Part shown: positions 1 to 64,000 of the stretch, one piece after another
Position numbering within the stretch: position 1 is the first letter of the stretch
Layout of the letters: each line of letters starts with the position of its first letter
Assembly (NCBI RefSeq): GCF_003115845.1
Contig: NZ_KZ819026.1
Location: 124,001-188,000, forward strand
Direction of reading: 5' to 3'
DNA: 64,000 nt
Source of the DNA: Brenneria roseae subsp. roseae
GTDB taxonomy: Bacteria > Pseudomonadota > Gammaproteobacteria > Enterobacterales > Enterobacteriaceae
Position numbers and translations under genes: made by a program
The notes under the pieces: generated by a model
Databases searched by the model: none
What the model was told of the DNA's origin: nothing
What the model saw: only the letters and a program-made list of their open reading frames with translations

Positions 1-459
1 TTATTGATTTTCAATCATGAAATTATATATCCTTTCCAAATCATCAATCTGGCTAACATGTATTAATAATCGACGCCGTTCCAAATCAATAACCAGAACA
101 CCATCCTCAGATAAATTCATGCTCTGAATGCGGTTATAAGCAATAAATATATTGGCATAAAAGAACCCTGTTAATTTAAACAACAGTTTTGGGCGTCTGA
201 TATAGGCAAGATAGAACGCCATGAATGCCAGGAAAAGTAAAAGGGAAGTGGTTATTACCGCACCATTATTCATGACATTCTGATAAATAAGAATGACCAC
301 CAGACCAATGAAAATAAGGGCATCCAGCCGGCTGACTCGCTTAAGCATGACGCGTAGTTGGGTTTTGCCTTTTAATCGGTCCATGATGAATTCATCGTAG
401 ATGGCATAAAGCAGCGCCAATCCGATCAACACCACCAGAGCGATATCCGTAAACGTCAT
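1..459 (-). CDS. yobD: YobD, DUF986 inner-membrane protein
   Basis: Small membrane protein of unknown function in the DUF986/YobD family. It is 152 residues, the usual family length, with hydrophobic segments near residues 5-25, 45-65 and 70-87. The C-terminal cytoplasmic-looking part carries the motif SEDGVLV followed by LERRRLLI, which closely matches E. coli YobD. I chose the ATG at 459 because GGAG lies about 6 bases before it. An in-frame ATG at 471 has no ribosome binding site. It follows manZ on the same strand, as in E. coli, so it probably ends the mannose PTS operon. Any role in sugar uptake is only suggested by this linkage. Confidence 0.9.
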
Positions 460-525
460 GAGAAACTCCATGGGTAATTAGCAACGTTGAATCTAACATG
501 AAAGAAGGGGGAAGAGGTAAATAGG

Positions 526-547
526 GCCGGAGGTTTGCACCCCCGGC
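526..547 (-). other. Hairpin between manZ and yobD
   Basis: GCCGG at 526-530 pairs with CCGGC at 543-547, extended inward by GG/CC after one mismatch, with loop TTTGCA. It lies just past the manZ stop. No clean U-run follows on the minus strand, so it may lower read-through into yobD or protect the manXYZ 3' end rather than terminate fully. Confidence 0.35.
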
Positions 548-558
548 GATTTGACAGA

Positions 559-1401
559 TTACACGCCAAGCAGGCCGATCCAATAACCAAATATACCGAT
601 GGCAAAGAAACCGACGATGAGCCACAGCGCGTTGACTTTCCGTCTGAGCAGATACATACAGCCGAACGTCAGCAGCAAAGGAATTAATCCTGGCATGAGC
701 TGGTCGAGAATCGACTGGACCGTGGTGACCGTGGTTTCGCCATTCTGGTTGGTGACCCTTGATACCACCAGCGGTATGTTGACGTGGGTCCACTTGTTAA
801 CCAGCGCCCCCATGACAAACAGACCGAGAATGGATGCCCCCTCCGTCATCTTTTGCAGGAAGCCGCCCCCCATATCGTTAACGATATCCACACCTTTCCG
901 ATAACCGTAGGCCACCCCGTAGTAGCGGACCAGCAGGCGTACCAGATTAAACAGAACGAAGAAGAGCACTGGCCCCAGCAAACTGCCGCTCATGGCGATA
1001 CCGGCACCCAACGCGGCAAACACCGGGCGGGCCGTCCCCCAGAATATCGGGTCGCCTACGCCTGCCAACGGCCCCATCAGACCGACTTTAAGACCGTTGA
1101 TGGCCCCATCATCGATGGGAGCGCCATTGGCGCGCTGCTCTTCCATCGCCATGGTCACCCCAAGCACCGGGGCGGCAACAAACGGCTGGGTGTTGAAAAA
1201 TTCCAGATGGCGTTTGATCGCCTGTTTACGCTCTTCCGAATTCTCAGGATAAAGGCGGCGGATTACCGGCACCATGGAGAAACAGAACCCCAGCGCCTGC
1301 ATACGTTCAAAGTTCCATGAACCCTGGAAAAGATTGGAGCGAATAAACACCGCGCGAATATCGCTGGCAGTGAGTTTTTTGACTTCAGTTGTTTCACCCA
1401 T
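559..1401 (-). CDS. manZ: PTS mannose-family transporter subunit IID
   Basis: EIID membrane subunit of the mannose phosphotransferase permease. With ManY it forms the channel through which hexoses (mannose, glucose, glucosamine) are imported and phosphorylated. The 280-residue protein aligns along its length with E. coli ManZ, including RSNLFQGSWNFERMQALGF near the N-terminus and GPLAGVGDPIFWG in the middle. Hydrophobic segments cluster in the C-terminal half. The ATG at 1401 has AGGAG about 8 bases upstream. The in-frame GTG at 1410 sits on top of that site and is less likely. It starts 14 bases after the manY stop, so the two are co-transcribed. Confidence 0.97.
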   Translation of the reverse strand: MGETTEVKKLTASDIRAVFIRSNLFQGSWNFERMQALGFCFSMVPVIRRLYPENSEERKQAIKRHLEFFNTQPFVAAPVLGVTMAMEEQRANGAPIDDGAINGLKVGLMGPLAGVGDPIFWGTARPVFAALGAGIAMSGSLLGPVLFFVLFNLVRLLVRYYGVAYGYRKGVDIVNDMGGGFLQKMTEGASILGLFVMGALVNKWTHVNIPLVVSRVTNQNGETTVTTVQSILDQLMPGLIPLLLTFGCMYLLRRKVNALWLIVGFFAIGIFGYWIGLLGV

Positions 1402-1415
1402 TTTTCTCACTCCTC

Positions 1416-2213
1416 TTAGTCCAGTTCATTGTCAAGGTCGTTGCTGCTGGCGGCCACCGGCTGGCCCTGAGACTTGTTGTACTTCGGACTCAGTTGGATA
1501 TACAGCACGGCCATCACAATACCAATCACACCCAATGCAACCAGGTTGAAGTCGGTGAAGGCAGCGGTAACAAAACCGAGATAGAAGAACGGCATCAGAT
1601 AGCCTGCGCGCATCATGTTGATGACCATGGCATAACCGACGACGACAATCATGCCGCCCGCGATATTCAGGCCGTTGGTCACGACTTCCGGAATCGAATT
1701 CAGCATGGCGTGAACGGCATCAGTACCGACGGAAATCGCGACGATAACGGCAGGGATCGCGATACGCATTGCCTGAAGCAGCAGGGCTGAGACATGAATC
1801 CAACTGATTGCGCTTAAATTACCGCGTTCGGCGGCGCTGTCAGCGGCATGCTGGAAGGCGACGGTGATGGTGCGAACGATGATCGTCAGAACCTGACCTG
1901 CGGCAGCCAGCGGAATGGCCAGCGCGATCCCCGCGCCCACGCTCTGACCACCGGCAATAACCAGAATGGTCGAGATAATGGAAGCCAGGGCGGCATCAGG
2001 TGCAACGGCCGCCCCGATATTCATCCAGCCCAGGGCGATCATTTCCAATGTACCGCCGATAATAATCCCGGTTTGCAAATCGCCCAGAACGGCGCCGATC
2101 AGCGTACAGGCCACCAAAGGGCGATGGAATTGGAATTCGTCAAGAATAGATCCCATCCCCGAGATGCAAGCTACGATAAATATCAGCACAATTTGAAGTG
2201 TGGTGATCTCCAT
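1416..2213 (-). CDS. manY: PTS mannose-family transporter subunit IIC
   Basis: EIIC channel subunit of the mannose PTS, a polytopic inner-membrane protein that binds and translocates the sugar with ManZ. It has 265 residues, the family's usual size, and is hydrophobic throughout, with motifs such as GSILDEFQFHRPL near residue 22 and glycine-rich membrane segments. The ATG at 2213 follows AGGAG at a normal distance. It lies between manX and manZ in one minus-strand operon. The extended C-terminal tail is hydrophilic and probably cytoplasmic. The family match is clear. Confidence 0.97.
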   Translation of the reverse strand: MEITTLQIVLIFIVACISGMGSILDEFQFHRPLVACTLIGAVLGDLQTGIIIGGTLEMIALGWMNIGAAVAPDAALASIISTILVIAGGQSVGAGIALAIPLAAAGQVLTIIVRTITVAFQHAADSAAERGNLSAISWIHVSALLLQAMRIAIPAVIVAISVGTDAVHAMLNSIPEVVTNGLNIAGGMIVVVGYAMVINMMRAGYLMPFFYLGFVTAAFTDFNLVALGVIGIVMAVLYIQLSPKYNKSQGQPVAASSNDLDNELD

Positions 2214-2281
2214 TGTACTTCTCCTATGGAAAACGTTTCTGAGTAAAATAATTCGTTACACAGCGATAGTTATTAATTGTG

Positions 2282-3241
2282 TTAACGAGCCATCTTATTA
2301 ATTAAGTCCATCATTTTGAGCTTGGTATCCGTCGATACTTTCCTGACTTCTAATTCAATTCCGAGCTTATCCAGTTCTTTAAACGCCGCAATATCTTTTT
2401 CGTCGATAGAGACTGCGTTATTGACCTGAGTCTTGCCCTGACGGAACGCCATTCCTCCAATATTAACGGATGTTATTTTTACGCCGTTTTCAACCAGCGT
2501 GACGACATCGGTCGGGTTGGTAAATAAAAACATGACGCGGTCGGATGCATATTTGGGGTTGTCATAAACGCGAATGGCTTTGGCAACATCCACAACATGC
2601 GCCGTGACGCCCGGAGGAGCAACCTGGGTCAGCAGGGTTTTACGCACGTGATCGGCTGCAACTTCGTTACTGACGACAATAATACGCGATACATTGGTTT
2701 CTTTGGTCCAGCGGGTAGCCACCTGACCATGGATTAAACGGTCATCAATACGGGCCAGCCCGATCTTCATGTGTTCGCCAGTGCCGCTGATGGGCGCGGC
2801 GGCCTGCGCTTTGTATGGGGTCGCGGCAACAGGCCCGGCAGTTGTCTGCTGTTTCAGCGCCTTGACCCCATCTCTGCCTGCTTCCAGAGCAATGGAAACC
2901 AGATCGGCGAATGCAGGATTGTCATCCCGCGCCATAAAGGTTTCCGCCAGCATCGGAATATTTACCCCGGCGATAACTTCATGATTCTCCTTGTCCGTTA
3001 CCAGGCGGCTGGCCGCGTTGAATGGGCTGCCTCCCCAGGTATCGACCAGGAACAACACGCCATTTGCCGTGTCTAATTGAGATAACTTCTCCTGATATTT
3101 TTCTATTAGTGTTTCAGCGTTCTCTCCGGGGACGAAATCGATCCAGGCGACGTTGCTCTGTTCGCCCAGAATCATTTCAGCCGTTTTTAACAGCGGCCCC
3201 GCAGTGGCTCCGTGAGTGCATAACATTATCGCAATACTCAC
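2282..3241 (-). CDS. manX: PTS mannose-family fused IIAB protein
   Basis: Cytoplasmic phosphotransfer protein of the mannose PTS. Phosphate passes from HPr to His10 in the IIA domain (residues 1-130, motif CTHG), then to His171 in the IIB domain (about 158-319, motif DDRLIHGQV), then to the incoming sugar. The domains are joined by an Ala/Pro-rich linker at about 131-157. The start is GTG at 3241 with a strong GAGGAGG ribosome binding site. It is the first gene of manXYZ-yobD. A candidate Mlc/NagC operator lies about 210 bp upstream. The domain order and both active histidines are intact, so function should be normal. Confidence 0.97.
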   Translation of the reverse strand: MSIAIMLCTHGATAGPLLKTAEMILGEQSNVAWIDFVPGENAETLIEKYQEKLSQLDTANGVLFLVDTWGGSPFNAASRLVTDKENHEVIAGVNIPMLAETFMARDDNPAFADLVSIALEAGRDGVKALKQQTTAGPVAATPYKAQAAAPISGTGEHMKIGLARIDDRLIHGQVATRWTKETNVSRIIVVSNEVAADHVRKTLLTQVAPPGVTAHVVDVAKAIRVYDNPKYASDRVMFLFTNPTDVVTLVENGVKITSVNIGGMAFRQGKTQVNNAVSIDEKDIAAFKELDKLGIELEVRKVSTDTKLKMMDLINKMAR

Positions 3242-3612
3242 TTGCTACCTCCTCATTATTCACGATCAAATTGAATGTGTAATGCGTCAGGAAACAGGGT
3301 TAACGCTCATGTGCTGAAAGTTAACCGTCGCGGTATCAGTATGGACGTAAGAATCTAACTTGCTTACTTATCCGGTAAATAAATGTCACTATTAACCCAA
3401 TACTTTCAGCAAGTAGATGCCGGCGCCTAAACGTAACACTACGGTTTGACAGATTTATTTTAGCCATCGAAAAAATAAATTGTGTGACGTTGCTCTAATG
3501 CTGATTAGTTAAGAATGGTTATGTCTGGGTTGCGCACATTTTTATCTACGTGCGCTTTACCCTGGGGAACGAAAGCGATGCGGACGAGAAATTTGTGATG
3601 AAATCTCGATAG
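3242..3612. other. Intergenic region upstream of manX
   Basis: This 371-bp stretch holds no supportable gene. It must contain the manX promoter and the 3' end of the Lrp-type regulator transcript. It is AT-rich between about 3340 and 3500. The only structured element I could pick out is the operator-like palindrome listed separately. No unambiguous CRP box (TGTGA-N6-TCACA) was found. Confidence 0.6.
3454..3479. promoter_or_regulatory. Candidate Mlc/NagC-type operator for manXYZ
   Basis: The inverted repeat TTTATTTT / AAAATAAA is separated by 10 bases that include CG. This is the general architecture of Mlc and NagC operators: A/T-rich arms around a G/C-containing centre. Mlc represses manXYZ in E. 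coli, so the location fits, but the match is by eye and the distance to manX is long. Confidence 0.4.
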
Positions 3613-4083
3613 TTACACGCTAGCTTTTACGGGGAGGGCGGTTTTATAAATCAACCGCCGCAGGGAGAAAGAGGATTGAACATCACGCAATCCTTCAATC
3701 CTGATCAATTTTTTCTGCAGGAAACGCTCGAAATCCGACAGGCTGGCAGCCACAACCCGCAGCATAAAATCATGGCTGCCTGACATCAGGTGGCACTCCA
3801 TTACTTCATCAAACGTTGCAATCTGTTGTTCAAATTTGCGAAAGGTCGCCTCTGATTTCGGCTCCAGCGTCAGGGATATGTAAGCGTTTACCGGAAACCC
3901 GGCTTTTTCCTGATCGAGCAGCGCGACATAGTGGGCGATCGCGCCAGCGTCTTCCAGATTTTTGAGCCGGCGGGTGCAGGGGGTGGCAGACAAGCAAACC
4001 CGCTCCGCCAGTTCGGTGGTTTTTAACCTGGCGTCCTGCTGTAATTCATTCAGTATTTGCGCATCAATGCGATCGATTTTCAT
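3613..4083 (-). CDS. Lrp/AsnC-family transcriptional regulator
   Basis: DNA-binding regulator of 156 residues with the family's standard layout. An N-terminal helix-turn-helix domain (about 1-60) begins KIDRIDAQILNELQQDARLK and contains the recognition-helix pattern SATPCTRRLKNLEDAG. A C-terminal RAM/AsnC ligand-binding domain (about 68-145) carries the GSHDFMLRV pattern. It is not Lrp or AsnC itself. I could not assign a named orthologue, although the cysteine-responsive DecR group is similar in layout. It is transcribed away from a YitT-type membrane protein, and the 193-bp gap contains a perfect palindrome. It may therefore control that neighbour; the ligand is unknown. The ribosome binding site is weak. 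Confidence 0.88.
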   Translation of the reverse strand: MKIDRIDAQILNELQQDARLKTTELAERVCLSATPCTRRLKNLEDAGAIAHYVALLDQEKAGFPVNAYISLTLEPKSEATFRKFEQQIATFDEVMECHLMSGSHDFMLRVVAASLSDFERFLQKKLIRIEGLRDVQSSFSLRRLIYKTALPVKASV

Positions 4084-4220
4084 TAGGTGATACTCGCTGT
4101 TTTCCCATTAATAATGAGGTGAAATCACTCATTCATGATGCTATCAGGGTTATTTTTAGTTAAAAGTCACTCGGTGATCAATGATAATTTAACTGCGTCA
4201 AGTGAATTATCAGTCGAATA

Positions 4221-4240
4221 AAATGCAAATATATGCATTT
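4221..4240. promoter_or_regulatory. Palindrome in the divergent Lrp-type/YitT promoter region
   Basis: AAATGCA at 4221-4227 and TGCATTT at 4234-4240 form perfect 7-bp arms around a 6-bp A/T spacer. It lies 37 bp before the YitT-type start and 138 bp before the regulator start. It is a plausible operator for the adjacent Lrp/AsnC-type protein. Confidence 0.45.
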
Positions 4241-4276
4241 CTTATGGCTGAAAACATTCGGTGGGGATAGAGATTG

Positions 4277-4918
4277 ATGCGTGTGCTAAGAAAATCGGTG
4301 GCGCTGCGAAAAGGGCCGGATGGGGTTTTTCAACATACGTTGAAAGATGACATTTATGGGCTGACGCTGGGCGTGATGTTTATCGCCGTGGGGTTGAATA
4401 TGCTCAAGCTGTCCGGCATGGTAACCGGCGGCATTGCCGGTATCGCATTACTGATTTCCTATTATGTCCCGCTGTCTATTGGCTTGTTGTTTATTCTGGC
4501 CAATATTCCGTTCATGATTTTCTGCTACTTCAGCATGGGGCGCAGTTTCACGTTGAAAACCCTGATCGTCAACGTAGCCCTCGCCCTGACGACACAGGCT
4601 GTCCCGCATTTTATTACCATCAGCTATATCCACCCGCTGTTTTCTGCTTTGGTTGGCGGTACCTTTCTTGGCATGGGGATTCTTTCTCTGGCCCGGCACA
4701 ATGCGTCCGTGGGAGGCACCGGGGTCGTTACCATGTGGCTATACCGGCGCTTCAATATCAATGTCGGTAAGACACAGATGTTGCTGGATATATTGGTGTT
4801 CCTGCTGTCACTGTTCAAAATGCCGGCCATGCTGTTGTTCTGGTCTGCGGTCAGCGCACTGGCGATGAATGCAATGTTGATGAACTGGCACAAACCGGGC
4901 CGCTATCAGGGCGGATGA
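4277..4918 (+). CDS. YitT-family (YczE/YyaS/YitT) membrane protein
   Basis: Predicted polytopic inner-membrane protein of 213 residues with about five or six hydrophobic segments. After a short cytoplasmic N-terminus, the first segment begins at DDIYGLTLGVMFIAVGLNML, and the motifs GMVTGGIAGIALL and NASVGGTGVV are typical of the YitT family. The family function is not settled. The ATG at 4277 is preferred, with GGGGAT about 10 bases upstream. The preceding in-frame TTG is discounted. It is divergent from an Lrp/AsnC-type regulator, which hints at control by an amino-acid-like effector. Regulator-transporter pairs often work this way, but the substrate cannot be inferred. Confidence 0.85.
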   Translation: MRVLRKSVALRKGPDGVFQHTLKDDIYGLTLGVMFIAVGLNMLKLSGMVTGGIAGIALLISYYVPLSIGLLFILANIPFMIFCYFSMGRSFTLKTLIVNVALALTTQAVPHFITISYIHPLFSALVGGTFLGMGILSLARHNASVGGTGVVTMWLYRRFNINVGKTQMLLDILVFLLSLFKMPAMLLFWSAVSALAMNAMLMNWHKPGRYQGG

Positions 4919-5330
4919 ACAGGTCTCCGCGCGGCTACGCTGATGGATAAGATTACGACTGGCGTCAGGGTTTTTAAAGCCTGTGTGAAAAAAGTATTAG
5001 GGTGAAACGTGGTGATCCCCCGCCAATGCGCTGTAGAACACCGTGTTTGTCACGAAGAACGGGGGAAGAAAATCTTTGTGAAAAAGTCTAAACAACCTGT
5101 TAGAGTAATCTTCCCTTAAATTGCTTAGGAGCACTGGGCATCAGCCCTTCCCATGGACTGTCACCGACAAAACGTTAACTGTTTACCTGCATGCGCTGGT
5201 GGTTTTCTGTACTCGGTTGGTTTTTCCAGCCATTCTCTGAGTTACTCTGCTTCATTCCTATTCTTTCTATTACCATTCAATGTAAATAACGCATTGAAGT
5301 CATTTGCTCGTTCATTTTTCGGAGTCTGAC
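4919..5330 (+). other. Long leader region of yoaE
   Basis: 412 bp without a gene. A plausible promoter lies around 5075-5115 (TTGTGA followed by a TAGAGTAAT-like -10), which would give a leader of roughly 200 nucleotides. Short GC hairpins such as GGGC-ATCA-GCCC near 5137 are present. I looked for the yybP-ykoY manganese riboswitch found before some other TerC-family genes and could not recognise its core. Confidence 0.4.
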
Positions 5331-6881
5331 ATGGAATTTTTGCTGGATCCTTCAATCTGGGCAGGCCTATTGACGTTGGTGGTACTTGAGATTGTTCTGG
5401 GTATCGACAATTTGGTGTTTATCGCGATTCTTGCGGATAAATTGCCACCCAGGCAGCGAGATAAAGCTCGCATTATCGGTCTGTCGCTGGCGCTGTTAAT
5501 GCGCCTGGGCCTGTTGTCTCTGATTTCCTGGATGGTCACGCTGACCCGTCCATTGTTTTACGTTGGTGATTTCAGCTTCTCCGGCCGCGACCTGATTCTG
5601 CTATTCGGCGGGGTATTTCTGTTGTTTAAAGCGACGATGGAACTGCATGAACGGCTGGAAAATAAATCCCATGACGAAAATGGCAATCGCGCACATGCCA
5701 GTTTTTGGGTGGTCGTTGCACAGATTGTCGTACTGGATGCGGTATTCTCACTCGATGCCGTAATTACCGCCGTAGGCATGGTTAATCACCTTGCGGTGAT
5801 GATGACCGCCGTCGTGATCGCGATGGGAGTGATGCTGCTGGCCTCCAAACCGTTGACCAACTTTGTCAACGCGCACCCGACGGTGGTTGTACTCTGTCTC
5901 AGCTTCCTGTTGATGATTGGTTTGAGTCTGATGGCGGAAGGTTTTGGTTTCCATATTCCTAAAGGCTATCTGTATGCTGCGATCGGATTCTCTATCCTGA
6001 TCGAACTATTCAACCAGATTGCCCGACATAACTTCATGAAGCATCAGTCGCGGCGTCCTTTGCGCGAGCGTACCGCCGAGGCGATTTTACGCCTGATGGG
6101 AACCCGGAAAACAACGGATGAAGTGGATAGCGAACCGAAAAAAGTGACGCCGGATACCTTTGCAGAGGAAGAACGCTACATGATCAGCGGTGTGCTCACG
6201 TTGGCGTCACGTTCTCTGCGCAGCGTCATGACGCCGCGAACCGAGATTTCCTGGGTAGACTGTGAACGCTCCGTCGACGATATTCGATTGCAACTGCTGG
6301 ATACGCCGCACAGTCTTTTCCCGGTCTGCCGCGGCTCGCTGGATGAGCTGGTCGGCGTGGTGCGGGCCAAAGAGTTGCTGGTCGCGCTTGAAACGCACAC
6401 TGATGTGGAAAGCTTCGCCGCGGTGAACCCGCCTATCGTCGTACCGGAAACGCTGGATGTGATTAATTTGCTTCCGGTCCTGCGCCGCGCCAAAGGCAGC
6501 CTGGTTATGGTGAGCAATGAATTTGGCGTGGTGCAGGGGTTGGTGACGCCGCTGGACGTGCTGGAAGCGATTGCCGGTGAGTTTCCGGACGAAGATGAAA
6601 CGCTGGATATTGTGGCTGATGGCGACGGCTGGCTGGTAAAAGGGGGCACGGATCTGCACTCGTTACAGCAGGTGGTCAACAGCAGTGATTTGGTGAGTCC
6701 CAAAGAGGATTATGCCTCGCTGGCCGGGCTGTTGCTGGCACACAGCGATGAGTTTCCGAAAGTGGGTGAAATTATCGAATTACACCAGCTGCGCTTTCAG
6801 ATTCTCGAAGTCTCGGAATATCGTATCGAGCTGGTGAGGGTAGAGAAAATCGCCGATCCGGTTGAGGACGAAGACGCGTAA
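5331..6881 (+). CDS. yoaE: TerC-type membrane protein with CBS and CorC domains
   Basis: Inner-membrane protein of the TerC/Alx superfamily fused to cytoplasmic regulatory domains. Residues 1 to about 215 are the TerC part, with roughly seven membrane segments and acidic motifs [11 protein letters not shown] and DAVFSLDAV that probably coordinate a cation. Two CBS domains follow (about 290-410, starting [11 protein letters not shown]), then a CorC/HlyC transporter-associated domain (about 425-505). The 516 residues match E. coli YoaE. The ATG at 5331 has GGAG seven bases upstream. The superfamily is linked to metal export and envelope stress, but this member's substrate is not established. 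It is convergent with sdaA, as in E. coli. Confidence 0.93.
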
Positions 6882-7047
6882 TAACCGTTTGTACGCAACA
6901 GCGCAACATTGCCGCTAGCCGGCGGTGTTGCCGCTGAATCAATAACGTTGATCGCGTTTGCGCGTGAGGCGTGAAGCAGAGGGTCTGGTATCAGCCCTTA
7001 ATCGATGCAAAGACGGTGAAGGTCAACAAAAACCAGGGAGCAGGTTA

Positions 7048-7070
7048 TCGGCGGAATGGGCTTCCGCCGA
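7048..7070 (-). terminator. Hairpin downstream of sdaA
   Basis: A perfect 9-bp stem, TCGGCGGAA / TTCCGCCGA, with loop TGGGC starts 22 bases after the sdaA stop. On the minus strand a T-rich run appears only about 15 bases later, so termination by this hairpin alone is not canonical. It may act as a 3' stabiliser. Confidence 0.4.
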
Positions 7071-7091
7071 GGGATCATGAACTAAAGGGAA

Positions 7092-8456
7092 TTAGTCGCA
7101 CTGAACCTTGATCGCCAGACCGCCGCGAGAGGTTTCGCGATATTTGGCATTCATGTCTTTACCCGTTTCGTACATGGTTTCAATGACCTTATCCAGAGAG
7201 ACGCGAGGTTCGCTGGTGCGGCGCATCGCCATACGGGCGGCGTTGATCGCTTTCACCGCGGCAATCGCATTACGCTCGATGCAGGGGACCTGAACCTGAC
7301 CCGCAACCGGATCGCAGGTTAAGCCCAGATTATGCTCCATCCCGATTTCAGCCGCGATGCAAACCTGTTCCGGGCTGGCGCCCATCAGCTCCGCCAAACC
7401 TGCCGCCGCCATGGAACACGCAACGCCGACTTCACCCTGACAACCGACTTCTGCGCCAGAGATTGAGGCATTCATTTTGTACAGAATGCCAACGGCGCCT
7501 GCCGCGAGGAAATAGCGGGTATAGATGCCGGGTCCCGCGGGTTCAATGAAATGATCATAGTACGCCAATACCGCCGGGACGATACCGCATGCGCCGTTGG
7601 TTGGCGCGGTGACCACACGTCCGCCTGCCGCATTTTCCTCATTCACCGCCAGAGCAAACATGTTTACCCAATCGACGACGTTCATCGGGTCGTTAGAGTT
7701 TTTGTCCGAGGAAACCAGCATCCGGCGCAGCGCAGACGCGCGACGTGGAACACGCAGCGGGCCGGGCAGAACGCCTTCGGTATTTACACCGCGGTCAATA
7801 CAGGCCCGCATGGTTTGCCAGATATCGGCGAAGTAATTTTCGATATCCTGACGGCTATGCAGCGCCAGTTCGTTACGCATTACCATGCCGGACAGCGAGA
7901 GGCCGCTTTGTTTGCAATGCGCCAACATCTCTTTGGCGGAATGAAAGGCGTAGGGGACAGAGGCTTCCGTTTGCGAAGACTTACCGAAATTCTCTTCATC
8001 GACGATGAACCCACCACCAATTGAGTAATAGGTTTTGCTGTAAACCGCTTTATTTCCGGCAAATGCCGTAATCGTCATGCCATTTTCATGCAACGGCAGG
8101 TTTTCGCTGCGAAAAACCATGCCGCCTTCGCGTGGAAAGTCGACTTCATGCCGACCGCCGGCCAGTAACAGACGCTCGCGCTGTTCGACATCACGGATGA
8201 ATCCCGGAATGGCATCGATATCGACCGTATCAGGCATATTGCCCGCAAGCCCCATGATGATCGCGATATCGGTATGGTGACCTTTTCCCGTCAATGACAG
8301 TGAGCCGTAGACATCGACGGCAATGCGCGTGATGGAGATCAGTAAATCCTGATTTATCAAATCATCGACAAATTGCTTACCGGCTTTCATCGGTCCAACC
8401 GTATGAGAGCTAGAGGGGCCAATACCGATTTTAAACATGTCGAAAACGCTTATCAC
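7092..8456 (-). CDS. sdaA: L-serine dehydratase (deaminase) 1
   Basis: Iron-sulfur enzyme that converts L-serine to pyruvate and ammonia in the cytoplasm. The 454-residue length is standard. The N-terminal beta domain starts ISVFDMFKIGIGPSSSHTVGPMK. The C-terminal catalytic alpha domain carries the cysteines expected to bind the 4Fe-4S cluster: GCQGEVGVAC, then LTCDP and VPCIERN. It is transcribed convergently with yoaE and is followed upstream by a 369-bp gap before nudL, so it is probably monocistronic. The ATG at 8456 gives the family N-terminus exactly. Confidence 0.98.
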   Translation of the reverse strand: MISVFDMFKIGIGPSSSHTVGPMKAGKQFVDDLINQDLLISITRIAVDVYGSLSLTGKGHHTDIAIIMGLAGNMPDTVDIDAIPGFIRDVEQRERLLLAGGRHEVDFPREGGMVFRSENLPLHENGMTITAFAGNKAVYSKTYYSIGGGFIVDEENFGKSSQTEASVPYAFHSAKEMLAHCKQSGLSLSGMVMRNELALHSRQDIENYFADIWQTMRACIDRGVNTEGVLPGPLRVPRRASALRRMLVSSDKNSNDPMNVVDWVNMFALAVNEENAAGGRVVTAPTNGACGIVPAVLAYYDHFIEPAGPGIYTRYFLAAGAVGILYKMNASISGAEVGCQGEVGVACSMAAAGLAELMGASPEQVCIAAEIGMEHNLGLTCDPVAGQVQVPCIERNAIAAVKAINAARMAMRRTSEPRVSLDKVIETMYETGKDMNAKYRETSRGGLAIKVQCD

Positions 8457-8825
8457 GCAAAAACTCCTTAAAAAGCGCAGGTTACACCCGTAGGTTAGAA
8501 TAAAACTCGTTAAATCACGCTATTGTAGTGTGGAATATGTTGCAAAGTTTTCTTTTTCGCATGAAATAAACTTATGCCAATTCGCAATAGAACTTATATC
8601 AGAGAGGATGCGATAGCCGGTATTGCTTACAGAATAGTCGAAAAAGGAGAATTAAACAGCGCTATATCCATGCTGTTGGTATGGATAATTGGCGGTGCAA
8701 AAAAAGTGCTTATGCGTTAATCCGCTTATGAGCGCACTGCGCTGGGGTTTTATGAGTCTATTTACCGCCAGTCATTCACGTTCATTTATTCCCCCCGCAA
8801 CGAGGGTTGATGAGCGAAATAGCGG
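8457..8825. other. Intergenic region between sdaA and nudL
   Basis: 369 bp containing the sdaA promoter (minus strand) and the 3' end of the pabB-nudL transcript. It is AT-rich from 8500 to 8700. No open frame here resembles a protein I know, and I see no clear operator or terminator. Confidence 0.5.
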
Positions 8826-9431
8826 TTATGGCGTACTGGAAACGTGCAGGGCAAGCTGGCGGATGATGGCGGCGGTCAATCCCCAGACAAACTGCTGCTG
8901 GTACCAGGAAAGGTAAACGCGGTGGCGCTTTTCCTGTCGTTCGATATCCAACGGATAATAGCGTGCCAGCGCAAAGGCGTCTTCCAGCGGCATTTCAAAT
9001 AGTTCGGCAACTTCCGTCTCATTTTGGTGAAAATGGGTGTGGGCCGGGATCAATCCGACAACCGGCGTGACCTGAAATCCACTGATACTGTCCGTGGGCG
9101 ACAACGTGCCGAGCACCGTCACATTCTGTGGTGGGATCGCGACTTCTTCCTGCGCCTCGCGTAGCGCCGTCGCGATCAGAGAACCATCTTCCCGGTCGGC
9201 CGCGCCACCGGGAAACGCAACCTGACCCGCATGTTTTCGTAAACCCGGCGCACGCCGGGTCAACAGTAATGTCGGGGAAGGGCGGCAAACGATCGGCACC
9301 AGTACGGCCGCCTGACGCGGTTGATGAGCCGGAGAGCGGGGGCGCAATGTTTGCAATTGAAAACGTGTAATAAACGCCGCCAAATCAAATGGCGCTGACG
9401 CGATTTGCCGGTCAATGACTGAATGGGTCAC
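8826..9431 (-). CDS. nudL: NudL, CoA-type Nudix hydrolase
   Basis: Predicted CoA pyrophosphohydrolase of the Nudix superfamily. The protein has 201 residues. The Nudix box runs from GGAADREDGSLIATALREAQEEVAI, with the REAQEE core of metal-binding glutamates. The UPF0035-type segment LRKHAGQVAFPGG lies just before it, which distinguishes this CoA-directed subgroup. The apparent start is GTG at 9431 with an AGG/GAGAG-rich stretch upstream, inside the last codons of pabB. The 20-bp overlap implies translational coupling. The pabB-nudL pairing is the same as in E. coli (yeaB). Activity on CoA derivatives is inferred from the family. Confidence 0.93.
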   Translation of the reverse strand: MTHSVIDRQIASAPFDLAAFITRFQLQTLRPRSPAHQPRQAAVLVPIVCRPSPTLLLTRRAPGLRKHAGQVAFPGGAADREDGSLIATALREAQEEVAIPPQNVTVLGTLSPTDSISGFQVTPVVGLIPAHTHFHQNETEVAELFEMPLEDAFALARYYPLDIERQEKRHRVYLSWYQQQFVWGLTAAIIRQLALHVSSTP

Positions 9432-10836
9432 GACTCTCTACCTGAACGTTTGGTTGATGATCCAATAAGGGTAAAATGCGGCCGACCTTATCAAAGGTTT
9501 CCTGATATTCCGCCTGTTCCTGACTGTCTGCCACAATACCGCCGCCTGCCCAGCAGTATATTTTCCCCTGCTCGGTTAATAACGTGCGGATGGCGATGTT
9601 GGTATCCATGGTGCCACAAAAACTAAGATAGCCAATACTGCCGCAATAGGCATTACGTCGTTGAGGCTCCAGTTGTTCAATAATCTGCATTGCCCGAATC
9701 TTGGGGGCGCCGGTAATGGAACCGCCGGGGAAACAGGCTCGCAGTAACGCGGCGGCATGATATGTATCTGGAAGTCGGGCTTCAATCGTGCTGACCAGGT
9801 GGTGAACGGCCGGGAAGGGCTCAACGACGAACAGTTCAGGAACGTGGACGCTACCGGGTTCTGCAACCCGGCCAATATCGTTACGCAATAAATCCACGAT
9901 CATCAGGTTCTCGGCGCGATCCTTGTCGGACAGTGCCAGACGTTCGGCCTGCAAGGCATCAGCGTGTTCGTCGGCTAGCCGAGGTAGCGTACCTTTGATC
10001 GGTCGGGTCTGAATGCGGTTATTTTCAAGCCACAGGAAACGCTCGGGAGAGACGCTGATCACCGTATTTTCAGGCAGACGGATGAAGGCGGAAAAAGGGG
10101 CCTTGTTGCCCGCAGACAGACGCAGAAACGCCTGCCATTCATCCCCTTCATATTCCGCGCTAAAACGCTGGGCCAGATTAACCTGATAGCAGTCTCCCGC
10201 CAGCAGATAGTCCTGTATCCGGCGAAATTTTTCGCCGTACTCCGTGCGTGACATGTTGGCGCGCCAGGGGCCGCTGAGTTGAAACGGCGCCCGATCATCA
10301 TCAGCGGGCGGTGTTGACAACCAGTCGAGTCGTTCCTGAAGCGAGCCTTGTACGATCAGGGTTAGCGTCTGACGCTGATGGTCGGCGACCAATGCCCAGT
10401 CATAAATACCGACGGCCATATCGGGTAAATGAATGTCCCGTTCGGCCTGAACCGGCAGTATTTCAATACAACGACCTAAATCGTAGCCAAACAGGCCGAG
10501 CGCGCCGCCCTGAAAAGGAAAATCAGGCTGCGTTTCTGCGTCAATGCCAAGGTCCGCCAGCGCTTGCTGTAAAAGCGCAAACGGATCGCCTGCCACTATT
10601 TGCGCTATCCCGTTCTGGGTGATCGTCGTTTTTTCGCCGCGGGTGGAAAGTGTCACTCGCGGGTCGGCGACCATAATGTCGAAACGATTGTGTGGATGAT
10701 CGGCAAAACCTGAGTGCAATAACATCGCCCACGGCTGCCGGGAAAAGGCGGCAAAGCGCGTCAATAGCGCATCCGGCCGATACGGTAGCGAATAGTGGAC
10801 ACAGGAGGCGCTCGGGGTGTTTTCGTATAATTTCAT
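9412..10836 (-). CDS. pabB: Aminodeoxychorismate synthase component I
   Basis: Converts chorismate, with ammonia from PabA, to 4-amino-4-deoxychorismate, the first step toward p-aminobenzoate and folate. The 474-residue protein has the chorismate-binding domain in its C-terminal two-thirds. The PIKGT motif contains the lysine that distinguishes PabB-type enzymes, and SPERFLW, DLLRNDIGRV and GGSITGAPK are also present. It is about 20 residues longer than the E. coli protein, mainly at the N-terminus, and the ribosome binding site at 10836 is weak, so an internal start is possible. It overlaps nudL at its 3' end. Confidence 0.96.
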   Translation of the reverse strand: MKLYENTPSASCVHYSLPYRPDALLTRFAAFSRQPWAMLLHSGFADHPHNRFDIMVADPRVTLSTRGEKTTITQNGIAQIVAGDPFALLQQALADLGIDAETQPDFPFQGGALGLFGYDLGRCIEILPVQAERDIHLPDMAVGIYDWALVADHQRQTLTLIVQGSLQERLDWLSTPPADDDRAPFQLSGPWRANMSRTEYGEKFRRIQDYLLAGDCYQVNLAQRFSAEYEGDEWQAFLRLSAGNKAPFSAFIRLPENTVISVSPERFLWLENNRIQTRPIKGTLPRLADEHADALQAERLALSDKDRAENLMIVDLLRNDIGRVAEPGSVHVPELFVVEPFPAVHHLVSTIEARLPDTYHAAALLRACFPGGSITGAPKIRAMQIIEQLEPQRRNAYCGSIGYLSFCGTMDTNIAIRTLLTEQGKIYCWAGGGIVADSQEQAEYQETFDKVGRILPLLDHQPNVQVESRDPFSH

Positions 10837-10960
10837 GCTTGCAGGTGACGTTTATTTTGTTTTCTGTCTGTTCGGCTAGCGTATCACAAACCATAACTGC
10901 TGGTGTATGACCGAAAGAGCGTGCGATGATACGCGCCAGATTGGTTATCAGGAATGTATC

Positions 10961-11203
10961 ATGATTGCAGGCATGCCCGCGTTGACGCATCAACAGCAGC
11001 AAGAAGCGGTAGAACGGATTCAGGAACTGATGTCACAGGGAATGAGCAGTGGTCAGGCGATCGCGCAGGTTGCGGCAGAAATTCGTGAAACCCATCAAGG
11101 TGACAGTGTCACAGCGATGTTCGACGATGAAGACGATCGGCACAACGGTCAGGACGACGACGAAGGTACGTTTGACGATGGTGAAGAAGAGGAAGAACAC
11201 TGA
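10961..11203 (+). CDS. yoaH: YoaH, UPF0181 protein with extended acidic tail
   Basis: Small cytoplasmic protein of unknown function. Residues 1-45 match E. coli YoaH strongly ([17 protein letters not shown], then [12 protein letters not shown]). The E. coli protein ends soon after, at 59 residues. This one has 80, extended by a tail dominated by Asp and Glu with a terminal EEEEEH. The ATG at 10961 has AGGAAT about 8 bases upstream; a longer frame upstream lacks family similarity. It is divergent from pabB and convergent with yoaB, and its stop lies inside a hairpin shared with yoaB. Confidence 0.9.
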
Positions 11204-11219
11204 TCGTTATTCCTCTTCT
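11185..11219. terminator. Candidate bidirectional hairpin between yoaH and yoaB
   Basis: AGAAGAGGAA at 11185-11194 pairs with TTCCTCTTCT at 11210-11219 around a 15-base loop that contains the yoaH stop. It sits in the 35-bp gap between convergent genes, where a shared terminator is expected. The U-runs are short. Confidence 0.45.
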
Positions 11220-11238
11220 GATGCGAATTAATACACCG

Positions 11239-11583
11239 CTATACCGCCGCGATGGCTTTGATTTCGATTTTAAATTTCGTGTGCATCAGTTTGGCCTGTA
11301 CGGTGCAACGCACGGGCGCGTGACCCGGTACTACCCAGGCATCCCAGGCGGTATTCATGGCCTCGAAATCACCGGCGTCAGCCAAAAAGATCGTGACATC
11401 CAAAAGCCGGCTTTTATCTGTTCCCGCCCGTTGCAGGATCGCATCCAGCGCGGCCAGCGCATTTTCTGTCTGGGCTTGCGCCCCGTCATCCAGATTCTCC
11501 GGCACGCTGGTGTAGTACAGCGTGTTGTTGTGAATAACCGCGTCAGACCAGCGGTCTTCAGGATTGATTCGCTGAATTGGCAT
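11239..11583 (-). CDS. yoaB: YoaB, RidA (YjgF/YER057c/UK114) family protein
   Basis: Member of the RidA family, small trimeric proteins that hydrolyse or quench reactive enamine/imine intermediates. The 114 residues match E. coli YoaB end to end, including DAVIHNNTLYYTSVPENL and the C-terminal GHAPVRCTVQAKL with the conserved arginine of the family's ligand pocket. An in-frame extension to 11700 exists but lacks similarity. The ATG at 11583 has GGAG 11 bases upstream and gives the conserved N-terminus. The true substrate is unknown. It is convergent with yoaH. Confidence 0.92.
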   Translation of the reverse strand: MPIQRINPEDRWSDAVIHNNTLYYTSVPENLDDGAQAQTENALAALDAILQRAGTDKSRLLDVTIFLADAGDFEAMNTAWDAWVVPGHAPVRCTVQAKLMHTKFKIEIKAIAAV

Positions 11584-11762
11584 GAGGATATTGTCTCCAT
11601 GTGGGGTAAATAATGGCGCTAAGCGTAACATAATCTTTTCCGCGTTCATTACTTTCTCAGGGGCGGATTTGGAGTGGTAGTGATAGTGGAGTATTGGCAT
11701 AATCAGCCGGGCGGCGTCACTGGATAGCGCTGGCAGTCTGAACCTGACTTAAGAGAGACAGC

Positions 11763-13682
11763 GTGACAAGCGATCGTGTAATTGATGATTTTGCAACCGA
11801 TGGGGCGTTAGCCAAGGCTATCAGCGGATTTAAGCCGCGTGAACCGCAACGACAGATGGCGCAGGCGGTGATTCAAGCCATTGACAGCAAGCAGGCGCTG
11901 GTGGTTGAGGCGGGAACCGGTACCGGAAAAACCTACGCTTATCTGGCGCCTGCGCTGCGGTCGGATAAAAAAGTCATCATTTCAACGGGGTCAAAAGCCT
12001 TACAGGATCAGCTTTACAGCCGGGATTTGCCCACGGTCGCGCAGGCGCTGAAATACGGGGGCAAACTGGCGCTGCTTAAAGGCCGTTCCAATTATCTTTG
12101 TCTCGAACGGCTCGATCAGCAATCGCTGGCGGGAGGGGACTTATCCGCGGAAACGCTCAGTGAACTGGTCCGGCTGCGGGGCTGGTCTTCTGAAACAACG
12201 GAAGGCGACGTAACCACCTGTGGCGGTGTGGCGGAAGACAGTCCGATCTGGCCGCTGGTAACCAGCACCAACGACAATTGTCTGGGCAGCGACTGTCCGC
12301 GTTACAAAGAGTGTTTTGTGGTAAAAGCCCGTCGCAAAGCGATGGATGCCGATATCGTCGTGGTAAATCACCATCTTTATCTGGCGGATATGGTGGTGAA
12401 AGAAAGCGGTTTTGCCGAATTGATCCCGGAAAGTGACGTGGTCATTTTCGATGAGGCGCACCAGATCCCAGACATTGCCAGTCAGTATTTTGGTCAGCAG
12501 CTCTCCAGCCGCCAACTGATGGATTTGGCAAAGGACATTATCATTGCCTATCGGACGGAAGTGCGGGATGCGGCCCAGCTACAGAAAAGCGCCGATCGTC
12601 TGAGCCAGAGTACGCAGGATTTTCGGCTGGCATTGGGCGACCCCGGCTTTCGCGGCAATTTGCGAGAAGTGCTTAACCAACCCCATCTTCAACGTGCGCT
12701 GGTGCTGTTGGATGACGCGTTGGAACTCTGCTACGACGTCGCCAGGCTCTCATTGGGACGATCGGCGCTGCTTGATGCCGCCTTTGAGCGGGCAACGTTA
12801 TATCGCAATCGCCTGAAACGCCTGCGGGATGTTCAACAACCGGGCTACAGTTACTGGTATGAGTGCAATTCCCGCCACTTTGTGTTGGCGCTGACGCCGC
12901 TGTCCGTCGCCGATCGCTTCCGGGAACTGATGAAAGAAAAACCGGCGGCGTGGATATTTACCTCCGCCACGTTATCCGTCAACGAACAGCTGAAACATTT
13001 TACCGATCGGCTGGGTCTGGAAACGGCCAGTACGCTGTTATTGCCCAGTCCGTTTGACTATGCGAGCCAGGCGTTGCTTTGTGTGCCGCGCTATCTGCCG
13101 GAAACGAATCAGCCGGGCGCCGCGCGTAAGCTGGCAGCCATCTTGCGCCCGCTGATTGAGGCCAATCAGGGCCGCTGTTTTATGCTGTGCACATCGCACC
13201 AGATGATGCGCGATCTGGCCGCCGAATTTCGCGCCACGATGACATTGCCCGTGCTGTTGCAGGGGGAAACCGGCAAAGCGCAGCTACTGTCGCAGTTTGT
13301 GTCTGCGGGGAATGCGCTGCTTGTGGCAACCAGCAGCTTCTGGGAAGGTGTTGACGTACGCGGCGACGCCTTGTCCTGTGTGATCATCGATAAATTACCC
13401 TTTACTTCGCCGGACGATCCGTTATTGAAAGCGCGCATTGAAGATTGTCGCCTGCGCGGCGGGGAACCGTTCGACGACGTACAACTGCCTGACGCCGTGA
13501 TTACGTTAAAACAGGGCGTTGGCCGTCTGATTCGTGATACGGACGATCGCGGGGTACTGGTGATTTGCGATAGCCGATTAGTGATGCGCCCTTATGGCGC
13601 CGTTTTCCTCAATAGCCTGCCTCCCGCTCCCCGCACCCGGGATATGGCGCAGGCCATCGCATTTCTTACCCGAAAAGCGTAA
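11763..13682 (+). CDS. yoaA: YoaA, DinG/XPD-like DNA helicase
   Basis: Superfamily 2 ATP-dependent helicase related to DinG and eukaryotic XPD, implicated in repair of stalled replication forks. The 639 residues include Walker A GTGTGKTYAYLAPAL near residue 52 and DEAH within VVIFDEAHQ near 223. Four cysteines of an iron-sulfur cluster sit between them (CLERL, then CLGSDCPRYKEC). The C-terminal motor motifs include SSFWEGVDVRG and QGVGRLIRD. It begins at GTG 11763 with an AGAGAG stretch upstream, matching the start of the family. The next gene, tsaB, follows after 130 bp in the same direction. Confidence 0.96.
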   Translation: MTSDRVIDDFATDGALAKAISGFKPREPQRQMAQAVIQAIDSKQALVVEAGTGTGKTYAYLAPALRSDKKVIISTGSKALQDQLYSRDLPTVAQALKYGGKLALLKGRSNYLCLERLDQQSLAGGDLSAETLSELVRLRGWSSETTEGDVTTCGGVAEDSPIWPLVTSTNDNCLGSDCPRYKECFVVKARRKAMDADIVVVNHHLYLADMVVKESGFAELIPESDVVIFDEAHQIPDIASQYFGQQLSSRQLMDLAKDIIIAYRTEVRDAAQLQKSADRLSQSTQDFRLALGDPGFRGNLREVLNQPHLQRALVLLDDALELCYDVARLSLGRSALLDAAFERATLYRNRLKRLRDVQQPGYSYWYECNSRHFVLALTPLSVADRFRELMKEKPAAWIFTSATLSVNEQLKHFTDRLGLETASTLLLPSPFDYASQALLCVPRYLPETNQPGAARKLAAILRPLIEANQGRCFMLCTSHQMMRDLAAEFRATMTLPVLLQGETGKAQLLSQFVSAGNALLVATSSFWEGVDVRGDALSCVIIDKLPFTSPDDPLLKARIEDCRLRGGEPFDDVQLPDAVITLKQGVGRLIRDTDDRGVLVICDSRLVMRPYGAVFLNSLPPAPRTRDMAQAIAFLTRKA

Positions 13683-13812
13683 CGGGTAATTATGTCGGAT
13701 AGACCGTGAGATGAAGGAATGCAATACGCTGATGGTTTGAAAGATGACGAGGGTGCCGGGTGGTATGTTATCATGCGCGCCGTTAAGATTTATATCCCCG
13801 CCTGAGGTTGGC

Positions 13813-14511
13813 ATGTCTACGCGAATTCTAGCGCTTGATACCGCGACGGAAGCCTGTTCTGTCGCTCTCTGGAATGATGGTGAAATTCATTCTTTGTTTG
13901 AAGTTTGTCCTCGTGAGCATACTCAGCGAGTGTTGCCAATGGTCCGGCAGGTGCTGGCTGAAAGCGGCGTAACGCTTGGCGAACTGGATGCGGTGGCGTT
14001 TGGCCAGGGGCCGGGCAGTTTTACTGGCGTGCGAATTGGCATTGGCATTGCTCAGGGGCTTGCATTAGGCGCAGAATTGCCGATGATTGGTGTTTCCACA
14101 CTGGCAACGCTGGCTCAGGGCGCGTTTCGGCGGGTTAATGCCTCACAGGTATTGGCCGCCATTGATGCCCGCATGGGTGAAGTTTACTGGGCGCAATATC
14201 AGCGCGATGTCGATGGCGTCTGGCAAGGCGAATCTTCCGAGGCCGTCCTGACGCCACAGCAGGTACAAACGCTGACGGCCGGATTGCAAGGGGAATGGGC
14301 GACGGCGGGAACGGGTTGGCAAACCTATCCCGGACTGGTGAGCCAGACTGCGTTGACCTTGCGTGATGGCGACATGTTGTTACCGCAGGCCGAGGATATG
14401 TTGCCGCTGGCGTACCAGCAATGGCGTGCCGGGCGGGCGGTGAGTGTTGAACTGGCCCAGCCGCGTTACCTGCGTAACGAAGTGGCCTGGAAAAAACTGC
14501 CGGGACGTTGA
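13813..14511 (+). CDS. tsaB: tRNA t6A modification protein TsaB
   Basis: Scaffold partner of TsaD and TsaE in making N6-threonylcarbamoyladenosine at position 37 of ANN-decoding tRNAs. It is essential in E. coli (formerly YeaZ). The 232 residues carry the ASKHA-fold signature [15 protein letters not shown] at the N-terminus and [21 protein letters not shown] at about 70-90. I chose ATG 13813, with GAGG 7 bases upstream, giving the conserved N-terminus. An upstream in-frame extension has no similarity. It is followed by yeaY as in E. coli. Confidence 0.97.
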
Positions 14512-14640
14512 ATACCCAGGCTATTCCCCTATAAGATAACGGCCTTCAGTCATGGGAACCGTTGTTCCCGGATGGAAGAAAACAGCAACTTATTCGATGC
14601 GTTATAGTCTAATTATCAGACATTGAAAAAGGTGTATGTC

Positions 14641-15258
14641 ATGACAATGATTACAATGCATATAAAACCCAAAACATTGCCGATACGGACCGCATGGCGC
14701 GGTATTGCTGTCGCTGCTGTGTTGATGCTGTCTGGTTGCGTGAGTGTGCCTGATGCAATCAAGGGAACGTCCCCAACCCCGCAGGACGATCTCGTGCGGG
14801 TAATGAATGCACCGCAGCTGTATGTCGGTCAGGAATCGCGTTTTGGTGGCCGGGTGGTCAATGTGCACAATGATGCCAACCGAACCCGATTGGAAATCGT
14901 CAGTCTGCCTCTCGACAGCGGAGCCCGGCCGCAGCTGAATCAGCCTTCGGAAGGCCGTTTCGTTGCCTATGTGAATCGCTTTCTGGAGCCGGTTGATTTT
15001 AAAAATCGATTGATCACTGTCGTCGGCCCCATTACGGGATCTGAGCAAGGTGCCATCGGTAACAAACCCTACCGCTTTGTCGTGGTGGACGTGCAGGGAT
15101 ATAAGCGCTGGAATGTAAGACAGCAGGTGATGATGCCGCCTGGCGCTTATGGTCCGTGGGGATGGGATATGCGCTATGGCCGAGGTTGGGGACCCGGATG
15201 GGGTTTCGGCGGCGGTTGGTATGGTCCTGTGCAGGTTGAAAATGTCGTAACAGAATAA
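14641..15258 (+). CDS. yeaY: Slp-family outer-membrane lipoprotein YeaY
   Basis: Predicted lipoprotein of the Slp family (starvation-inducible lipoprotein relatives), function unknown. The signal peptide has a positively charged start, a hydrophobic stretch ([13 protein letters not shown]) and a lipobox with Cys33, so the mature protein is lipid-anchored. The mature part matches E. coli YeaY: PDAIKG, then [19 protein letters not shown], with the PLDSGARP motif. The C-terminal tail is rich in Gly, Trp and Tyr. ATG 14641 has AAGGTG about 8 bases upstream. An in-frame TTG at 14623 is less likely. Confidence 0.93.
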
Positions 15259-15280
15259 AAAGTTGTTACGGATGAAAGAA

Positions 15281-15311
15281 AATCAGGCGACTTAGGTTGC
15301 CTGATTTTTTT
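15281..15311 (+). terminator. Rho-independent terminator of tsaB-yeaY
   Basis: AATCAGGC at 15281-15288 pairs perfectly with GCCTGATT at 15299-15306, with a 10-base loop and a run of T directly after. It begins 22 bases past the yeaY stop. Confidence 0.88.
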
Positions 15312-15397
15312 ATGGCCGGCCGCACCTGCATTTTTTGAACAAATCATTAACATTAAATAAGTGATCGCTCTCGCAACCTTGACATTGTTTGCTAGCC

Positions 15398-15414
15398 AAC
15401 TGGTAAGCTGAGTT
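15398..15414 (+). promoter_or_regulatory. FadR operator in the fadD promoter
   Basis: The 17-mer from AACTGGTAAG to GAGTT agrees at 14 of 17 positions with the E. coli fadD operator as I recall it. It lies 40 bp before fadD and downstream of a perfect TTGACA (15379-15384), so a bound FadR would block the promoter and lift when long-chain acyl-CoA is present. FadR is encoded at 24065. Confidence 0.7.
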
Positions 15415-15453
15415 AAAATAATGTTAATTGATGGTTTGATGCTGAGGTGAGCG

Positions 15454-17178
15454 ATGCCACTGAAAAAATATCTCGGGAGTGACGTCTTGGAAAAAGTCTG
15501 GTTATCACGCTATCCGGCCGCGGTGCCTGCCGAAATCGATCCGGATCGTTTCGCCTCACTGATTGACATGTTTGAAAGTACGGTGGCGCGGTATGCCGAT
15601 CAGACGGCATTCATCAACATGGGTGAAGTGATGACCTACCGCAAACTGGAAGAGCGTAGCCGGGCTTTCGCGGCCTATCTGCAAAACCGGCTTGGATTGA
15701 AAAAAGGTGACCGTGTCGCCTTGATGATGCCCAACCTGTTGCAATATCCGGTCGCGCTATTTGGCGTGCTGCGGGCAGGAATGGTGGTGGTGAATGTGAA
15801 TCCGCTGTATACGCCGCGGGAACTGGAACATCAGCTTAAAGATAGCGGGGCCAGCACGATCGTCATCGTGTCCAATTTTGCCCATACGCTGGAGAAGGTT
15901 GTCGATAGTACACCGATAAAGCACGTTATCCTGACCCGAATGGGGGATCAACTCTCCACGGCAAAAGGGACGCTGGTCAATTTTGTTGTCAAATATATCA
16001 AGCGGCTGGTGCCGAAATATCATCTGCCGGATGCGATCTCTTTCCGTCGGGCATTGCAGGAGGGACGACGACTGCAATATGTCAAGCCGGACATTATCAA
16101 TACCGATCTGGCTTTTCTGCAATATACCGGGGGAACGACTGGCGTTGCCAAAGGCGCGATGCTGACGCACCGCAACATGCAGGCGAATCTGGCGCAGTGT
16201 AAAGCCGCTTACGGACCCGTACTGCGAGAGGGGCAAGAGCTGGTGGTGACGGCACTGCCGCTGTATCACATTTTTGCGCTGACGGTGAACTGCCTGCTGT
16301 TTCTTGAACTGGGCGGCAAAAATCTGTTGATTACCAATCCGCGTGATATTCCGGCCGTCGTTAAGGAATTGAAACAATATCCCTTTACGGCGGTCACCGG
16401 AGTGAACACATTATTTAATGCCTTGCTGAATAACAAAGAATTTCATGAGCTCGATTTTTCCACGCTGAGATTGTCCGTAGGCGGCGGCGCATCGGTACAG
16501 CAGGCGGTTGCCGAACGTTGGGAAAAACTCACGGGTAAACATCTGCTGGAAGGCTATGGGCTGACGGAAAGTTCACCCCTGGTGTCGGGTAACCCCTATG
16601 ACATGCAGTATTATACTGGCAGCATCGGATTGCCGGTTCCTTCCACGGATGTCAGGATCCTTGATGATGATGGCAATGACGTCGGCCCCGGTGAGTCTGG
16701 CGAACTATGGATTCGCGGCCCGCAGGTGATGCTGGGTTATTGGCAGCAGCCGGCAGCCACCGATGAAGTATTGAAAGACGGCTGGCTGGCAACGGGTGAC
16801 ATTGTCACTTCTGATGATGAAGGATTTCTGCGAATTATCGACCGCAAGAAAGACATGATTCTGGTATCCGGCTTTAACGTTTATCCTACGGAAATTGAAG
16901 ATGTGCTGACCCGTCATCCAAAAGTTTCTGAGTCTGCGGTGGTGGGGATACCGAACGACGTGTCGGGAGAAGCCGTGAAGGCCTTTGTGGTGCGCCGGGA
17001 TCGCTCATTAACGAAAGATGAATTGATTACGCACTGCCGCCGTAATCTTACCGGGTATAAAGTACCGAAAGAAATTGAATTTTGTGAGGATTTACCTAAA
17101 TCAAACGTAGGAAAAATCCTGCGCCGAGAGTTGCGGGACGATAAGAATCATCAGATGAAAAAGGCTGTCAACGCCTGA
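15454..17178 (+). CDS. fadD: Long-chain fatty acid CoA ligase
   Basis: Membrane-associated acyl-CoA synthetase that activates imported long-chain fatty acids with ATP and CoA, coupling transport to beta-oxidation. The 574-residue frame has the AMP-binding signature [16 protein letters not shown] near 215 and the later motifs [20 protein letters not shown] and [12 protein letters not shown]. Two starts are plausible. ATG 15454 has GAGGTGAGCG just before it. TTG 15487 has GGAG before it and corresponds to the E. coli TTG start. Both are in frame and differ by 11 residues. A FadR site upstream and a strong hairpin downstream frame it as one transcription unit. Confidence 0.97.
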
Positions 17179-17326
17179 ATTCCGGAGCGATTGCGATGAT
17201 TTATCAATAAACGTCTGCCAGAAGCCGGAAGGACACGATATCATGGCTATCGCCATAGAAAAGTGGCGTGTCGATCGGCTTGCGGGAATTTATCCGCAAG
17301 AGGGACGTCAGGCCCTGTTATCCCAT

Positions 17327-17355
17327 TCACGCCGGTTGATCCGGCGTGACTTTTT
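17327..17355 (+). terminator. fadD terminator / rnd leader hairpin
   Basis: A perfect 9-bp stem, TCACGCCGG / CCGGCGTGA, with loop TTGAT is followed by C and five T residues. It looks like a strong intrinsic terminator for fadD but lies only 31 bp before the rnd start. In E. coli, RNase D mRNA carries a comparable stem-loop plus U-run in its leader that is needed for translation, so this element may have both roles. Confidence 0.8.
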
Positions 17356-17385
17356 ATATTTATAAGCTATCAAGAGAATGATGTT

Positions 17386-18507
17386 TTGAATTATCAGTTG
17401 ATCACCACCGATACCGGGTTAAAACAAGTTTGCACACAGGCGCGCCAGTATCAACGGATCGCGTTGGATACGGAGTTCGTCAGAACGAGGACGTACTACC
17501 CGCAGTTAGGGTTGATTCAATTGTATGATGGCGAACAGCTTTCGCTTATCGATCCGCTGGAGATTACCAACTGGCTTCCTTTTCAGGAACTGTTGCGCGA
17601 TGAGCAGGTCGCCAAATTTCTGCATGCCGGCAGCGAAGATCTGGAAGTATTTCTCAATGCTTTTGATCTGTCGCCTACGCCATTTATTGACACCCAGATT
17701 CTGGCCGCCTTCTTAGGTAAACCGCTTTCTTATGGCTTTGCTGCGCTGGTCGCTGAGTATATGGACGTGACGCTCGATAAAAGTGAATCGCGTACTGACT
17801 GGCTGGCGCGTCCGCTGAGTGAAAAACAGTGTGACTATGCGGCTGCGGATGTGTTCTATCTATTACCGATGGCGATCAAACTGGTCGAAGAAATCAACGC
17901 TGCCGGATGGACAATGGCCGCGCAGGATGAGTGTCGCCTGCTTTGTCAGCGCAAACAGGAAATTCTGGCGCCCGAGGTGGCTTATCGTGAGATAGGAAAT
18001 GCCTGGCAGTTACACGGTCGCCATCTGGCTTGCCTGCAACGCCTTGCCGAGTGGCGTTTGCGTAAGGCCCGTGAGCGCGACAGCGCGGTAAATTTTGTGG
18101 TGCGTGAGGAAAACCTTTTACAGGTTGCCCGATACCTGCCATCGTCATTAGGGGAGTTGGACTCTTTGGGACTTAGCGGTCCGGAAATTCGTTACCACGG
18201 TAAAACGCTATTGTCTCTGGTTGCGCAAACGAGCGGTATTGCCGACGCTGACTGCCCGGCACCGGTAATCAATTTGATTGATTATCCTGGCTATAAAAAG
18301 GCATTCAAGGAGATTAAAGCCATGGTGCAATGCTACAGCGAAAGCAGTGGATTATCTGCTGAACTGCTGGCGTCACGGCGTCAAATTAACCGGGTGCTTA
18401 ACTGGCACTGGAAATTAACCTGGCAGGATGCCTTACCTGAAATGTTCTCCGGCTGGCGCAATAATTTATATGGCGATGCGTTACGGGAAATCCTGCACGG
18501 ATATTAA
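17386..18507 (+). CDS. rnd: Ribonuclease D
   Basis: 3'-5' exoribonuclease of the DEDD family that trims tRNA and small RNA 3' ends. The 373 residues have the exonuclease motif I DTEFVRTRTYYP near 28-39, motif II with FLHAGSEDLEVF, motif III with the conserved tyrosine in QCDYAAADVFYL, and an HRDC domain at about 210-290. The start is TTG 17386, as in E. coli, where the UUG codon is known to be used. The Shine-Dalgarno match (AAGAGA) is modest. ATGATGTTTTGA overlaps the start codon as a three-codon frame. The gene is adjacent to the min operon, unlike in E. coli. Confidence 0.96.
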   Translation: MNYQLITTDTGLKQVCTQARQYQRIALDTEFVRTRTYYPQLGLIQLYDGEQLSLIDPLEITNWLPFQELLRDEQVAKFLHAGSEDLEVFLNAFDLSPTPFIDTQILAAFLGKPLSYGFAALVAEYMDVTLDKSESRTDWLARPLSEKQCDYAAADVFYLLPMAIKLVEEINAAGWTMAAQDECRLLCQRKQEILAPEVAYREIGNAWQLHGRHLACLQRLAEWRLRKARERDSAVNFVVREENLLQVARYLPSSLGELDSLGLSGPEIRYHGKTLLSLVAQTSGIADADCPAPVINLIDYPGYKKAFKEIKAMVQCYSESSGLSAELLASRRQINRVLNWHWKLTWQDALPEMFSGWRNNLYGDALREILHGY

Positions 18508-18766
18508 TCAGCGCTAACTGAAATTAATCGCTGTTCACCCATTATTGATAGACGTATTTTCAACATGGGGAAGGCGGCGATTATTTCAGATATTTCTCAG
18601 AAAATATTAGCGGCGTTTTTTGCCTCAATCTATTTCTGGGTGTTTATTTTTTAAACACGAGACGACGGCGAACGTCAGATAAAACGATCGTTCAGAAATA
18701 AAAAGCAGGAATAAAAAAGGAAATACAGCGTCTGGATGACCAATAAAGACTGGATATATATACAAT

Positions 18767-18791
18767 ATCCCCTGCAAAATTAGCAGGGGAT
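18767..18791 (-). terminator. Hairpin downstream of minE
   Basis: ATCCCCTGC at 18767-18775 and GCAGGGGAT at 18783-18791 form a perfect 9-bp stem with loop AAAATTA. It begins 17 bases after the minE stop on the minus strand. The following sequence is AU-rich (ATTGTATATA) but not a pure U-run. It is probably the min operon terminator. The rest of the 300-bp rnd-minE gap holds nothing else I can name. Confidence 0.55.
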
Positions 18792-18807
18792 GGTTATGGC
18801 AGAAAAA

Positions 18808-19077
18808 TCATTTAGGTGTTTCTTCCGCCTCTGGCAATGTGACGTTCAACTCAAGTACGGAAATATCATCTCCTTTTTGCTCTAGTTGAACGGTTACCAT
18901 TTCCGGGTCAATCTGTACATATTTACAGATGACCTCAAGTATATCCCGTTTTAGCTGCGGCAGATAATGGGGTTCACTATCTCCCCGACGTCGCTCCGCG
19001 ACAATAATTTGCAGCCGTTCCTTGGCAATATTGGCTGTCGTTTTTTTGCGGGACAGAAAGAAGTCGAGTAATGCCAT
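18808..19077 (-). CDS. minE: Cell division topological factor MinE
   Basis: Stimulates MinD ATPase and drives the pole-to-pole oscillation that keeps MinC inhibition away from mid-cell. The protein has 89 residues. It has an N-terminal amphipathic membrane-targeting segment ([11 protein letters not shown]), the MinD-contact helix around 12-31 ([17 protein letters not shown]) and the C-terminal topological specificity domain. It starts 3 bases after the minD stop, the usual minCDE arrangement. Confidence 0.98.
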
Positions 19078-19080
19078 AAT

Positions 19081-19893
19081 TTATCCCCCAAAAAGTCGTT
19101 TAAGGAAACCTTTCTTCTCTTCCTCTACAAAGCGAAAAGCCTTCTCTTCGCCCAACAGGCGGTCTACGGTATCCGCATAGGCTTTGCCGGCATCGGACTC
19201 GACATCCAGAATAACCGGCTCACCCTGGTTGGACGCGCGTAGTACTGACTGATCTTCAGGAATCACGCCCACCAGCGGAATTCTGAGGATCTCAAGCACA
19301 TCTTCCATGCTCAACATATCGCCGCGGCTCACCCGGCCTGGGTTATAGCGAGTCAGCAGCAGGTGTTCCTTGATAGGTTCTTCTGAACGTTCCGCCCGGC
19401 GCGATTTTGACGAGAGAATGCCAAGAATACGGTCGGAGTCGCGAACGGAGGACACTTCCGGGTTGGTTGTGATGATAGCTTCATCGGCGAAATAAAGCGC
19501 CATCAGCGCGCCGGTTTCGATGCCCGCCGGCGAATCACAAACGATGAAGTCGAATTCCATTTCGCCCAGATCGTTCAGTATTTTCTCGACGCCTTCACGG
19601 GTCAACGCATCTTTATCACGCGTTTGCGACGCGGGCAGAATGTACAGATTATCCGTGCGCTTATCTTTGATCAGCGCCTGATTCAGAGTCGCATCACCTT
19701 GAATAACATTAACAAAATCATAAACTACGCGACGCTCGCATCCCATAATCAGGTCGAGGTTGCGCAAACCGATGTCAAAGTCGATGACAACGGTTTTTTT
19801 CCCTTTCCGGGCTAAACCGGTAGCAATGGCCGCGCTTGAAGTGGTCTTGCCAACGCCCCCTTTACCCGATGTAACAACAATGATGCGTGCCAT
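19081..19893 (-). CDS. minD: Septum site-determining ATPase MinD
   Basis: Membrane-cycling ParA-type ATPase that recruits MinC and is released by MinE. The 270 residues include the deviant Walker A GKGGVGKTT at about 10-18, switch I/II segments (DFDIGLRNLD, then DSPAGIE near 120), and the C-terminal amphipathic membrane-targeting helix ending KKGFLKRLFGG. It is the second gene of minCDE on the minus strand. Confidence 0.99.
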   Translation of the reverse strand: MARIIVVTSGKGGVGKTTSSAAIATGLARKGKKTVVIDFDIGLRNLDLIMGCERRVVYDFVNVIQGDATLNQALIKDKRTDNLYILPASQTRDKDALTREGVEKILNDLGEMEFDFIVCDSPAGIETGALMALYFADEAIITTNPEVSSVRDSDRILGILSSKSRRAERSEEPIKEHLLLTRYNPGRVSRGDMLSMEDVLEILRIPLVGVIPEDQSVLRASNQGEPVILDVESDAGKAYADTVDRLLGEEKAFRFVEEEKKGFLKRLFGG

Positions 19894-19982
19894 AAATGTT
19901 TCCTTGTCAAAGGGTTCAGAACGTATCCGTCAGGCTGTTCTCATTGTCACGGTCGGTGACGACAACGCCCGCTGGATAGGTA

Positions 19983-20669
19983 CTAGTCTAGAGGTTTTAT
20001 GTTTAAAACATTGTCCAGCAGGTTCAGGTTTATCCTTGCAGCCTGCCCGGAGTATGAAGCGGGTATCTGATCGCTCAGCCAATAACGGCCGGCGATGGAT
20101 ACAAGCTCAGCGGCCAGATGCGTGCAAAATATCTGGCTTTGTACATCGCCAGACACGCCGGCGAGGGCGCGGCCACGCATCATGCCATAAATATGAATAT
20201 TGCCATCGGCAATCACCTCGGCGCCCGCACTGACACTGCTGGTTACAATCAAGTCGCAGTTCCGGGCGTAAATCTGCTGACCGGAGCGTATCGGGGTATT
20301 GATGACTTTGGTTTTTACCACGGCAGGAACAGCAGCAACGGGTTCGATCGGACGGCGTTGCGCTTTACCCTCGCTCAGCAAAGGTAAGCCCGCCAGCGTA
20401 ATCGCCTGTTTCAACTGTTCGTCTTTACAGCCGCTGACGCCAACGACGCGCAGTCCGGTCGATGAAATAGCCTGTTGTAATGTTATCCAGTCGGTTTCCG
20501 CCGTCAATGCGGCGACATTAATGACAACGGGGGCATTTTTCAGAAAAGCGGGCGCTTGCTCGATCTTTTCCTGCAATGCCTGATAAATTACCTCGGGTTG
20601 GGAATCATGCAAATGAACAACCGATAAGGTAAAGCTGCTGCCTTTTAGCTCAATTGGCGTTAGTGACAT
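19983..20669 (-). CDS. minC: Septum site-determining inhibitor MinC
   Basis: Inhibitor of FtsZ ring assembly. The 228 residues comprise an N-terminal FtsZ-inhibiting domain (about 1-105), a Pro/Ala/Val-rich linker, and a C-terminal beta-helix domain (about 125-228) with the conserved [15 protein letters not shown] and [16 protein letters not shown] that dimerises and binds MinD. It is the first gene of the operon, divergent from ycgL across 137 bp. An 89-bp spacer separates it from minD. Confidence 0.98.
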
Positions 20670-20806
20670 CTATCCTGACTCAGTTTCAGCATCTTTTTAA
20701 TCCCCAGAGTAACATTTGAGACATGATATTCCAGAGCGCTGTAAGCATGTTATAGTCACAATTATATACAGGCAAGACGCCATTCCCATTAAACAGAGTA
20801 AAAAAG

Positions 20807-21064
20807 ATGTTTTGTGTGATCTATCGAAGTGCCAAACGTGACCAGACATATCTTTATGTCGAAAAAAAAGACGATTTTTCTCGCGTTCCGGAAGATCTGA
20901 TGAAAAGTTTTGGTACGCCGCATTTAGCCATGTTATTGCCGCTGGATGGCAGTAAGAAATTGGCCAATGCCGATATTGAAAAGGTGAAACAAGCACTCCG
21001 GGATCAGGGATTTTATCTACAGATTCCACCTCCGCCGGAAACGTTATTAAAGACGCTTTGGTAA
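20807..21064 (+). CDS. ycgL: YcgL-domain protein
   Basis: Small conserved cytoplasmic protein (85 residues) of the YcgL family, structure known in relatives, function not established. The sequence matches E. coli YcgL along its length, including [27 protein letters not shown] and the C-terminal [17 protein letters not shown] 20807 gives the conserved start. The upstream purine stretch AAAAAAG is a weak ribosome binding site. It is divergent from minC and is usually found beside the min operon. Confidence 0.93.
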
Positions 21065-21480
21065 ATGTAAAAAATTAATACCAGCATTTATTTTCAGATA
21101 ATGCCTTAGCCGTAATATTACGGAGCGGAGTATTCAAAAAAGCAACCTAAATAACCAGATCTCTCGTTGGAATAGTCAGCGCGGTATTTAACCGGCCTCA
21201 TCGCCGGATGACTTTACTCACTATTGTCAGCGATAGAAATTTGTCCGTTTGTTTTATACTGTGGCGTTCTCTACAGCGATTGGTGACGCTGGTGGCAGAA
21301 TTGCTATCCGGAATCATGTAGAAGAGGTTCCTGTTTCAGCATCGGCGATGCCATACTCTTTGTCGTGCGTTGGCATTATGATAGGTATGCGGTTGCCTTC
21401 AGGGCGATAGCCGACGGCGCAAGACAGCGGGAACGAACTGTTTTTACATAATCACTCATAGACAGGGCAGGAGAATATCC
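21065..21480. other. Intergenic region ycgL-ycgM
   Basis: 416 bp with no supportable gene. It contains the perfect 14-bp palindrome CCGTAATATTACGG at 21110-21123, about 46 bp past the ycgL stop, and a short GC hairpin CCGGC-CTCATC-GCCGG near 21191. The ycgM promoter must lie here. I could not define it with confidence. Confidence 0.5.
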
Positions 21481-22137
21481 ATGTATCAACACAGAGACTG
21501 GCAAGGGGCATTGCTTGATTTCCCAGTCAACAAAGTAGTATGTGTCGGTAGTAACTACTCGGAACATATCAAAGAAATGGGCAGCGCAACGCCAACCGAG
21601 CCAGTGTTGTTCATCAAACCTGAAACGTCACTGTGTGATTTGCGTCAGCCAGTGGCCATTCCTAAAAACCTTGGCACCGTCCATCATGAAGTCGAACTGG
21701 CCGTACTTATCGGTACGCCGCTGAAGCAGGCGAATGAAGAACGTGTCGCGCGGGCAATTGCCGGTTACGGCGTCGCGTTGGATTTGACGCTGCGTGATTT
21801 GCAGTCCGAATTGAAAAAGGCCGGACGGCCATGGGAAAAAGCGAAGGCGTTTGATGGCTCCTGTCCTCTTTCCGGTTTCATTCCGGTATCCGAGTTCGGC
21901 GATCCGCAGCAAACTGAACTGGGTGTCAAAGTGAATGACGAGGTTCGTCAGCAGGGGAATACCCGTGACATGATTACGCCGATTCTGCCGTTGATTGCCT
22001 ATATGAGCCGCTTCTTTACGTTGCGTGCGGGCGACATCATCCTGACCGGTACGCCGCAAGGCGTCGGGCCGATTCAATCCGGCGATATGCTGAAAATCAC
22101 AGTCAACGATCGTACCCTGAACACCCGCATTATCTGA
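21481..22137 (+). CDS. ycgM: Fumarylacetoacetate hydrolase-family protein YcgM
   Basis: Member of the FAH superfamily, which cleaves or decarboxylates small beta-diketo acids; relatives act as acylpyruvate hydrolase or oxaloacetate decarboxylase. The 218 residues show the family's metal-site motifs VHHEVELAVLIG (near 61-72) and DLTLRDLQ, and the C-terminal GDIILTGTPQGVGP. The ATG at 21481 follows CAGGAG at a normal distance. The gene order ycgL-ycgM-ycgN matches E. coli. The physiological substrate is not shown by the sequence. Confidence 0.94.
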   Translation: MYQHRDWQGALLDFPVNKVVCVGSNYSEHIKEMGSATPTEPVLFIKPETSLCDLRQPVAIPKNLGTVHHEVELAVLIGTPLKQANEERVARAIAGYGVALDLTLRDLQSELKKAGRPWEKAKAFDGSCPLSGFIPVSEFGDPQQTELGVKVNDEVRQQGNTRDMITPILPLIAYMSRFFTLRAGDIILTGTPQGVGPIQSGDMLKITVNDRTLNTRII

Positions 22138-22237
22138 TGATCTGGCTACCCGTTCCGCGCGGATGGGTAGCAAAACTTGCTCCCGCCTGCTAAACCCGTT
22201 ATACAGAGCACCCAAGAAAGATTAACTGGAAAAGAAA

Positions 22238-22684
22238 ATGACTGAACGCCCTTTTTGGCAGCACAAGACATTGTCAGAGATGTCCGATGATGAATGGGAG
22301 TCGCTGTGCGATGGCTGCGGTCAGTGCTGTTTGAATAAGCTGATTGATGAGGATACGGAGGAAATTTATTTCACCAACGTAGCCTGTAATCAACTGAATA
22401 TAAAAAGCTGTCAATGTCGTAACTATGAACGTCGTTTTGAGTATGAGCCTGACTGCATCAAGCTGACGCGAGAAAATCTGTTGACTTTCAACTGGCTACC
22501 GGCAACCTGCGCCTATCGTCTGATTAATGAAGGGAAAACGTTGCCGCATTGGCATCCGCTGATTACCGGCTCCAAGACAGCGATGCATGGCGAACGGATT
22601 TCTGTGCGCCATATTGCCGTGCGTGAAAGTGAGGTTATTGACTGGCAAGATCACATTTTGAACAAACCGGCGTGGGCAAGATAG
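22238..22684 (+). CDS. ycgN: YcgN, UPF0260 cysteine-cluster protein
   Basis: Cytoplasmic protein of 148 residues in the UPF0260 family (CxxCxxCC, zinc/iron-chelating type). The key feature is [11 protein letters not shown] at about residues 24-34, followed by further conserved cysteines in [20 protein letters not shown] and EPDCIKL, suggesting metal binding. Length and sequence match E. coli YcgN. The function is unknown. It follows ycgM by 100 bp in the same direction. Confidence 0.93.
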
Positions 22685-22725
22685 CCATAATCCACGTTCT
22701 TCCCTGTGCAATTTCCAATATGCTG

Positions 22726-22731
22726 TATAAT
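22726..22731 (+). promoter_or_regulatory. Promoter -10 element of the 65-residue gene
   Basis: A perfect TATAAT lies 38 bp before the ATG at 22769, with only a poor -35 match about 17 bp upstream. Together with the ribosome binding site AGGAGG at 22755-22760 it suggests the small gene is transcribed on its own rather than only by read-through from ycgN. Confidence 0.55.
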
Positions 22732-22768
22732 TTTAATACACCAGCAAATAGCACAGGAGGAAGAACGG

Positions 22769-22966
22769 ATGATTAACTTTGAAAAAATCATTATTCAATA
22801 CAGCGATCAGTACACTGATTTTGCTGCCTCCACGATCGCTTTTATGGAAAGTCAGCAGAAAGCGATCAACGCTGATGAGGTGTCGAAAAATATTCCTAAA
22901 GAGAAGAGACAATTTTTCAAAGAGAGATTAGTCCATTACCGGCGTATCTATCGCCCTCAGCAGTGA
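22769..22966 (+). CDS. Unrecognised 65-residue protein
   Basis: I do not recognise this protein. It is hydrophilic, without a signal peptide or membrane segment, begins MINFEKIIIQYSDQY and ends with a basic, aromatic C-terminus (ERLVHYRRIYRPQQ). Helix-favouring composition suggests a small helical protein. Evidence that it is real: a textbook AGGAGG at 8 bases from ATG, a TATAAT upstream, and a GC-rich terminator directly downstream, all within 300 bp. E. coli has no gene like it between ycgN and dsbB. It might be a lineage-specific regulator or adaptor, but nothing in the sequence says so. Confidence 0.75.
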   Translation: MINFEKIIIQYSDQYTDFAASTIAFMESQQKAINADEVSKNIPKEKRQFFKERLVHYRRIYRPQQ

Positions 22967-22989
22967 AGGAGCGTTCTGTGTTTCAACCT

Positions 22990-23030
22990 GATCACACTCT
23001 GCCCGGGTGTGATCCCGGGCCTTTTGTTTT
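22990..23030 (+). terminator. Terminator with an overlapping alternative hairpin
   Basis: GCCCGGG at 23001-23007 and CCCGGGC at 23014-23020 form an all-GC 7-bp stem followed by CTTTTGTTTT, an intrinsic terminator for the small gene. GATCACAC at 22990-22997 and GTGTGATC at 23007-23014 form a competing 8-bp stem that shares bases with the first, so only one can fully form. Confidence 0.78.
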
Positions 23031-23041
23031 TCTTCTGTTAC

Positions 23042-23572
23042 TCAGCGACTGAAGAGGTCGCGACGCTTGGGGCGAAAAGGCTGAGCAATCAGGACCAATA
23101 CCGCAATCAGTAAATAAGCCGCGAAAATACCGACTAACCACTGTGGCATTTCCAGTGACAACCACTGCCATTGACGTTCGGAACAGTCTCCTGAAGCATT
23201 GAACACCGCTGGAATCCATTTATCCAGCGGCAGCCATGACGGAAAACTGACAAAGAAGTCACAGGTGTTAAATGGGGACGGGTTAAGCAGTATATCCGTA
23301 TGTTTCCAGGCGAGGCGCAGGCCTTCAAATGCGCTGTATATCCAAAGTCCGATCGCGGGATAACGCAGCAAGCCGGCCGGGGCAATCGCTCCCAGCAAAC
23401 CTGCGCCCATCACGCCAAAAAGCGCATTGCGTTGATAGATGCAAAGTACGCAAGGCTTCAAGAGCATGACGTGCTGGAAATAAAGCGCGACCAATTCCAG
23501 AATCAAGGCTGTCAACGCCAGTAACAACCAGGCACCGCGCCCGCGTGAGCAACGGTTAAGAAATCGCAACAT
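23042..23572 (-). CDS. dsbB: Disulfide bond formation protein DsbB
   Basis: Inner-membrane quinone-dependent oxidase that regenerates DsbA in the periplasm. The 176 residues have four membrane segments. The redox-active pairs are intact: Cys41-Cys44 (PCVLC) in the first periplasmic loop and Cys104/Cys130 in the second. The C-terminus is basic (PKRRDLFSR), consistent with a cytoplasmic end. In E. coli the gene follows nhaB on the same strand. Here the corresponding upstream region holds only a remnant. Confidence 0.98.
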
Positions 23573-23704
23573 AACAAGTATTCCATGCTAAAAATGATCG
23601 AATCAGCAGTGTAAACCGATTTGGTTTCACCACCATCATTTCACTGTGCAAAACGTAACAATCTATTTATTTGATTCTTTTCTTTAATTCTATGACGGTA
23701 CGAC

Positions 23705-23737
23705 GATGGCGAAGAAGCTATCGGGTTCTCCGCCATC
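23705..23737. other. Imperfect 12-bp hairpin upstream of dsbB
   Basis: GATGGCGAAGAA at 23705-23716 pairs with TTCTCCGCCATC at 23726-23737 with one mismatch and a 9-base loop. No U-run follows on either strand. It lies between dsbB and the nhaB remnant, where an nhaB 3' hairpin would be expected. Confidence 0.4.
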
Positions 23738-23776
23738 ACTTTCCCACCGTCCAACTACTATACACGATTGTGGCGA

Positions 23777-23881
23777 TTAATGGCTGCCTGATGCATGCAA
23801 ATCCGGCGGCGGAATCCGGTGTCGCAGCAGGAAACCGATAAGCGGCGCGAGCGTGAATTCAACTCCGGCAGGGAGTAGCAT
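23777..23881 (-). pseudogene. nhaB: Remnant of the nhaB 3' end
   Basis: A 34-codon open stretch on the minus strand contains VEFTLAPLIGFLL, which matches the C-terminal region of the sodium/proton antiporter NhaB (E. coli has VEFTLAP in the same place). It lies exactly where nhaB sits in E. coli, between dsbB and fadR and in the same orientation, with the C-terminal end toward dsbB as expected. A full-length NhaB is about 510 residues; no other part is recognisable in the roughly 490-bp gap. I read this as an eroded gene. The match is short, so confidence is moderate. Confidence 0.55.
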
Positions 23882-24008
23882 CATATCTGAAATTTTTTAT
23901 AATCAAGCGGGAATATATCGTCGGCAGCCCCAATGGTTTTGTTTGCAGTCACAGTTTTACCTCGAATGTGATTTGTGTATGGCTGCGACGCTATATCATG
24001 TTTAGTTC

Positions 24009-24025
24009 GTCTGGTATGATGAGTC
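24009..24025 (+). promoter_or_regulatory. fadR promoter overlapping a FadR operator-like site
   Basis: CTGGTATGATGAGT at 24011-24024 is identical to the core of the E. coli fadD operator as I recall it. The same bases contain an extended -10 promoter (TGG followed by TATGAT at 24015-24020), so the similarity may partly reflect the promoter. The site is 40 bp before fadR and may allow autoregulation. Confidence 0.5.
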
Positions 24026-24064
24026 AGCTGTCATCGGTAAATATCGCTACGGAATATCAAACTC

Positions 24065-24784
24065 ATGGTCATAAAGGCGCAAAGTCCGGCTGGGTTCGCG
24101 GAAGAATATATCATTGAAAGTATATGGAATAACCGCTTTCCTCCAGGTTCAATTCTGCCAGCAGAAAGAGAGCTTTCCGAACTGATAGGGGTAACCCGTA
24201 CGACGTTGCGCGAGGTGCTTCAGCGTTTGGCGCGTGATGGCTGGCTAACCATTCAGCATGGAAAGCCAACGAAAATCAATAACTTCTGGGAAACTTCTGG
24301 ACTGAATATTCTGGAGACGCTGGCGAGACTCGATCATGATAGCGTACCGCAACTGATTGATAATCTTCTGGCTGTGCGAACTAATATTGCGGCGATTTTT
24401 ATCCGCACGGCGTTGCGGCAACACCCTGAAAAAACGCGCGAAGTGTTAACTCAGACGGGCTCGGTGGATGACAACGCGGATGCTTTCGCTCAGCTTGATT
24501 ATAATGTTTTCCGCGGACTGGCTTTTGCCTCGGGCAATCCTATCTATGGTCTTATCCTTAACGGATTGAAAGGCCTGTATATCCGCGTTGGCCGCTATTA
24601 TTTCTCTAATCCCGACGCGCGCAAACTGGCGATGGATTTTTATGGCCGGCTGGAAGTATTGTGCCGCGACGGGTTGTATGAGCAGGTGATGGATGTGGTC
24701 AGACACTACGGTAAGGAAAGCGGCGCTATCTGGCACAGTATGCAGAGCTCTATCCCACGGGATATTGCTGAAATTCGCCGTTGA
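24065..24784 (+). CDS. fadR: Fatty acid metabolism regulator FadR
   Basis: GntR-family transcription factor that represses fatty-acid degradation genes (such as fadD) and activates unsaturated fatty-acid synthesis; long-chain acyl-CoA releases it from DNA. The 239 residues have an N-terminal winged helix (about 1-75, with [32 protein letters not shown]) and a C-terminal FCD-type acyl-CoA-binding domain. The sequence matches E. coli FadR throughout. It is divergent from the eroded nhaB, as in E. coli. Confidence 0.98.
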
Positions 24785-24839
24785 GCAAATCTGAAAAAAT
24801 CGCCGCGGAGTAACGGCCTGTTCCTGCCGTCATAAAAAA

Positions 24840-24863
24840 GGGTATTCAGCTTGCTGAATACCC
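24840..24863. terminator. Bidirectional terminator between fadR and ycgB
   Basis: A perfect 10-bp stem, GGGTATTCAG / CTGAATACCC, has loop CTTG. On the minus strand it is followed by six T residues, and on the plus strand by GTGGTTGTTTTTC. It lies between two convergent genes. Confidence 0.85.
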
Positions 24864-24887
24864 GTGGTTGTTTTTCTCCGTAGAGCG

Positions 24888-26429
24888 TCAGGATGTCGTC
24901 GCGGTATTTCGCGGCGGACACCGCTCCAGCAGCTCTACGCTGCCGTCAGTATTATCCTGCTCAAGATACACATCAAATCCCCACAGGCGATGAACGTGTT
25001 TCATCACTTCACGGCTGCTTTTATCCAGCGGCGCACGATTGTGGGGAATATAGCGTAACGTCAGCGAACGGTTACCGCGCAAATCCACATTCCATACCTG
25101 AATATTGGGCTCCAGATGACTCAGGTTATATTGCGCGGACAACTCCTGGCGGATTAAGCGATAACCTTCTTCATCATGAATCGCGGCAATTTCCAGATAG
25201 TTGTTGTGATCGTCATCCAGCACGGTGAACAGCCTGAAATCCCGCATGACTTTTGGTGACAGGAACTGGCTGATGAAACTCTCGTCTTTGAAGTTCTGCA
25301 TGGCGAAATGCAACGTATCCAGCCAGTCCTTACCAGCGATATCCGGGAACCAGTAGCGGTCTTCTTCCGTGGGCTCCTGGCATATGCGTTTGATGTCCTG
25401 GAACATGGCAAACCCCAGAGCATAAGGGTTGATGCCGTTGTAATACGGACTGTTGTATGGCGGCTGATAGATTACGTTGGTATGGCTATGCAGAAACTCC
25501 ATCATGAAACGCTCCGATACCCGACCTTCATCATAAAGATGATTGAGGATCGTGTAGTGCCAGAACGTGGCCCAGCCTTCATTCATGACCTGAGTCTGTT
25601 TTTGCGGATAGAAATACTGACTGACTTTACGCACGATACGCAAAATTTCACGCTGCCACGGTTCCAGTAGCGGCGCGTTCTTTTCCATAAAGTACAACAG
25701 ATTTTCCTGCGGCTCCTGGGGAAAGCGACGGGCCTGTTCAGGTGAAATACCCTGTTCGCGTCGTGGCAGCGTTTTCCACAGTTCGTTAACCTGACTTTGC
25801 AGATATTCTTCGCGGCTTTTTTGCCGGGATTTTTCCTCTTCCAGTGAAATTTTCTGCGGCCGTTTGTAGCGATCCACGCCGTAATTCATCAAGGCATGGC
25901 AGGAGTCCAGCAGGCGTTCAACCTCTTCGACGCCATAACGCTCTTCACACCGCGAGATATACTGCCGGGCAAAAATCAGATAGTCGACGATAGAGCCGGC
26001 ATCGGTCCAACTGCGGAACAGATAGTTTCCTTTGAAGAACGAGTTATGCCCATAGCAAGCATGCGCCATGACCAGCGCTTGCATGGGCATGGTGTTTTCT
26101 TCCATCAGATAGGCAATACAGGGATCGGAATTGATAACGATTTCGTACGCCAGCCCTTGTTGACCGTGCTTGTAGCGCTGCTCGGTTTCAATGAACTTTT
26201 TCCCGAACGACCAGTGAGCATAATTGATCGGCATGCCGATACTGGAATAGGCATCCATCATCTGCTCCGACGTAATCACTTCAATTTGATGCGGATACGT
26301 ATCCAGCCGATAATATTTCGCTACCCGATCTATCTCATCAAGGTAGACCTGTAATAGCTCGAACGACCAGTCTGGTCCGTCATCAAGACGATTAGGTTTC
26401 TTTACCCGATTATCAGTCGATATAGCCAT
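24888..26429 (-). CDS. ycgB: YcgB, SpoVR-family protein
   Basis: SpoVR-family protein of 513 residues, homologous to E. coli YcgB and to Bacillus SpoVR (spore cortex). In gammaproteobacteria its function is not settled, but it co-occurs with the PrkA-type kinase YeaG and with YeaH; all three are encoded in this 6.5-kb stretch. Recognisable segments are DTYPHQIEVITSEQMMDAYSS, AHACYGHNSFFKGNY, NEGWATFWHYTILN and PHNRAPLDKSSREVMKHVHRLWGF. The ATG at 26429 is chosen because an AGGGGG stretch lies about 8 bases upstream and the E. coli start aligns. An upstream in-frame start at 26474 adds 15 unrelated residues. Confidence 0.95.
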   Translation of the reverse strand: MAISTDNRVKKPNRLDDGPDWSFELLQVYLDEIDRVAKYYRLDTYPHQIEVITSEQMMDAYSSIGMPINYAHWSFGKKFIETEQRYKHGQQGLAYEIVINSDPCIAYLMEENTMPMQALVMAHACYGHNSFFKGNYLFRSWTDAGSIVDYLIFARQYISRCEERYGVEEVERLLDSCHALMNYGVDRYKRPQKISLEEEKSRQKSREEYLQSQVNELWKTLPRREQGISPEQARRFPQEPQENLLYFMEKNAPLLEPWQREILRIVRKVSQYFYPQKQTQVMNEGWATFWHYTILNHLYDEGRVSERFMMEFLHSHTNVIYQPPYNSPYYNGINPYALGFAMFQDIKRICQEPTEEDRYWFPDIAGKDWLDTLHFAMQNFKDESFISQFLSPKVMRDFRLFTVLDDDHNNYLEIAAIHDEEGYRLIRQELSAQYNLSHLEPNIQVWNVDLRGNRSLTLRYIPHNRAPLDKSSREVMKHVHRLWGFDVYLEQDNTDGSVELLERCPPRNTATTS

Positions 26430-26736
26430 CAGCGCGCCCCCTACATGACAATCTGCACGGTATCGTACAGACATTATTAATCGTAGCTCAATCTGGTAAA
26501 AGTAGTGAGAAAACGGTGGGTTGGGAAAAAATATTCATGGGATGAATACGCATCATACGATGCGTGGCCGGGAAAAGAATAATAGATAAATGCTATATCT
26601 GCGCCTGATGACAATTTTTATCTAAATGCTAGAGTAGTCTTCTATTCCACTATAGAAGTGGTTTTTTATTCCAATGGATAGGTAATTGACCAGCATATTG
26701 CATGGTGATTAGGAAAAAGAGAGGGGATAAGTAAAA
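26430..26736. other. Divergent promoter region of ycgB and dadA
   Basis: 307 bp, AT-rich, with no gene. It must hold promoters in both directions. E. coli dadA is controlled by CRP and Lrp, but no clear CRP box (TGTGA-N6-TCACA) was found. A short stem-like repeat (TAGAGTAGTCTTCTATTCCACTATA region) lies at about 26630-26660. Confidence 0.45.
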
Positions 26737-27990
26737 ATGCGGGTTGTGATTCTGGGGAGTGGCGTTATTGGTGTCTCTACCGCATGGTATCTGGCGCAAG
26801 CCGGACATGAGGTCACCGTCATTGATCGGCAGCCTGAGCCAGCGCTTGAAACCAGCGCAGCCAATGCCGGTCAGATATCGCCCGGCTACTCCGCCCCTTG
26901 GGCGGCGCCGGGCGTACCGCTGAAAGCGATTAAATGGATGTTCCAACGTCATGCGCCGTTGGCTATTCGCCCTGATTTCACCACCGAACAGCTGCGCTGG
27001 ATGTGGCAGATGCTGCTCAATTGCGATAGCCGTCATTACAACGTTAACAAGGCGCGGATGGTTCGGCTGGCTGAATACAGCCGGGATTGCCTACAGAAAT
27101 TACGTCAGGATACCCCTATTCAGTATGAGGGACGGCAGGGGGGAACGTTGCAGTTGTTCAGAACCGAACAGCAATATGAAAATGCCGCCCGCGATATCGC
27201 GGTGCTGGACGATGCGGGGGTGCCGTATCAATTGCTGACCAACATGCAACTCTCGACCGTTGAGCCTGCGCTGGCGAATGTGACGGAAAAACTCGCAGGT
27301 GGTTTGCGTCTGCCGCATGATGAAACCGGTGATTGTCAGATGTTTACCCGTCATCTGGCCAAAATGGCAGAAGCGCACGGCGTGGTATTCAAGCTGGGTC
27401 ATGAAATCCGCCATTTGCAGGTGGAAGGTCAGCAGGTAACGGGCGTGCAGTATGGCGGAGAAGTGATAACGGCTGACGCTTATGTCATGGCCTGTGGCGC
27501 CTATTCGACGGGATTGCTGCGCGATTGGTTCAATATTCCGGTCTATCCGCTGAAAGGCTATTCACTGACCATTCCACTGGCGGACGATGCCGCCGCACCG
27601 GTGTCTACCGTGCTGGATGAAAGCTATAAAGTGGCGATTACCCGCTTCGATCAACGTATTCGCGTGGGGGGAATGGCGGAGATTGTTGGCTTCAATACGG
27701 CGTTGAACCCAAAGCGTCGTGAGACGCTGGAAATGGTGGTCAGAGATTTGTATCCTCATGCCGGTCATGTCGAGCAGGCGGTGTTCTGGACGGGATTACG
27801 TCCGATGACGCCGGACGGCACGCCGCTGGTAGGGCGCTCGCCACTGAAAAATCTCTATCTGAATACGGGGCATGGTACGTTGGGCTGGACAATGGCCTGT
27901 GGATCGGGACAGCTGCTGGCGGACATCATTTCAGGAAAAACGCCGGACATTCAATCCGACGATTTATCCTTGTCGCGCTATGAGCAATAA
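26737..27990 (+). CDS. dadA: D-amino acid dehydrogenase small subunit
   Basis: FAD-dependent inner-membrane-associated dehydrogenase that oxidises D-alanine and other D-amino acids to keto acids and ammonia. The 417 residues start with the Rossmann FAD motif [21 protein letters not shown]. Later motifs are [20 protein letters not shown] and the C-terminal [14 protein letters not shown] and [16 protein letters not shown]. It is about 15 residues shorter than the E. coli protein at the C-terminus but ends in the conserved region. In E. coli it is followed by dadX (alanine racemase); here the next gene is yeaH on the other strand. Confidence 0.97.
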
Positions 27991-28103
27991 CAGGCTTCGC
28001 TAAGCAGAGCGAAACTTTGGCAGGCGGTGGCAGCGTCATGGCGGTGAGTCCCAGAGCTGTGCCGTCTGCCATTTGCATGAATTCCATCATCGTTCTAAGA
28101 GTA

Positions 28104-28138
28104 TAGAATCAACCAGATTGATAACCTGGCTGATTCTA
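28104..28138 (-). other. Hairpin downstream of yeaH
   Basis: TAGAATCA at 28104-28111 pairs with TGATTCTA at 28131-28138, and after one A/C mismatch CCAG pairs with CTGG around a 9-base loop. It lies 22-56 bases past the yeaH stop. A clear U-run is missing, so it is either a weak terminator or a 3' stabiliser of the yeaGH mRNA. Confidence 0.45.
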
Positions 28139-28159
28139 CCGATAGAAATAATCAATGTA

Positions 28160-29434
28160 TCAATGACCAACAGTTTGTTTGCGGAAAAGTTCGCGAAACA
28201 CCGGATAGATATCATCCGGATCGCGGATATGTTGCATGGCAAAATTATCAAATTCCTCCCGCAACATTTCGTACTCGCGCCATAGCGTCTGATGGGAGCG
28301 CCGGGTGATTTCGATATAACTGTAATAACGAACCATCGGGAGCAGTTGATTTGCTAGGATCTGATGGCACAGTGGAGAGTCATCAGCCCAGTTATCGCCA
28401 TCGGATGCCTGTGCGGCATAGATATTCCACTGCGATGGGTCGTACCGTTCACGGACCACATCCTCCATGAGTTTTAACGCGCTGGATACGATAGTTCCGC
28501 CCGTTTCCTGAGAGTAGAAGAACTCTTGCTCATCGACCTCTTTGGCTTGTGTGTGATGGCGAATATACACGACGTCGACATTTTTATAGCTCCTGCTGAG
28601 AAACAGATAGAGCAGGATATAAAAACGTTTGGCCATGTCTTTGGTTGCCTGGTCCATCGAACCAGAAACGTCCATCAGACAGAACATCACTGCCTGACTG
28701 GATGGCTCGGCCCGGCGTTCGTAATTTTTATAGCGAAGATCAAATGTATCAATAAACGGAACGCGGGCAATTTTTTGGCGCAGTTCCGCAATATCCTGAC
28801 GTAAACGCTCTTCCTCCAGCAGTTGGGCCGGTTCAGTGTGCTCCAGTTGGTCCAGCGTATCTTCCAGCGCGTGCAGTTCCCGACGTTTGCCCGCTGTCAT
28901 TGCCATGCGGCGGGCAAGCGAGTTTTGCAGCGAGCGCACGACGCTGATATTGGCGGGAACACCGTTTGCTGTGTACCCCGCGCGATGAGTTTTGTATTCG
29001 TTCATCTGGCGATGCTGCGTTTTCTTCAAATTGGGCAGCGCCAGATCTTCAAACAGCAGGTCCAGATATTCATCCTTGGATATCTGAAATACAAACTCAT
29101 CCTGGCCTTCACCATCTTTACTGGCATCGCCCTGACCGGAACCGCTGCCACCACCTCCTTGTGGCCGCTCGATACGATCGTTTTGTACAAAGTGGTCATT
29201 TCCCGGATGGACGCGATGGCGGCGTCCCCCGCGAGCCTGATGAAACATGGGTTCGTTGATGTCCCCATTGGGGATCGAAACAGACTCCCCACTTTCGATA
29301 TCGGTCACCGAACGCTTATTAATGGCCTCGGAAATCGACTGTTTTATTTGCGACTTATAGCGGCGTAAAAAGCGCTGGCGGTTAACCATGCTTTTGTTTT
29401 TGCCATTCAGCCGTCGATCAATGAAATAGGCCAT
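28160..29434 (-). CDS. yeaH: YeaH, DUF444 protein
   Basis: Partner of the kinase YeaG, family DUF444, about 424 residues. The C-terminal half has a von Willebrand factor A-like fold with the metal-site motif DVSGSMDQ, followed by [12 protein letters not shown]. The N-terminal region is basic and contains a Gly/Ser-rich linker ([14 protein letters not shown]). The ATG at 29434 has GGGGGA about 7 bases upstream and gives the conserved family start. It follows yeaG by 36 bp on the minus strand. In E. coli the pair is linked to nitrogen starvation and stationary phase. The molecular role of YeaH is unknown. Confidence 0.95.
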
Positions 29435-29470
29435 ACTTCCCCCAAACGACATTGCCAACTTCATGCATCA

Positions 29471-31405
29471 TTATGATGATTTCCTCACCCGCAGATACCA
29501 TTCGCACAGCAAACGTACCTGTTTACGGGTGTAGCCTTTCTCCATCATCCGATCGACAAAATCATCATGCTTTTTCTGTTCATCCGTTGAGGTTTTGGTG
29601 TTAAACGAAATGACAGGCAACAATTCTTCGGTATTGGAGAACATTTTCTTCTCGATTACCGTCCGCAATTTTTCGTAACTGGTCCAGTTCGGATTACGTC
29701 CGTTGTTGTTTGCACGGGCACGCAGTACAAAGTTGACGATTTCGTTACGGAAATCTTTGGGGTTGCTGATACCTGCCGGTTTTTCGATCTTCTCCAGTTC
29801 GGCGTTAAGGGATTCCCGGTCAAACAGTTGGCCGGTGTCCGGATCGCGATACTCTTGATCCTGAATCCAGAAGTCGGCATAGGTGACATAGCGGTCAAAT
29901 ATGTTCTGTCCGTATTCAGAATAGGATTCCAGATAGGCGGTCTGAATCTCTTTACCGATAAATTCCGCATACTTAGGAATCAGATAACCTTTCAGATGCT
30001 CCAGATATTTCTCTGCCAGATCTTGTGGGAACTGTTCACGTTCAATTTGCTGCTCCAGCACATAGAAAAGATGTACCGGATTCGCCGCGACCTCACTGTG
30101 ATCGAAGTTGAACACGCGCGAAAGGATTTTAAACGCAAAGCGGGTTGAAAGACCGTTCATGCCTTCATCCACGCCGGCGTAGTCACGGTATTCCTGATAA
30201 GACTTCGCTTTCGGGTCGGTATCTTTCAGGCTTTCACCGTCGTATACCCGCATTTTGGAGTAGATGCTGGAGTTCTCCGGTTCTTTCAGGCGAGAAAGAA
30301 TAGAGAAACGGGCCAGCGTTTCCAACGTTCCCGGCGCGCAAGGCGCGTGAGTCAGTTCGCTGTGGTTAAGCAGTTTGTCGTAAATTTTGACTTCTTCCGA
30401 GACGCGCAGGCAATACGGCACTTTCACGATATAGACGCGGTCAAGGAACGCTTCATTGTTTTTGTTGTTACGGAACTGAACCCATTCCGATTCATTGGAG
30501 TGCGCCAGAATGATGCCGTTGAATGGCAGGGCGGCAATGCCTTCCGTACCGTTGTAGTTGCCTTCCTGCGTTGCCGTCAGCAGGGGATGCAGCACTTTAA
30601 TCGGGGCCTTGAACATTTCCACGAATTCCATAATGCCCTGGTTGGCGCGGCAGAGGGCGCCGGAATAACCATAAGCATCGGGATCGTTCTGGGCATAGTG
30701 TTCCAGTTTGCGAATATCGACTTTACCCACCAGCGCCGAAATATCCTGGTTATTTTCGTCACCGGGTTCGGTCTTGGCGATACCCACCTGCGCGAGAATG
30801 GAAGGCCATACTTTGACGACCTTGAACTTGGTGATATCACCGCCGAAATCTTGCAGGCGTTTGGCCGCCCATGGCGACATGATGGTGCCCAGATAGCGTC
30901 GTGGAATGGCGTACTCTTTTTCCAGGATCGCGGCGTCTTCCTGCGGATTGAACAGGCAGAGCGGGTGATCGTTGACCGGGCTGCGTTCACCGTTGGCGCT
31001 GAGAATATAGATAGGGACACGTTGCATCAGCACTTTCAGGCGCTCCGCCAGAGACGATTTCCCGCCGCCGACCGGTCCCAACAGATACAGAATCTGTTTC
31101 TTCTCTTCCAATCCTTGCGCCGCGTGCTTCAGATAAGACACGATTTGTTCTATGGCATCTTCCATGCCATAAAACTCTTCAAAAGCAGGATAACGGGCAA
31201 TGACCCGATTCGAGAATAAACGGGATAAACGCGATTCATGAGCGGTATCCACCATCACGGGTTCACCGATAGCCATTAACAATCGCTCAGCGGCGTTGGC
31301 ATACGCGCTACGATCCTGCTGACAGATAGTAAGGAATTCCTGCAGTGTGAACTCTTCGTCCTTGGCAGCGTCGTAACGCTGACGGTAGTGATCAAATATG
31401 TTCAT
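29471..31405 (-). CDS. yeaG: YeaG, PrkA-type serine protein kinase
   Basis: Protein of 644 residues in the PrkA family: an N-terminal AAA+-like domain plus a C-terminal kinase-like domain. Walker A appears as LGPVGGGKSSLAERLK near residue 105-120, followed by the PrkA-specific GYSGALCRANQGIMEFVEMFKAP. E. coli YeaG is implicated in adaptation to sustained nitrogen starvation. It is the first gene of yeaGH. I saw no recognisable sigma-54 promoter (GG-N10-GC) just upstream. Together with YeaH and SpoVR/YcgB it forms a conserved functional trio. Confidence 0.96.
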   Translation of the reverse strand: MNIFDHYRQRYDAAKDEEFTLQEFLTICQQDRSAYANAAERLLMAIGEPVMVDTAHESRLSRLFSNRVIARYPAFEEFYGMEDAIEQIVSYLKHAAQGLEEKKQILYLLGPVGGGKSSLAERLKVLMQRVPIYILSANGERSPVNDHPLCLFNPQEDAAILEKEYAIPRRYLGTIMSPWAAKRLQDFGGDITKFKVVKVWPSILAQVGIAKTEPGDENNQDISALVGKVDIRKLEHYAQNDPDAYGYSGALCRANQGIMEFVEMFKAPIKVLHPLLTATQEGNYNGTEGIAALPFNGIILAHSNESEWVQFRNNKNNEAFLDRVYIVKVPYCLRVSEEVKIYDKLLNHSELTHAPCAPGTLETLARFSILSRLKEPENSSIYSKMRVYDGESLKDTDPKAKSYQEYRDYAGVDEGMNGLSTRFAFKILSRVFNFDHSEVAANPVHLFYVLEQQIEREQFPQDLAEKYLEHLKGYLIPKYAEFIGKEIQTAYLESYSEYGQNIFDRYVTYADFWIQDQEYRDPDTGQLFDRESLNAELEKIEKPAGISNPKDFRNEIVNFVLRARANNNGRNPNWTSYEKLRTVIEKKMFSNTEELLPVISFNTKTSTDEQKKHDDFVDRMMEKGYTRKQVRLLCEWYLRVRKSS

Positions 31406-31977
31406 AGCGATGCCCGTCCTTCGTCGATTAGCACAGATTAAGAGAGCGTGTTGAATGCATACAGCCTATATAATGTATACCCACCCTTCAAATGGCAGCA
31501 GTGTGGTTTCATTTACTGATTCCATTCGTTGGATTATCCCGGTTCCTGATGACTCGTTCCGTCGCCGCTTTGCCGCACATTGAAATTGATTGAGTATAAT
31601 GCTCTCCGAAAGAAGAAATCATCCTGAGTACAGCAACCCTTATGCCAACTTGTCGCTCAGGGCAATCTTGCCATTTTATGCATGGCTGCTGACCCGGAAA
31701 ATTTCACCTTCTGTATTAAAGCGTAGTTTGCCATCCATAAAATTTCCTCTACTCGATGGACATATTTTTAAGACATTTCAATGACTCACTTCTTTACGAT
31801 CGCGTGTATTATCCCACGGGATGGGCGTTGGGACTGAATGCCATGCGTTCGTCATACGACGGTTTTATTGATATAACGTATTCGCTTATCTTATTTTTAA
31901 TTAATCTGATAGAGAGACGGTGGGCCGCGAAAGCGCCACTCCGGGTCGTATCCATATGCAATAGGAAATAGAAAACA
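31406..31977. other. Divergent region between yeaG and mipA
   Basis: 572 bp without a gene I can support. Two short open frames on the plus strand (31590-31784, 31756-31971) lack ribosome binding sites and resemble no protein known to me. A TATAAT occurs at about 31470 within TATATAATGTATAC, which reads as a promoter-like sequence on either strand. Confidence 0.5.
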
Positions 31978-32727
31978 GTGAAAAACTCTCAAATATGTCT
32001 GTTGACCGCGTTTGTTTCTGGCGCCATTGCATTGCCTTCCGCCTATGCGGCTGAGGTGTCTTTAGGCGTTGGGGCTATCGGTTCAACGTCAGTGTACCGT
32101 GGTGTTGATAATCACGTTTATCCTCTTCCTGTTCTGAACTATGAAAGCGAGAATTTTTATTTTCGCGGTTTAGGCGGTGGTTACTATCTGTGGAATGATG
32201 GCGCCAATCATCTTTCGCTGACCGCGTATTACCTGCCATTAGGCTTTAAAGCCGGTGACAGTGACGATCGGCGGATGAAGCAACTGGATAAACGCCGCGG
32301 AACGCTGATGGCCGGTATGGCTTATCGTCATATTGCCGACTGGGGTGAAATTCGTACCGTACTGGCGGGGGATACCTTGGATTACAGCAACGGTTTCGTC
32401 TGGGATACCGCCTATCTTTACCGTTTCACTATGGGCGATCTGAGCGTCACTCCCGGTATCGGCGCAACCTGGTTCAGTGAGAATATGAACCGCTATTACT
32501 ATGGCGTCAGCAGCAGTGAATCCGCGCGTTCAGGTTTTGCACGCTACCGGCCAGGCGATGGTTGGGCGCCGTATCTGGAACTCAGTGCGAATTATCAGAT
32601 CAACTCAAGTTGGAGCACCTGGGCGGTGGGGCGTTATACGCGCCTATCTGACGAGATAAAAGATAGCCCGATTGTGGATAAAAGCTACAGTGCCTTGATG
32701 AGCGTAGGCGTTAGCTATCGGTTCTGA
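31978..32727 (+). CDS. mipA: MipA/OmpV family outer-membrane protein
   Basis: Outer-membrane protein of the MipA/OmpV family. E. coli MipA scaffolds murein synthase and hydrolase complexes. The 249 residues begin with a signal peptide (KNSQICLLTAFVSGAIALPSAYA, cleavage after AYA), and the mature part is an 8- to 12-strand beta-barrel with alternating aromatic/aliphatic strands, ending in SVGVSYRF with a C-terminal Phe, the usual outer-membrane assembly signal. The start is GTG 31978 with AGGAAA about 10 bases upstream. It is divergent from yeaG, as in E. coli. Confidence 0.93.
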   Translation: MKNSQICLLTAFVSGAIALPSAYAAEVSLGVGAIGSTSVYRGVDNHVYPLPVLNYESENFYFRGLGGGYYLWNDGANHLSLTAYYLPLGFKAGDSDDRRMKQLDKRRGTLMAGMAYRHIADWGEIRTVLAGDTLDYSNGFVWDTAYLYRFTMGDLSVTPGIGATWFSENMNRYYYGVSSSESARSGFARYRPGDGWAPYLELSANYQINSSWSTWAVGRYTRLSDEIKDSPIVDKSYSALMSVGVSYRF

Positions 32728-32763
32728 TGAGAGGACGGCGCTGTTGGTGCATTTGTTGCACTA

Positions 32764-32787
32764 AAATGGGGTGGAGCCACCCCATTT
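32764..32787 (+). terminator. mipA terminator hairpin
   Basis: A perfect inverted repeat with 11-bp arms, AAATGGGGTGG / CCACCCCATTT, begins 37 bp past the mipA stop. The arms end in A and T stretches, so it can act in either direction, although the T-run is short. Confidence 0.72.
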
Positions 32788-32876
32788 GCACATTAATTGA
32801 GCAATGAGCCTCGTGCTATTTTGTTCAGAGAAGGACGACGCTTAATGACTATCAAAAATGGCGGGAGTGTTTTTCA

Positions 32877-33743
32877 ATGTTGCAAAGTAACGGCGTAAGA
32901 AAAGTAACTTTTCCAGATGGAACCGCGGTTCCTGCGATTGGGCAGGGAACATGGTATATGGGGGAAGATGCCGATTTGAGAGAGCAGGAGGTTAATGCGC
33001 TACAGGTTGGCATAGAACACGGGTTGACGTTGATCGACACGGCAGAAATGTACGCCGATGGCGGCGCTGAAGAGGTTGTCGGCGAAGCCATTCGTGGACA
33101 ACGCGATAAGGTCTATCTGGTTTCTAAAGTGTATCCGCACAATGCGGGCGGCCAGAAAGCCATCAACGCCTGTGAGCGAAGTTTACAGCGTCTGCAAACG
33201 GATTATATCGATTTGTACCTGCTGCACTGGCGCGGTGGTTTTCCGTTGATTGATACGATTGCCGCCATGCAAAAGTTACAGCAGGCGGGAAAAATCAGAC
33301 AGTGGGGCGTCTCCAATCTGGATATTCAGGATATGCGGGAGCTATGGTCGCTTGACGGCGGCAAGGCCTGCCAAACCAATCAGGTGCTTTATCATCTGGC
33401 GTCACGCGGGATTGAGTTCGATTTGTTGCCATGGTGCCAACAACATCATGTCCCGGTCATGGCTTACTGTCCGCTGGCGCAGGCTGGCCGTTTACGCGAT
33501 GATCTGCTGTCGCATCCGGTGGTGAGCCGCATTGCCGAGCAGCGAGGAATAACGACTGCCCAGGTTTTGCTCGCGTGGGTCATTCGTCATCCGGACGTCA
33601 TTGCGATCCCTAAAGCCAGTACGGAACAACATGTGATAGAGAATGCTGGCGCATTGAAGATCGTGCTTTCACCCGAGGAGCTGGCGATGTTGGATCAGGC
33701 GTTTCCTGCTCCCACGCACAAACAGCATCTGGATGTGGTATAG
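32877..33743 (+). CDS. yeaE: Aldo/keto reductase YeaE
   Basis: Cytoplasmic NADPH-dependent aldo/keto reductase. E. coli YeaE reduces methylglyoxal, among other aldehydes. The 288 residues form a TIM-barrel with the catalytic tetrad visible: Asp and Tyr in LIDTAEMYADG, Lys in YLVSKVYP and His in LYLLHWRGG. The C-terminal cofactor loop is VIAIPKAST. ATG 32877 has GGGAG about 10 bases upstream. It is flanked by mipA and yeaD, the same order as in E. coli. Confidence 0.94.
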   Translation: MLQSNGVRKVTFPDGTAVPAIGQGTWYMGEDADLREQEVNALQVGIEHGLTLIDTAEMYADGGAEEVVGEAIRGQRDKVYLVSKVYPHNAGGQKAINACERSLQRLQTDYIDLYLLHWRGGFPLIDTIAAMQKLQQAGKIRQWGVSNLDIQDMRELWSLDGGKACQTNQVLYHLASRGIEFDLLPWCQQHHVPVMAYCPLAQAGRLRDDLLSHPVVSRIAEQRGITTAQVLLAWVIRHPDVIAIPKASTEQHVIENAGALKIVLSPEELAMLDQAFPAPTHKQHLDVV

Positions 33744-33755
33744 GGTAAACATCAA

Positions 33756-33782
33756 CCCCATCACCTGAGCCAGATGATGGGG
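33756..33782. terminator. Hairpin between convergent yeaE and yeaD
   Basis: CCCCATCA at 33756-33763 and TGATGGGG at 33775-33782 form a perfect 8-bp stem extended by CTG/CAG inside. It is placed in the 84-bp gap between convergent genes. U-runs are weak on both strands. Confidence 0.5.
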
Positions 33783-33827
33783 GAGGTGTACGTTATACGC
33801 TGGCAATTAGAAAAATGGCCGGCGTCG

Positions 33828-34697
33828 TTATTTCTTGATACGAATAACGCTGGTCAATCGTGCCGGAGACTGGACGCTGGCGGTGAATGGCTGATTAATG
33901 CGTGCGGTTTCTACACACACAAAGGTTTTATAGCCGTCATCTGTCATATCGCTGATGGTATGCGACAGTTCTGCGCCGGGGTTCCAGGATACGACATCAC
34001 TGTGGTGAGTGTGATGCACTTCAATTGTGCGTTGCAGCGCCGGGTCATTAATCACGCTAATGGACTGCGGATGGGTGTAAATCCGGTCTGTCCGATCGGT
34101 AAAGACCAGATCGCCTTGCGCTGTAGACAGCTTGCCCTGATTAACTTTATCGATAAATTGCTCACCCAATCCGCTGATGCTGATTTTGCTGATATCGCCG
34201 ATCTCGAAGTAGGTATGCAATGCGCTGGTGATGCTGTAGTCCCCGTGCGCTTCCAGCTCAATGCGGCACTCTTTCCCCAAATGGAAACGGGCTATCAGTG
34301 TAAATTCATGCGGCCAGACGGCGCGGGTTTGCTCGTTGTCACGTAATGTGAAGGCGAGTTGAACGCCATCACCATCTTCGCTGTGAGAAGTAAACTCCCA
34401 TGGCAACAGACGTGCAAAACCGTGGTTAGGTTCGGCGAACGGGCCAAACCAGGGGAAACAGATGGGCACACCGCCGCGAATAGCCACATGCTCGGTGAAT
34501 GGCGTGTTGTCGCTCAGCCACAGAACCGGCGCTTCATTGGTTGGCTGCCAGCGCAACAGGTGTGCGCCCTGTAGCGTAACGGCGGCTCGAACCTGTGGAT
34601 GCTCAACGACAATGGCGGGTAACTGGTCCAACTGACGTTGGCTAATGGTAGGCGTAATTTGTTTTGTGATGGGAAGTTTGAAGATTTTATCGTTCAT
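33828..34697 (-). CDS. yeaD: Glucose-6-phosphate 1-epimerase (YeaD)
   Basis: Aldose-1-epimerase (mutarotase) family enzyme that interconverts alpha and beta anomers of glucose-6-phosphate. The 289 residues include VTLQGAHLLRWQP, GGVPICFPWFGPF with the substrate-binding Arg/His region (PNHGFARLLPWEF), and the C-terminal VCVETARIN with the catalytic glutamate. ATG 34697 has AAGG about 7 bases upstream. It lies next to gapA on the same strand, as in E. coli. Confidence 0.93.
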   Translation of the reverse strand: MNDKIFKLPITKQITPTISQRQLDQLPAIVVEHPQVRAAVTLQGAHLLRWQPTNEAPVLWLSDNTPFTEHVAIRGGVPICFPWFGPFAEPNHGFARLLPWEFTSHSEDGDGVQLAFTLRDNEQTRAVWPHEFTLIARFHLGKECRIELEAHGDYSITSALHTYFEIGDISKISISGLGEQFIDKVNQGKLSTAQGDLVFTDRTDRIYTHPQSISVINDPALQRTIEVHHTHHSDVVSWNPGAELSHTISDMTDDGYKTFVCVETARINQPFTASVQSPARLTSVIRIKK

Positions 34698-34753
34698 GAT
34701 ATTGCCTTTTATGGTTGTTGTTCATAAGCAAATAAATGCTCGTCAGGCGGCAA

Positions 34754-34781
34754 ATAAAAAGGGCGACACATGGCCGCCCTT
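34754..34781 (-). terminator. gapA rho-independent terminator
   Basis: On the minus strand AAGGGCG pairs with CGCCCTT (34759-34781) around a 9-base loop, followed by TTTTTATTTG. It begins 23 bp past the gapA stop. Confidence 0.85.
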
Positions 34782-34804
34782 CATCATCGAATCATCATCG
34801 ATAC

Positions 34805-35812
<1,008 letters not shown>

Positions 35813-36008
35813 CTAATTGGTTAGTGAATAAAAGGTTGGTTGTAAAATTACAAAAACCTTGCTGAGCGTCAAGCGGAATCGTGTCAATAGTTGCTGTAAG
35901 TCAAACCTATGACCAACCTTTGAACGAAATTCCACCTTTGCTGTAACTAAAGAACATCTAAGACTGATATGAAGGCGTAATACATCATATAAAGCCCGAT
36001 TTACTCAA

Positions 36009-36030
36009 AATTGTGACATTTGTCACAATT
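36009..36030. promoter_or_regulatory. CRP-binding site between gapA and msrB
   Basis: AATTGTGACATTTGTCACAATT is a perfect palindrome containing TGTGA-N6-TCACA, the consensus of the cAMP receptor protein site. It is 209 bp before gapA and 115 bp before msrB. It could serve an upstream gapA promoter or the msrB promoter. No other site in this window fits the consensus so well. Confidence 0.8.
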
Positions 36031-36144
36031 GAGTATTGTTCATGATAATGGTGTTTATATTAAGCCAAAATGGCCTGCAAGGTTGTTAATTTTTTGTTAT
36101 AATTAGTGATTATTTTGATAGATGACACATTTTGCGAGATTTCC

Positions 36145-36564
36145 ATGACAAACGATCCCACCCGGCAAACGCCGTCAGATGACGCTGATCTGACCGAAAT
36201 TCAACGTTATGTCACACAGTTCCGGGGCACTGAACCGGCTTTCTCCGGCAAATTGCTGCATAATAAACGGACCGGCATATATCACTGTCTCTGCTGTCAG
36301 TCGCCGTTATTCTATTCCGATAATAAATATGACTCTGGCTGTGGCTGGCCGAGTTTTGATCAGCCCGTGTCGTCGGAAGCGATTCGCTACCTTGACGATG
36401 ATTCGCACAATATGCACCGCATTGAGATTCGCTGCGGGCATTGTGACGCGCATCTGGGACACGTCTTTCCCGATGGTCCTAAAACCACGGGAGAACGCTA
36501 CTGCGTAAATTCTGCCTCACTCAGCTTTATTGACGATGTTGATGGCGGGAGAGTCGACGGTTAA
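36145..36564 (+). CDS. msrB: Methionine (R)-sulfoxide reductase MsrB
   Basis: Reduces methionine-R-sulfoxide in proteins using thioredoxin. The 139 residues show the zinc-binding CxxC pairs (CLCC and CGHC) and the catalytic cysteine in RYCVNSASL near residue 117, with GCGWPSF in between. ATG 36145 gives the family N-terminus. A longer in-frame start at 36106 is dismissed. It is followed by yeaC 130 bp later, probably in one transcript, and is divergent from gapA. Confidence 0.96.
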
Positions 36565-36694
36565 TCCGCTATATACTGGTGCTGCCCGGCCGGAAACGCC
36601 CGTTTTAGCTTTAAACGATTCAGCTGTAAATGCTGATTTGGATATGTCAGCGCCGGACAACACCCATAAATATTTCACTTTGCAGGACCAGGAT

Positions 36695-36973
36695 ATGCAA
36701 CTTGATGACCTGATTGAGGCAATGACGCCGGAAATTTATCAGCGGCTGGCAACGGCGGTAGAATTGGGAAAATGGCCTGATGGCGTCGCGTTATCGGCAG
36801 AGCAAAAAGAGAACTGCCTGCAAATGGTGATGATGTGGCAAGCTCGTCATAATGAGCAGGCGGAACATATGACGATCGGAACCAACGGCGAGATCGTGAT
36901 GAAAAGCAAGCAACAACTCAAGCAACAGTTCAATGACGACGCTGCTATTATCAAGCTCAAACCTCAGCAATAA
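36695..36973 (+). CDS. yeaC: YeaC, DUF1315 protein
   Basis: Small cytoplasmic protein (92 residues) of unknown function, closely matching E. coli YeaC: DDLIEAMTPEIYQRLATAVELGKWPDGVALS, then ENCLQMVMMWQARHN and MKSKQQLKQQF. ATG 36695 follows an AGGACCAGGAT stretch with a good ribosome binding site. A longer frame starting at 36530 within msrB lacks similarity in its extra part. It is convergent with pncA. Confidence 0.92.
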   Translation: MQLDDLIEAMTPEIYQRLATAVELGKWPDGVALSAEQKENCLQMVMMWQARHNEQAEHMTIGTNGEIVMKSKQQLKQQFNDDAAIIKLKPQQ

Positions 36974-37033
36974 CCCCGGACATCATGAAATGCCGGAGCA
37001 AAGCGTTATTCCCCGGCAATAATGCGTGGCGAC

Positions 37034-37675
37034 TCAGGCGGTCAGGCTGGCGATAACCTGCTTCAGGTCGAGCAGCCTGGCGCCGTGCTGTTCCATCTCC
37101 TGCAAGGCATTCTGGCTGTCGTCAGGGCTAAGATTTACCCCGCGGCACCCGTCGATCAGCACGTCGGTTTCATACCCCAGAGCAAGCGCGTCCAGCACGC
37201 TGAATTTCACACAGTAATCGGTTGCCAGCCCCATCACGGTCAGATGGGTAATATTTCGCGCTTTTAGCCAGCCGTCGAGCCCGGTCTCGGCGCGATGTCC
37301 GTTATCAAAGAATGCACTGTAGCTGTCTATGTCGGACTGAGTTCCTTTCTGAACGACCCAGGTGATGGCCTGTTGATTTAACGCAGGATGGAATTGCGCA
37401 CCCGCTTCGCCTTGTACGCAATGCACAGGCCACCATATTTGCGGCAAACCGTTCAGTTCTCCCACTTCGCCTACGTTCGCATGGGCATTAACGGCAAAAC
37501 TGCCGTGATCGGCAGGGTGCCAGTCCTGACTGGCAATCACCGGGATGTTGGCTGGCAGACAGGCGCTGATAGCGCGATTGGCAATCTCAATGACCCGATC
37601 GCCCTCGTTGACGGCCAATGCACCACCGGGACAAAAGTCATTTTGTAAATCAATCAATAACAGTGCTCTGTTCAT
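37034..37675 (-). CDS. pncA: Nicotinamidase PncA
   Basis: Hydrolyses nicotinamide to nicotinate in the NAD salvage pathway. The 213 residues have the isochorismatase fold with the catalytic Asp10 (LLIDLQNDF), metal-binding Asp/His in QDWHPADHGSF, a lysine near QKGTQSD, and the nucleophilic cysteine in GLATDYCVKFSV. Length and order are those of the family. It lies immediately downstream of ansA (27 bp), so the two are probably co-transcribed. Confidence 0.96.
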   Translation of the reverse strand: MNRALLLIDLQNDFCPGGALAVNEGDRVIEIANRAISACLPANIPVIASQDWHPADHGSFAVNAHANVGEVGELNGLPQIWWPVHCVQGEAGAQFHPALNQQAITWVVQKGTQSDIDSYSAFFDNGHRAETGLDGWLKARNITHLTVMGLATDYCVKFSVLDALALGYETDVLIDGCRGVNLSPDDSQNALQEMEQHGARLLDLKQVIASLTA

Positions 37676-37702
37676 GGTTTAACTCCGTGATTGACTTAAT
37701 GT

Positions 37703-38722
37703 TCAGTCTTTATCGCTTAACTCGCCCCGCAAATTTTTCTGCATCAGTTGCCGGATTTCGTCGGGACTCAGTTCCTGCTGGCTTAGCAGATAGTGCAGTT
37801 TGGTCAGGGCTGCTTCCACCGTCATATCAAAGCCGCTGATGACGCCGGCCTGCGCCAGTGCGTTGCCGGTAGCATAACCGCCCATATTTACCCGTCCAGA
37901 AATACACTGGGTCAGGTTCACCACGACAATACCGCGCTCTGATGCCTGACGTAACTCATTCAGCAAACCAGGACTCTGGGGAGCGTTGCCCACGCCGTAA
38001 GAGCGCAGGATGAGCGCTTTGACCGGCTGGCGCAGGAAGTTACCCACCACATCGGCCGAAATACCCGGATAGATGGTGATTACCCCGATAGGCTGCGGCG
38101 TTATGTTGTGGACCTTCAGCGGCGGACAATTCTCACAAGATGCGGCAGGGGCCAGACGGCGAATATGGATCCCGGCTTCTAACAGCGGCGGATAGTTGGG
38201 AGAGGCAAACGCATCGAAGCCATCTGCATGCGCTTTGGTCGTCCGGTTGCCGCGTAATAGCTTGTTGTTGAAAAAGAGGGCCACCTCATTGATGGGATGG
38301 TTGGCCGCGACATAGAGTGCATTGAGCAGATTGGTTTGCCCATCCGAACGTAGTTCAGCTAAAGGGATTTGTGACCCTGTCACAATAACCGGTTTGGCCA
38401 GATTTTCCAGCATGAACGAGAGCGCTGATGCCGTAAAGGCCATGGTGTCGGTACCGTGCAGAATGACAAATCCATCGTACTCGTCGTAATGCTGCTGAAT
38501 ATCATTTGCGATAGTTTGCCAGTCTGCCGGCGTCATGTCGGAAGAGTCAATCAGCGGGGAGTATTCATGGATAGTAAACGCGGGCATTTCAGAACGATGG
38601 AATTCCGGCATCTGCGCCAACTGCTGCTGGAGATGTCCGGATACGGGAATATAACCGTTGCTGGAGCGTTGCATCCCGATAGTGCCGCCGGTATAGGCAA
38701 CATAAATAGATTTTTTCTGCAT
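37703..38722 (-). CDS. ansA: L-asparaginase 1 (cytoplasmic)
   Basis: Cytoplasmic type I asparaginase, hydrolysing asparagine to aspartate and ammonia. The 339 residues include the catalytic threonine loops YTGGTIGM at about 9-16 and HGTDTMAF near 90, with the Lys in KAHADGFDAF. ATG 38722 matches the E. coli start but has no clear Shine-Dalgarno sequence; a GTG four codons upstream is no better. It follows sppA after a terminator-like hairpin and precedes pncA. Confidence 0.97.
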   Translation of the reverse strand: MQKKSIYVAYTGGTIGMQRSSNGYIPVSGHLQQQLAQMPEFHRSEMPAFTIHEYSPLIDSSDMTPADWQTIANDIQQHYDEYDGFVILHGTDTMAFTASALSFMLENLAKPVIVTGSQIPLAELRSDGQTNLLNALYVAANHPINEVALFFNNKLLRGNRTTKAHADGFDAFASPNYPPLLEAGIHIRRLAPAASCENCPPLKVHNITPQPIGVITIYPGISADVVGNFLRQPVKALILRSYGVGNAPQSPGLLNELRQASERGIVVVNLTQCISGRVNMGGYATGNALAQAGVISGFDMTVEAALTKLHYLLSQQELSPDEIRQLMQKNLRGELSDKD

Positions 38723-38771
38723 AGATGTGCGCACAAGGATAAAAACAAGATTATAGAGAAACGATACAAGG

Positions 38772-38799
38772 AAAACAGCCCGGCATTCATGCCGGGCTG
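38772..38799 (-). terminator. Hairpin between sppA and ansA
   Basis: A perfect inverted repeat with 11-bp arms, CAGCCCGGCAT / ATGCCGGGCTG, lies directly after the sppA stop and is followed on the minus strand by TTTTCCTTG. It should terminate or attenuate sppA transcription before ansA. Confidence 0.8.
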
Positions 38800-38806
38800 C
38801 TGCTGG

Positions 38807-40657
38807 TTAGCGAACTTCTCCACAGTTCAGGCACAAGGCATATCTGTTCTGCGGATCGTTGAGATTATTCATGATAGAAGGTTGCGAATGTACGGCTTCG
38901 GCCAACTGCGCCACCGGCGCGGGCAGCATTGACTGAATCGCGACCGGCAACCAGGCATAAACAGACGCATTAACCTGATTCAACATGGCGTCAAACAGGC
39001 TGGGTTGTTCCATATACCAGTTCAACTGATACTGCCCCAGCTTCGCCAGTTCCGCGGCTTTCTTCACGGCATCGTCAAAGTCGCCCAGTTGGTCGACCAG
39101 GCCGTTTTCTTTCGCATCGCTGCCGACCCAGACATGTCCCTGAGCAATGTGATCGATTTGCTCCGGCGTTTTCTTACGGGCCTGGGCCACGATATCAATG
39201 AAGTTTTTGTAACCGCGCTCAATGCTGATCTGCATCATCTGACTGAATTCAGGGGGCAACGATTTGGTTACCGACAGATCGGCCAATGGCGAAGTGGCAA
39301 CACCGTCAGTATGCACGCCAATGTTGTCCAGTGAGTTTTCAAACGTATTGATGACGCCAAAAATGCCGATGGAGCCTGTCAGCGTACTCGGACTGGAAAT
39401 AATCGCGTTAGCCGGCGTTGAAATCCAGTAGCCGCCCGATGCCGCCATGCCGCCCATGGAAACGACAACCGGTTTACCTGCCAGACGAACGGCCATCAGT
39501 TCGGAGCGAATCAGTTCGGATGCGGTGACGCTGCCGCCGGGGCTGTTTACTCGCAGTACAACGGCCTTCACCTTAGGATCCAGACGCGCGTTGCGGATCT
39601 GGTTCGCCGTGGTATCACCGCCAACCATGCCCGGTGTTTCCGGTCCGTCAATAATCGCGCCATTGGCAAAAATAACCGCGATCTGATTGCTATTCTGCAC
39701 TGGCGGTTTAGGCGCGTAATCGTAAATGCTGGTGAAATTGAAGTTGTTCGTTTTGTTATTCCAGCCAAACGCTTTGACCAGCGTTTGCTCGATAACTGAA
39801 CGGGAAGCCACTTCATCAACCAGTTTATTCTGCAAGGCATAATTTGCCGTATCGCCCTGAACGGCCTGCAACCCGGCGATCACGCCGGCAGCGCCGGGGA
39901 ACAGTTGCTCTGGGGTAATCTGGCGATTGGCGGAAACGGTATTCAGATACTGTTGCCATAGCGCATTGACCCAGCGGCCGTCAGCCTCCCGGGCATCGTC
40001 GGACATATCATCACGCAGATAGGGCTCGACCGCGGATTTATAAGTACCCACCCGGAAAATATGGGTCGTGACTTTCAATTTATCCAGCAGAGATTTGAAG
40101 TAGAGGTTGTTGGTCGCCAAACCGTGCAGATCAACATTGCCCTGTGGTGTCAGAGAAACGGTATTGGCAAAGCTGGCCAGATAGTATTGTGACTGGTTGT
40201 AGCTGTCGCCAACGGCATAAATCGGTTTACCGCTGTCACGGAATTCGCGTAATGCCTTACCGATATACTGCAATGACGGCTGATCGGCACCGGAAAAATC
40301 GCTCAGATCGAGCACCATGCCGGTAATATTGTCGTCGTTTTTCGCCTGACGAATACTATCGACAATATCGAACAGTGAGTTCTCCTGGCGACGATTGCTG
40401 GATGCGCCGAAAAATTCGCGGCCTAATTGACGCAATTTATTATTTACCGAGGGTTGATCGACAACCACACCGGTCAAATCAACCAGCAATGCGCCACGCG
40501 TGGTTTCTGCGGGAGAACCGTTGAATTGTGAATAAATTCCGACGCCGATCAGAATGAGAGCGATAAGAAAAATGTTGAGAATAAATTCTCTGATAAAATT
40601 AAGCAGACGCCATGTCCACTTAAAAAGTCCGCTAAAAATTCGCCACAATGTGCGCAT
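38807..40657 (-). CDS. sppA: Signal peptide peptidase SppA (protease IV)
   Basis: Inner-membrane serine protease that digests released signal peptides. The 616 residues have an N-terminal membrane anchor (LNIFLIALILIGVGIYSQF at about 28-46), two tandem S49 peptidase domains, the general-base lysine in FRVGTYKSAVEPY near residue 208, and the catalytic serine in SMGGMAASGGYWIS near 409. This matches the Lys-Ser dyad of E. coli SppA. It is first in sppA-ansA-pncA on the minus strand. Confidence 0.97.
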   Translation of the reverse strand: MRTLWRIFSGLFKWTWRLLNFIREFILNIFLIALILIGVGIYSQFNGSPAETTRGALLVDLTGVVVDQPSVNNKLRQLGREFFGASSNRRQENSLFDIVDSIRQAKNDDNITGMVLDLSDFSGADQPSLQYIGKALREFRDSGKPIYAVGDSYNQSQYYLASFANTVSLTPQGNVDLHGLATNNLYFKSLLDKLKVTTHIFRVGTYKSAVEPYLRDDMSDDAREADGRWVNALWQQYLNTVSANRQITPEQLFPGAAGVIAGLQAVQGDTANYALQNKLVDEVASRSVIEQTLVKAFGWNNKTNNFNFTSIYDYAPKPPVQNSNQIAVIFANGAIIDGPETPGMVGGDTTANQIRNARLDPKVKAVVLRVNSPGGSVTASELIRSELMAVRLAGKPVVVSMGGMAASGGYWISTPANAIISSPSTLTGSIGIFGVINTFENSLDNIGVHTDGVATSPLADLSVTKSLPPEFSQMMQISIERGYKNFIDIVAQARKKTPEQIDHIAQGHVWVGSDAKENGLVDQLGDFDDAVKKAAELAKLGQYQLNWYMEQPSLFDAMLNQVNASVYAWLPVAIQSMLPAPVAQLAEAVHSQPSIMNNLNDPQNRYALCLNCGEVR

Positions 40658-40829
40658 AGTATCTCCGTGATCGGGGAAAACAGCTTAAAATCTATCCCAT
40701 AAGGCCATTTACGGCGCATTTTGACACCGGATAGCAGTGTATACACCCGCTAACGGGTTCCGCGCGTCCGGAGAAAGGACGGTATCCGGCCAAAATGTTG
40801 CGCATTTTTGTCTGCGTGCTATCCGTGTT

Positions 40830-40850
40830 TAAACTGTCTGTGACAGTTTA
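40830..40850. promoter_or_regulatory. Perfect 9-bp-arm palindrome upstream of sppA/ydjA
   Basis: TAAACTGTC-TGT-GACAGTTTA has no mismatch. It resembles a repressor operator. The CTGT/ACAG halves are separated by only 5 bases, so it is not a LexA box (which needs 8). No T-run follows, so it is not a normal terminator. Confidence 0.5.
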
Positions 40851-40988
40851 GTCTATTGAGATAGGTTTCTAGTATCCTAATGAGCGAACAACAAAAAGTC
40901 AGTATTAAATAATACCCGAAACACCCTGGCATGGGGCAATCTTGTAACAAAACTTCTACTTATGCTACCGTGGCGCGCAACGTTGCCC

Positions 40989-41053
40989 TATACCCAATAG
41001 ATTTCAAGCCGCGGGAAGCGCATGCACCAGTGACTTGAAAGTGAACGGGATAT
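40989..41053. repeat. Internally deleted ERIC-like element
   Basis: TATACCCAATAGATTTCAAG at the left and CTTGAAAGTGAACGGGATAT at the right correspond to the two ends of the enterobacterial ERIC (IRU) repeat, normally about 126 bp. The centre is missing, leaving 65 bp. The ends form an imperfect inverted repeat. Identification relies on recall of the consensus ends. Confidence 0.6.
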
Positions 41054-41087
41054 TTCAGAAATCAGATTGCCATACAGGAGATGTGCG

Positions 41088-41639
41088 ATGGATGCTCTCG
41101 AATTGTTACTCAACCGGCGTTCGGCTTCGCGCCTGATAACACCTGCACCCGCGGGGGAGGCGTTGAGCAATATCATTCAGGCAGGAATGCGTGCGCCGGA
41201 TCATGGCACGATGCAACCCTGGCGATTCTTTGTCATTGAGGGGGAAGGATTGACGCGCTTTAGTGCCGTGCTGACTGCTGCGGCTAAAGATGAAGGTATG
41301 GACGAAGCCGGTATTGATAAGGCACAACAGGCGCCTTTCCGCGCACCGCTGATTATTACGATCGTGGCGCATTGCGAAGAACATCCTAAAGTCCCGCTTT
41401 GGGAACAGATCGTTTCGGCCGGTTGCGCTGTTCAGGCAATGCAGATGGCCGCGCTGGCTCAGGGCTTTAATGGTATCTGGCGCAGCGGTGCCTGGACGCA
41501 TAGCCCGCGCGTTCGTGAGGCTTTTCAGTGCCGCGAGCAGGATGAAATCGTCGGATTCCTCTATCTGGGAACACCGCTATTGAAGGCGTCAACGACGGTC
41601 ACGCCGCTCGACGCGGAAAAATTTGTTCAGTATTTCTGA
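41088..41639 (+). CDS. ydjA: YdjA, small nitroreductase-like flavoprotein
   Basis: FMN-dependent nitroreductase-family protein of 183 residues, a minimal member of the family. It matches E. coli Ydj[16 protein letters not shown] at the N-terminus (FMN phosphate-binding arginines), [19 protein letters not shown] and the C-terminal [19 protein letters not shown] 41088 has AGGAG about 8 bases upstream. The physiological substrate is unknown. In E. coli the next gene is selD; here topB follows after 96 bp. Confidence 0.95.
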
Positions 41640-41655
41640 TAAGCGCCAATTGAAG

Positions 41656-41736
41656 ATGTCGTGTTTCCTGGCGGATGATTTGCATCGTTTTGCAAAACAG
41701 CGCCGGGAAACGCTCTTTCAGCGCAACGGTGCGTAA
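41656..41736 (+). CDS. Possible 26-residue leader peptide of topB
   Basis: The ATG at 41656 opens a 26-codon frame ([18 protein letters not shown] and so on) that ends in TAATG, where its last A is the first base of the topB ATG. The stop-start overlap is typical of translational coupling. The ribosome binding site is poor (GAAG directly adjacent), and the peptide resembles nothing I know, including the C-terminus of SelD. It may be chance. Confidence 0.25.
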
Positions 41737-43655
41737 TGCGACTTTTTATTGCCGAAAAGCCCAGCCTCGCGCGGGCAATTGCGGATGTGCTGCCTAAACC
41801 GCATCGGCGCGGTGACGGTTTTATTGCCTGCGGGCAGAGTGATGTTGTCACCTGGTGTGTCGGGCATCTGCTCGAACAGGCGCAGCCGGATGTTTATGAT
41901 GCGCGCTATGCGCGCTGGTCATTAGCCGATTTACCTATTATTCCTCAAAAGTGGCTGCTGCAACCCCGGCCATCGGTTAGCAAGCAGCTTAATGCCATCA
42001 AAAAATTACTGGCAGACGCCGACGAAATTATTCATGCGGGCGATCCCGATCGTGAAGGGCAACTGTTGGTCGACGAAGTGCTGGAATACCTTGCGTTACC
42101 GGAGGAGAAACGTCATCAGGTGCGCCGTTGCCTGATCAACGACTTAAACCCGCAGGCTGTCGAGCGCGCGGTTTCACGATTGCGGGAAAATCGGGAATTT
42201 ATTCCGCTCTGTGTGTCGGCGTTGGCCCGCTCCCGGGCTGACTGGCTTTATGGCATCAACATGACCCGTGCATATACGTTGCTTGGGCGTAATGCGGGTT
42301 ATGAGGGCGTCTTGTCGGTTGGCCGGGTTCAGACGCCGGTGCTTGGTCTGGTTGTGCGACGGGATGAAGAGATCGAGAATTTTGTTCCCAAAGACTATTT
42401 CGAGGTTAAAGCACATATTGTTACACCTGCTGACGAACGATTTGTCGCGATCTGGCAGCCCAGCGAATCTTGTGAGCCTTATCAGGATGAAGAAGGGCGA
42501 TTGCTGAATCGGGCGTTAGCCGAACACGTTGTCAAGCGTATCGATGGTCAGCCGGCTTTTGTCACCAGCTATAATGATAAACGCGAGTCTGAAACTGCGC
42601 CGTTGCCCTATTCGTTGTCAACGCTACAGATTGAAGCCGCCCGGCGTTTTGGTCTCAGTGCGCAACAGGTGCTGGATATTTGCCAGAAACTGTATGAAAC
42701 CCACAAGTTGATCACCTATCCGCGTTCGGACAGTCGTTATTTGCCTGAAGAGCATTTTGCGGGACGTCATGCGGTATTGAATGCCATTTCGGTGCATCAG
42801 CCGGCGTTATTGCCTCAGCCCGTCATGGATATCGAACGGCGTAATCGCTGTTGGGATGACGGCAAAGTGGATGCGCATCACGCGATTATCCCAACGGCCC
42901 GGAGCGCCGGCACGACGTTGTCGGATAACGAGAGCAAGGTTTATGGACTGATTGCGCGGCAGTACATCATGCAGTTTTGTCCAGACGCGGTTTTTCGCAA
43001 ATGTGTCATTGAGTTGGACATTGTCGGTGGTAAATTTGTGGCGAAAGCGCGTTTTCTGGCTGAAGCCGGCTGGAGAACCCTGCTGGGCGGAAAGGAACGA
43101 GATGAAGAGAATGAGGGATCGCCGTTGCCCGTCGTTGCCAAAGGTGACGAACTGCTGTGTGAGCGTGGCGAAGTTGTTGAAAAGCAGACTCAGCCGCCAA
43201 GACCGTTTACTGATGCGACATTGCTATCGGCAATGACCGGCATTGCGCGATTTGTGCAGGATAAGGAACTGAAAAAAATCCTGCGCGCTACCGATGGTCT
43301 TGGCACTGAGGCGACGCGTGCCGGGATCATCGAACTGCTGTTTAAACGGACATTTCTGTTCAAAAAAGGACGTTATATTCATGCCAGCGAAGCCGGGAGA
43401 GCGTTGATCCATTCACTGCCGGATAGCGCGGCGCTGCCGGATATGACGGCCCATTGGGAAGCTACATTGACGCAAATCAGTGAAAAGAAATGCCGTTATC
43501 AGGATTTCATGCAGCCGCTGACCCATTCGTTGCAGGAAATGATTCACCAGGCCAGACAAAACCGAACTGTCAGTGCGTTCAGGGGGATTTCAGCACCGCC
43601 GGCCGGCAGTAAAAAACGGCGCAAGCCGCAGTCTAACAGGAAGGAGCAGGACTAA
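41736..43655 (+). CDS. topB: DNA topoisomerase III
   Basis: Type IA topoisomerase that decatenates and relaxes DNA. The 639 residues have the Toprim domain at the start ([20 protein letters not shown]), the DxDxxGQ metal motif within [13 protein letters not shown], and the active-site tyrosine in [13 protein letters not shown] near residue 335. The C-terminal tail is basic ([14 protein letters not shown]), useful for DNA binding. It is close to the 653 residues of E. coli TopB. Its stop overlaps the ynjH start as TAATG. Confidence 0.97.
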
Positions 43656-43945
43656 TGAGATGGCGAGTTTCTGGGTTTATTCTCAGTGCTGTTTTAGCAC
43701 TGCCGTCAATGGTTCAGGCCAATCGCGGAGGTCCGGATATTGTGGTGCCGGTCCCCGCCGAAGTGTGGGGGGCGGGCTCTGCCGCACGCGAACAGAATAC
43801 TAACTGTATGCGCTGCTGTGTTTATGAAAACCGAAACTATTCGGAAGGGGCGGTTCTAAAAGTAGAGGGCGTACTTTTGCAATGCGTACGCGATAAACAG
43901 ACGCTGGGGACTAACAATCTGATTTGGCAATTGATCAAACAGTGA
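43655..43945 (+). CDS. ynjH: YnjH, DUF1496 exported protein
   Basis: Small exported protein of unknown function, 96 residues. An N-terminal signal peptide (RVSGFILSAVLALPSMVQA) precedes a mature domain with cysteines in NCMRCCVYENRNYSEGAVLKVEG and LLQCVRD, matching E. coli YnjH. Conserved cysteines suggest periplasmic disulfides. The ATG overlaps the topB stop by one base, so the two genes are translationally coupled. The same neighbour is found in E. coli. Confidence 0.88.
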   Translation: MRWRVSGFILSAVLALPSMVQANRGGPDIVVPVPAEVWGAGSAAREQNTNCMRCCVYENRNYSEGAVLKVEGVLLQCVRDKQTLGTNNLIWQLIKQ

Positions 43946-43979
43946 AGGGCGCCGCCTGTTATAGTTGGGAAAACATCAA

Positions 43980-44007
43980 GCAGTTGCGGCAGGGATACCG
44001 CAACTGC
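43980..44007. terminator. Hairpin between convergent ynjH and xthA
   Basis: GCAGTTGCGG at 43980-43989 and CCGCAACTGC at 43998-44007 form a perfect 10-bp stem with loop CAGGGATA. It lies 8 bp past the xthA stop on the minus strand, followed by TTGATGTTTTCCC. It probably serves both genes. Confidence 0.7.
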
Positions 44008-44014
44008 CCGGTTG

Positions 44015-44821
44015 TTATAGAGTAAATTCCGCCCATATCGGCGCATGGTCGGAGGGTTTTTCCATCGCCCGGATATCATAATCGATACCCGTCTGAATAC
44101 AGCGTTCGGCCAGCATCCGACTTGCCAGTATCAAATCAATGCGTAATCCCCGGTTAGTATCAAAACCCGCAGAGCGGTAATCAAACCACGAAAAACGATC
44201 GTTACATTCAGGATTGGCGGCGCGGAAGGTATCGGTCAACCCCCAGGACTGTAAGCGGACCAACCATTCGCGCTCTTCCGGCAGGAACGAGCATTTTCCC
44301 GTACGCAACCAGCGTTTACGATTATCTTCCCCAATGCCGATATCCAGATCGGTTGGGCTGATATTGAGATCGCCCATCACGATTAACGGCTGATCGGCAG
44401 CATGATGTTGTTCGATATAGTGCTGCAAATCCTGATAGAAACGAGTTTTCGCAGGAAACTTGATGGGGTGATCGCGGCTTTCCCCCTGGGGGAAATAGCC
44501 GTTTACCACCGTCAGCAGACCGTGTTCGGTTGCAAAATCCGCCATGATAATACGCCGTTGCGCATCGACGTCATCGGTAGGAAAACCGCGCCGGACGGCG
44601 ACGGGTGCGGATTTACACAACAGCGCCACGCCGTAATGGCCTTTCTGTCCGTGATAGAAAACGTGATAGCCGTATTGACTAACGTCTTCAAGTGGAAACA
44701 TGTCGTCATGGACTTTTGTTTCCTGCAAGCCGATGACGTCTGGCTGATGTTGTTCGATAACTGCGGCCAATTGATGAGGGCGAGCCCGCAGCCCATTGAT
44801 ATTAAAAGAAACAACTTTCAT
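44015..44821 (-). CDS. xthA: Exodeoxyribonuclease III
   Basis: Apurinic/apyrimidinic endonuclease and 3'-5' exonuclease of base excision repair. The 268 residues include the metal-binding glutamate in [12 protein letters not shown] near 34-45, the Asp/Asn pair in [14 protein letters not shown] near 150 and the catalytic histidine in [12 protein letters not shown] at the end. Length and sequence match E. coli XthA. It is monocistronic, divergent from the riboswitch-controlled gene at 45173. Confidence 0.98.
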
Positions 44822-44965
44822 GTTAGCTGCCGTTCAATGAAAATGTTTCCAGATGGTAGCAGAAATTAAGGCCGCACGTCACGACAGCGCGACCGCTGTG
44901 CTTTCTGGCAATAAGATTCGGCTATGATTGGTTGAACCGGGCGCGTGGAGACCGTATACTCCGCA

Positions 44966-45146
44966 GCTCGCAGGAGAGTGAGCATCAAAAGACGATGCTC
45001 CGCCGAAGGCGCAAACTCCCATAATCGCTCAGGCCTGCATACTGCGAATTCCATTGACGCCAACTGGAGAGAGGTTGTTGCGACAACCCACCGAAGGGGC
45101 AAGCGGCGAATGCCGCGTAAACTCTCAGGTAAAACGGACAGAGGGA
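44966..45146 (+). ncRNA. Tandem glycine riboswitch
   Basis: Two successive aptamers of the gcvT-type glycine riboswitch. The first (about 44966-45035) has GGAGAGTGAGC, then GCCGAAGGCGCAAACTC and CGCTCAGGC. The second (about 45062-45146) has CTGGAGAGAGG, then CCACCGAAGGGGCAAGC and CTCTCAGGTAAAACGGACAGAGGG. These are the characteristic GGAGAG, CCGAAGG-GCAA and CTCAGG cores with P1/P3 pairing. It precedes a TRIC-family channel gene by about 27 bp, so glycine probably controls that gene. Confidence 0.93.
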
Positions 45147-45172
45147 GGGGCACATTTCACAGGAAAATTTGT

Positions 45173-45793
45173 GTGCTTACTTACATCTATCTGATCGCGA
45201 TCACGGCTGAAGGAATGTCTGGCGCGTTGGCTGCCGGCCGACGCAATATGGATATTTTTGGTGTCGGTATGATTGCGTTTATCACCGCGCTTGGCGGTGG
45301 TACGGTTCGTGACATTCTTCTCGGCAATTATCCCATCGGTTGGACGCAACACGCCGGTTATATTTATCTCACCATTGGCGCAGGCCTTTTCACCATTATT
45401 ATCGCGCGAGTCATGCATCATTTGCATCGTCTGTTTCTGGTACTGGACGCGATGGGGCTGATCGCTTTTACCGTTATCGGCTGCAATGTCGCTCAGGGAT
45501 TAAATTACTCCACCACGGTAGTGGTCATGGCAGGTATTGTGACGGGTATTTTTGGCGGTATTCTGCGCGATATCTTCTGTAACCGAACGCCGATGGTTTT
45601 GAGGAAAGAACTCTATGCCAGCGTATCGTTGCTGGTGGCCTTGTTATACCTTGGTCTGAAAGCCCTGAATGTGAACCATGACATCAACCTGCTGGTCTCC
45701 TTCACCATCGGACTATCCGTACGGCTGGCGGCAATTCGCTGGTCATGGCAGCTCCCGGTTTTCTCTTATATGCCAGGTAGCTGGAAAAGTTGA
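45173..45793 (+). CDS. TRIC-family cation channel protein (YicG-like)
   Basis: Seven-helix inner-membrane protein of the trimeric intracellular cation channel family, formerly UPF0126. The 206 residues contain the two family repeats: AEGMSGALAAGRRNMDIFGVGMIAFITALGGGTVRDILLG and a second copy near VVVMAGIVTGIFGGILRDIFCNRTPMVLRKELYA. It resembles E. coli YicG. The start is GTG 45173 with AGGAAA 6 bases upstream; a longer upstream frame runs through the riboswitch and is not coding. A tandem glycine riboswitch lies directly upstream. The link to glycine suggests transport of glycine or compensating ions, but this is inference. Confidence 0.92.
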   Translation: MLTYIYLIAITAEGMSGALAAGRRNMDIFGVGMIAFITALGGGTVRDILLGNYPIGWTQHAGYIYLTIGAGLFTIIIARVMHHLHRLFLVLDAMGLIAFTVIGCNVAQGLNYSTTVVVMAGIVTGIFGGILRDIFCNRTPMVLRKELYASVSLLVALLYLGLKALNVNHDINLLVSFTIGLSVRLAAIRWSWQLPVFSYMPGSWKS

Positions 45794-45803
45794 TCGGCAA
45801 CTT
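45785..45803 (-). terminator. Possible terminator of the tRNA-Tyr transcript
   Basis: AAGTTG and CAACTT (45787-45803) form a 6-bp stem with a 5-base loop, followed by TTTT on the minus strand. It lies downstream of tRNA-Tyr and its repeat, overlapping the stop of the convergent channel gene. The stem is short. Confidence 0.35.
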
Positions 45804-45825
45804 GATGAAGTACTGATGGTGGGAA

Positions 45826-46019
45826 TTTAATCCAGAAGTGTTATGGAATGGTGGTGGGGGAAGGATAACTCGGTGCTTCGCACCTCGCCCTGCGGGTCAA
45901 CGCTGACGCGTTGCTCAAAACCGTACCGGTTTTGTCGAACCTTAGTCGAAGGTTCTCACCTTCCCCTGACGGGAATATAAAGTGCTGGCGTGAGAGTTTA
46001 ATCCAGAAGTGTTATGGAA

Positions 46020-46037
<18 letters not shown>
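45826..46037 (-). repeat. rtT-like 171-bp repeat downstream of tRNA-Tyr
   Basis: A 41-bp segment is repeated exactly at 45826-45866 and 45997-46037, a period of 171 bp. The repeat includes the last 18 bases of tRNA-Tyr (46020-46037). The E. coli tyrT locus has analogous 178-bp repeats each containing the tRNA-Tyr 3' end (rtT RNA), so this is probably its counterpart with a single extra copy. Between the copies lie four perfect small hairpins, at 45872-45884, 45899-45912, 45916-45934 and 45937-45955. Confidence 0.8.
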
Positions 46038-46104
<67 letters not shown>

Positions 46105-46145
46105 ACTGGCCTTGCTGCAAGATGCTTTTGTTTCAAGCGGGGCGC

Positions 46146-46173
46146 ATCATATCAAATGACGCGCCTCTGTAAA
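46146..46173 (-). promoter_or_regulatory. tRNA-Tyr promoter with GC-rich discriminator
   Basis: On the minus strand TTTACA (46168-46173) and TATGAT (46146-46151) are separated by 16 bases and followed by GCGCCCCGC. The layout and bases are almost those of the E. coli tyrT promoter, whose GC-rich discriminator gives stringent control by ppGpp. Confidence 0.85.
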
Positions 46174-46254
46174 GCTGGATATATCAAAAATGAACGCGTT
46201 TGCCGATTTTTTATGCCAGGCGTCCTTATACAAAAGCGATGTCCGATCAGCGAA

Positions 46255-47103
46255 TTAAAGAATGATGGTGCGGTTTCCGTAAACGAAAACACGCTGCGCC
46301 AGTACGCGATAAAGCGCACGGCTGAGCACATTCTTCTCAACGTCACGTCCGGCACGCATCATGTCATCAGCGGTGTAGGTATGATCTACATTGATCACGT
46401 CCTGCATGATAATGGGGCCTTCATCCAGGTTGTCGTTGACATAGTGGGCTGTTGCGCCAATGATTTTTACGCCGCGCTCATAAGCCTGATGATAGGGACG
46501 CGCGCCGATAAACGCTGGCAGGAACGAATGGTGAATGTTGATAACCTGATTCGGATAGTGCTGAACGAAAGCCGGGGTCAGCACCCGCATGTATTTTGCC
46601 AGAACGACATAATCCGGTTTGTACTGATCGATCTGCGCAATCATGTGTTGATCGTGTTCTTCGCGGGTAAAGCCGTCATGGCTGACCAAATGGAAGGGAA
46701 TATCAAAACGTTCAACCAGCGTACGCAGCGTTTCGTGATTGCCAATTACCGCGGCAATTTCGACATCCAGTCCGCCGTAAGCGCTTTTCATCAGCAAATC
46801 GCCCAGGCAGTGAGCTTCCTTTGTGACCAGAATAACAATACGGCGGCGACCTGCGCTGGTTAATTCACGAGAAGAGCCTTCAGGGAGTGCGCCATCAAGA
46901 TCGGCCAACAGGGTCGTATCGTTAAAAATACCTTCCAGCTCAGTGCGCATGAAAAAACGGCCAGTGCGGTGGTCAACAAACTCGTTGTTCTGCACGATGT
47001 TAAGTTCGTGCTTGTAACAAATATTGGTAATTTTTGCGATAAGTCCCTTGGCATCAGGGCAAATAGTTCGTAACACTTTTCTTTGTATATTCTGGGATTG
47101 CAT
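46255..47103 (-). CDS. purU: Formyltetrahydrofolate deformylase
   Basis: Hydrolyses 10-formyltetrahydrofolate to formate and tetrahydrofolate, balancing one-carbon pools and supplying formate to PurT. The 282 residues have an N-terminal ACT domain (about 6-85, RTICPDAKGLIAKITNICYKH) and a C-terminal formyltransferase-like domain with the catalytic Asn/His/Asp set (INIHHSFLPAFIGARP, then TAHYVNDNLDEGPI). Start chosen at ATG 47103, matching the E. coli protein. An in-frame TTG at 47124 has no ribosome binding site. Confidence 0.97.
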   Translation of the reverse strand: MQSQNIQRKVLRTICPDAKGLIAKITNICYKHELNIVQNNEFVDHRTGRFFMRTELEGIFNDTTLLADLDGALPEGSSRELTSAGRRRIVILVTKEAHCLGDLLMKSAYGGLDVEIAAVIGNHETLRTLVERFDIPFHLVSHDGFTREEHDQHMIAQIDQYKPDYVVLAKYMRVLTPAFVQHYPNQVINIHHSFLPAFIGARPYHQAYERGVKIIGATAHYVNDNLDEGPIIMQDVINVDHTYTADDMMRAGRDVEKNVLSRALYRVLAQRVFVYGNRTIIL

Positions 47104-47185
47104 GAGAGCGTGGATCCTGTCCAAAACTAAAATAACGATCGTATGTTAATGCAGTGCCGGAACTCACTGCGGTTAATGTGTTTGC

Positions 47186-47653
47186 TTATTGCCCGCAGCA
47201 CTTTTTGTATTTTTTGCCGGAACCGCATGGACAATGTTCATTTCTGCCAGTTTGCAGATGAATACCGTCTATATAGTACCAGCGATCGTGATAGCGAAGG
47301 AAGCGTGAGCGTTCCCGCATCAACCCGGTCTCCTGCTGGTTTGTCGCCGACGTATAGCGAGCGGCGAATTCGACATAACCTTCGTCTTGCGTCTTGCCAG
47401 GCGCGGTGGACAATATATTGAGTCCAAGCCAGCAGGTGTCACGACTACTCGCCGCGATGGAATCACGCCATTTTTCGGGTTGATGATCGGGATGCCAGGT
47501 CGCAACCAGATAGTCCACATCGCGTTTGACATAGGCCGTATAACGCGAACGCATTAACGTCTGGGGATCAATGGCGACACGGGTGTTGCCAAGATACGGC
47601 TGGCAGCATGCGCTATACTGCAAACCGCTGCAACAAGGACAAAATTCTGGCAC
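47186..47653 (-). CDS. ychJ: YchJ, SEC-C motif protein
   Basis: Protein of unknown function (155 residues) with zinc-binding SEC-C motifs at both ends: CPCCSGLQYSACC at the N-terminus and CPCGSGKKYKKCC at the C-terminus. Between them is an NTF2-like region with LMRSRYTAYVKRDVDYLVATWHP. The start is GTG 47653 with AGGAGACGCT before it. It is encoded beside purU on the same strand and divergent from rssA, as in E. coli. Confidence 0.94.
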   Translation of the reverse strand: MPEFCPCCSGLQYSACCQPYLGNTRVAIDPQTLMRSRYTAYVKRDVDYLVATWHPDHQPEKWRDSIAASSRDTCWLGLNILSTAPGKTQDEGYVEFAARYTSATNQQETGLMRERSRFLRYHDRWYYIDGIHLQTGRNEHCPCGSGKKYKKCCGQ

Positions 47654-47787
47654 AGCGTCTCCTGAAGAAAATTTAATTTAAAACCTGATAGATAATAGTG
47701 AGATCCTTACTCAGGATGCCGATATGTTAACCAAGAAGCACTGGAAGTAGCAATGTGGGCTAAAATGAAAATACATGGAGTTCAACC

Positions 47788-48696
47788 ATGCGACAGGTAA
47801 AAATTGGTCTGGCACTCGGTTCCGGAGCTGCCAAGGGATGGGCCCACATTGGTGTCATTAATGCGCTTACCGAACTGGGTGTTCGGGTTGATATCGTGGC
47901 GGGCTGTTCTGTCGGCGCCCTGGTAGGGGCCGCGTATGCCACGCATAATCTGGCGGTAATGGAACGCTGGGTGTCGGGATTTGGCTACTGGGATGTCATT
48001 CGATTAATGGATCTCTCCTGGCAACGTGGCGGGTTATTACGTGGCGATCGGGTATTTAACAATGTAAAGCACTTGTTACGTACGCAGCAGATTGAAGAGT
48101 GTGCTATTAAATTTGGTGCGGTAACAACCAATCTGAGCACTGGGCGCGAACTCTGGTTAACGAAAGGGGACTTGCACCAGTCGATTCGGGCATCTTGCAG
48201 TATGCCGGGCTTATTGTCTCCCGTTTGGTTTAATGGCTACTGGCTGGTGGATGGCGCAGTCGTGAACCCCATTCCTGTTTCTCTGGCTCGCGCGATGGGA
48301 GCCGATGTGGTCATTGCGGTGGATCTGCAGCAGGATGCCAGCCTTAATCATCAAGATCTGTTATCGGTCAAGCCAATGGCGGCAGAGGGTGACGCTGACA
48401 TTGAGCCAAATGACTGGCGTAGTAAAATCCGCGAACGGTTATTACGAGGGCGACGTCATCGCACGAAGGTTTCGCCAACCGCGATGGACATCATGAGCAC
48501 ATCGATCCAGATTCTGGAAAACAGACTGAAGATGACGCGAATGGCTGGTGATCCTCCAGATGTGCTGCTGCGACCTTATTGCCCACAGATTGCCACTCTG
48601 GATTTTCATCGGGCGCAGGAAGCGATAGACGCCGGTCGTCAGGCGGTGGAGAAGAAACGTGATGAATTGTTGCCTCTGGTTAATCAATCGCACTGA
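47788..48696 (+). CDS. rssA: RssA, patatin-like phospholipase family protein
   Basis: Patatin-like protein of 302 residues, partner gene of rssB in E. coli, role unclear. The catalytic pair of patatins is visible: Ser41 in the nucleophile elbow GCSVGALVG and the aspartate in WLVDGAVVNP. The oxyanion glycine-rich loop is GSGAAKGWAHIGV at about 11-23. ATG 47788 has GGAG 7 bases upstream. The order rssA-rssB matches E. coli and allows co-transcription (83 bp gap). Confidence 0.94.
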   Translation: MRQVKIGLALGSGAAKGWAHIGVINALTELGVRVDIVAGCSVGALVGAAYATHNLAVMERWVSGFGYWDVIRLMDLSWQRGGLLRGDRVFNNVKHLLRTQQIEECAIKFGAVTTNLSTGRELWLTKGDLHQSIRASCSMPGLLSPVWFNGYWLVDGAVVNPIPVSLARAMGADVVIAVDLQQDASLNHQDLLSVKPMAAEGDADIEPNDWRSKIRERLLRGRRHRTKVSPTAMDIMSTSIQILENRLKMTRMAGDPPDVLLRPYCPQIATLDFHRAQEAIDAGRQAVEKKRDELLPLVNQSH

Positions 48697-48779
48697 AACC
48701 CTGTACAGGCTGCGTCAATCACTTAAGCGATGGCAATAAGCAAATCTGAATATGAAGAGTTTGAAGCAAGAGGTAACGG

Positions 48780-49796
48780 ATGGAACAACCATTAGCGGGT
48801 AAACATGTTTTAATCATTGAGGATGAAGCCGTTTTCCGCTCCGTGCTTTCTGGTTATCTGACTACGCTTGGTGCCTCGGTGTCAGAGGCTGTCCACGGAC
48901 TGGAAGCATTGAGTGTTTTGGAACATCACCGACCTGACTTGATAATTTGCGATCTGGAAATGCCGATGATGGGAGGCATTGAATTTCTTGAGCATATGCG
49001 CTTGAAGGACAACACGACGCCGATATTGATAATCTCGGCCACCAGCCAGATGGCGGATGTCGCGAAAGTACTGCGCCTTGGGGTTCAGGATGTACTGCTC
49101 AAACCGATTCGTGATTATGCCCGCTTGCGTGAGGTTGTGATGTCCTGTCTGTATCCGGACATGTTTACATCCCCGGTAAACGAGCTTGAACAGTTAATGG
49201 AGGATATGGACTCTCTGAATCAATCCCCTGATGCTGTTGCAAAGCTGCTGGCGCAGTTACAACCGCCGGTTCAACAGACGCTTGCACACTGTCGTATCAA
49301 TTATCGCCAATTGACGGTTGCCGAACAGCCGGGTCTGGTTTTGGATATTGCAGCATTCTCGGAAGAGGACCTGGCTTTTTACTGTCTGGATGTCACTCAG
49401 GCAGTAAATAATAACGGAACGTTAGCAGCATTATTACTTCGAACATTGTTTAATGGACTGCTTCAGGAGCATTTGGCTAATCAGCAGCATCGCTTGCCGT
49501 ATTTACCAACATTATTAAAGCAAGTGAATCAGTTGTTACGGCAAGCAAGTTTGGAAGGGCGCTTCCCATTGCTGGTGGGTTATTATCATCGTGAATTAAA
49601 ACGGTTGATCCTCATATCCGCCGGTTTGAATGCCACATTAAATGTCGATGGCAATCAGATTTTCCTGAATAGTGGTGTTCCGTTAGGCACGCTTGATGTC
49701 GCTTACCTCAATCAGTTAAATCACAATTGCGATGCCTGGCAATGTCAGATATGGGGTGGCGGTGGACGCTTACGACTTATGCTGTCTACAGAATAA
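48780..49796 (+). CDS. rssB: Two-component response regulator RssB
   Basis: Adaptor that delivers the stationary-phase sigma factor RpoS to the ClpXP protease. The 338 residues have an N-terminal receiver domain (about 8-125) with the acidic pocket EDE at 14-16, phospho-acceptor Asp58 in ICDLEMP and the lysine in LLKPIRDY. The C-terminal domain is a degenerate PP2C-type phosphatase fold typical of RssB. ATG 48780 has AGAGGTAAC upstream. All key receiver residues are present. Confidence 0.96.
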   Translation: MEQPLAGKHVLIIEDEAVFRSVLSGYLTTLGASVSEAVHGLEALSVLEHHRPDLIICDLEMPMMGGIEFLEHMRLKDNTTPILIISATSQMADVAKVLRLGVQDVLLKPIRDYARLREVVMSCLYPDMFTSPVNELEQLMEDMDSLNQSPDAVAKLLAQLQPPVQQTLAHCRINYRQLTVAEQPGLVLDIAAFSEEDLAFYCLDVTQAVNNNGTLAALLLRTLFNGLLQEHLANQQHRLPYLPTLLKQVNQLLRQASLEGRFPLLVGYYHRELKRLILISAGLNATLNVDGNQIFLNSGVPLGTLDVAYLNQLNHNCDAWQCQIWGGGGRLRLMLSTE

Positions 49797-50000
49797 TCTG
49801 ATAGATATGCAGGTCACTCTCTCCAGACAATGTTAGCCTTCCGTTATTATTTTTTATTTTCTACTATATACATAGTGATCTTATTTTTTATTGAGTTATA
49901 ACGTCGGGCAAGCGCTACCGCGTTAAACTGGTTATACTCATCCAGTTTTTAGACCGGACAAATAAAGTTCATTATTTGAACAATATATAAGAGGTTGTTT

Positions 50001-50912
50001 ATGTCGATTGTTAATAAGAAAGTAAAAAAAGCGGTAATCCCGGTTGCGGGGTTAGGAACGCGCATGCTACCGGCGACGAAAGCGATTCCTAAGGAAATGC
50101 TGCCTTTGGTAGATAAACCGTTAATTCAATATGTGGTTAATGAGTGTATTGCTGCCGGGATCAATGAAATCATTTTGGTTACACACTCTTCTAAAAATTC
50201 GATTGAAAACCACTTTGATACCAGCTTTGAACTGGAAGCCATGTTGGAAAAACGCGTTAAGCGTCAGTTACTCCGGGAAGTTCAATCTATTTGTCCTAAA
50301 CACGTTACCATTATGCAGGTTCGTCAAGGTTTGGCGAAGGGATTAGGACACGCTGTCTTATGCGCGCATCCATTAGTTGGGGATGAACCGGTTGCCGTTA
50401 TTTTGCCTGATGTGATTATTGATGAATATGCGTCCGATCTGAAGAAAGATAACCTGAGTGAAATGTTGCGGCGTTTTTCAGAAACCGGCCATAGCCAGAT
50501 TATGGTAGAGCCAGTTGAAAACGTTAGCAGTTACGGTGTTGTTGATTGTAAAGGCGTGGAATTAAAGGCGGGTGATAGCGCACCGATGGTTGGCGTAGTT
50601 GAAAAACCGAAAGCCTCAGAAGCGCCGTCTAATTTAGCCGTTGTTGGCCGTTATGTTCTTTCTGCGGATATTTGGTCTCTGTTGGCAAAGACGCCTCCCG
50701 GTGCCGGTAATGAGATTCAGCTAACCGACGCTATTGCCATGCTGATGGAAAAAGAAACAGTGGAAGCGTACCACCTTAAAGGCATAAGCCACGACTGTGG
50801 TAACAAATTAGGGTATATGCAGGCATTCGTAGAGTACGGTATGCGCCATGAGAGCCTGGGTGGCGAGTTTACCCAGTGGTTGCAGGATACGATTGACGCC
50901 GAAGAGAATTAA
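50001..50912 (+). CDS. galU: UTP-glucose-1-phosphate uridylyltransferase
   Basis: Makes UDP-glucose from UTP and glucose-1-phosphate, feeding LPS core, osmoregulated glucans and galactose metabolism. The 303 residues begin with the nucleotide-binding signature [30 protein letters not shown] and contain the [19 protein letters not shown] segment. ATG 50001 follows GAGG; an in-frame TTG two codons upstream is dismissed. It is separated from rssB by 204 bp and is probably monocistronic. Confidence 0.97.
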
Positions 50913-50998
50913 TACCCGGTAACGCTTGCTCTCTGTTTTATTCCACAAATGGAGAGCATAAATTTTCTTCTATATCCTTCCGTTTTTTTGACAAAAAA

Positions 50999-51024
50999 AT
51001 ACCCTCGGTAAAAACCAAGGGTAT
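50999..51024. terminator. Bidirectional terminator between galU and hns
   Basis: ATACCCTCGG at 50999-51008 pairs with CCAAGGGTAT at 51015-51024 with one mismatch and a 6-base loop. It is flanked by seven A on one side and TTTTTTATTTT on the other, giving good terminators for both converging genes. Confidence 0.88.
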
Positions 51025-51049
51025 CTGCGTTTTTTATTTTAAAGCTGGA

Positions 51050-51457
51050 TTAAAGCAGGAAATCGTCTAAGGATTTGCCTTGTTCTTCGATAGCTTTTTT
51101 GATTACTGCAGGTGTACGGCCCTGGCCGGTCCAGGTTTTTACTTCGCCGTTTTCATCGGTATATTGATATTTTGCAGGGCGGGCAGCACGTTTGCTTTTC
51201 CCTGCAACTTTTACAGAACCGAGAGATTGTAATAATTCGTTGGGATCAATACCGTCGGCAATCAGCATATCGCGATATTGTTGTAATTTACGTGCACGTT
51301 CTTCAACTTCTGCTTGAACCTGGCTTTCTTCTTCGCGCCGCTCATTAACTACGACTTCCAGTTTCTCCAGCATTTCTTCCAAAGTATCCAGGCTACATTC
51401 TCTAGCCTGGGCACGCAGAGTACGGATGTTGTTTAGAATCTTTAGTGCTTCGCTCAT
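51050..51457 (-). CDS. hns: Nucleoid protein H-NS
   Basis: Global xenogeneic silencer that coats curved AT-rich DNA. The 135 residues have the N-terminal dimerisation and oligomerisation region (about 1-82, coiled coil [41 protein letters not shown]), a basic linker (SKRAARPAK) and the C-terminal DNA-binding domain with the minor-groove hook [11 protein letters not shown]. It is convergent with galU and divergent from tdk, as in E. coli. The 393-bp AT-rich upstream region suits H-NS autoregulation. Confidence 0.98.
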
Positions 51458-51850
51458 TGTGATAATCTCAAATTTATATTATTGGTGTCGTGTAGTGTGA
51501 TAATAGAGTGCTATTTTCTTTTCTGCAATAGTCAAATTTGTAAGTTTGTTAAAAATTACCAATTTTAAAACGGATATCACACACGGTGCGGCTTGAATAT
51601 AAAATACGTCAGTCACGATAAGAAATACATTTTTTTCGTCATTTTTTCAGCAACAAATGTGTACGGATAGGTTATTGAGCCATGCATTGTTGTTATAAGG
51701 AATCTTTATCTTTCAATAGTTATCAATAGTTGCGGCTCGATCGGGGGGAGAATGTAATAGCGCATTGCATCGCCCAAAGGCAGGTTGTTACAATAAAGTT
51801 TAACCGGTATAAGACATGATATAACCTATCTTTGGGAGGGCCTCCTGAGT
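51458..51850. other. AT-rich divergent region hns-tdk
   Basis: 393 bp without a gene. It is very AT-rich with several A and T runs of the curved-DNA type near 51500-51700, suitable for H-NS autoregulation. A short direct repeat CAATAGTTAT / CAATAGTTGC occurs near 51714-51733. The tdk ribosome binding site (GGAGGG, 51835-51840) is embedded in the palindrome GGAGGGCCTCC. Confidence 0.55.
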
Positions 51851-52447
51851 ATGGCTCAACTTTATTTTTATTATTCAGCAATGAATGCAGGGAAATCCAC
51901 AGCGCTATTGCAATCTTCATATAACTATCAGGAACGCGGCATGCGGACGCTGGTGTTCACTGCGGAAATAGATAGCCGGCATGGTGTTGGGGTAGTGAGT
52001 TCGCGTATCGGTCTTTCTTCTCCTGCTTTATTGTTTAATCCGCAGACGCCTTTATTTAGCCTGCTGGCGAAAGAACATCGGGCCCAGCCTATTCACTGCG
52101 TATTAATTGATGAATGTCAGTTTTTGACCCGTGAACAAGTGAGCGAGCTTTCTGATGTGGTGGATCAATTAGATATCCCTGTATTGTGTTATGGCTTACG
52201 AACGGATTTCCGTGGTGAATTGTTCTCGGGAAGCCATTATTTATTAGCCTGGGCCGATAAATTGATTGAACTTAAAACGGTTTGTCACTGTGGGCGTAAA
52301 GCGAACCGGGTATTGCGTCTGGATTCTCAGGGTAATCCGCTGCGTGAAGGTGAACAGGTCGTGATTGGTGGTAATGAAAGCTATGTTTCCGTCTGTAGAA
52401 AACATCATAAAATCGCACTGGGAATGAGCAGAATTGAAAGCGAATAA
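51851..52447 (+). CDS. tdk: Thymidine kinase
   Basis: Phosphorylates thymidine and deoxyuridine in pyrimidine salvage. The 198 residues show the type II thymidine kinase P-loop [11 protein letters not shown] at about 11-21, the DECQF Walker-like motif near 88 and the zinc site CHCGRKAN with a later CRKHHK. Length and sequence match E. coli Tdk. The ribosome binding site GGAGGG is 10 bases before the ATG. It is followed by a 335-bp gap before the adhE 3' end. Confidence 0.97.
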
Positions 52448-52782
52448 GGTTAGCACATGATTGGAGGGGGGCATCAATTTGTCGTTATTGCTGAAGCGCC
52501 TCATTTTAATAAGGCAGCCTTGTGCCTGAATATGGCATCTCCTCCTGGGTCAGGCGATAAAACGTCTTGAAGCGTGCGGGGATGCGTTATGTGAGCGTTT
52601 TAACCGACAGAAGGAATGGAACACGGCACAGCAGGGATGATACCTGTGCAGAATCGATTTTGTAAGGCGATGGCGTGAATACGGCGATATTGGCGTCAGC
52701 AAGAAAATGCCCTGCATGAGCAGGGCATTGCGATAAAACCAGAGCCAACAGCCTCATTTGAGACTGTTGAACATGTCATGAA
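52448..52782. other. Intergenic region tdk-adhE
   Basis: 335 bp between two converging genes. It contains the 10-bp hairpin listed below and, nearer adhE, a second imperfect one (CAACAG-C-CTCA / TGAG-A-CTGTTG at about 52747-52766). No coding frame with support was found. Confidence 0.5.
52706..52729. terminator. Hairpin between tdk and adhE
   Basis: A perfect 10-bp stem, AATGCCCTGC / GCAGGGCATT, has loop ATGA. On the minus strand TTTTCTTG follows, so it is probably the adhE terminator. It lies 53 bp past the adhE stop. Confidence 0.75.
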
Positions 52783-55467
52783 TCAACTGGTGACTTTCTT
52801 CGGTTGTTTCACGGTTTTTGCTGCGGGGGCAGCGGCTTCAACCTCTTTTTTCGCCGCATCTTCAGAGAATTTACGACCATAGTAGGTATCCATCAGAATT
52901 TGCTTCAATTCAGAAATAAGCGGATAGCGAGGGTTAGCCCCAGTACACTGGTCGTCGAACGCATCTTCAGACAGTTTATCCACTTTCGCCAGGAAATCAG
53001 CTTCCTGCACGCCAGCTTCACGAATAGACGTTGGAATGCCCAGTTCGGTCTTCATTTCTTCCAGCCAGTTAAGCAGTTTCTCAATTTTCTGCGCGGTGCG
53101 ATCGCTCGGTGCGGTCAGACGCAGATGATCAGCGATTTCAGCATAACGACGGCGGGCCTGAGGACGGTCATACTGGCTGAACGTGGTTTGCTTGGTCGGG
53201 TTATCATTCGCGTTATAGCGGATAACGTTGCAGATCAACATCGCATTCGCCAGGCCGTGCGGGATGTGGAACTCGGAACCCAGCTTGTGCGCTATAGAGT
53301 GACAAACACCGAGGAAGGCGTTGGCAAAAGCGATACCGGCAATGGTCGCTGCGTTATGAACACGCTCGCGAGCCACTGGATTTTTTGCGCCGTCGCGATA
53401 GCTGGCCGGCAGATATTCTTTCAGCAGTTTCAGCGCTTGCAACGCCTGACCGTCGGAATATTCATTCGCCAGTACGGAGACATAGGCTTCCAGTGAGTGG
53501 GTAACGGCGTCCAGACCACCAAACGCACACAGTGATTTCGGCATATTCATCACCAGATTGGCGTCGACAATGGCCATATCAGGCGTTAATGCGTAGTCAG
53601 CCAATGGATATTTCTGCCCGGTGGCATCATCGGTCACAACGGCAAACGGCGTAACTTCGGAACCCGTACCGGACGTGGTAGTGATAGCGATCATCTTCGC
53701 TTTCACACCCATTTTCGGGAACTTGTAGATGCGTTTGCGGATATCCATAAAGCGCAGTGCCAGTTCTTCAAAATGGGTCGTGGGGTGTTCATACATTACC
53801 CACATGATTTTTGCCGCATCCATCGGGGAACCACCACCGAGCGCAATGATGACATCCGGTTTAAAGGAGTTCATTTGCTCTGCGCCTTTGCGCACAATGC
53901 TCAGCGTCGGATCGGCTTCGACTTCAAAGAAGACTTCAGTTTCCAGGCCCTGTTGTTTCAGTACGGTGGCTACCTGGTCGACATAGCCGTTATTGAACAG
54001 GAAGCGGTCAGTAACAATGAACGCACGTTTAGCGCCGTCGGACGCGACTTCTTCAAGTGCGATAGGCAATGAGCCGCGACGGAAATAAATAGATTTGGGA
54101 AGTTTATGCCACAACATATTTTCTGCTCGCTTGGCTACCGTTTTCTTGTTGATCAAGTGTTTCGGACCGACGTTTTCCGAGATGGAGTTACCACCCCAGG
54201 AACCACAACCCAGCGTCAGGGAAGGGGCGAGTTTGAAGTTATACAGATCGCCGATACCACCTTGAGACGCGGGGGTATTGATCAGTATACGGGCGGTTTT
54301 CATCATGTTGCCGAAGTAATTGACACGTTCTGGCTGGTTGTCCTGGTCGGTGTACAGACAGGAGGTGTGGCCGATCCCGCCCATGGCGACCAGTTTTTCT
54401 GCTTTTAGCACCGCATCGTTAAAATCGGTGGCACGATACATGGCAAGCGTAGGCGACAGTTTTTCGTGGGCAAACGGTTCGGATTCATCAACAACGGTAA
54501 CCTCGCCAATCAGTACTTTCGTGTTGGCTGGTACGGAAATGCCCGCCATTTCTGCGATTTTCGGTGCAGGCTGCCCCACAATATCTGCATTGAGCGCCCC
54601 GTTTTTCAACAGAATAGCCTGAACGGCATGAAGCTCTTTACCTTTCAGCATGTAACCGCCATGTGAAGCGAAACGTTCACGGACCGCATCATAGGCGCTA
54701 TCAACGACAATAACCGATTGCTCTGACGCACAAATCACGCCGTTATCAAACGTTTTTGACATCAGAATAGAGGCAACCGCACGTTTGATATCGGCGGTTT
54801 CATCAATGACCACGGGCGTATTACCTGCGCCCACGCCGATTGCCGGTTTACCGGAACTGTAGGCCGCTTTCACCATACCGGGGCCGCCGGTCGCCAGAAT
54901 CAGGTTGATATCCGGGTGATGCATTAATTGGTTGGACAGTTCGACGGACGGTTGATCAATCCAACCGATAATGTCTTTGGGCGCGCCGGCGGCAATGGCG
55001 GCTTGCAGGACGATATCCGCCGCTTTATTGGTGGCGTTTTTCGCCCGGGGATGCGGAGAAAAGATAATTCCGTTACGGGTTTTCAGGCTGATCAGCGCTT
55101 TGAAAATCGCGGTGGACGTTGGGTTGGTTGTCGGCACAATACCGCAGATCAGGCCAATCGGCTCAGCAATGGTAATGGTGCCAAAGGTGTCATCGGTCGA
55201 GAGAACGCCGCACGTTTTCTCGTCCTGGTATGCGTTATAAATATATTCGGAAGCAAAATGGTTTTTGATCACTTTGTCTTCAACAATTCCCATGCCGGAT
55301 TCGGCAACGGCCATCTTTGCCAACGGGATTCGCGCATCCGAAGCAGCGAGCGCGGCAGCGCGGAAAATCTTATCAACTTGCTCCTGCGTATAGTTGGCAA
55401 ACTCCTGTTGTGCCTTTTTTACTCTCTCCACCAGTGTGTTAAGTTCAGCAACATTGGTTACGGCCAT
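52783..55467 (-). CDS. adhE: Bifunctional acetaldehyde/alcohol dehydrogenase
   Basis: Fermentative enzyme that reduces acetyl-CoA to acetaldehyde and then ethanol, using NADH, and forms spirosomes. The 894 residues comprise the N-terminal aldehyde dehydrogenase domain (about 1-440, catalytic cysteine in NGVICASEQS near 246) and the C-terminal iron-dependent alcohol dehydrogenase (about 450-870, iron ligands in GGLDAVTHSLEAY, GVCHSIAHKLGSEFHIPHG). The C-terminal tail is Ala/Lys-rich. ATG 55467 has AGGAG. It is separated from oppA by a long gap, where E. coli carries ychE. Confidence 0.98.
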   Translation of the reverse strand: MAVTNVAELNTLVERVKKAQQEFANYTQEQVDKIFRAAALAASDARIPLAKMAVAESGMGIVEDKVIKNHFASEYIYNAYQDEKTCGVLSTDDTFGTITIAEPIGLICGIVPTTNPTSTAIFKALISLKTRNGIIFSPHPRAKNATNKAADIVLQAAIAAGAPKDIIGWIDQPSVELSNQLMHHPDINLILATGGPGMVKAAYSSGKPAIGVGAGNTPVVIDETADIKRAVASILMSKTFDNGVICASEQSVIVVDSAYDAVRERFASHGGYMLKGKELHAVQAILLKNGALNADIVGQPAPKIAEMAGISVPANTKVLIGEVTVVDESEPFAHEKLSPTLAMYRATDFNDAVLKAEKLVAMGGIGHTSCLYTDQDNQPERVNYFGNMMKTARILINTPASQGGIGDLYNFKLAPSLTLGCGSWGGNSISENVGPKHLINKKTVAKRAENMLWHKLPKSIYFRRGSLPIALEEVASDGAKRAFIVTDRFLFNNGYVDQVATVLKQQGLETEVFFEVEADPTLSIVRKGAEQMNSFKPDVIIALGGGSPMDAAKIMWVMYEHPTTHFEELALRFMDIRKRIYKFPKMGVKAKMIAITTTSGTGSEVTPFAVVTDDATGQKYPLADYALTPDMAIVDANLVMNMPKSLCAFGGLDAVTHSLEAYVSVLANEYSDGQALQALKLLKEYLPASYRDGAKNPVARERVHNAATIAGIAFANAFLGVCHSIAHKLGSEFHIPHGLANAMLICNVIRYNANDNPTKQTTFSQYDRPQARRRYAEIADHLRLTAPSDRTAQKIEKLLNWLEEMKTELGIPTSIREAGVQEADFLAKVDKLSEDAFDDQCTGANPRYPLISELKQILMDTYYGRKFSEDAAKKEVEAAAPAAKTVKQPKKVTS

Positions 55468-56520
55468 AATGTTCTCCTGATAATGTTAAACTCTTTCAGT
55501 CAATCGCCTGCTAAATAAAAAGTATAGATAACTGTGCTGATAACGCGTCTTTCCAACGAACCGCAAAGCTTGGCTTATCCCATCTATACCGCATTGATTG
55601 ACTCAAAGAGCTTGTTTTATCTCCGTAGTCCACTATCCGGTTTTTAAAATACTGTAACCGTCAATAAGGCATGTTTTTAAAACATTGTTTTGAAAAATGC
55701 CATAAATGAAGAAGAATCACTCGTTCAACCGAGTATGAAAAGAGCATACCTATTTATAGATGACGTTTTTGTGATCTCCATCTATATTTTGGCATGCTGA
55801 CACCATTCAGCAACCCAGGTATTGACAATAATTATCAACAATTCATCTCGATCGCACTCCTGCCTGTAGCTTGATGTTTTTCTGCGCCATTTCTGTCATT
55901 TCCTTTGTATAAACATTTCTTATATCTCAAGTTTAACATTTTGATTGGTTTATTATCTTTCAATCGTGATCGCGATCCTTTTACGGCGTTGTAAATGAGG
56001 TGTATTTTGTTAAATTTGTAACAAATAAGGATAAGAGGAGGTTACGGGCATAAGCATGTGCCGGTATGATTTCTCCGTTATGTCAGGATTTGAACAGATC
56101 TTTTTGTATCAATAGGTTAATTGGCTATTGGCTTTAAAAATCATGCATTATTTTAAATGACATTATTTATCAAGTGGTTAATGGTTTTTTTTTCTAATGT
56201 TATTTAACGCTTGTTTTGACTGTTATAAAGAAAGCTCAGCAACATGAATTTAAAAATATTGGCGGATGTGTTCTCTTTTGATAGCTTCGCTCTGACGTTG
56301 TCATTCCGCAACAATTGATAAGTTAATTTTATCTATTTTATGGAGTAAATGGAGGAGGGCCCTCGGAAAGTCTTTCGTTATTCACGCACGACAAGTCAGT
56401 TAAACCAACGTCAGAAAGGTCTCAATCGCGATTTTTCTGAGGCGTTGATGGATATTCAGTCCGGTGTGTTTTTTGCTAATTAGTGCATAAAAATAGTGTA
56501 CAAGACAGGAGTGTTAAAAA
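55468..56520. other. 1.05-kb gap between adhE and oppA
   Basis: AT-rich region with no gene I can support. E. coli has ychE (MarC family) here; no part of it is recognisable by eye. It contains a near-perfect Fur-box-like palindrome at 55823-55837, a 10-bp palindrome GAGGGCCCTC at 56355-56364, and the adhE and oppA leaders. A TATACT reading toward adhE lies at 55521-55526. Confidence 0.55.
55823..55837. promoter_or_regulatory. Fur-box-like 7-1-7 palindrome
   Basis: TGACAATAATTATCA differs from the 7-1-7 Fur consensus TGATAAT-N-ATTATCA at one position. It is 356 bp from adhE and 684 bp from oppA. With no clear promoter around it, it may be a relic of a lost gene or a chance AT-rich match. Confidence 0.35.
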
Positions 56521-58173
56521 GTGGGAAACAACAAAACGAATAATATCAAAACAAATAAATGTTTTTTTGTCAGCATGATTGCCATGTTGGTCGCGGCTTC
56601 ATTTTCTACTGCCTGGGCCGCAGATGTGCCAACGGGGGTTCAACTGGCGGAAAAACAGGAGCTGGTGCGTAATAACGGCGCGGAAGTGTCTTCGTTGGAT
56701 CCGCATAAAATAGAAGGCGTGCCAGAGTCGAATGTGTCGCGCGATCTGCTTGAAGGATTGGTGATTTCGGATGCGAACGGCAAAGTGATTCCCGGCGTGG
56801 CCGAAAGTTGGGACAACAACGATTTTAAAGTGTGGACTTTCCATCTGCGCAAAGATGCTCGCTGGTCAAACGGTGACCCTGTCACGGCACAGGATTTCGT
56901 TTATAGCTGGCAACGGCTGGCCGATCCTAAAACGGCATCGCCTTATGCCAGCTATCTGCAATATGGGCATTTGGCTAATATTGATGACATCATTGCCGGC
57001 AAGAAAACAGCGGATACCCTTGGTGTGAAAGCGTTGGACGATCATACGCTGGAAGTAACGCTGTCCGAAGCGGTGCCTTATTTCTATAAACTGCCGGTTT
57101 ATCCGGCCATGTCACCCGTAAATAAAGCGACGGTTGAAAAATTTGGTGAGAAATGGACCCAACCGCAGAATTGGGTAGGAAACGGCGCTTATAAACTGAA
57201 AGCGTGGGTCGTGAATGAAAAAATCGTATTGGAACGCAACCCGCAATATTGGGATAACGCCCACACGGTGATCAATCAGGTCACCTATTTGCCGATTGCT
57301 TCTGAAGTGACCGATGTTAACCGCTATCGCAGCGGTGAAATCGATATAACCTATAACTATTTGCCGATTGAACTCTTCCAGAAGTTGAAAAAAGAGATTC
57401 CTCAGGAAGTGAAGGCCGATCCTTATTTGTGTACTTATTACTACGAAATCAATAATCAGAAAGCGCCGTTTAACGATGTTCGGGTCAGAGAGGCGCTGCG
57501 CTTGGGGCTGAGCCAGGATATGTTAACCAACACAGTGAAGAATCAGGGGGATACGCCAGCTTATGGGTTTGTGCCTCCCTACATTGACGGGCTGAAAGCC
57601 GACGTGCCGGAGTGGTTTACCTGGCCACAGGAAAAACGTAATGAAGAAGCGAAAAAACTGTTGGTGGAAGCGGGGTATACCGCAGAAAAACCACTGACGC
57701 TGAATCTGTTGTATAACACGTCTGATTTGCATAAGAAGATGGCTATCGCGGCGACTTCCATGTGGAATAAAAATATTGGTGTTACGGTAAAACTGGACAA
57801 TCAGGAGTGGAAAACCTTCCTCAGTTCCCGCCATCAGGGTTCATACGACATCGCGCGTGCGGGATGGTGTGCTGACTATAATGAGCCGTCTACCTTCCTG
57901 AATGTTATGGTGTCAGGCAGCAGTAATAACACTGCGCATTATAAGAACAGCGAGTTTGATGCGCTGGTGGCGAAATCCCTACAGGTGCAATCAGAAGAAG
58001 ATCGCGCTGTGATTTATCAGCAGGCAGAGACCTTGTTGGATAAAGACGCGGTCATTGTTCCAGTCTATTACTACGCCAATGTCCGGTTGGTAAAACCGTA
58101 TGTCGGCGGATTAACCGGTAAAGACCCGCTGGATAACGTTTACGTCAAAGACCTTTATATTATCAAGCATTAA
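56521..58173 (+). CDS. oppA: Oligopeptide-binding periplasmic protein OppA
   Basis: Periplasmic receptor of the oligopeptide ABC importer, binding peptides of about 2-5 residues. The 550 residues include a signal peptide (CFFVSMIAMLVAASFSTAWA, cleaved before ADVPTGV) and the SBP family 5 fold with SSLDPHKIEGVPESNVSRDLLEGL, VWTFHLRKDARWSNGDPVTAQDFVYSWQR and the C-terminal VPVYYYANVRLVKPYVGGLTG. The start is GTG 56521 with AGGAGTG about 9 bases upstream. The A/C-rich start resembles targets of the small RNA GcvB, which represses oppA in E. coli. A hairpin separates it from oppB. Confidence 0.97.
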   Translation: MGNNKTNNIKTNKCFFVSMIAMLVAASFSTAWAADVPTGVQLAEKQELVRNNGAEVSSLDPHKIEGVPESNVSRDLLEGLVISDANGKVIPGVAESWDNNDFKVWTFHLRKDARWSNGDPVTAQDFVYSWQRLADPKTASPYASYLQYGHLANIDDIIAGKKTADTLGVKALDDHTLEVTLSEAVPYFYKLPVYPAMSPVNKATVEKFGEKWTQPQNWVGNGAYKLKAWVVNEKIVLERNPQYWDNAHTVINQVTYLPIASEVTDVNRYRSGEIDITYNYLPIELFQKLKKEIPQEVKADPYLCTYYYEINNQKAPFNDVRVREALRLGLSQDMLTNTVKNQGDTPAYGFVPPYIDGLKADVPEWFTWPQEKRNEEAKKLLVEAGYTAEKPLTLNLLYNTSDLHKKMAIAATSMWNKNIGVTVKLDNQEWKTFLSSRHQGSYDIARAGWCADYNEPSTFLNVMVSGSSNNTAHYKNSEFDALVAKSLQVQSEEDRAVIYQQAETLLDKDAVIVPVYYYANVRLVKPYVGGLTGKDPLDNVYVKDLYIIKH

Positions 58174-58183
58174 ATAAAATAAG

Positions 58184-58205
58184 CGGCATGAAGAAATTCA
58201 TGCCG
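58184..58205 (+). other. Hairpin between oppA and oppB
   Basis: CGGCATGAA-GAAA-TTCATGCCG is a perfect 9-bp stem with a GAAA tetraloop, 11 bp after the oppA stop and without a U-run. Such hairpins stabilise the upstream mRNA or limit read-through, giving more OppA than OppBCDF. Confidence 0.65.
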
Positions 58206-58353
58206 TGCTGTTAATTTGAGACTAAAAACTGAGCGCCGGCGGCAAGAGCGTGCCGGCAAACACGATGTTTGAGTAGGCCCCGGCAAGCCAAATAACGTGT
58301 CAGTGGCAACGTCTATTTTCCGGTCATAGCAGCAGGTTTTATAGGTATGGGCA

Positions 58354-59274
58354 ATGCTAAAATTTATATTTCGCCGTTGTCTGGAAGCCATTCCGACACT
58401 GTTTATTCTTATTACACTCTCGTTTTTCATGATGCGTCTGGCGCCCGGCAGCCCCTTTACCGGGGAACGTAATCTTCCGCCTGAAGTGATGGCGAATATC
58501 GAAGCTAAATATCATCTGAACGATCCTATTCTGAAGCAATACGGCAATTATTTATTGCAGCTGATTCAGGGGGACTTTGGGCCATCTTTTAAATACAAAG
58601 ATTATTCTGTGAATGATTTGGTGGCGGCGTCATTTCCTGTTTCAGCCAAGCTGGGCGCCGCGGCGTTCTTACTGGCGGTGATATTAGGGGTAACCGCCGG
58701 GGTGGTGGCGGCGTTGAAACAAAATAGTAAATGGGACTATACGGTTATGGGGTTTGCCATGACCGGCGTGGTTATTCCCAGCTTTGTCGTTGCGCCCTTA
58801 CTGGTGCTGATCTTTGCGATCACGCTGCGTTGGCTGCCAGGTGGCGGCTGGAACGGTGGTGAAGCCAGATACATGATTTTGCCGATGGTGGCGCTATCGC
58901 TCTCTTATATTGCGAGTATTGCTCGTATTACCCGAGGTTCGATGATTGAAATTCTCCATTCCAATTTTATTCGTACGGCACGTGCTAAAGGGTTGCCGCT
59001 GCGCCGCATTATTTTTCGTCATGCGCTGAAACCGGCGATGTTGCCGGTCCTTTCTTATATGGGGCCGGCGTTCGTCGGTATTATTACGGGTTCAATGGTT
59101 ATTGAAACTATTTTTGGATTACCGGGAATCGGTCAATTGTTTGTGAATGGCGCACTGAATCGGGATTATTCACTGGTGCTCAGCCTGACGATTCTGGTCG
59201 GCGGATTAACCATTTTATTCAATGCGATAATTGACGTGTTATACGCGGTTATCGATCCCAAAATCCGCTACTGA
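58354..59274 (+). CDS. oppB: Oligopeptide transport permease OppB
   Basis: Inner-membrane permease half of the Opp importer. The 306 residues have about six membrane segments, starting MLKFIFRRCLEAIPTLFILITLSFFMMRLAPGSPF. The cytoplasmic EAA loop that contacts the ATPases is visible in IRTARAKGLPLRRIIFRHALKPAMLPVLSYMGP. Its start is 181 bp past oppA, longer than normal within the operon, after the stabilising hairpin. The ribosome binding site is weak (TAGGTATGG). Confidence 0.97.
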   Translation: MLKFIFRRCLEAIPTLFILITLSFFMMRLAPGSPFTGERNLPPEVMANIEAKYHLNDPILKQYGNYLLQLIQGDFGPSFKYKDYSVNDLVAASFPVSAKLGAAAFLLAVILGVTAGVVAALKQNSKWDYTVMGFAMTGVVIPSFVVAPLLVLIFAITLRWLPGGGWNGGEARYMILPMVALSLSYIASIARITRGSMIEILHSNFIRTARAKGLPLRRIIFRHALKPAMLPVLSYMGPAFVGIITGSMVIETIFGLPGIGQLFVNGALNRDYSLVLSLTILVGGLTILFNAIIDVLYAVIDPKIRY

Positions 59275-59286
59275 GTTGGGGGCGCT

Positions 59287-60195
59287 ATGCTTTGGAATCG
59301 AAAAGATATTGAGGCATTGGAAAATTTCAATGAGCAGATGGAGATTGAGGGGCGCAGTCTTTGGCAGGATGCACGCTTGCGCTTTATCAATAATCGGGCT
59401 GCGTTGACCAGCCTGCTGGTGCTGGGGTTAATTACGCTGTTTGTGATTGTCGCTCCGCTTTTGTCCCCTTTTAATTACGCGGATACGGACTGGGGCATGA
59501 TGTCTTCCGCCCCCGATATGACTTCCGGACACTATTTTGGCACCGACTCTTCCGGTCGCGATCTGCTGGTGCGCGTGGCGATCGGTGGTCGTGTTTCACT
59601 GATGGTGGGCGTCGCGGCCGCGTTGGTGGCTGTCGTCGTCGGCACGCTATATGGCGCGCTGTCTGGTTATCTGGGCGGAAAAGTTGATTCTGTCATGATG
59701 CGTTTGCTGGAAATTCTCAATTCATTTCCGTTCATGTTCTTCGTCATCCTGCTGGTGACCTTTTTCGGACAGAATATGTTGTTGATCTTCGTCGCGATTG
59801 GCATGGTTTCCTGGTTAGACATGGCGCGTATTGTGCGTGGTCAGACATTGAGCCTGAAACGTAAAGAATTCATTGAGGCGGCGATGGTATCCGGCGTTTC
59901 GACTCGTGGCATTGTGCTGCGCCATATTGTACCAAACGTACTGGGCGTGGTTGTGGTGTATGCGTCATTGCTGGTTCCCAGCATGATCCTGTTTGAATCT
60001 TTTCTGAGTTTTCTGGGATTAGGCACACAGGAACCTTTGAGCAGCTGGGGCGCATTGTTAAATGATGGCGCCAATTCGATGGAAGTCTCTTCCTGGCTGC
60101 TATTTTATCCCGCCGCATTTCTGGTGGTTACGCTGTTTTGTTTTAATTTTATCGGCGATGGCCTGCGTGATGCCCTTGATCCGAAAGATCGCTGA
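59287..60195 (+). CDS. oppC: Oligopeptide transport permease OppC
   Basis: Second permease subunit of the Opp importer, 302 residues with about six membrane segments. After a hydrophilic N-terminus ([21 protein letters not shown]) the first helix begins near residue 40. The EAA motif is in [36 protein letters not shown], and the periplasmic-side motif [16 protein letters not shown] is typical of the family. It starts 12 bp after the oppB stop. Confidence 0.97.
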
Positions 60196-60205
60196 GGAGT
60201 GTTTC

Positions 60206-61201
60206 ATGAATAGGATTGATGTATCCCGTGAGAATGAGGCGCTCCTCCGTGTTCAGGATTTACGCGTGACGTTTCATACCCAGGATGGCGAAGTGACCGC
60301 GGTAAACGATCTGACGTTCATGTTGAATGCCGGGGAAACGCTGGGGATCGTTGGTGAATCGGGATCGGGTAAGTCGCAAACCGCCTTCGCGTTGATGGGG
60401 CTGTTAGCCAGGAATGGTCATATTACCGGTTCTGCGCTTTTTCGCGGCAAAGAGATATTAAATCTGACAGAACATCAGTTGAATAAATTGCGTGCTGAGG
60501 AGATCGCCATGATCTTTCAGGACCCAATGACCTCTCTGAATCCTTATATGCGGGTGGGGGAGCAACTGATGGAAGTCCTGATGCTTCACAAGCAACTTGG
60601 TAAAAGCGAGGCCTTTGAAGAGTCGGTCAGAATGCTGGATGCCGTAAAAATGCCGGAAGCGCGCAAGCGCATGAAAATGTATCCCCATGAATTTTCAGGA
60701 GGGATGCGTCAGCGTGTCATGATCGCGATGGCGCTGCTATGCCGGCCTAAGCTGCTGATCGCCGATGAGCCGACCACGGCACTGGATGTGACGGTTCAGG
60801 CGCAAATCATGACGTTGCTTGGTGAATTGAAGCGCGAATTTAATACCGCCATTATCATGATTACGCACGATCTGGGGGTGGTGGCCGGAATCTGTGACAA
60901 GGTGCTGGTCATGTATGCGGGGCGCACGATGGAATACGGCTCGGCGCGTGAAGTATTTTATCATCCCAGTCATCCTTATTCCGTCGGATTATTGAACGCG
61001 GTTCCCCGTCTGGATGCTGAAGAGGAAACGCTGGCAACGATCCCCGGTAATCCCCCCAATTTGCTGCACCTGCCGAAAGGTTGCCCGTTTCAGCCTCGTT
61101 GCCCTTATGCGATAGACATCTGCCATAGTACGCCAGCGTTACAATCCTTCGGTGATGGACGTTTACGCGCTTGCTTCAGAACGGTCGAGGAGGTGCTATG
61201 A
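60206..61201 (+). CDS. oppD: Oligopeptide transport ATP-binding protein OppD
   Basis: One of two ABC ATPases that power Opp. The 331 residues include Walker [10 protein letters not shown] near 46-54, the ABC signature [15 protein letters not shown] and Walker [15 protein letters not shown], with the H-loop MITHDLGVV. The C-terminal region has a cysteine-containing oligopeptide-family domain ([14 protein letters not shown]). The ATG at 60206 has GAGGAG upstream; a longer frame starting inside oppC is dismissed. It overlaps oppF by 4 bases (ATGA). Confidence 0.97.
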
Positions 61202-62223
61202 ACAGCGCATCGGGAAAAACGGTACTGCTGGAAGTCGCCGATCTGAAAGTGCATTTTAACGTCAGAGATGAAAAGCAATGGTTTTGGCAGCCGCTGAAAA
61301 CATTGAAAGCGGTGGACGGTGTCACGCTTCGTCTATATGAAGGCGAAACGCTGGGCGTAGTGGGTGAGTCTGGCTGTGGTAAATCTACACTGGCCCGGGC
61401 AATTATTGGGTTGGTCAAGGCAACCAGCGGGAAAGTCACCTGGCTGGGGAAAGATTTGTTGGGGATGGATGAAAAGGCGTGGCGCAAAACGCGTAGCGAT
61501 ATCCAGATGATTTTTCAGGATCCGCTGGCCTCTCTGAATCCACGGATGACGATCGGTGAAATCATCGCCGAACCGCTGAAAACTTATCATCCTGAGCTTA
61601 CGCGTCAGGCGGTAAAAGATCGTGTCAAAGGAATGATGCTGAAAGTCGGGTTATTGCCAAACCTGATTAACCGCTATCCCCATGAGTTTTCGGGGGGGCA
61701 GTGTCAGCGTATCGGTATTGCACGGGCGCTGATTCTCGAGCCGAAACTGATTATTTGCGATGAACCGGTTTCGGCGCTCGATGTTTCCATTCAGGCGCAG
61801 GTAGTGAACCTGCTGCGGCAGCTACAGCGTGAAATGCGGCTATCGCTGATTTTTATTGCGCATGATTTATCGGTGGTAAAGCATATTTCCGATCGGGTAT
61901 TGGTGATGTATTTGGGGCATGCGGTGGAGCTGGGAACTTATGAGCAGGTTTACCATAATCCTCAACATCCTTATACGCGGGCACTGATGTCCGCTGTGCC
62001 GATCCCTGACCCGGATAAAGAAAAAAACAAGCAGATACAATTGCTGGAAGGGGAACTGCCTTCACCGATCAATCCGCCATCGGGGTGTGTATTCTGCACT
62101 CGCTGCCCGATCGTCGGACCGGAATGTTCCAAAACCAGACCTGTTCTGGAAGGCAGTTTTTCTCACGCGGTATCCTGTCTGAAGGTGGACCCACAGGCAC
62201 TGCCGGTAGAAGCGGAGCACTAA
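61198..62223 (+). CDS. oppF: Oligopeptide transport ATP-binding protein OppF
   Basis: Second ABC ATPase of Opp, 341 residues. Walker A is GESGCGKST near 58-66, the signature is [15 protein letters not shown] and Walker B is [14 protein letters not shown]. The same C-terminal cysteine domain as OppD is present ([14 protein letters not shown]). The ATG sits in the ATGA overlap with the oppD stop, with AGGAGG upstream (61189-61193 region), so the two are translationally coupled. It is the last gene of oppABCDF. Confidence 0.97.
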
Positions 62224-62232
62224 ATGTCGGAC

Positions 62233-62248
62233 GTCCCTTACGAGGGAC
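62233..62248 (+). other. Hairpin after oppF
   Basis: GTCCCT-TACG-AGGGAC, a 6-bp stem with a tetraloop, begins 10 bp past the oppF stop. There is no U-run, so it is more likely an mRNA 3' stabiliser than a terminator. Confidence 0.4.
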
Positions 62249-62313
62249 AACAGATGTTGATAAACCTATTTACGGGATCAGAACGGTGATAATGGGATAG
62301 AAGAGTAAAGCGT

Positions 62314-62333
62314 CCGCGCCAGGGATGGCGCGG
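62314..62333. terminator. GC-rich hairpin between oppF and yciU
   Basis: A perfect 7-bp all-GC stem, CCGCGCC / GGCGCGG, has loop AGGGAT and lies in the gap between the converging genes. Adjacent T-runs are weak on both strands. It is the best terminator candidate for the end of the opp operon. Confidence 0.5.
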
Positions 62334-62451
62334 CCCGAGCTTACAGGGATGTACTTGCAGCGTCTTTACGATCTACCCATTATCGCCGCTCAGCGCACGT
62401 TGTCGTCAAACTCACGTCCGGTACAAGGCACGTTTTTTTAGGTAGGTGAAC

Positions 62452-62775
62452 TTATTCTTTCCACAGAATGTGGCAAAGTTTGTGGTCTTTTTCCCGGCAA
62501 ATTAACACGCGGGCGAAAATATCGGTGATATCCCCGCCATCCTGTTCCGCGAGCCCGATGACCACCTCAGCAAAAAAATCAGGATTCAGATCGAATTCGA
62601 CGTGTTCAGCCCAGTCTTCCGCCGGATCGAATAGCTCGGCCCCGCCGCGTTCCTCGAATTGCAGGTTGAACAGCAGAATATCTGCCGGATCGAGGTTATC
62701 TGCGGCGAGTTCCAGAAAAATGTCGTAAGCCTGTTCCAGCGCTTCGTCTTCGGTCAAGCGGTTATTCAAGTCCAT
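62452..62775 (-). CDS. yciU: YciU, DUF440 acidic protein
   Basis: Small acidic cytoplasmic protein (107 residues) of the DUF440 family, sometimes described as a double-stranded DNA mimic; function unproven. It matches E. coli YciU closely: [48 protein letters not shown], then [21 protein letters not shown]. The high Asp/Glu content fits the DNA-mimic idea. It is encoded next to cls on the same strand, as in E. coli. Confidence 0.93.
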
Positions 62776-62831
62776 AAAAGCTATTCCTGTTGATACGCAA
62801 TGGCGTTATTAAAACACGGTAAAAGCGGTAT

Positions 62832-64000
62832 TTATAGCAACGGACTGAAAAAGTAAAACAGCCGCTCAACAATTCGCTGCCAGTAAGGCCTTTTTTGCCA
62901 TTGCTCCGTGTTCAGCAAGGCGGAACGAGCAATATAGTCTTCCTGTACGCAGGCCAAATCACTACCGAAACCGGCATCGTCAATGACCAACGTAATCTCA
63001 AAGTTCAACCACAGACTGCGCATGTCAAGATTCACGGTGCCGATCAGACTCAACTGCCCATCGACCAGTACGCTCTTGGTATGCAACAGCCCGTCTTTAA
63101 ACTGGTAAATTTTTACCCCGGCATCCAGCAGCTCGGTAAAGAAACCACGACAGGCCCAGCCCACCAGCACCGAGTCATTTTTGTAAGGAACAATGATGCT
63201 CACATCCACGCCGCGTTGAGCGGCGGTACAGATGGCGTGTAGCAGGTCATCACTGGGAACAAAGTAGGGCGTAGTCATGATCAACTGCTTGCGTGCAGAG
63301 TAGACGGAGGTCAATAACGCCTGATGAATCATTTCCTCCGGGTATCCCGGCCCGGAAGCAATCACCTGAATGGTGTGACCGCTCTCCTGCTCAAACGGCA
63401 TCACGTTGACGTCGGGAGGGGGCGGTAACAGGCGTTTCCCCGTTTCCATTTCCCAGTCACAGCAGTAGATAATACCCAGCGTCGTTGCTACCGGGCCTTC
63501 AATACGCGCCATCAGGTCAATCCATTGTCCCACGCCGGCGTCTTGCTTAAAGATACGCGGATCGACCATATTCATACTGCCGGTGTAGGCGATACGGTTA
63601 TCAATCAGGACGATTTTGCGATGCTGCCGTAAATCCATACGTCGCAGGAATGCGCGGAATAAGTTGACCTTTAGCGCCTCGACCACGTCAATTCCGGCGG
63701 TGCGCATCAGTTCAGGATGTTGATTGCGGAAAAAGTGAACGCTGCCGGCCGAGTCGAGCAAGATACGGCAATGCACGCCGCGCCGCGCGGCGGCAATCAG
63801 CGCGCTGGTAACCGGCTCCACCAATCCACCGGGCTGCCAGATATAGAACACCATCTCAATATTGTTTTGGGCCAGATTGATATCACGCAGCAGGGCCTTG
63901 ATAGTGTCATCAAAAGTGGTGAGCAACTGCAACTGGTTTCCTTTGACGCCGCCCACCCCTTGACGTCGCTCGCAGAGTTGGAATAACGAACTGGCGACTT
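62832..64000 (-). CDS. cls: Cardiolipin synthase A, 3' part (runs off the window)
   Basis: Makes cardiolipin from two phosphatidylglycerols at the inner membrane; phospholipase D superfamily. The frame is open to the window end at 64000, so the N-terminal part (membrane segments in E. coli ClsA) lies outside. The visible 389 codons include CERRQG at the edge and both HKD motifs, [21 protein letters not shown] and [23 protein letters not shown]. The C-terminus [10 protein letters not shown] matches E. coli. An internal GTG at 63956 is not the real start. Confidence 0.96.

Follow-up and report, generated by a model that had tools for sequence, protein, structure and literature searches.

A 65-codon gene of Brenneria roseae subsp. 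roseae (22769 to 22966 on the forward strand, stop codon included) is a real, conserved protein-coding gene, and its product is related to both the theta subunit of DNA polymerase III (HolE) and YibT. Coordinates are those of the window, the whole stretch of 64,000 nucleotides that was analysed. YibT is the nearest known family of the 65-aa protein. Theta and YibT belong to one superfamily of small helical proteins, which probably includes GlgS as well, and there is good support for placing the 65-aa protein close to theta and YibT. There is an even chance that it represents the Pectobacterium-Brenneria branch of this theta/YibT/GlgS superfamily and serves as a small YibT/GlgS-like regulatory adaptor. 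The superfamily is known; the group to which the protein belongs, called the window clade below, is a branch for which Pfam, NCBIfam, and PHROGs contain no dedicated model. Among the papers listed on theta/HolE, YibT, and GlgS (titles and abstract openings, mainly open-access), none joins the three as a family. Among the same papers and those listed on Pectobacterium and theta, none describes the 65-aa gene in its title or abstract opening.

Relationship to YibT and GlgS

Against the 23 proteins of the window clade, the yibT profile gives a median of 59.1 bits (best 63.8). The medians of the other profiles on the same proteins are 43.4 bits for the GlgS-like group, 31.1 for theta, and 18.3 for GlgS. 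Profile matches with YibT extend over the full length in two directions (E-values of 9e-15 and 5e-17 with 100,000 sequences), and the hhalign probability for the window clade and YibT is 99.0. E. coli YibT (b4554) has 69 amino acids, four more than the 65-aa protein, and its DFMASSQAF...RLEYYRRLYRP corresponds to DFAASTIAF...RLVHYRRIYRP. The YibT start, MGKLGENVP, is absent from the 65-aa protein. The genomic places also differ; in E. coli yibT is located between mtlR and yibL, whereas the window gene lies between ycgN and dsbB.

YibT-like proteins are only about 39-48% identical to the 65-aa protein over the core. In several genomes, relatives at this level of identity adjoin mtlR and yibL, as yibT does in E. 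coli. Among the eight members of our YibT group, four (from E. coli, G009, G017, and G031) adjoin mtlR, and the other four (one on a plasmid, one in G010, and two in G019) were assigned by sequence alone. E. coli YibT itself obtains 13.3 bits with the Pfam theta model and has no GlgS match in Pfam; no NCBIfam model matched it at an E-value of 0.1.

GlgS, the surface composition regulator, has a GNM motif that is absent from the 65-aa protein. With the GlgS model PF08971 the protein obtains 20.5 bits over the core, which is below the cut-off of 32.2. GlgS and the protein are tied together by GlgS-like intermediates, among them L114 and L116, both of which pass the GlgS cut-off and also have a weak theta match. 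The hhalign probabilities of GlgS are 41.7 with YibT, 42.6 with theta, and 54.2 with the window clade; those of the GlgS-like group are 98.6 with GlgS and 97.2 with the window clade. By these comparisons, GlgS is joined only weakly to YibT, theta, and the window clade when compared with them directly, and its connection depends mainly on the GlgS-like group.

In a phylogenetic tree of 68 proteins, one branch supported at 99/99 has theta on one side and the window clade and all other proteins on the other. The window clade is recovered as a single group with support of 56/73, and the order of YibT and GlgS is not separated. Note that this tree is built on 78 columns, its bootstrap has not settled, and long branches meet in it, so that the branching order is beyond it.

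GlgS over the cut-off is found in none of the 10 genomes that have the window clade (G000-G008 and G030; 59 relatives searched), and the other matches at an E-value of 0.01 in these genomes are theta copies, not YibT. By contrast, GlgS passes the cut-off in each of the five genomes with YibT-like proteins (G009, G010, G017, G019, and G031). This distribution hints at a replacement. It is a hint and not a test, because nine of the ten window-clade genomes belong to one genus.

The protein may also share no more than the helical scaffold and have a partner that is specific to its lineage and has no part in replication or in control of the surface. The window clade does have its own conserved N-terminus, MINFEK, besides the core residues, and its genomic place is not that of any of the E. 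coli genes holE, yibT, and glgS, but the close profile similarity to YibT from end to end suggests more than a common scaffold. We regard this explanation as conceivable and rather doubtful.

Relationship to theta and HOT

With PF06440, the Pfam model for DNA polymerase III theta, the 65-aa protein obtains 37.8 bits and passes the cut-off of 34.6. The 65-aa gene passes it in five of the nine genomes of the genus and misses it in four, and the one Pectobacterium ortholog tested is below it with 31.4 bits. The NCBIfam theta model PRK10969 has a cut-off of 97 bits, which the protein fails with 37.4. Because the clade straddles the Pfam cut-off, the same gene may carry the name theta in some species and be called hypothetical in others. 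This is a warning for annotation wherever window-clade genes are named by that cut-off.

The PHROGs matches of the protein point to theta/HOT. A search of PDB sequences gives three matches, which are HOT and theta, and the same ones lead the profile search. The AlphaFold2 monomer model (mean pLDDT 86.7, pTM 0.74) has helices at residues 4-11, 16-28, 35-40, and 44-61; the core helices are common to theta/HOT, which is also the best structural match. All of the top five Foldseek matches of the model are HOT or theta. Their E-values are weak, the best being 0.072 and none at or below 0.001, although the superposition of HOT on the model gives 0.7 A across 46 alignment columns. The best VIA-align match is 2ido_B with Z 6.7 and an rmsd of 2.4 over 53 residues, but Z 5.0 is attained by an unrelated chain, and such values are, by the warning of the tool, common for helical bundles. 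The predicted fold is supportive of kinship with theta/HOT, not decisive. A preliminary description of this DNA had called the gene an orphan and its protein unlike any recognised. Neither statement stands, given the PF06440 score, the best match of the model to HOT, and YibT as the nearest family.

The same genome has a canonical holE (C5:49848-50057, 138 bits), and theta lies across the 99/99 branch, although in a tree of few columns. For these reasons the 65-aa protein is, judging from sequence, not the theta of the cell. Could it be an accessory theta, which would bind the epsilon exonuclease like HOT of P1 and replace or supplement HolE under some condition? Its Pfam score, HOT as the best match among PDB sequences and structures, and the retention of the theta core positions D-[LF]-A-A-[AS]..AF and F.ER[LV] are all in line with such a role. 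We nevertheless consider it unlikely. Besides the presence of holE, the YNMPV loop and the C-terminal SRLPYEPK of theta are absent from the window clade, and the two form separate clades in the tree, with the reservation that few columns and long branches lie behind the separating branch. The failure with the NCBI model and the score of the Pectobacterium ortholog speak against it as well. Moreover, four of the nine genomes of the genus (G001, G002, G004, and G008) have, besides holE, a further copy that is far better as theta (89.6-122.9 bits). Theta is itself termed a subunit of unknown function (PMC5477539). The loci concerned in these second thetas are L038, L039, L040, L103, and L104; the copies of L103 and L104 have 84 amino acids and an ending unlike that of holE.

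Possible function

According to PMC5437024, YibT of Salmonella is one of the ORFs under tight sigma-S control and has the signature of a theta domain. The butanol tolerance of E. coli is reported to increase when either yibT or glgS is deleted and to decrease when they are overexpressed (PMC7537768). Deletion of yibT is also described as altering the hydrophobicity of the surface and the fatty acids of the membrane (PMC4888631). From the sigma-S control of Salmonella YibT, the solvent phenotype of yibT and glgS, and the surface phenotype of yibT, together with the profile kinship, we infer the regulatory-adaptor role of the 65-aa protein. It would be a stationary-phase or stress-type regulator, working as YibT and GlgS appear to work. 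Its theta-like helical face would dock on a partner protein, and the effect would be on envelope or surface properties, not on replication. With identities of about 39-48% over the core, the phenotypes of the relatives are weak evidence for the function of this gene. YibT is termed membrane-related (PMC4888631, PMC7537768), for which a soluble adaptor gives no direct explanation.

A wider proposal, which we think doubtful, is that theta, YibT, GlgS, and the window clade make up a single set of related adaptors, in which the fold of a replisome subunit was repeatedly reused for stationary-phase surface control, with one generalist copy in Pectobacterium/Brenneria compared with two in E. coli. 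If so, the butanol phenotype shared by yibT and glgS would stem from shared ancestry and a shared partner. The apparent orphan becomes a handle on its relatives, as YibT and GlgS have phenotypes without mechanisms. Since the window clade and the intermediates stand between theta, YibT, and GlgS, identifying one partner could bear on all of them.

The gene, its conservation, and its neighbors

The gene starts with ATG at 22769, has 65 codons, and ends with TGA at 22964-22966. In the list of open reading frames the same frame appears as an 86-aa ORF with a GTG start at 22706. The ATG at 22769 is supported as the start because ATG or GTG is found at that place in all 23 orthologs, with a purine-rich stretch before it. 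Upstream is ycgN (22238 to 22684, forward strand; NCBIfam NF003498, 312.3 bits, cut-off 256), and downstream is the convergent dsbB (23042 to 23572, reverse strand; NCBIfam NF002485, 293.7 bits, cut-off 157). The gene is probably monocistronic. The gene context gives no pointer to function.

The frame is open in 23 of 23 orthologs, which encode 65-68 amino acids. When the 22 others are compared with the window gene, dS is finite for 13, and dN/dS for these is 0.055-0.145; in the remaining nine, synonymous sites are saturated. For all pairs the median is 0.051 and the maximum 0.40 (70 of 253 pairs, those with dS from 0.1 to 1.5). That this is a real 65-codon gene between ycgN and dsbB with signals of its own, as the preliminary description proposed, is thus borne out by the sequence and the orthologs, including the conserved frame and a dN/dS not near 1. 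A spurious ORF or decaying remnant might have been suspected from the short length and from the lack of a recognised relative in that description, but it is refuted by the frame and the dN/dS, both the signals and the presence throughout the genus add to this, and we give the idea practically no credence.

All nine genomes of the genus Brenneria have the 65-aa gene. A scan of named genomes found 18 loci, which belong to Brenneria, Pectobacterium, Samsonia, Symbiopectobacterium, and one record titled Serratia marcescens. Within the family, the window clade (at least 138 bits) is present in 6 of 217 genomes from four genera, and intermediates at 85-95 bits are present in 4 of 217 genomes from three genera. 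In the loci of the genus, taken with 1.5-kb flanks, ycgN is found in 9/9 and dsbB in 8/9 (absent in L017), and within 2.5 kb of the 18 named-genome loci they are found in 12 and 14, respectively. The Symbiopectobacterium-like orthologs, as well as the intermediates L108-L111, have no ycgN, dsbB, or mtlR within the examined flanks. The flanks of the four intermediates at 85-95 bits gave no match to probes for the ycgN-dsbB, mtlR, or glgS neighborhoods. Phage records have no match to the 65-aa protein at an E-value of 1e-5. Plasmid records have 21 matches, all below 60% identity; the one inspected, H1, is YibT-like.

Expression signals

A predicted -10 box, TATAAT, is located at 22726 to 22731 on the forward strand and is followed by an A/T-rich stretch; no -35 box is seen. 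TATA[ACT]T at positions -40 to -49 is kept in 22 of 23 orthologs. A two-hexamer scan of a 3-kb region found no sigma-70 promoter at the 65-aa gene; its two promoters (3.8 expected) both lie at 24336-24364. Sigma-S prefers C directly before the -10 box, and the base at this position is G in 21 of the 22 orthologs listed. A lone -10 box with an A/T-rich stretch and no visible -35 box would be compatible with sigma-S or with an activator and is proof of neither. The Shine-Dalgarno sequence AGGAGG (22755 to 22760, forward strand) lies 8 nucleotides before the start codon, and a purine-rich stretch occurs there in the orthologs too.

Downstream is a predicted intrinsic terminator, TGCCCGGG-TGTGAT-CCCGGGCC followed by a T-rich tail (23000 to 23029, forward strand), found by the scan and conserved in the orthologs. 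Its stem is G+C-rich and occupies 23000-23021. The same 3-kb scan gives five terminator-like sites where 3.2 (sd 1.7) are expected, which is not significant alone. A hairpin with a T-run scoring at least 25 is present in 19 of 23 orthologs, and the four that have no terminator-like hairpin are the Symbiopectobacterium-like ones. The same rule finds a hairpin in 41 out of 230 mononucleotide shuffles, and in no shuffle does the score reach 25. Since the orthologs are related, the 19 terminators and the 22 -10 boxes are not independent cases. Conservation, rather than the scan count alone, thus speaks for the predicted terminator. The complete expression unit of the preliminary description therefore stands for TATAAT, AGGAGG, and the terminator, and not for the promoter, which is incomplete. 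The further claim that such tight signals mark an undescribed gene is not sustained, as a small monocistronic gene normally has such signals.

A second possible hairpin, GATCACAC...GTGTGATC, pairs 22990-22997 with 23007-23014. It overlaps the terminator stem (22990-23021 together), so the two are mutually exclusive. L013 has a hairpin of the TCACACCC...GGGTGTGA type as its best one. A palindrome over the -10 box, TGYTGTAT-N7-ATACARCA, was considered as an operator and rejected; it is present in several Brenneria sequences and is not kept in Pectobacterium. Rfam at gathering scores finds no RNA family between 22000 and 24200.

Variation around the locus

In E. coli K-12 (L063) the gap between ycgN and dsbB holds hlyE and umuDC, so the cargo of this gap differs among genera. 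In the record titled Serratia marcescens (L056, JADMXW010000006.1), the ortholog and an adjoining oxidoreductase-like gene resemble those of Symbiopectobacterium, and the record may be misnamed. On the other side of dsbB, nhaB is located between dsbB and fadR in E. coli. Among the loci that extend as far as fadR, those of Brenneria and Samsonia have no match to it (23572-24065 in the window). nhaB follows dsbB in seven of eight named Pectobacterium loci, and in P. fontis (L059) it is reduced to a 37-aa match.
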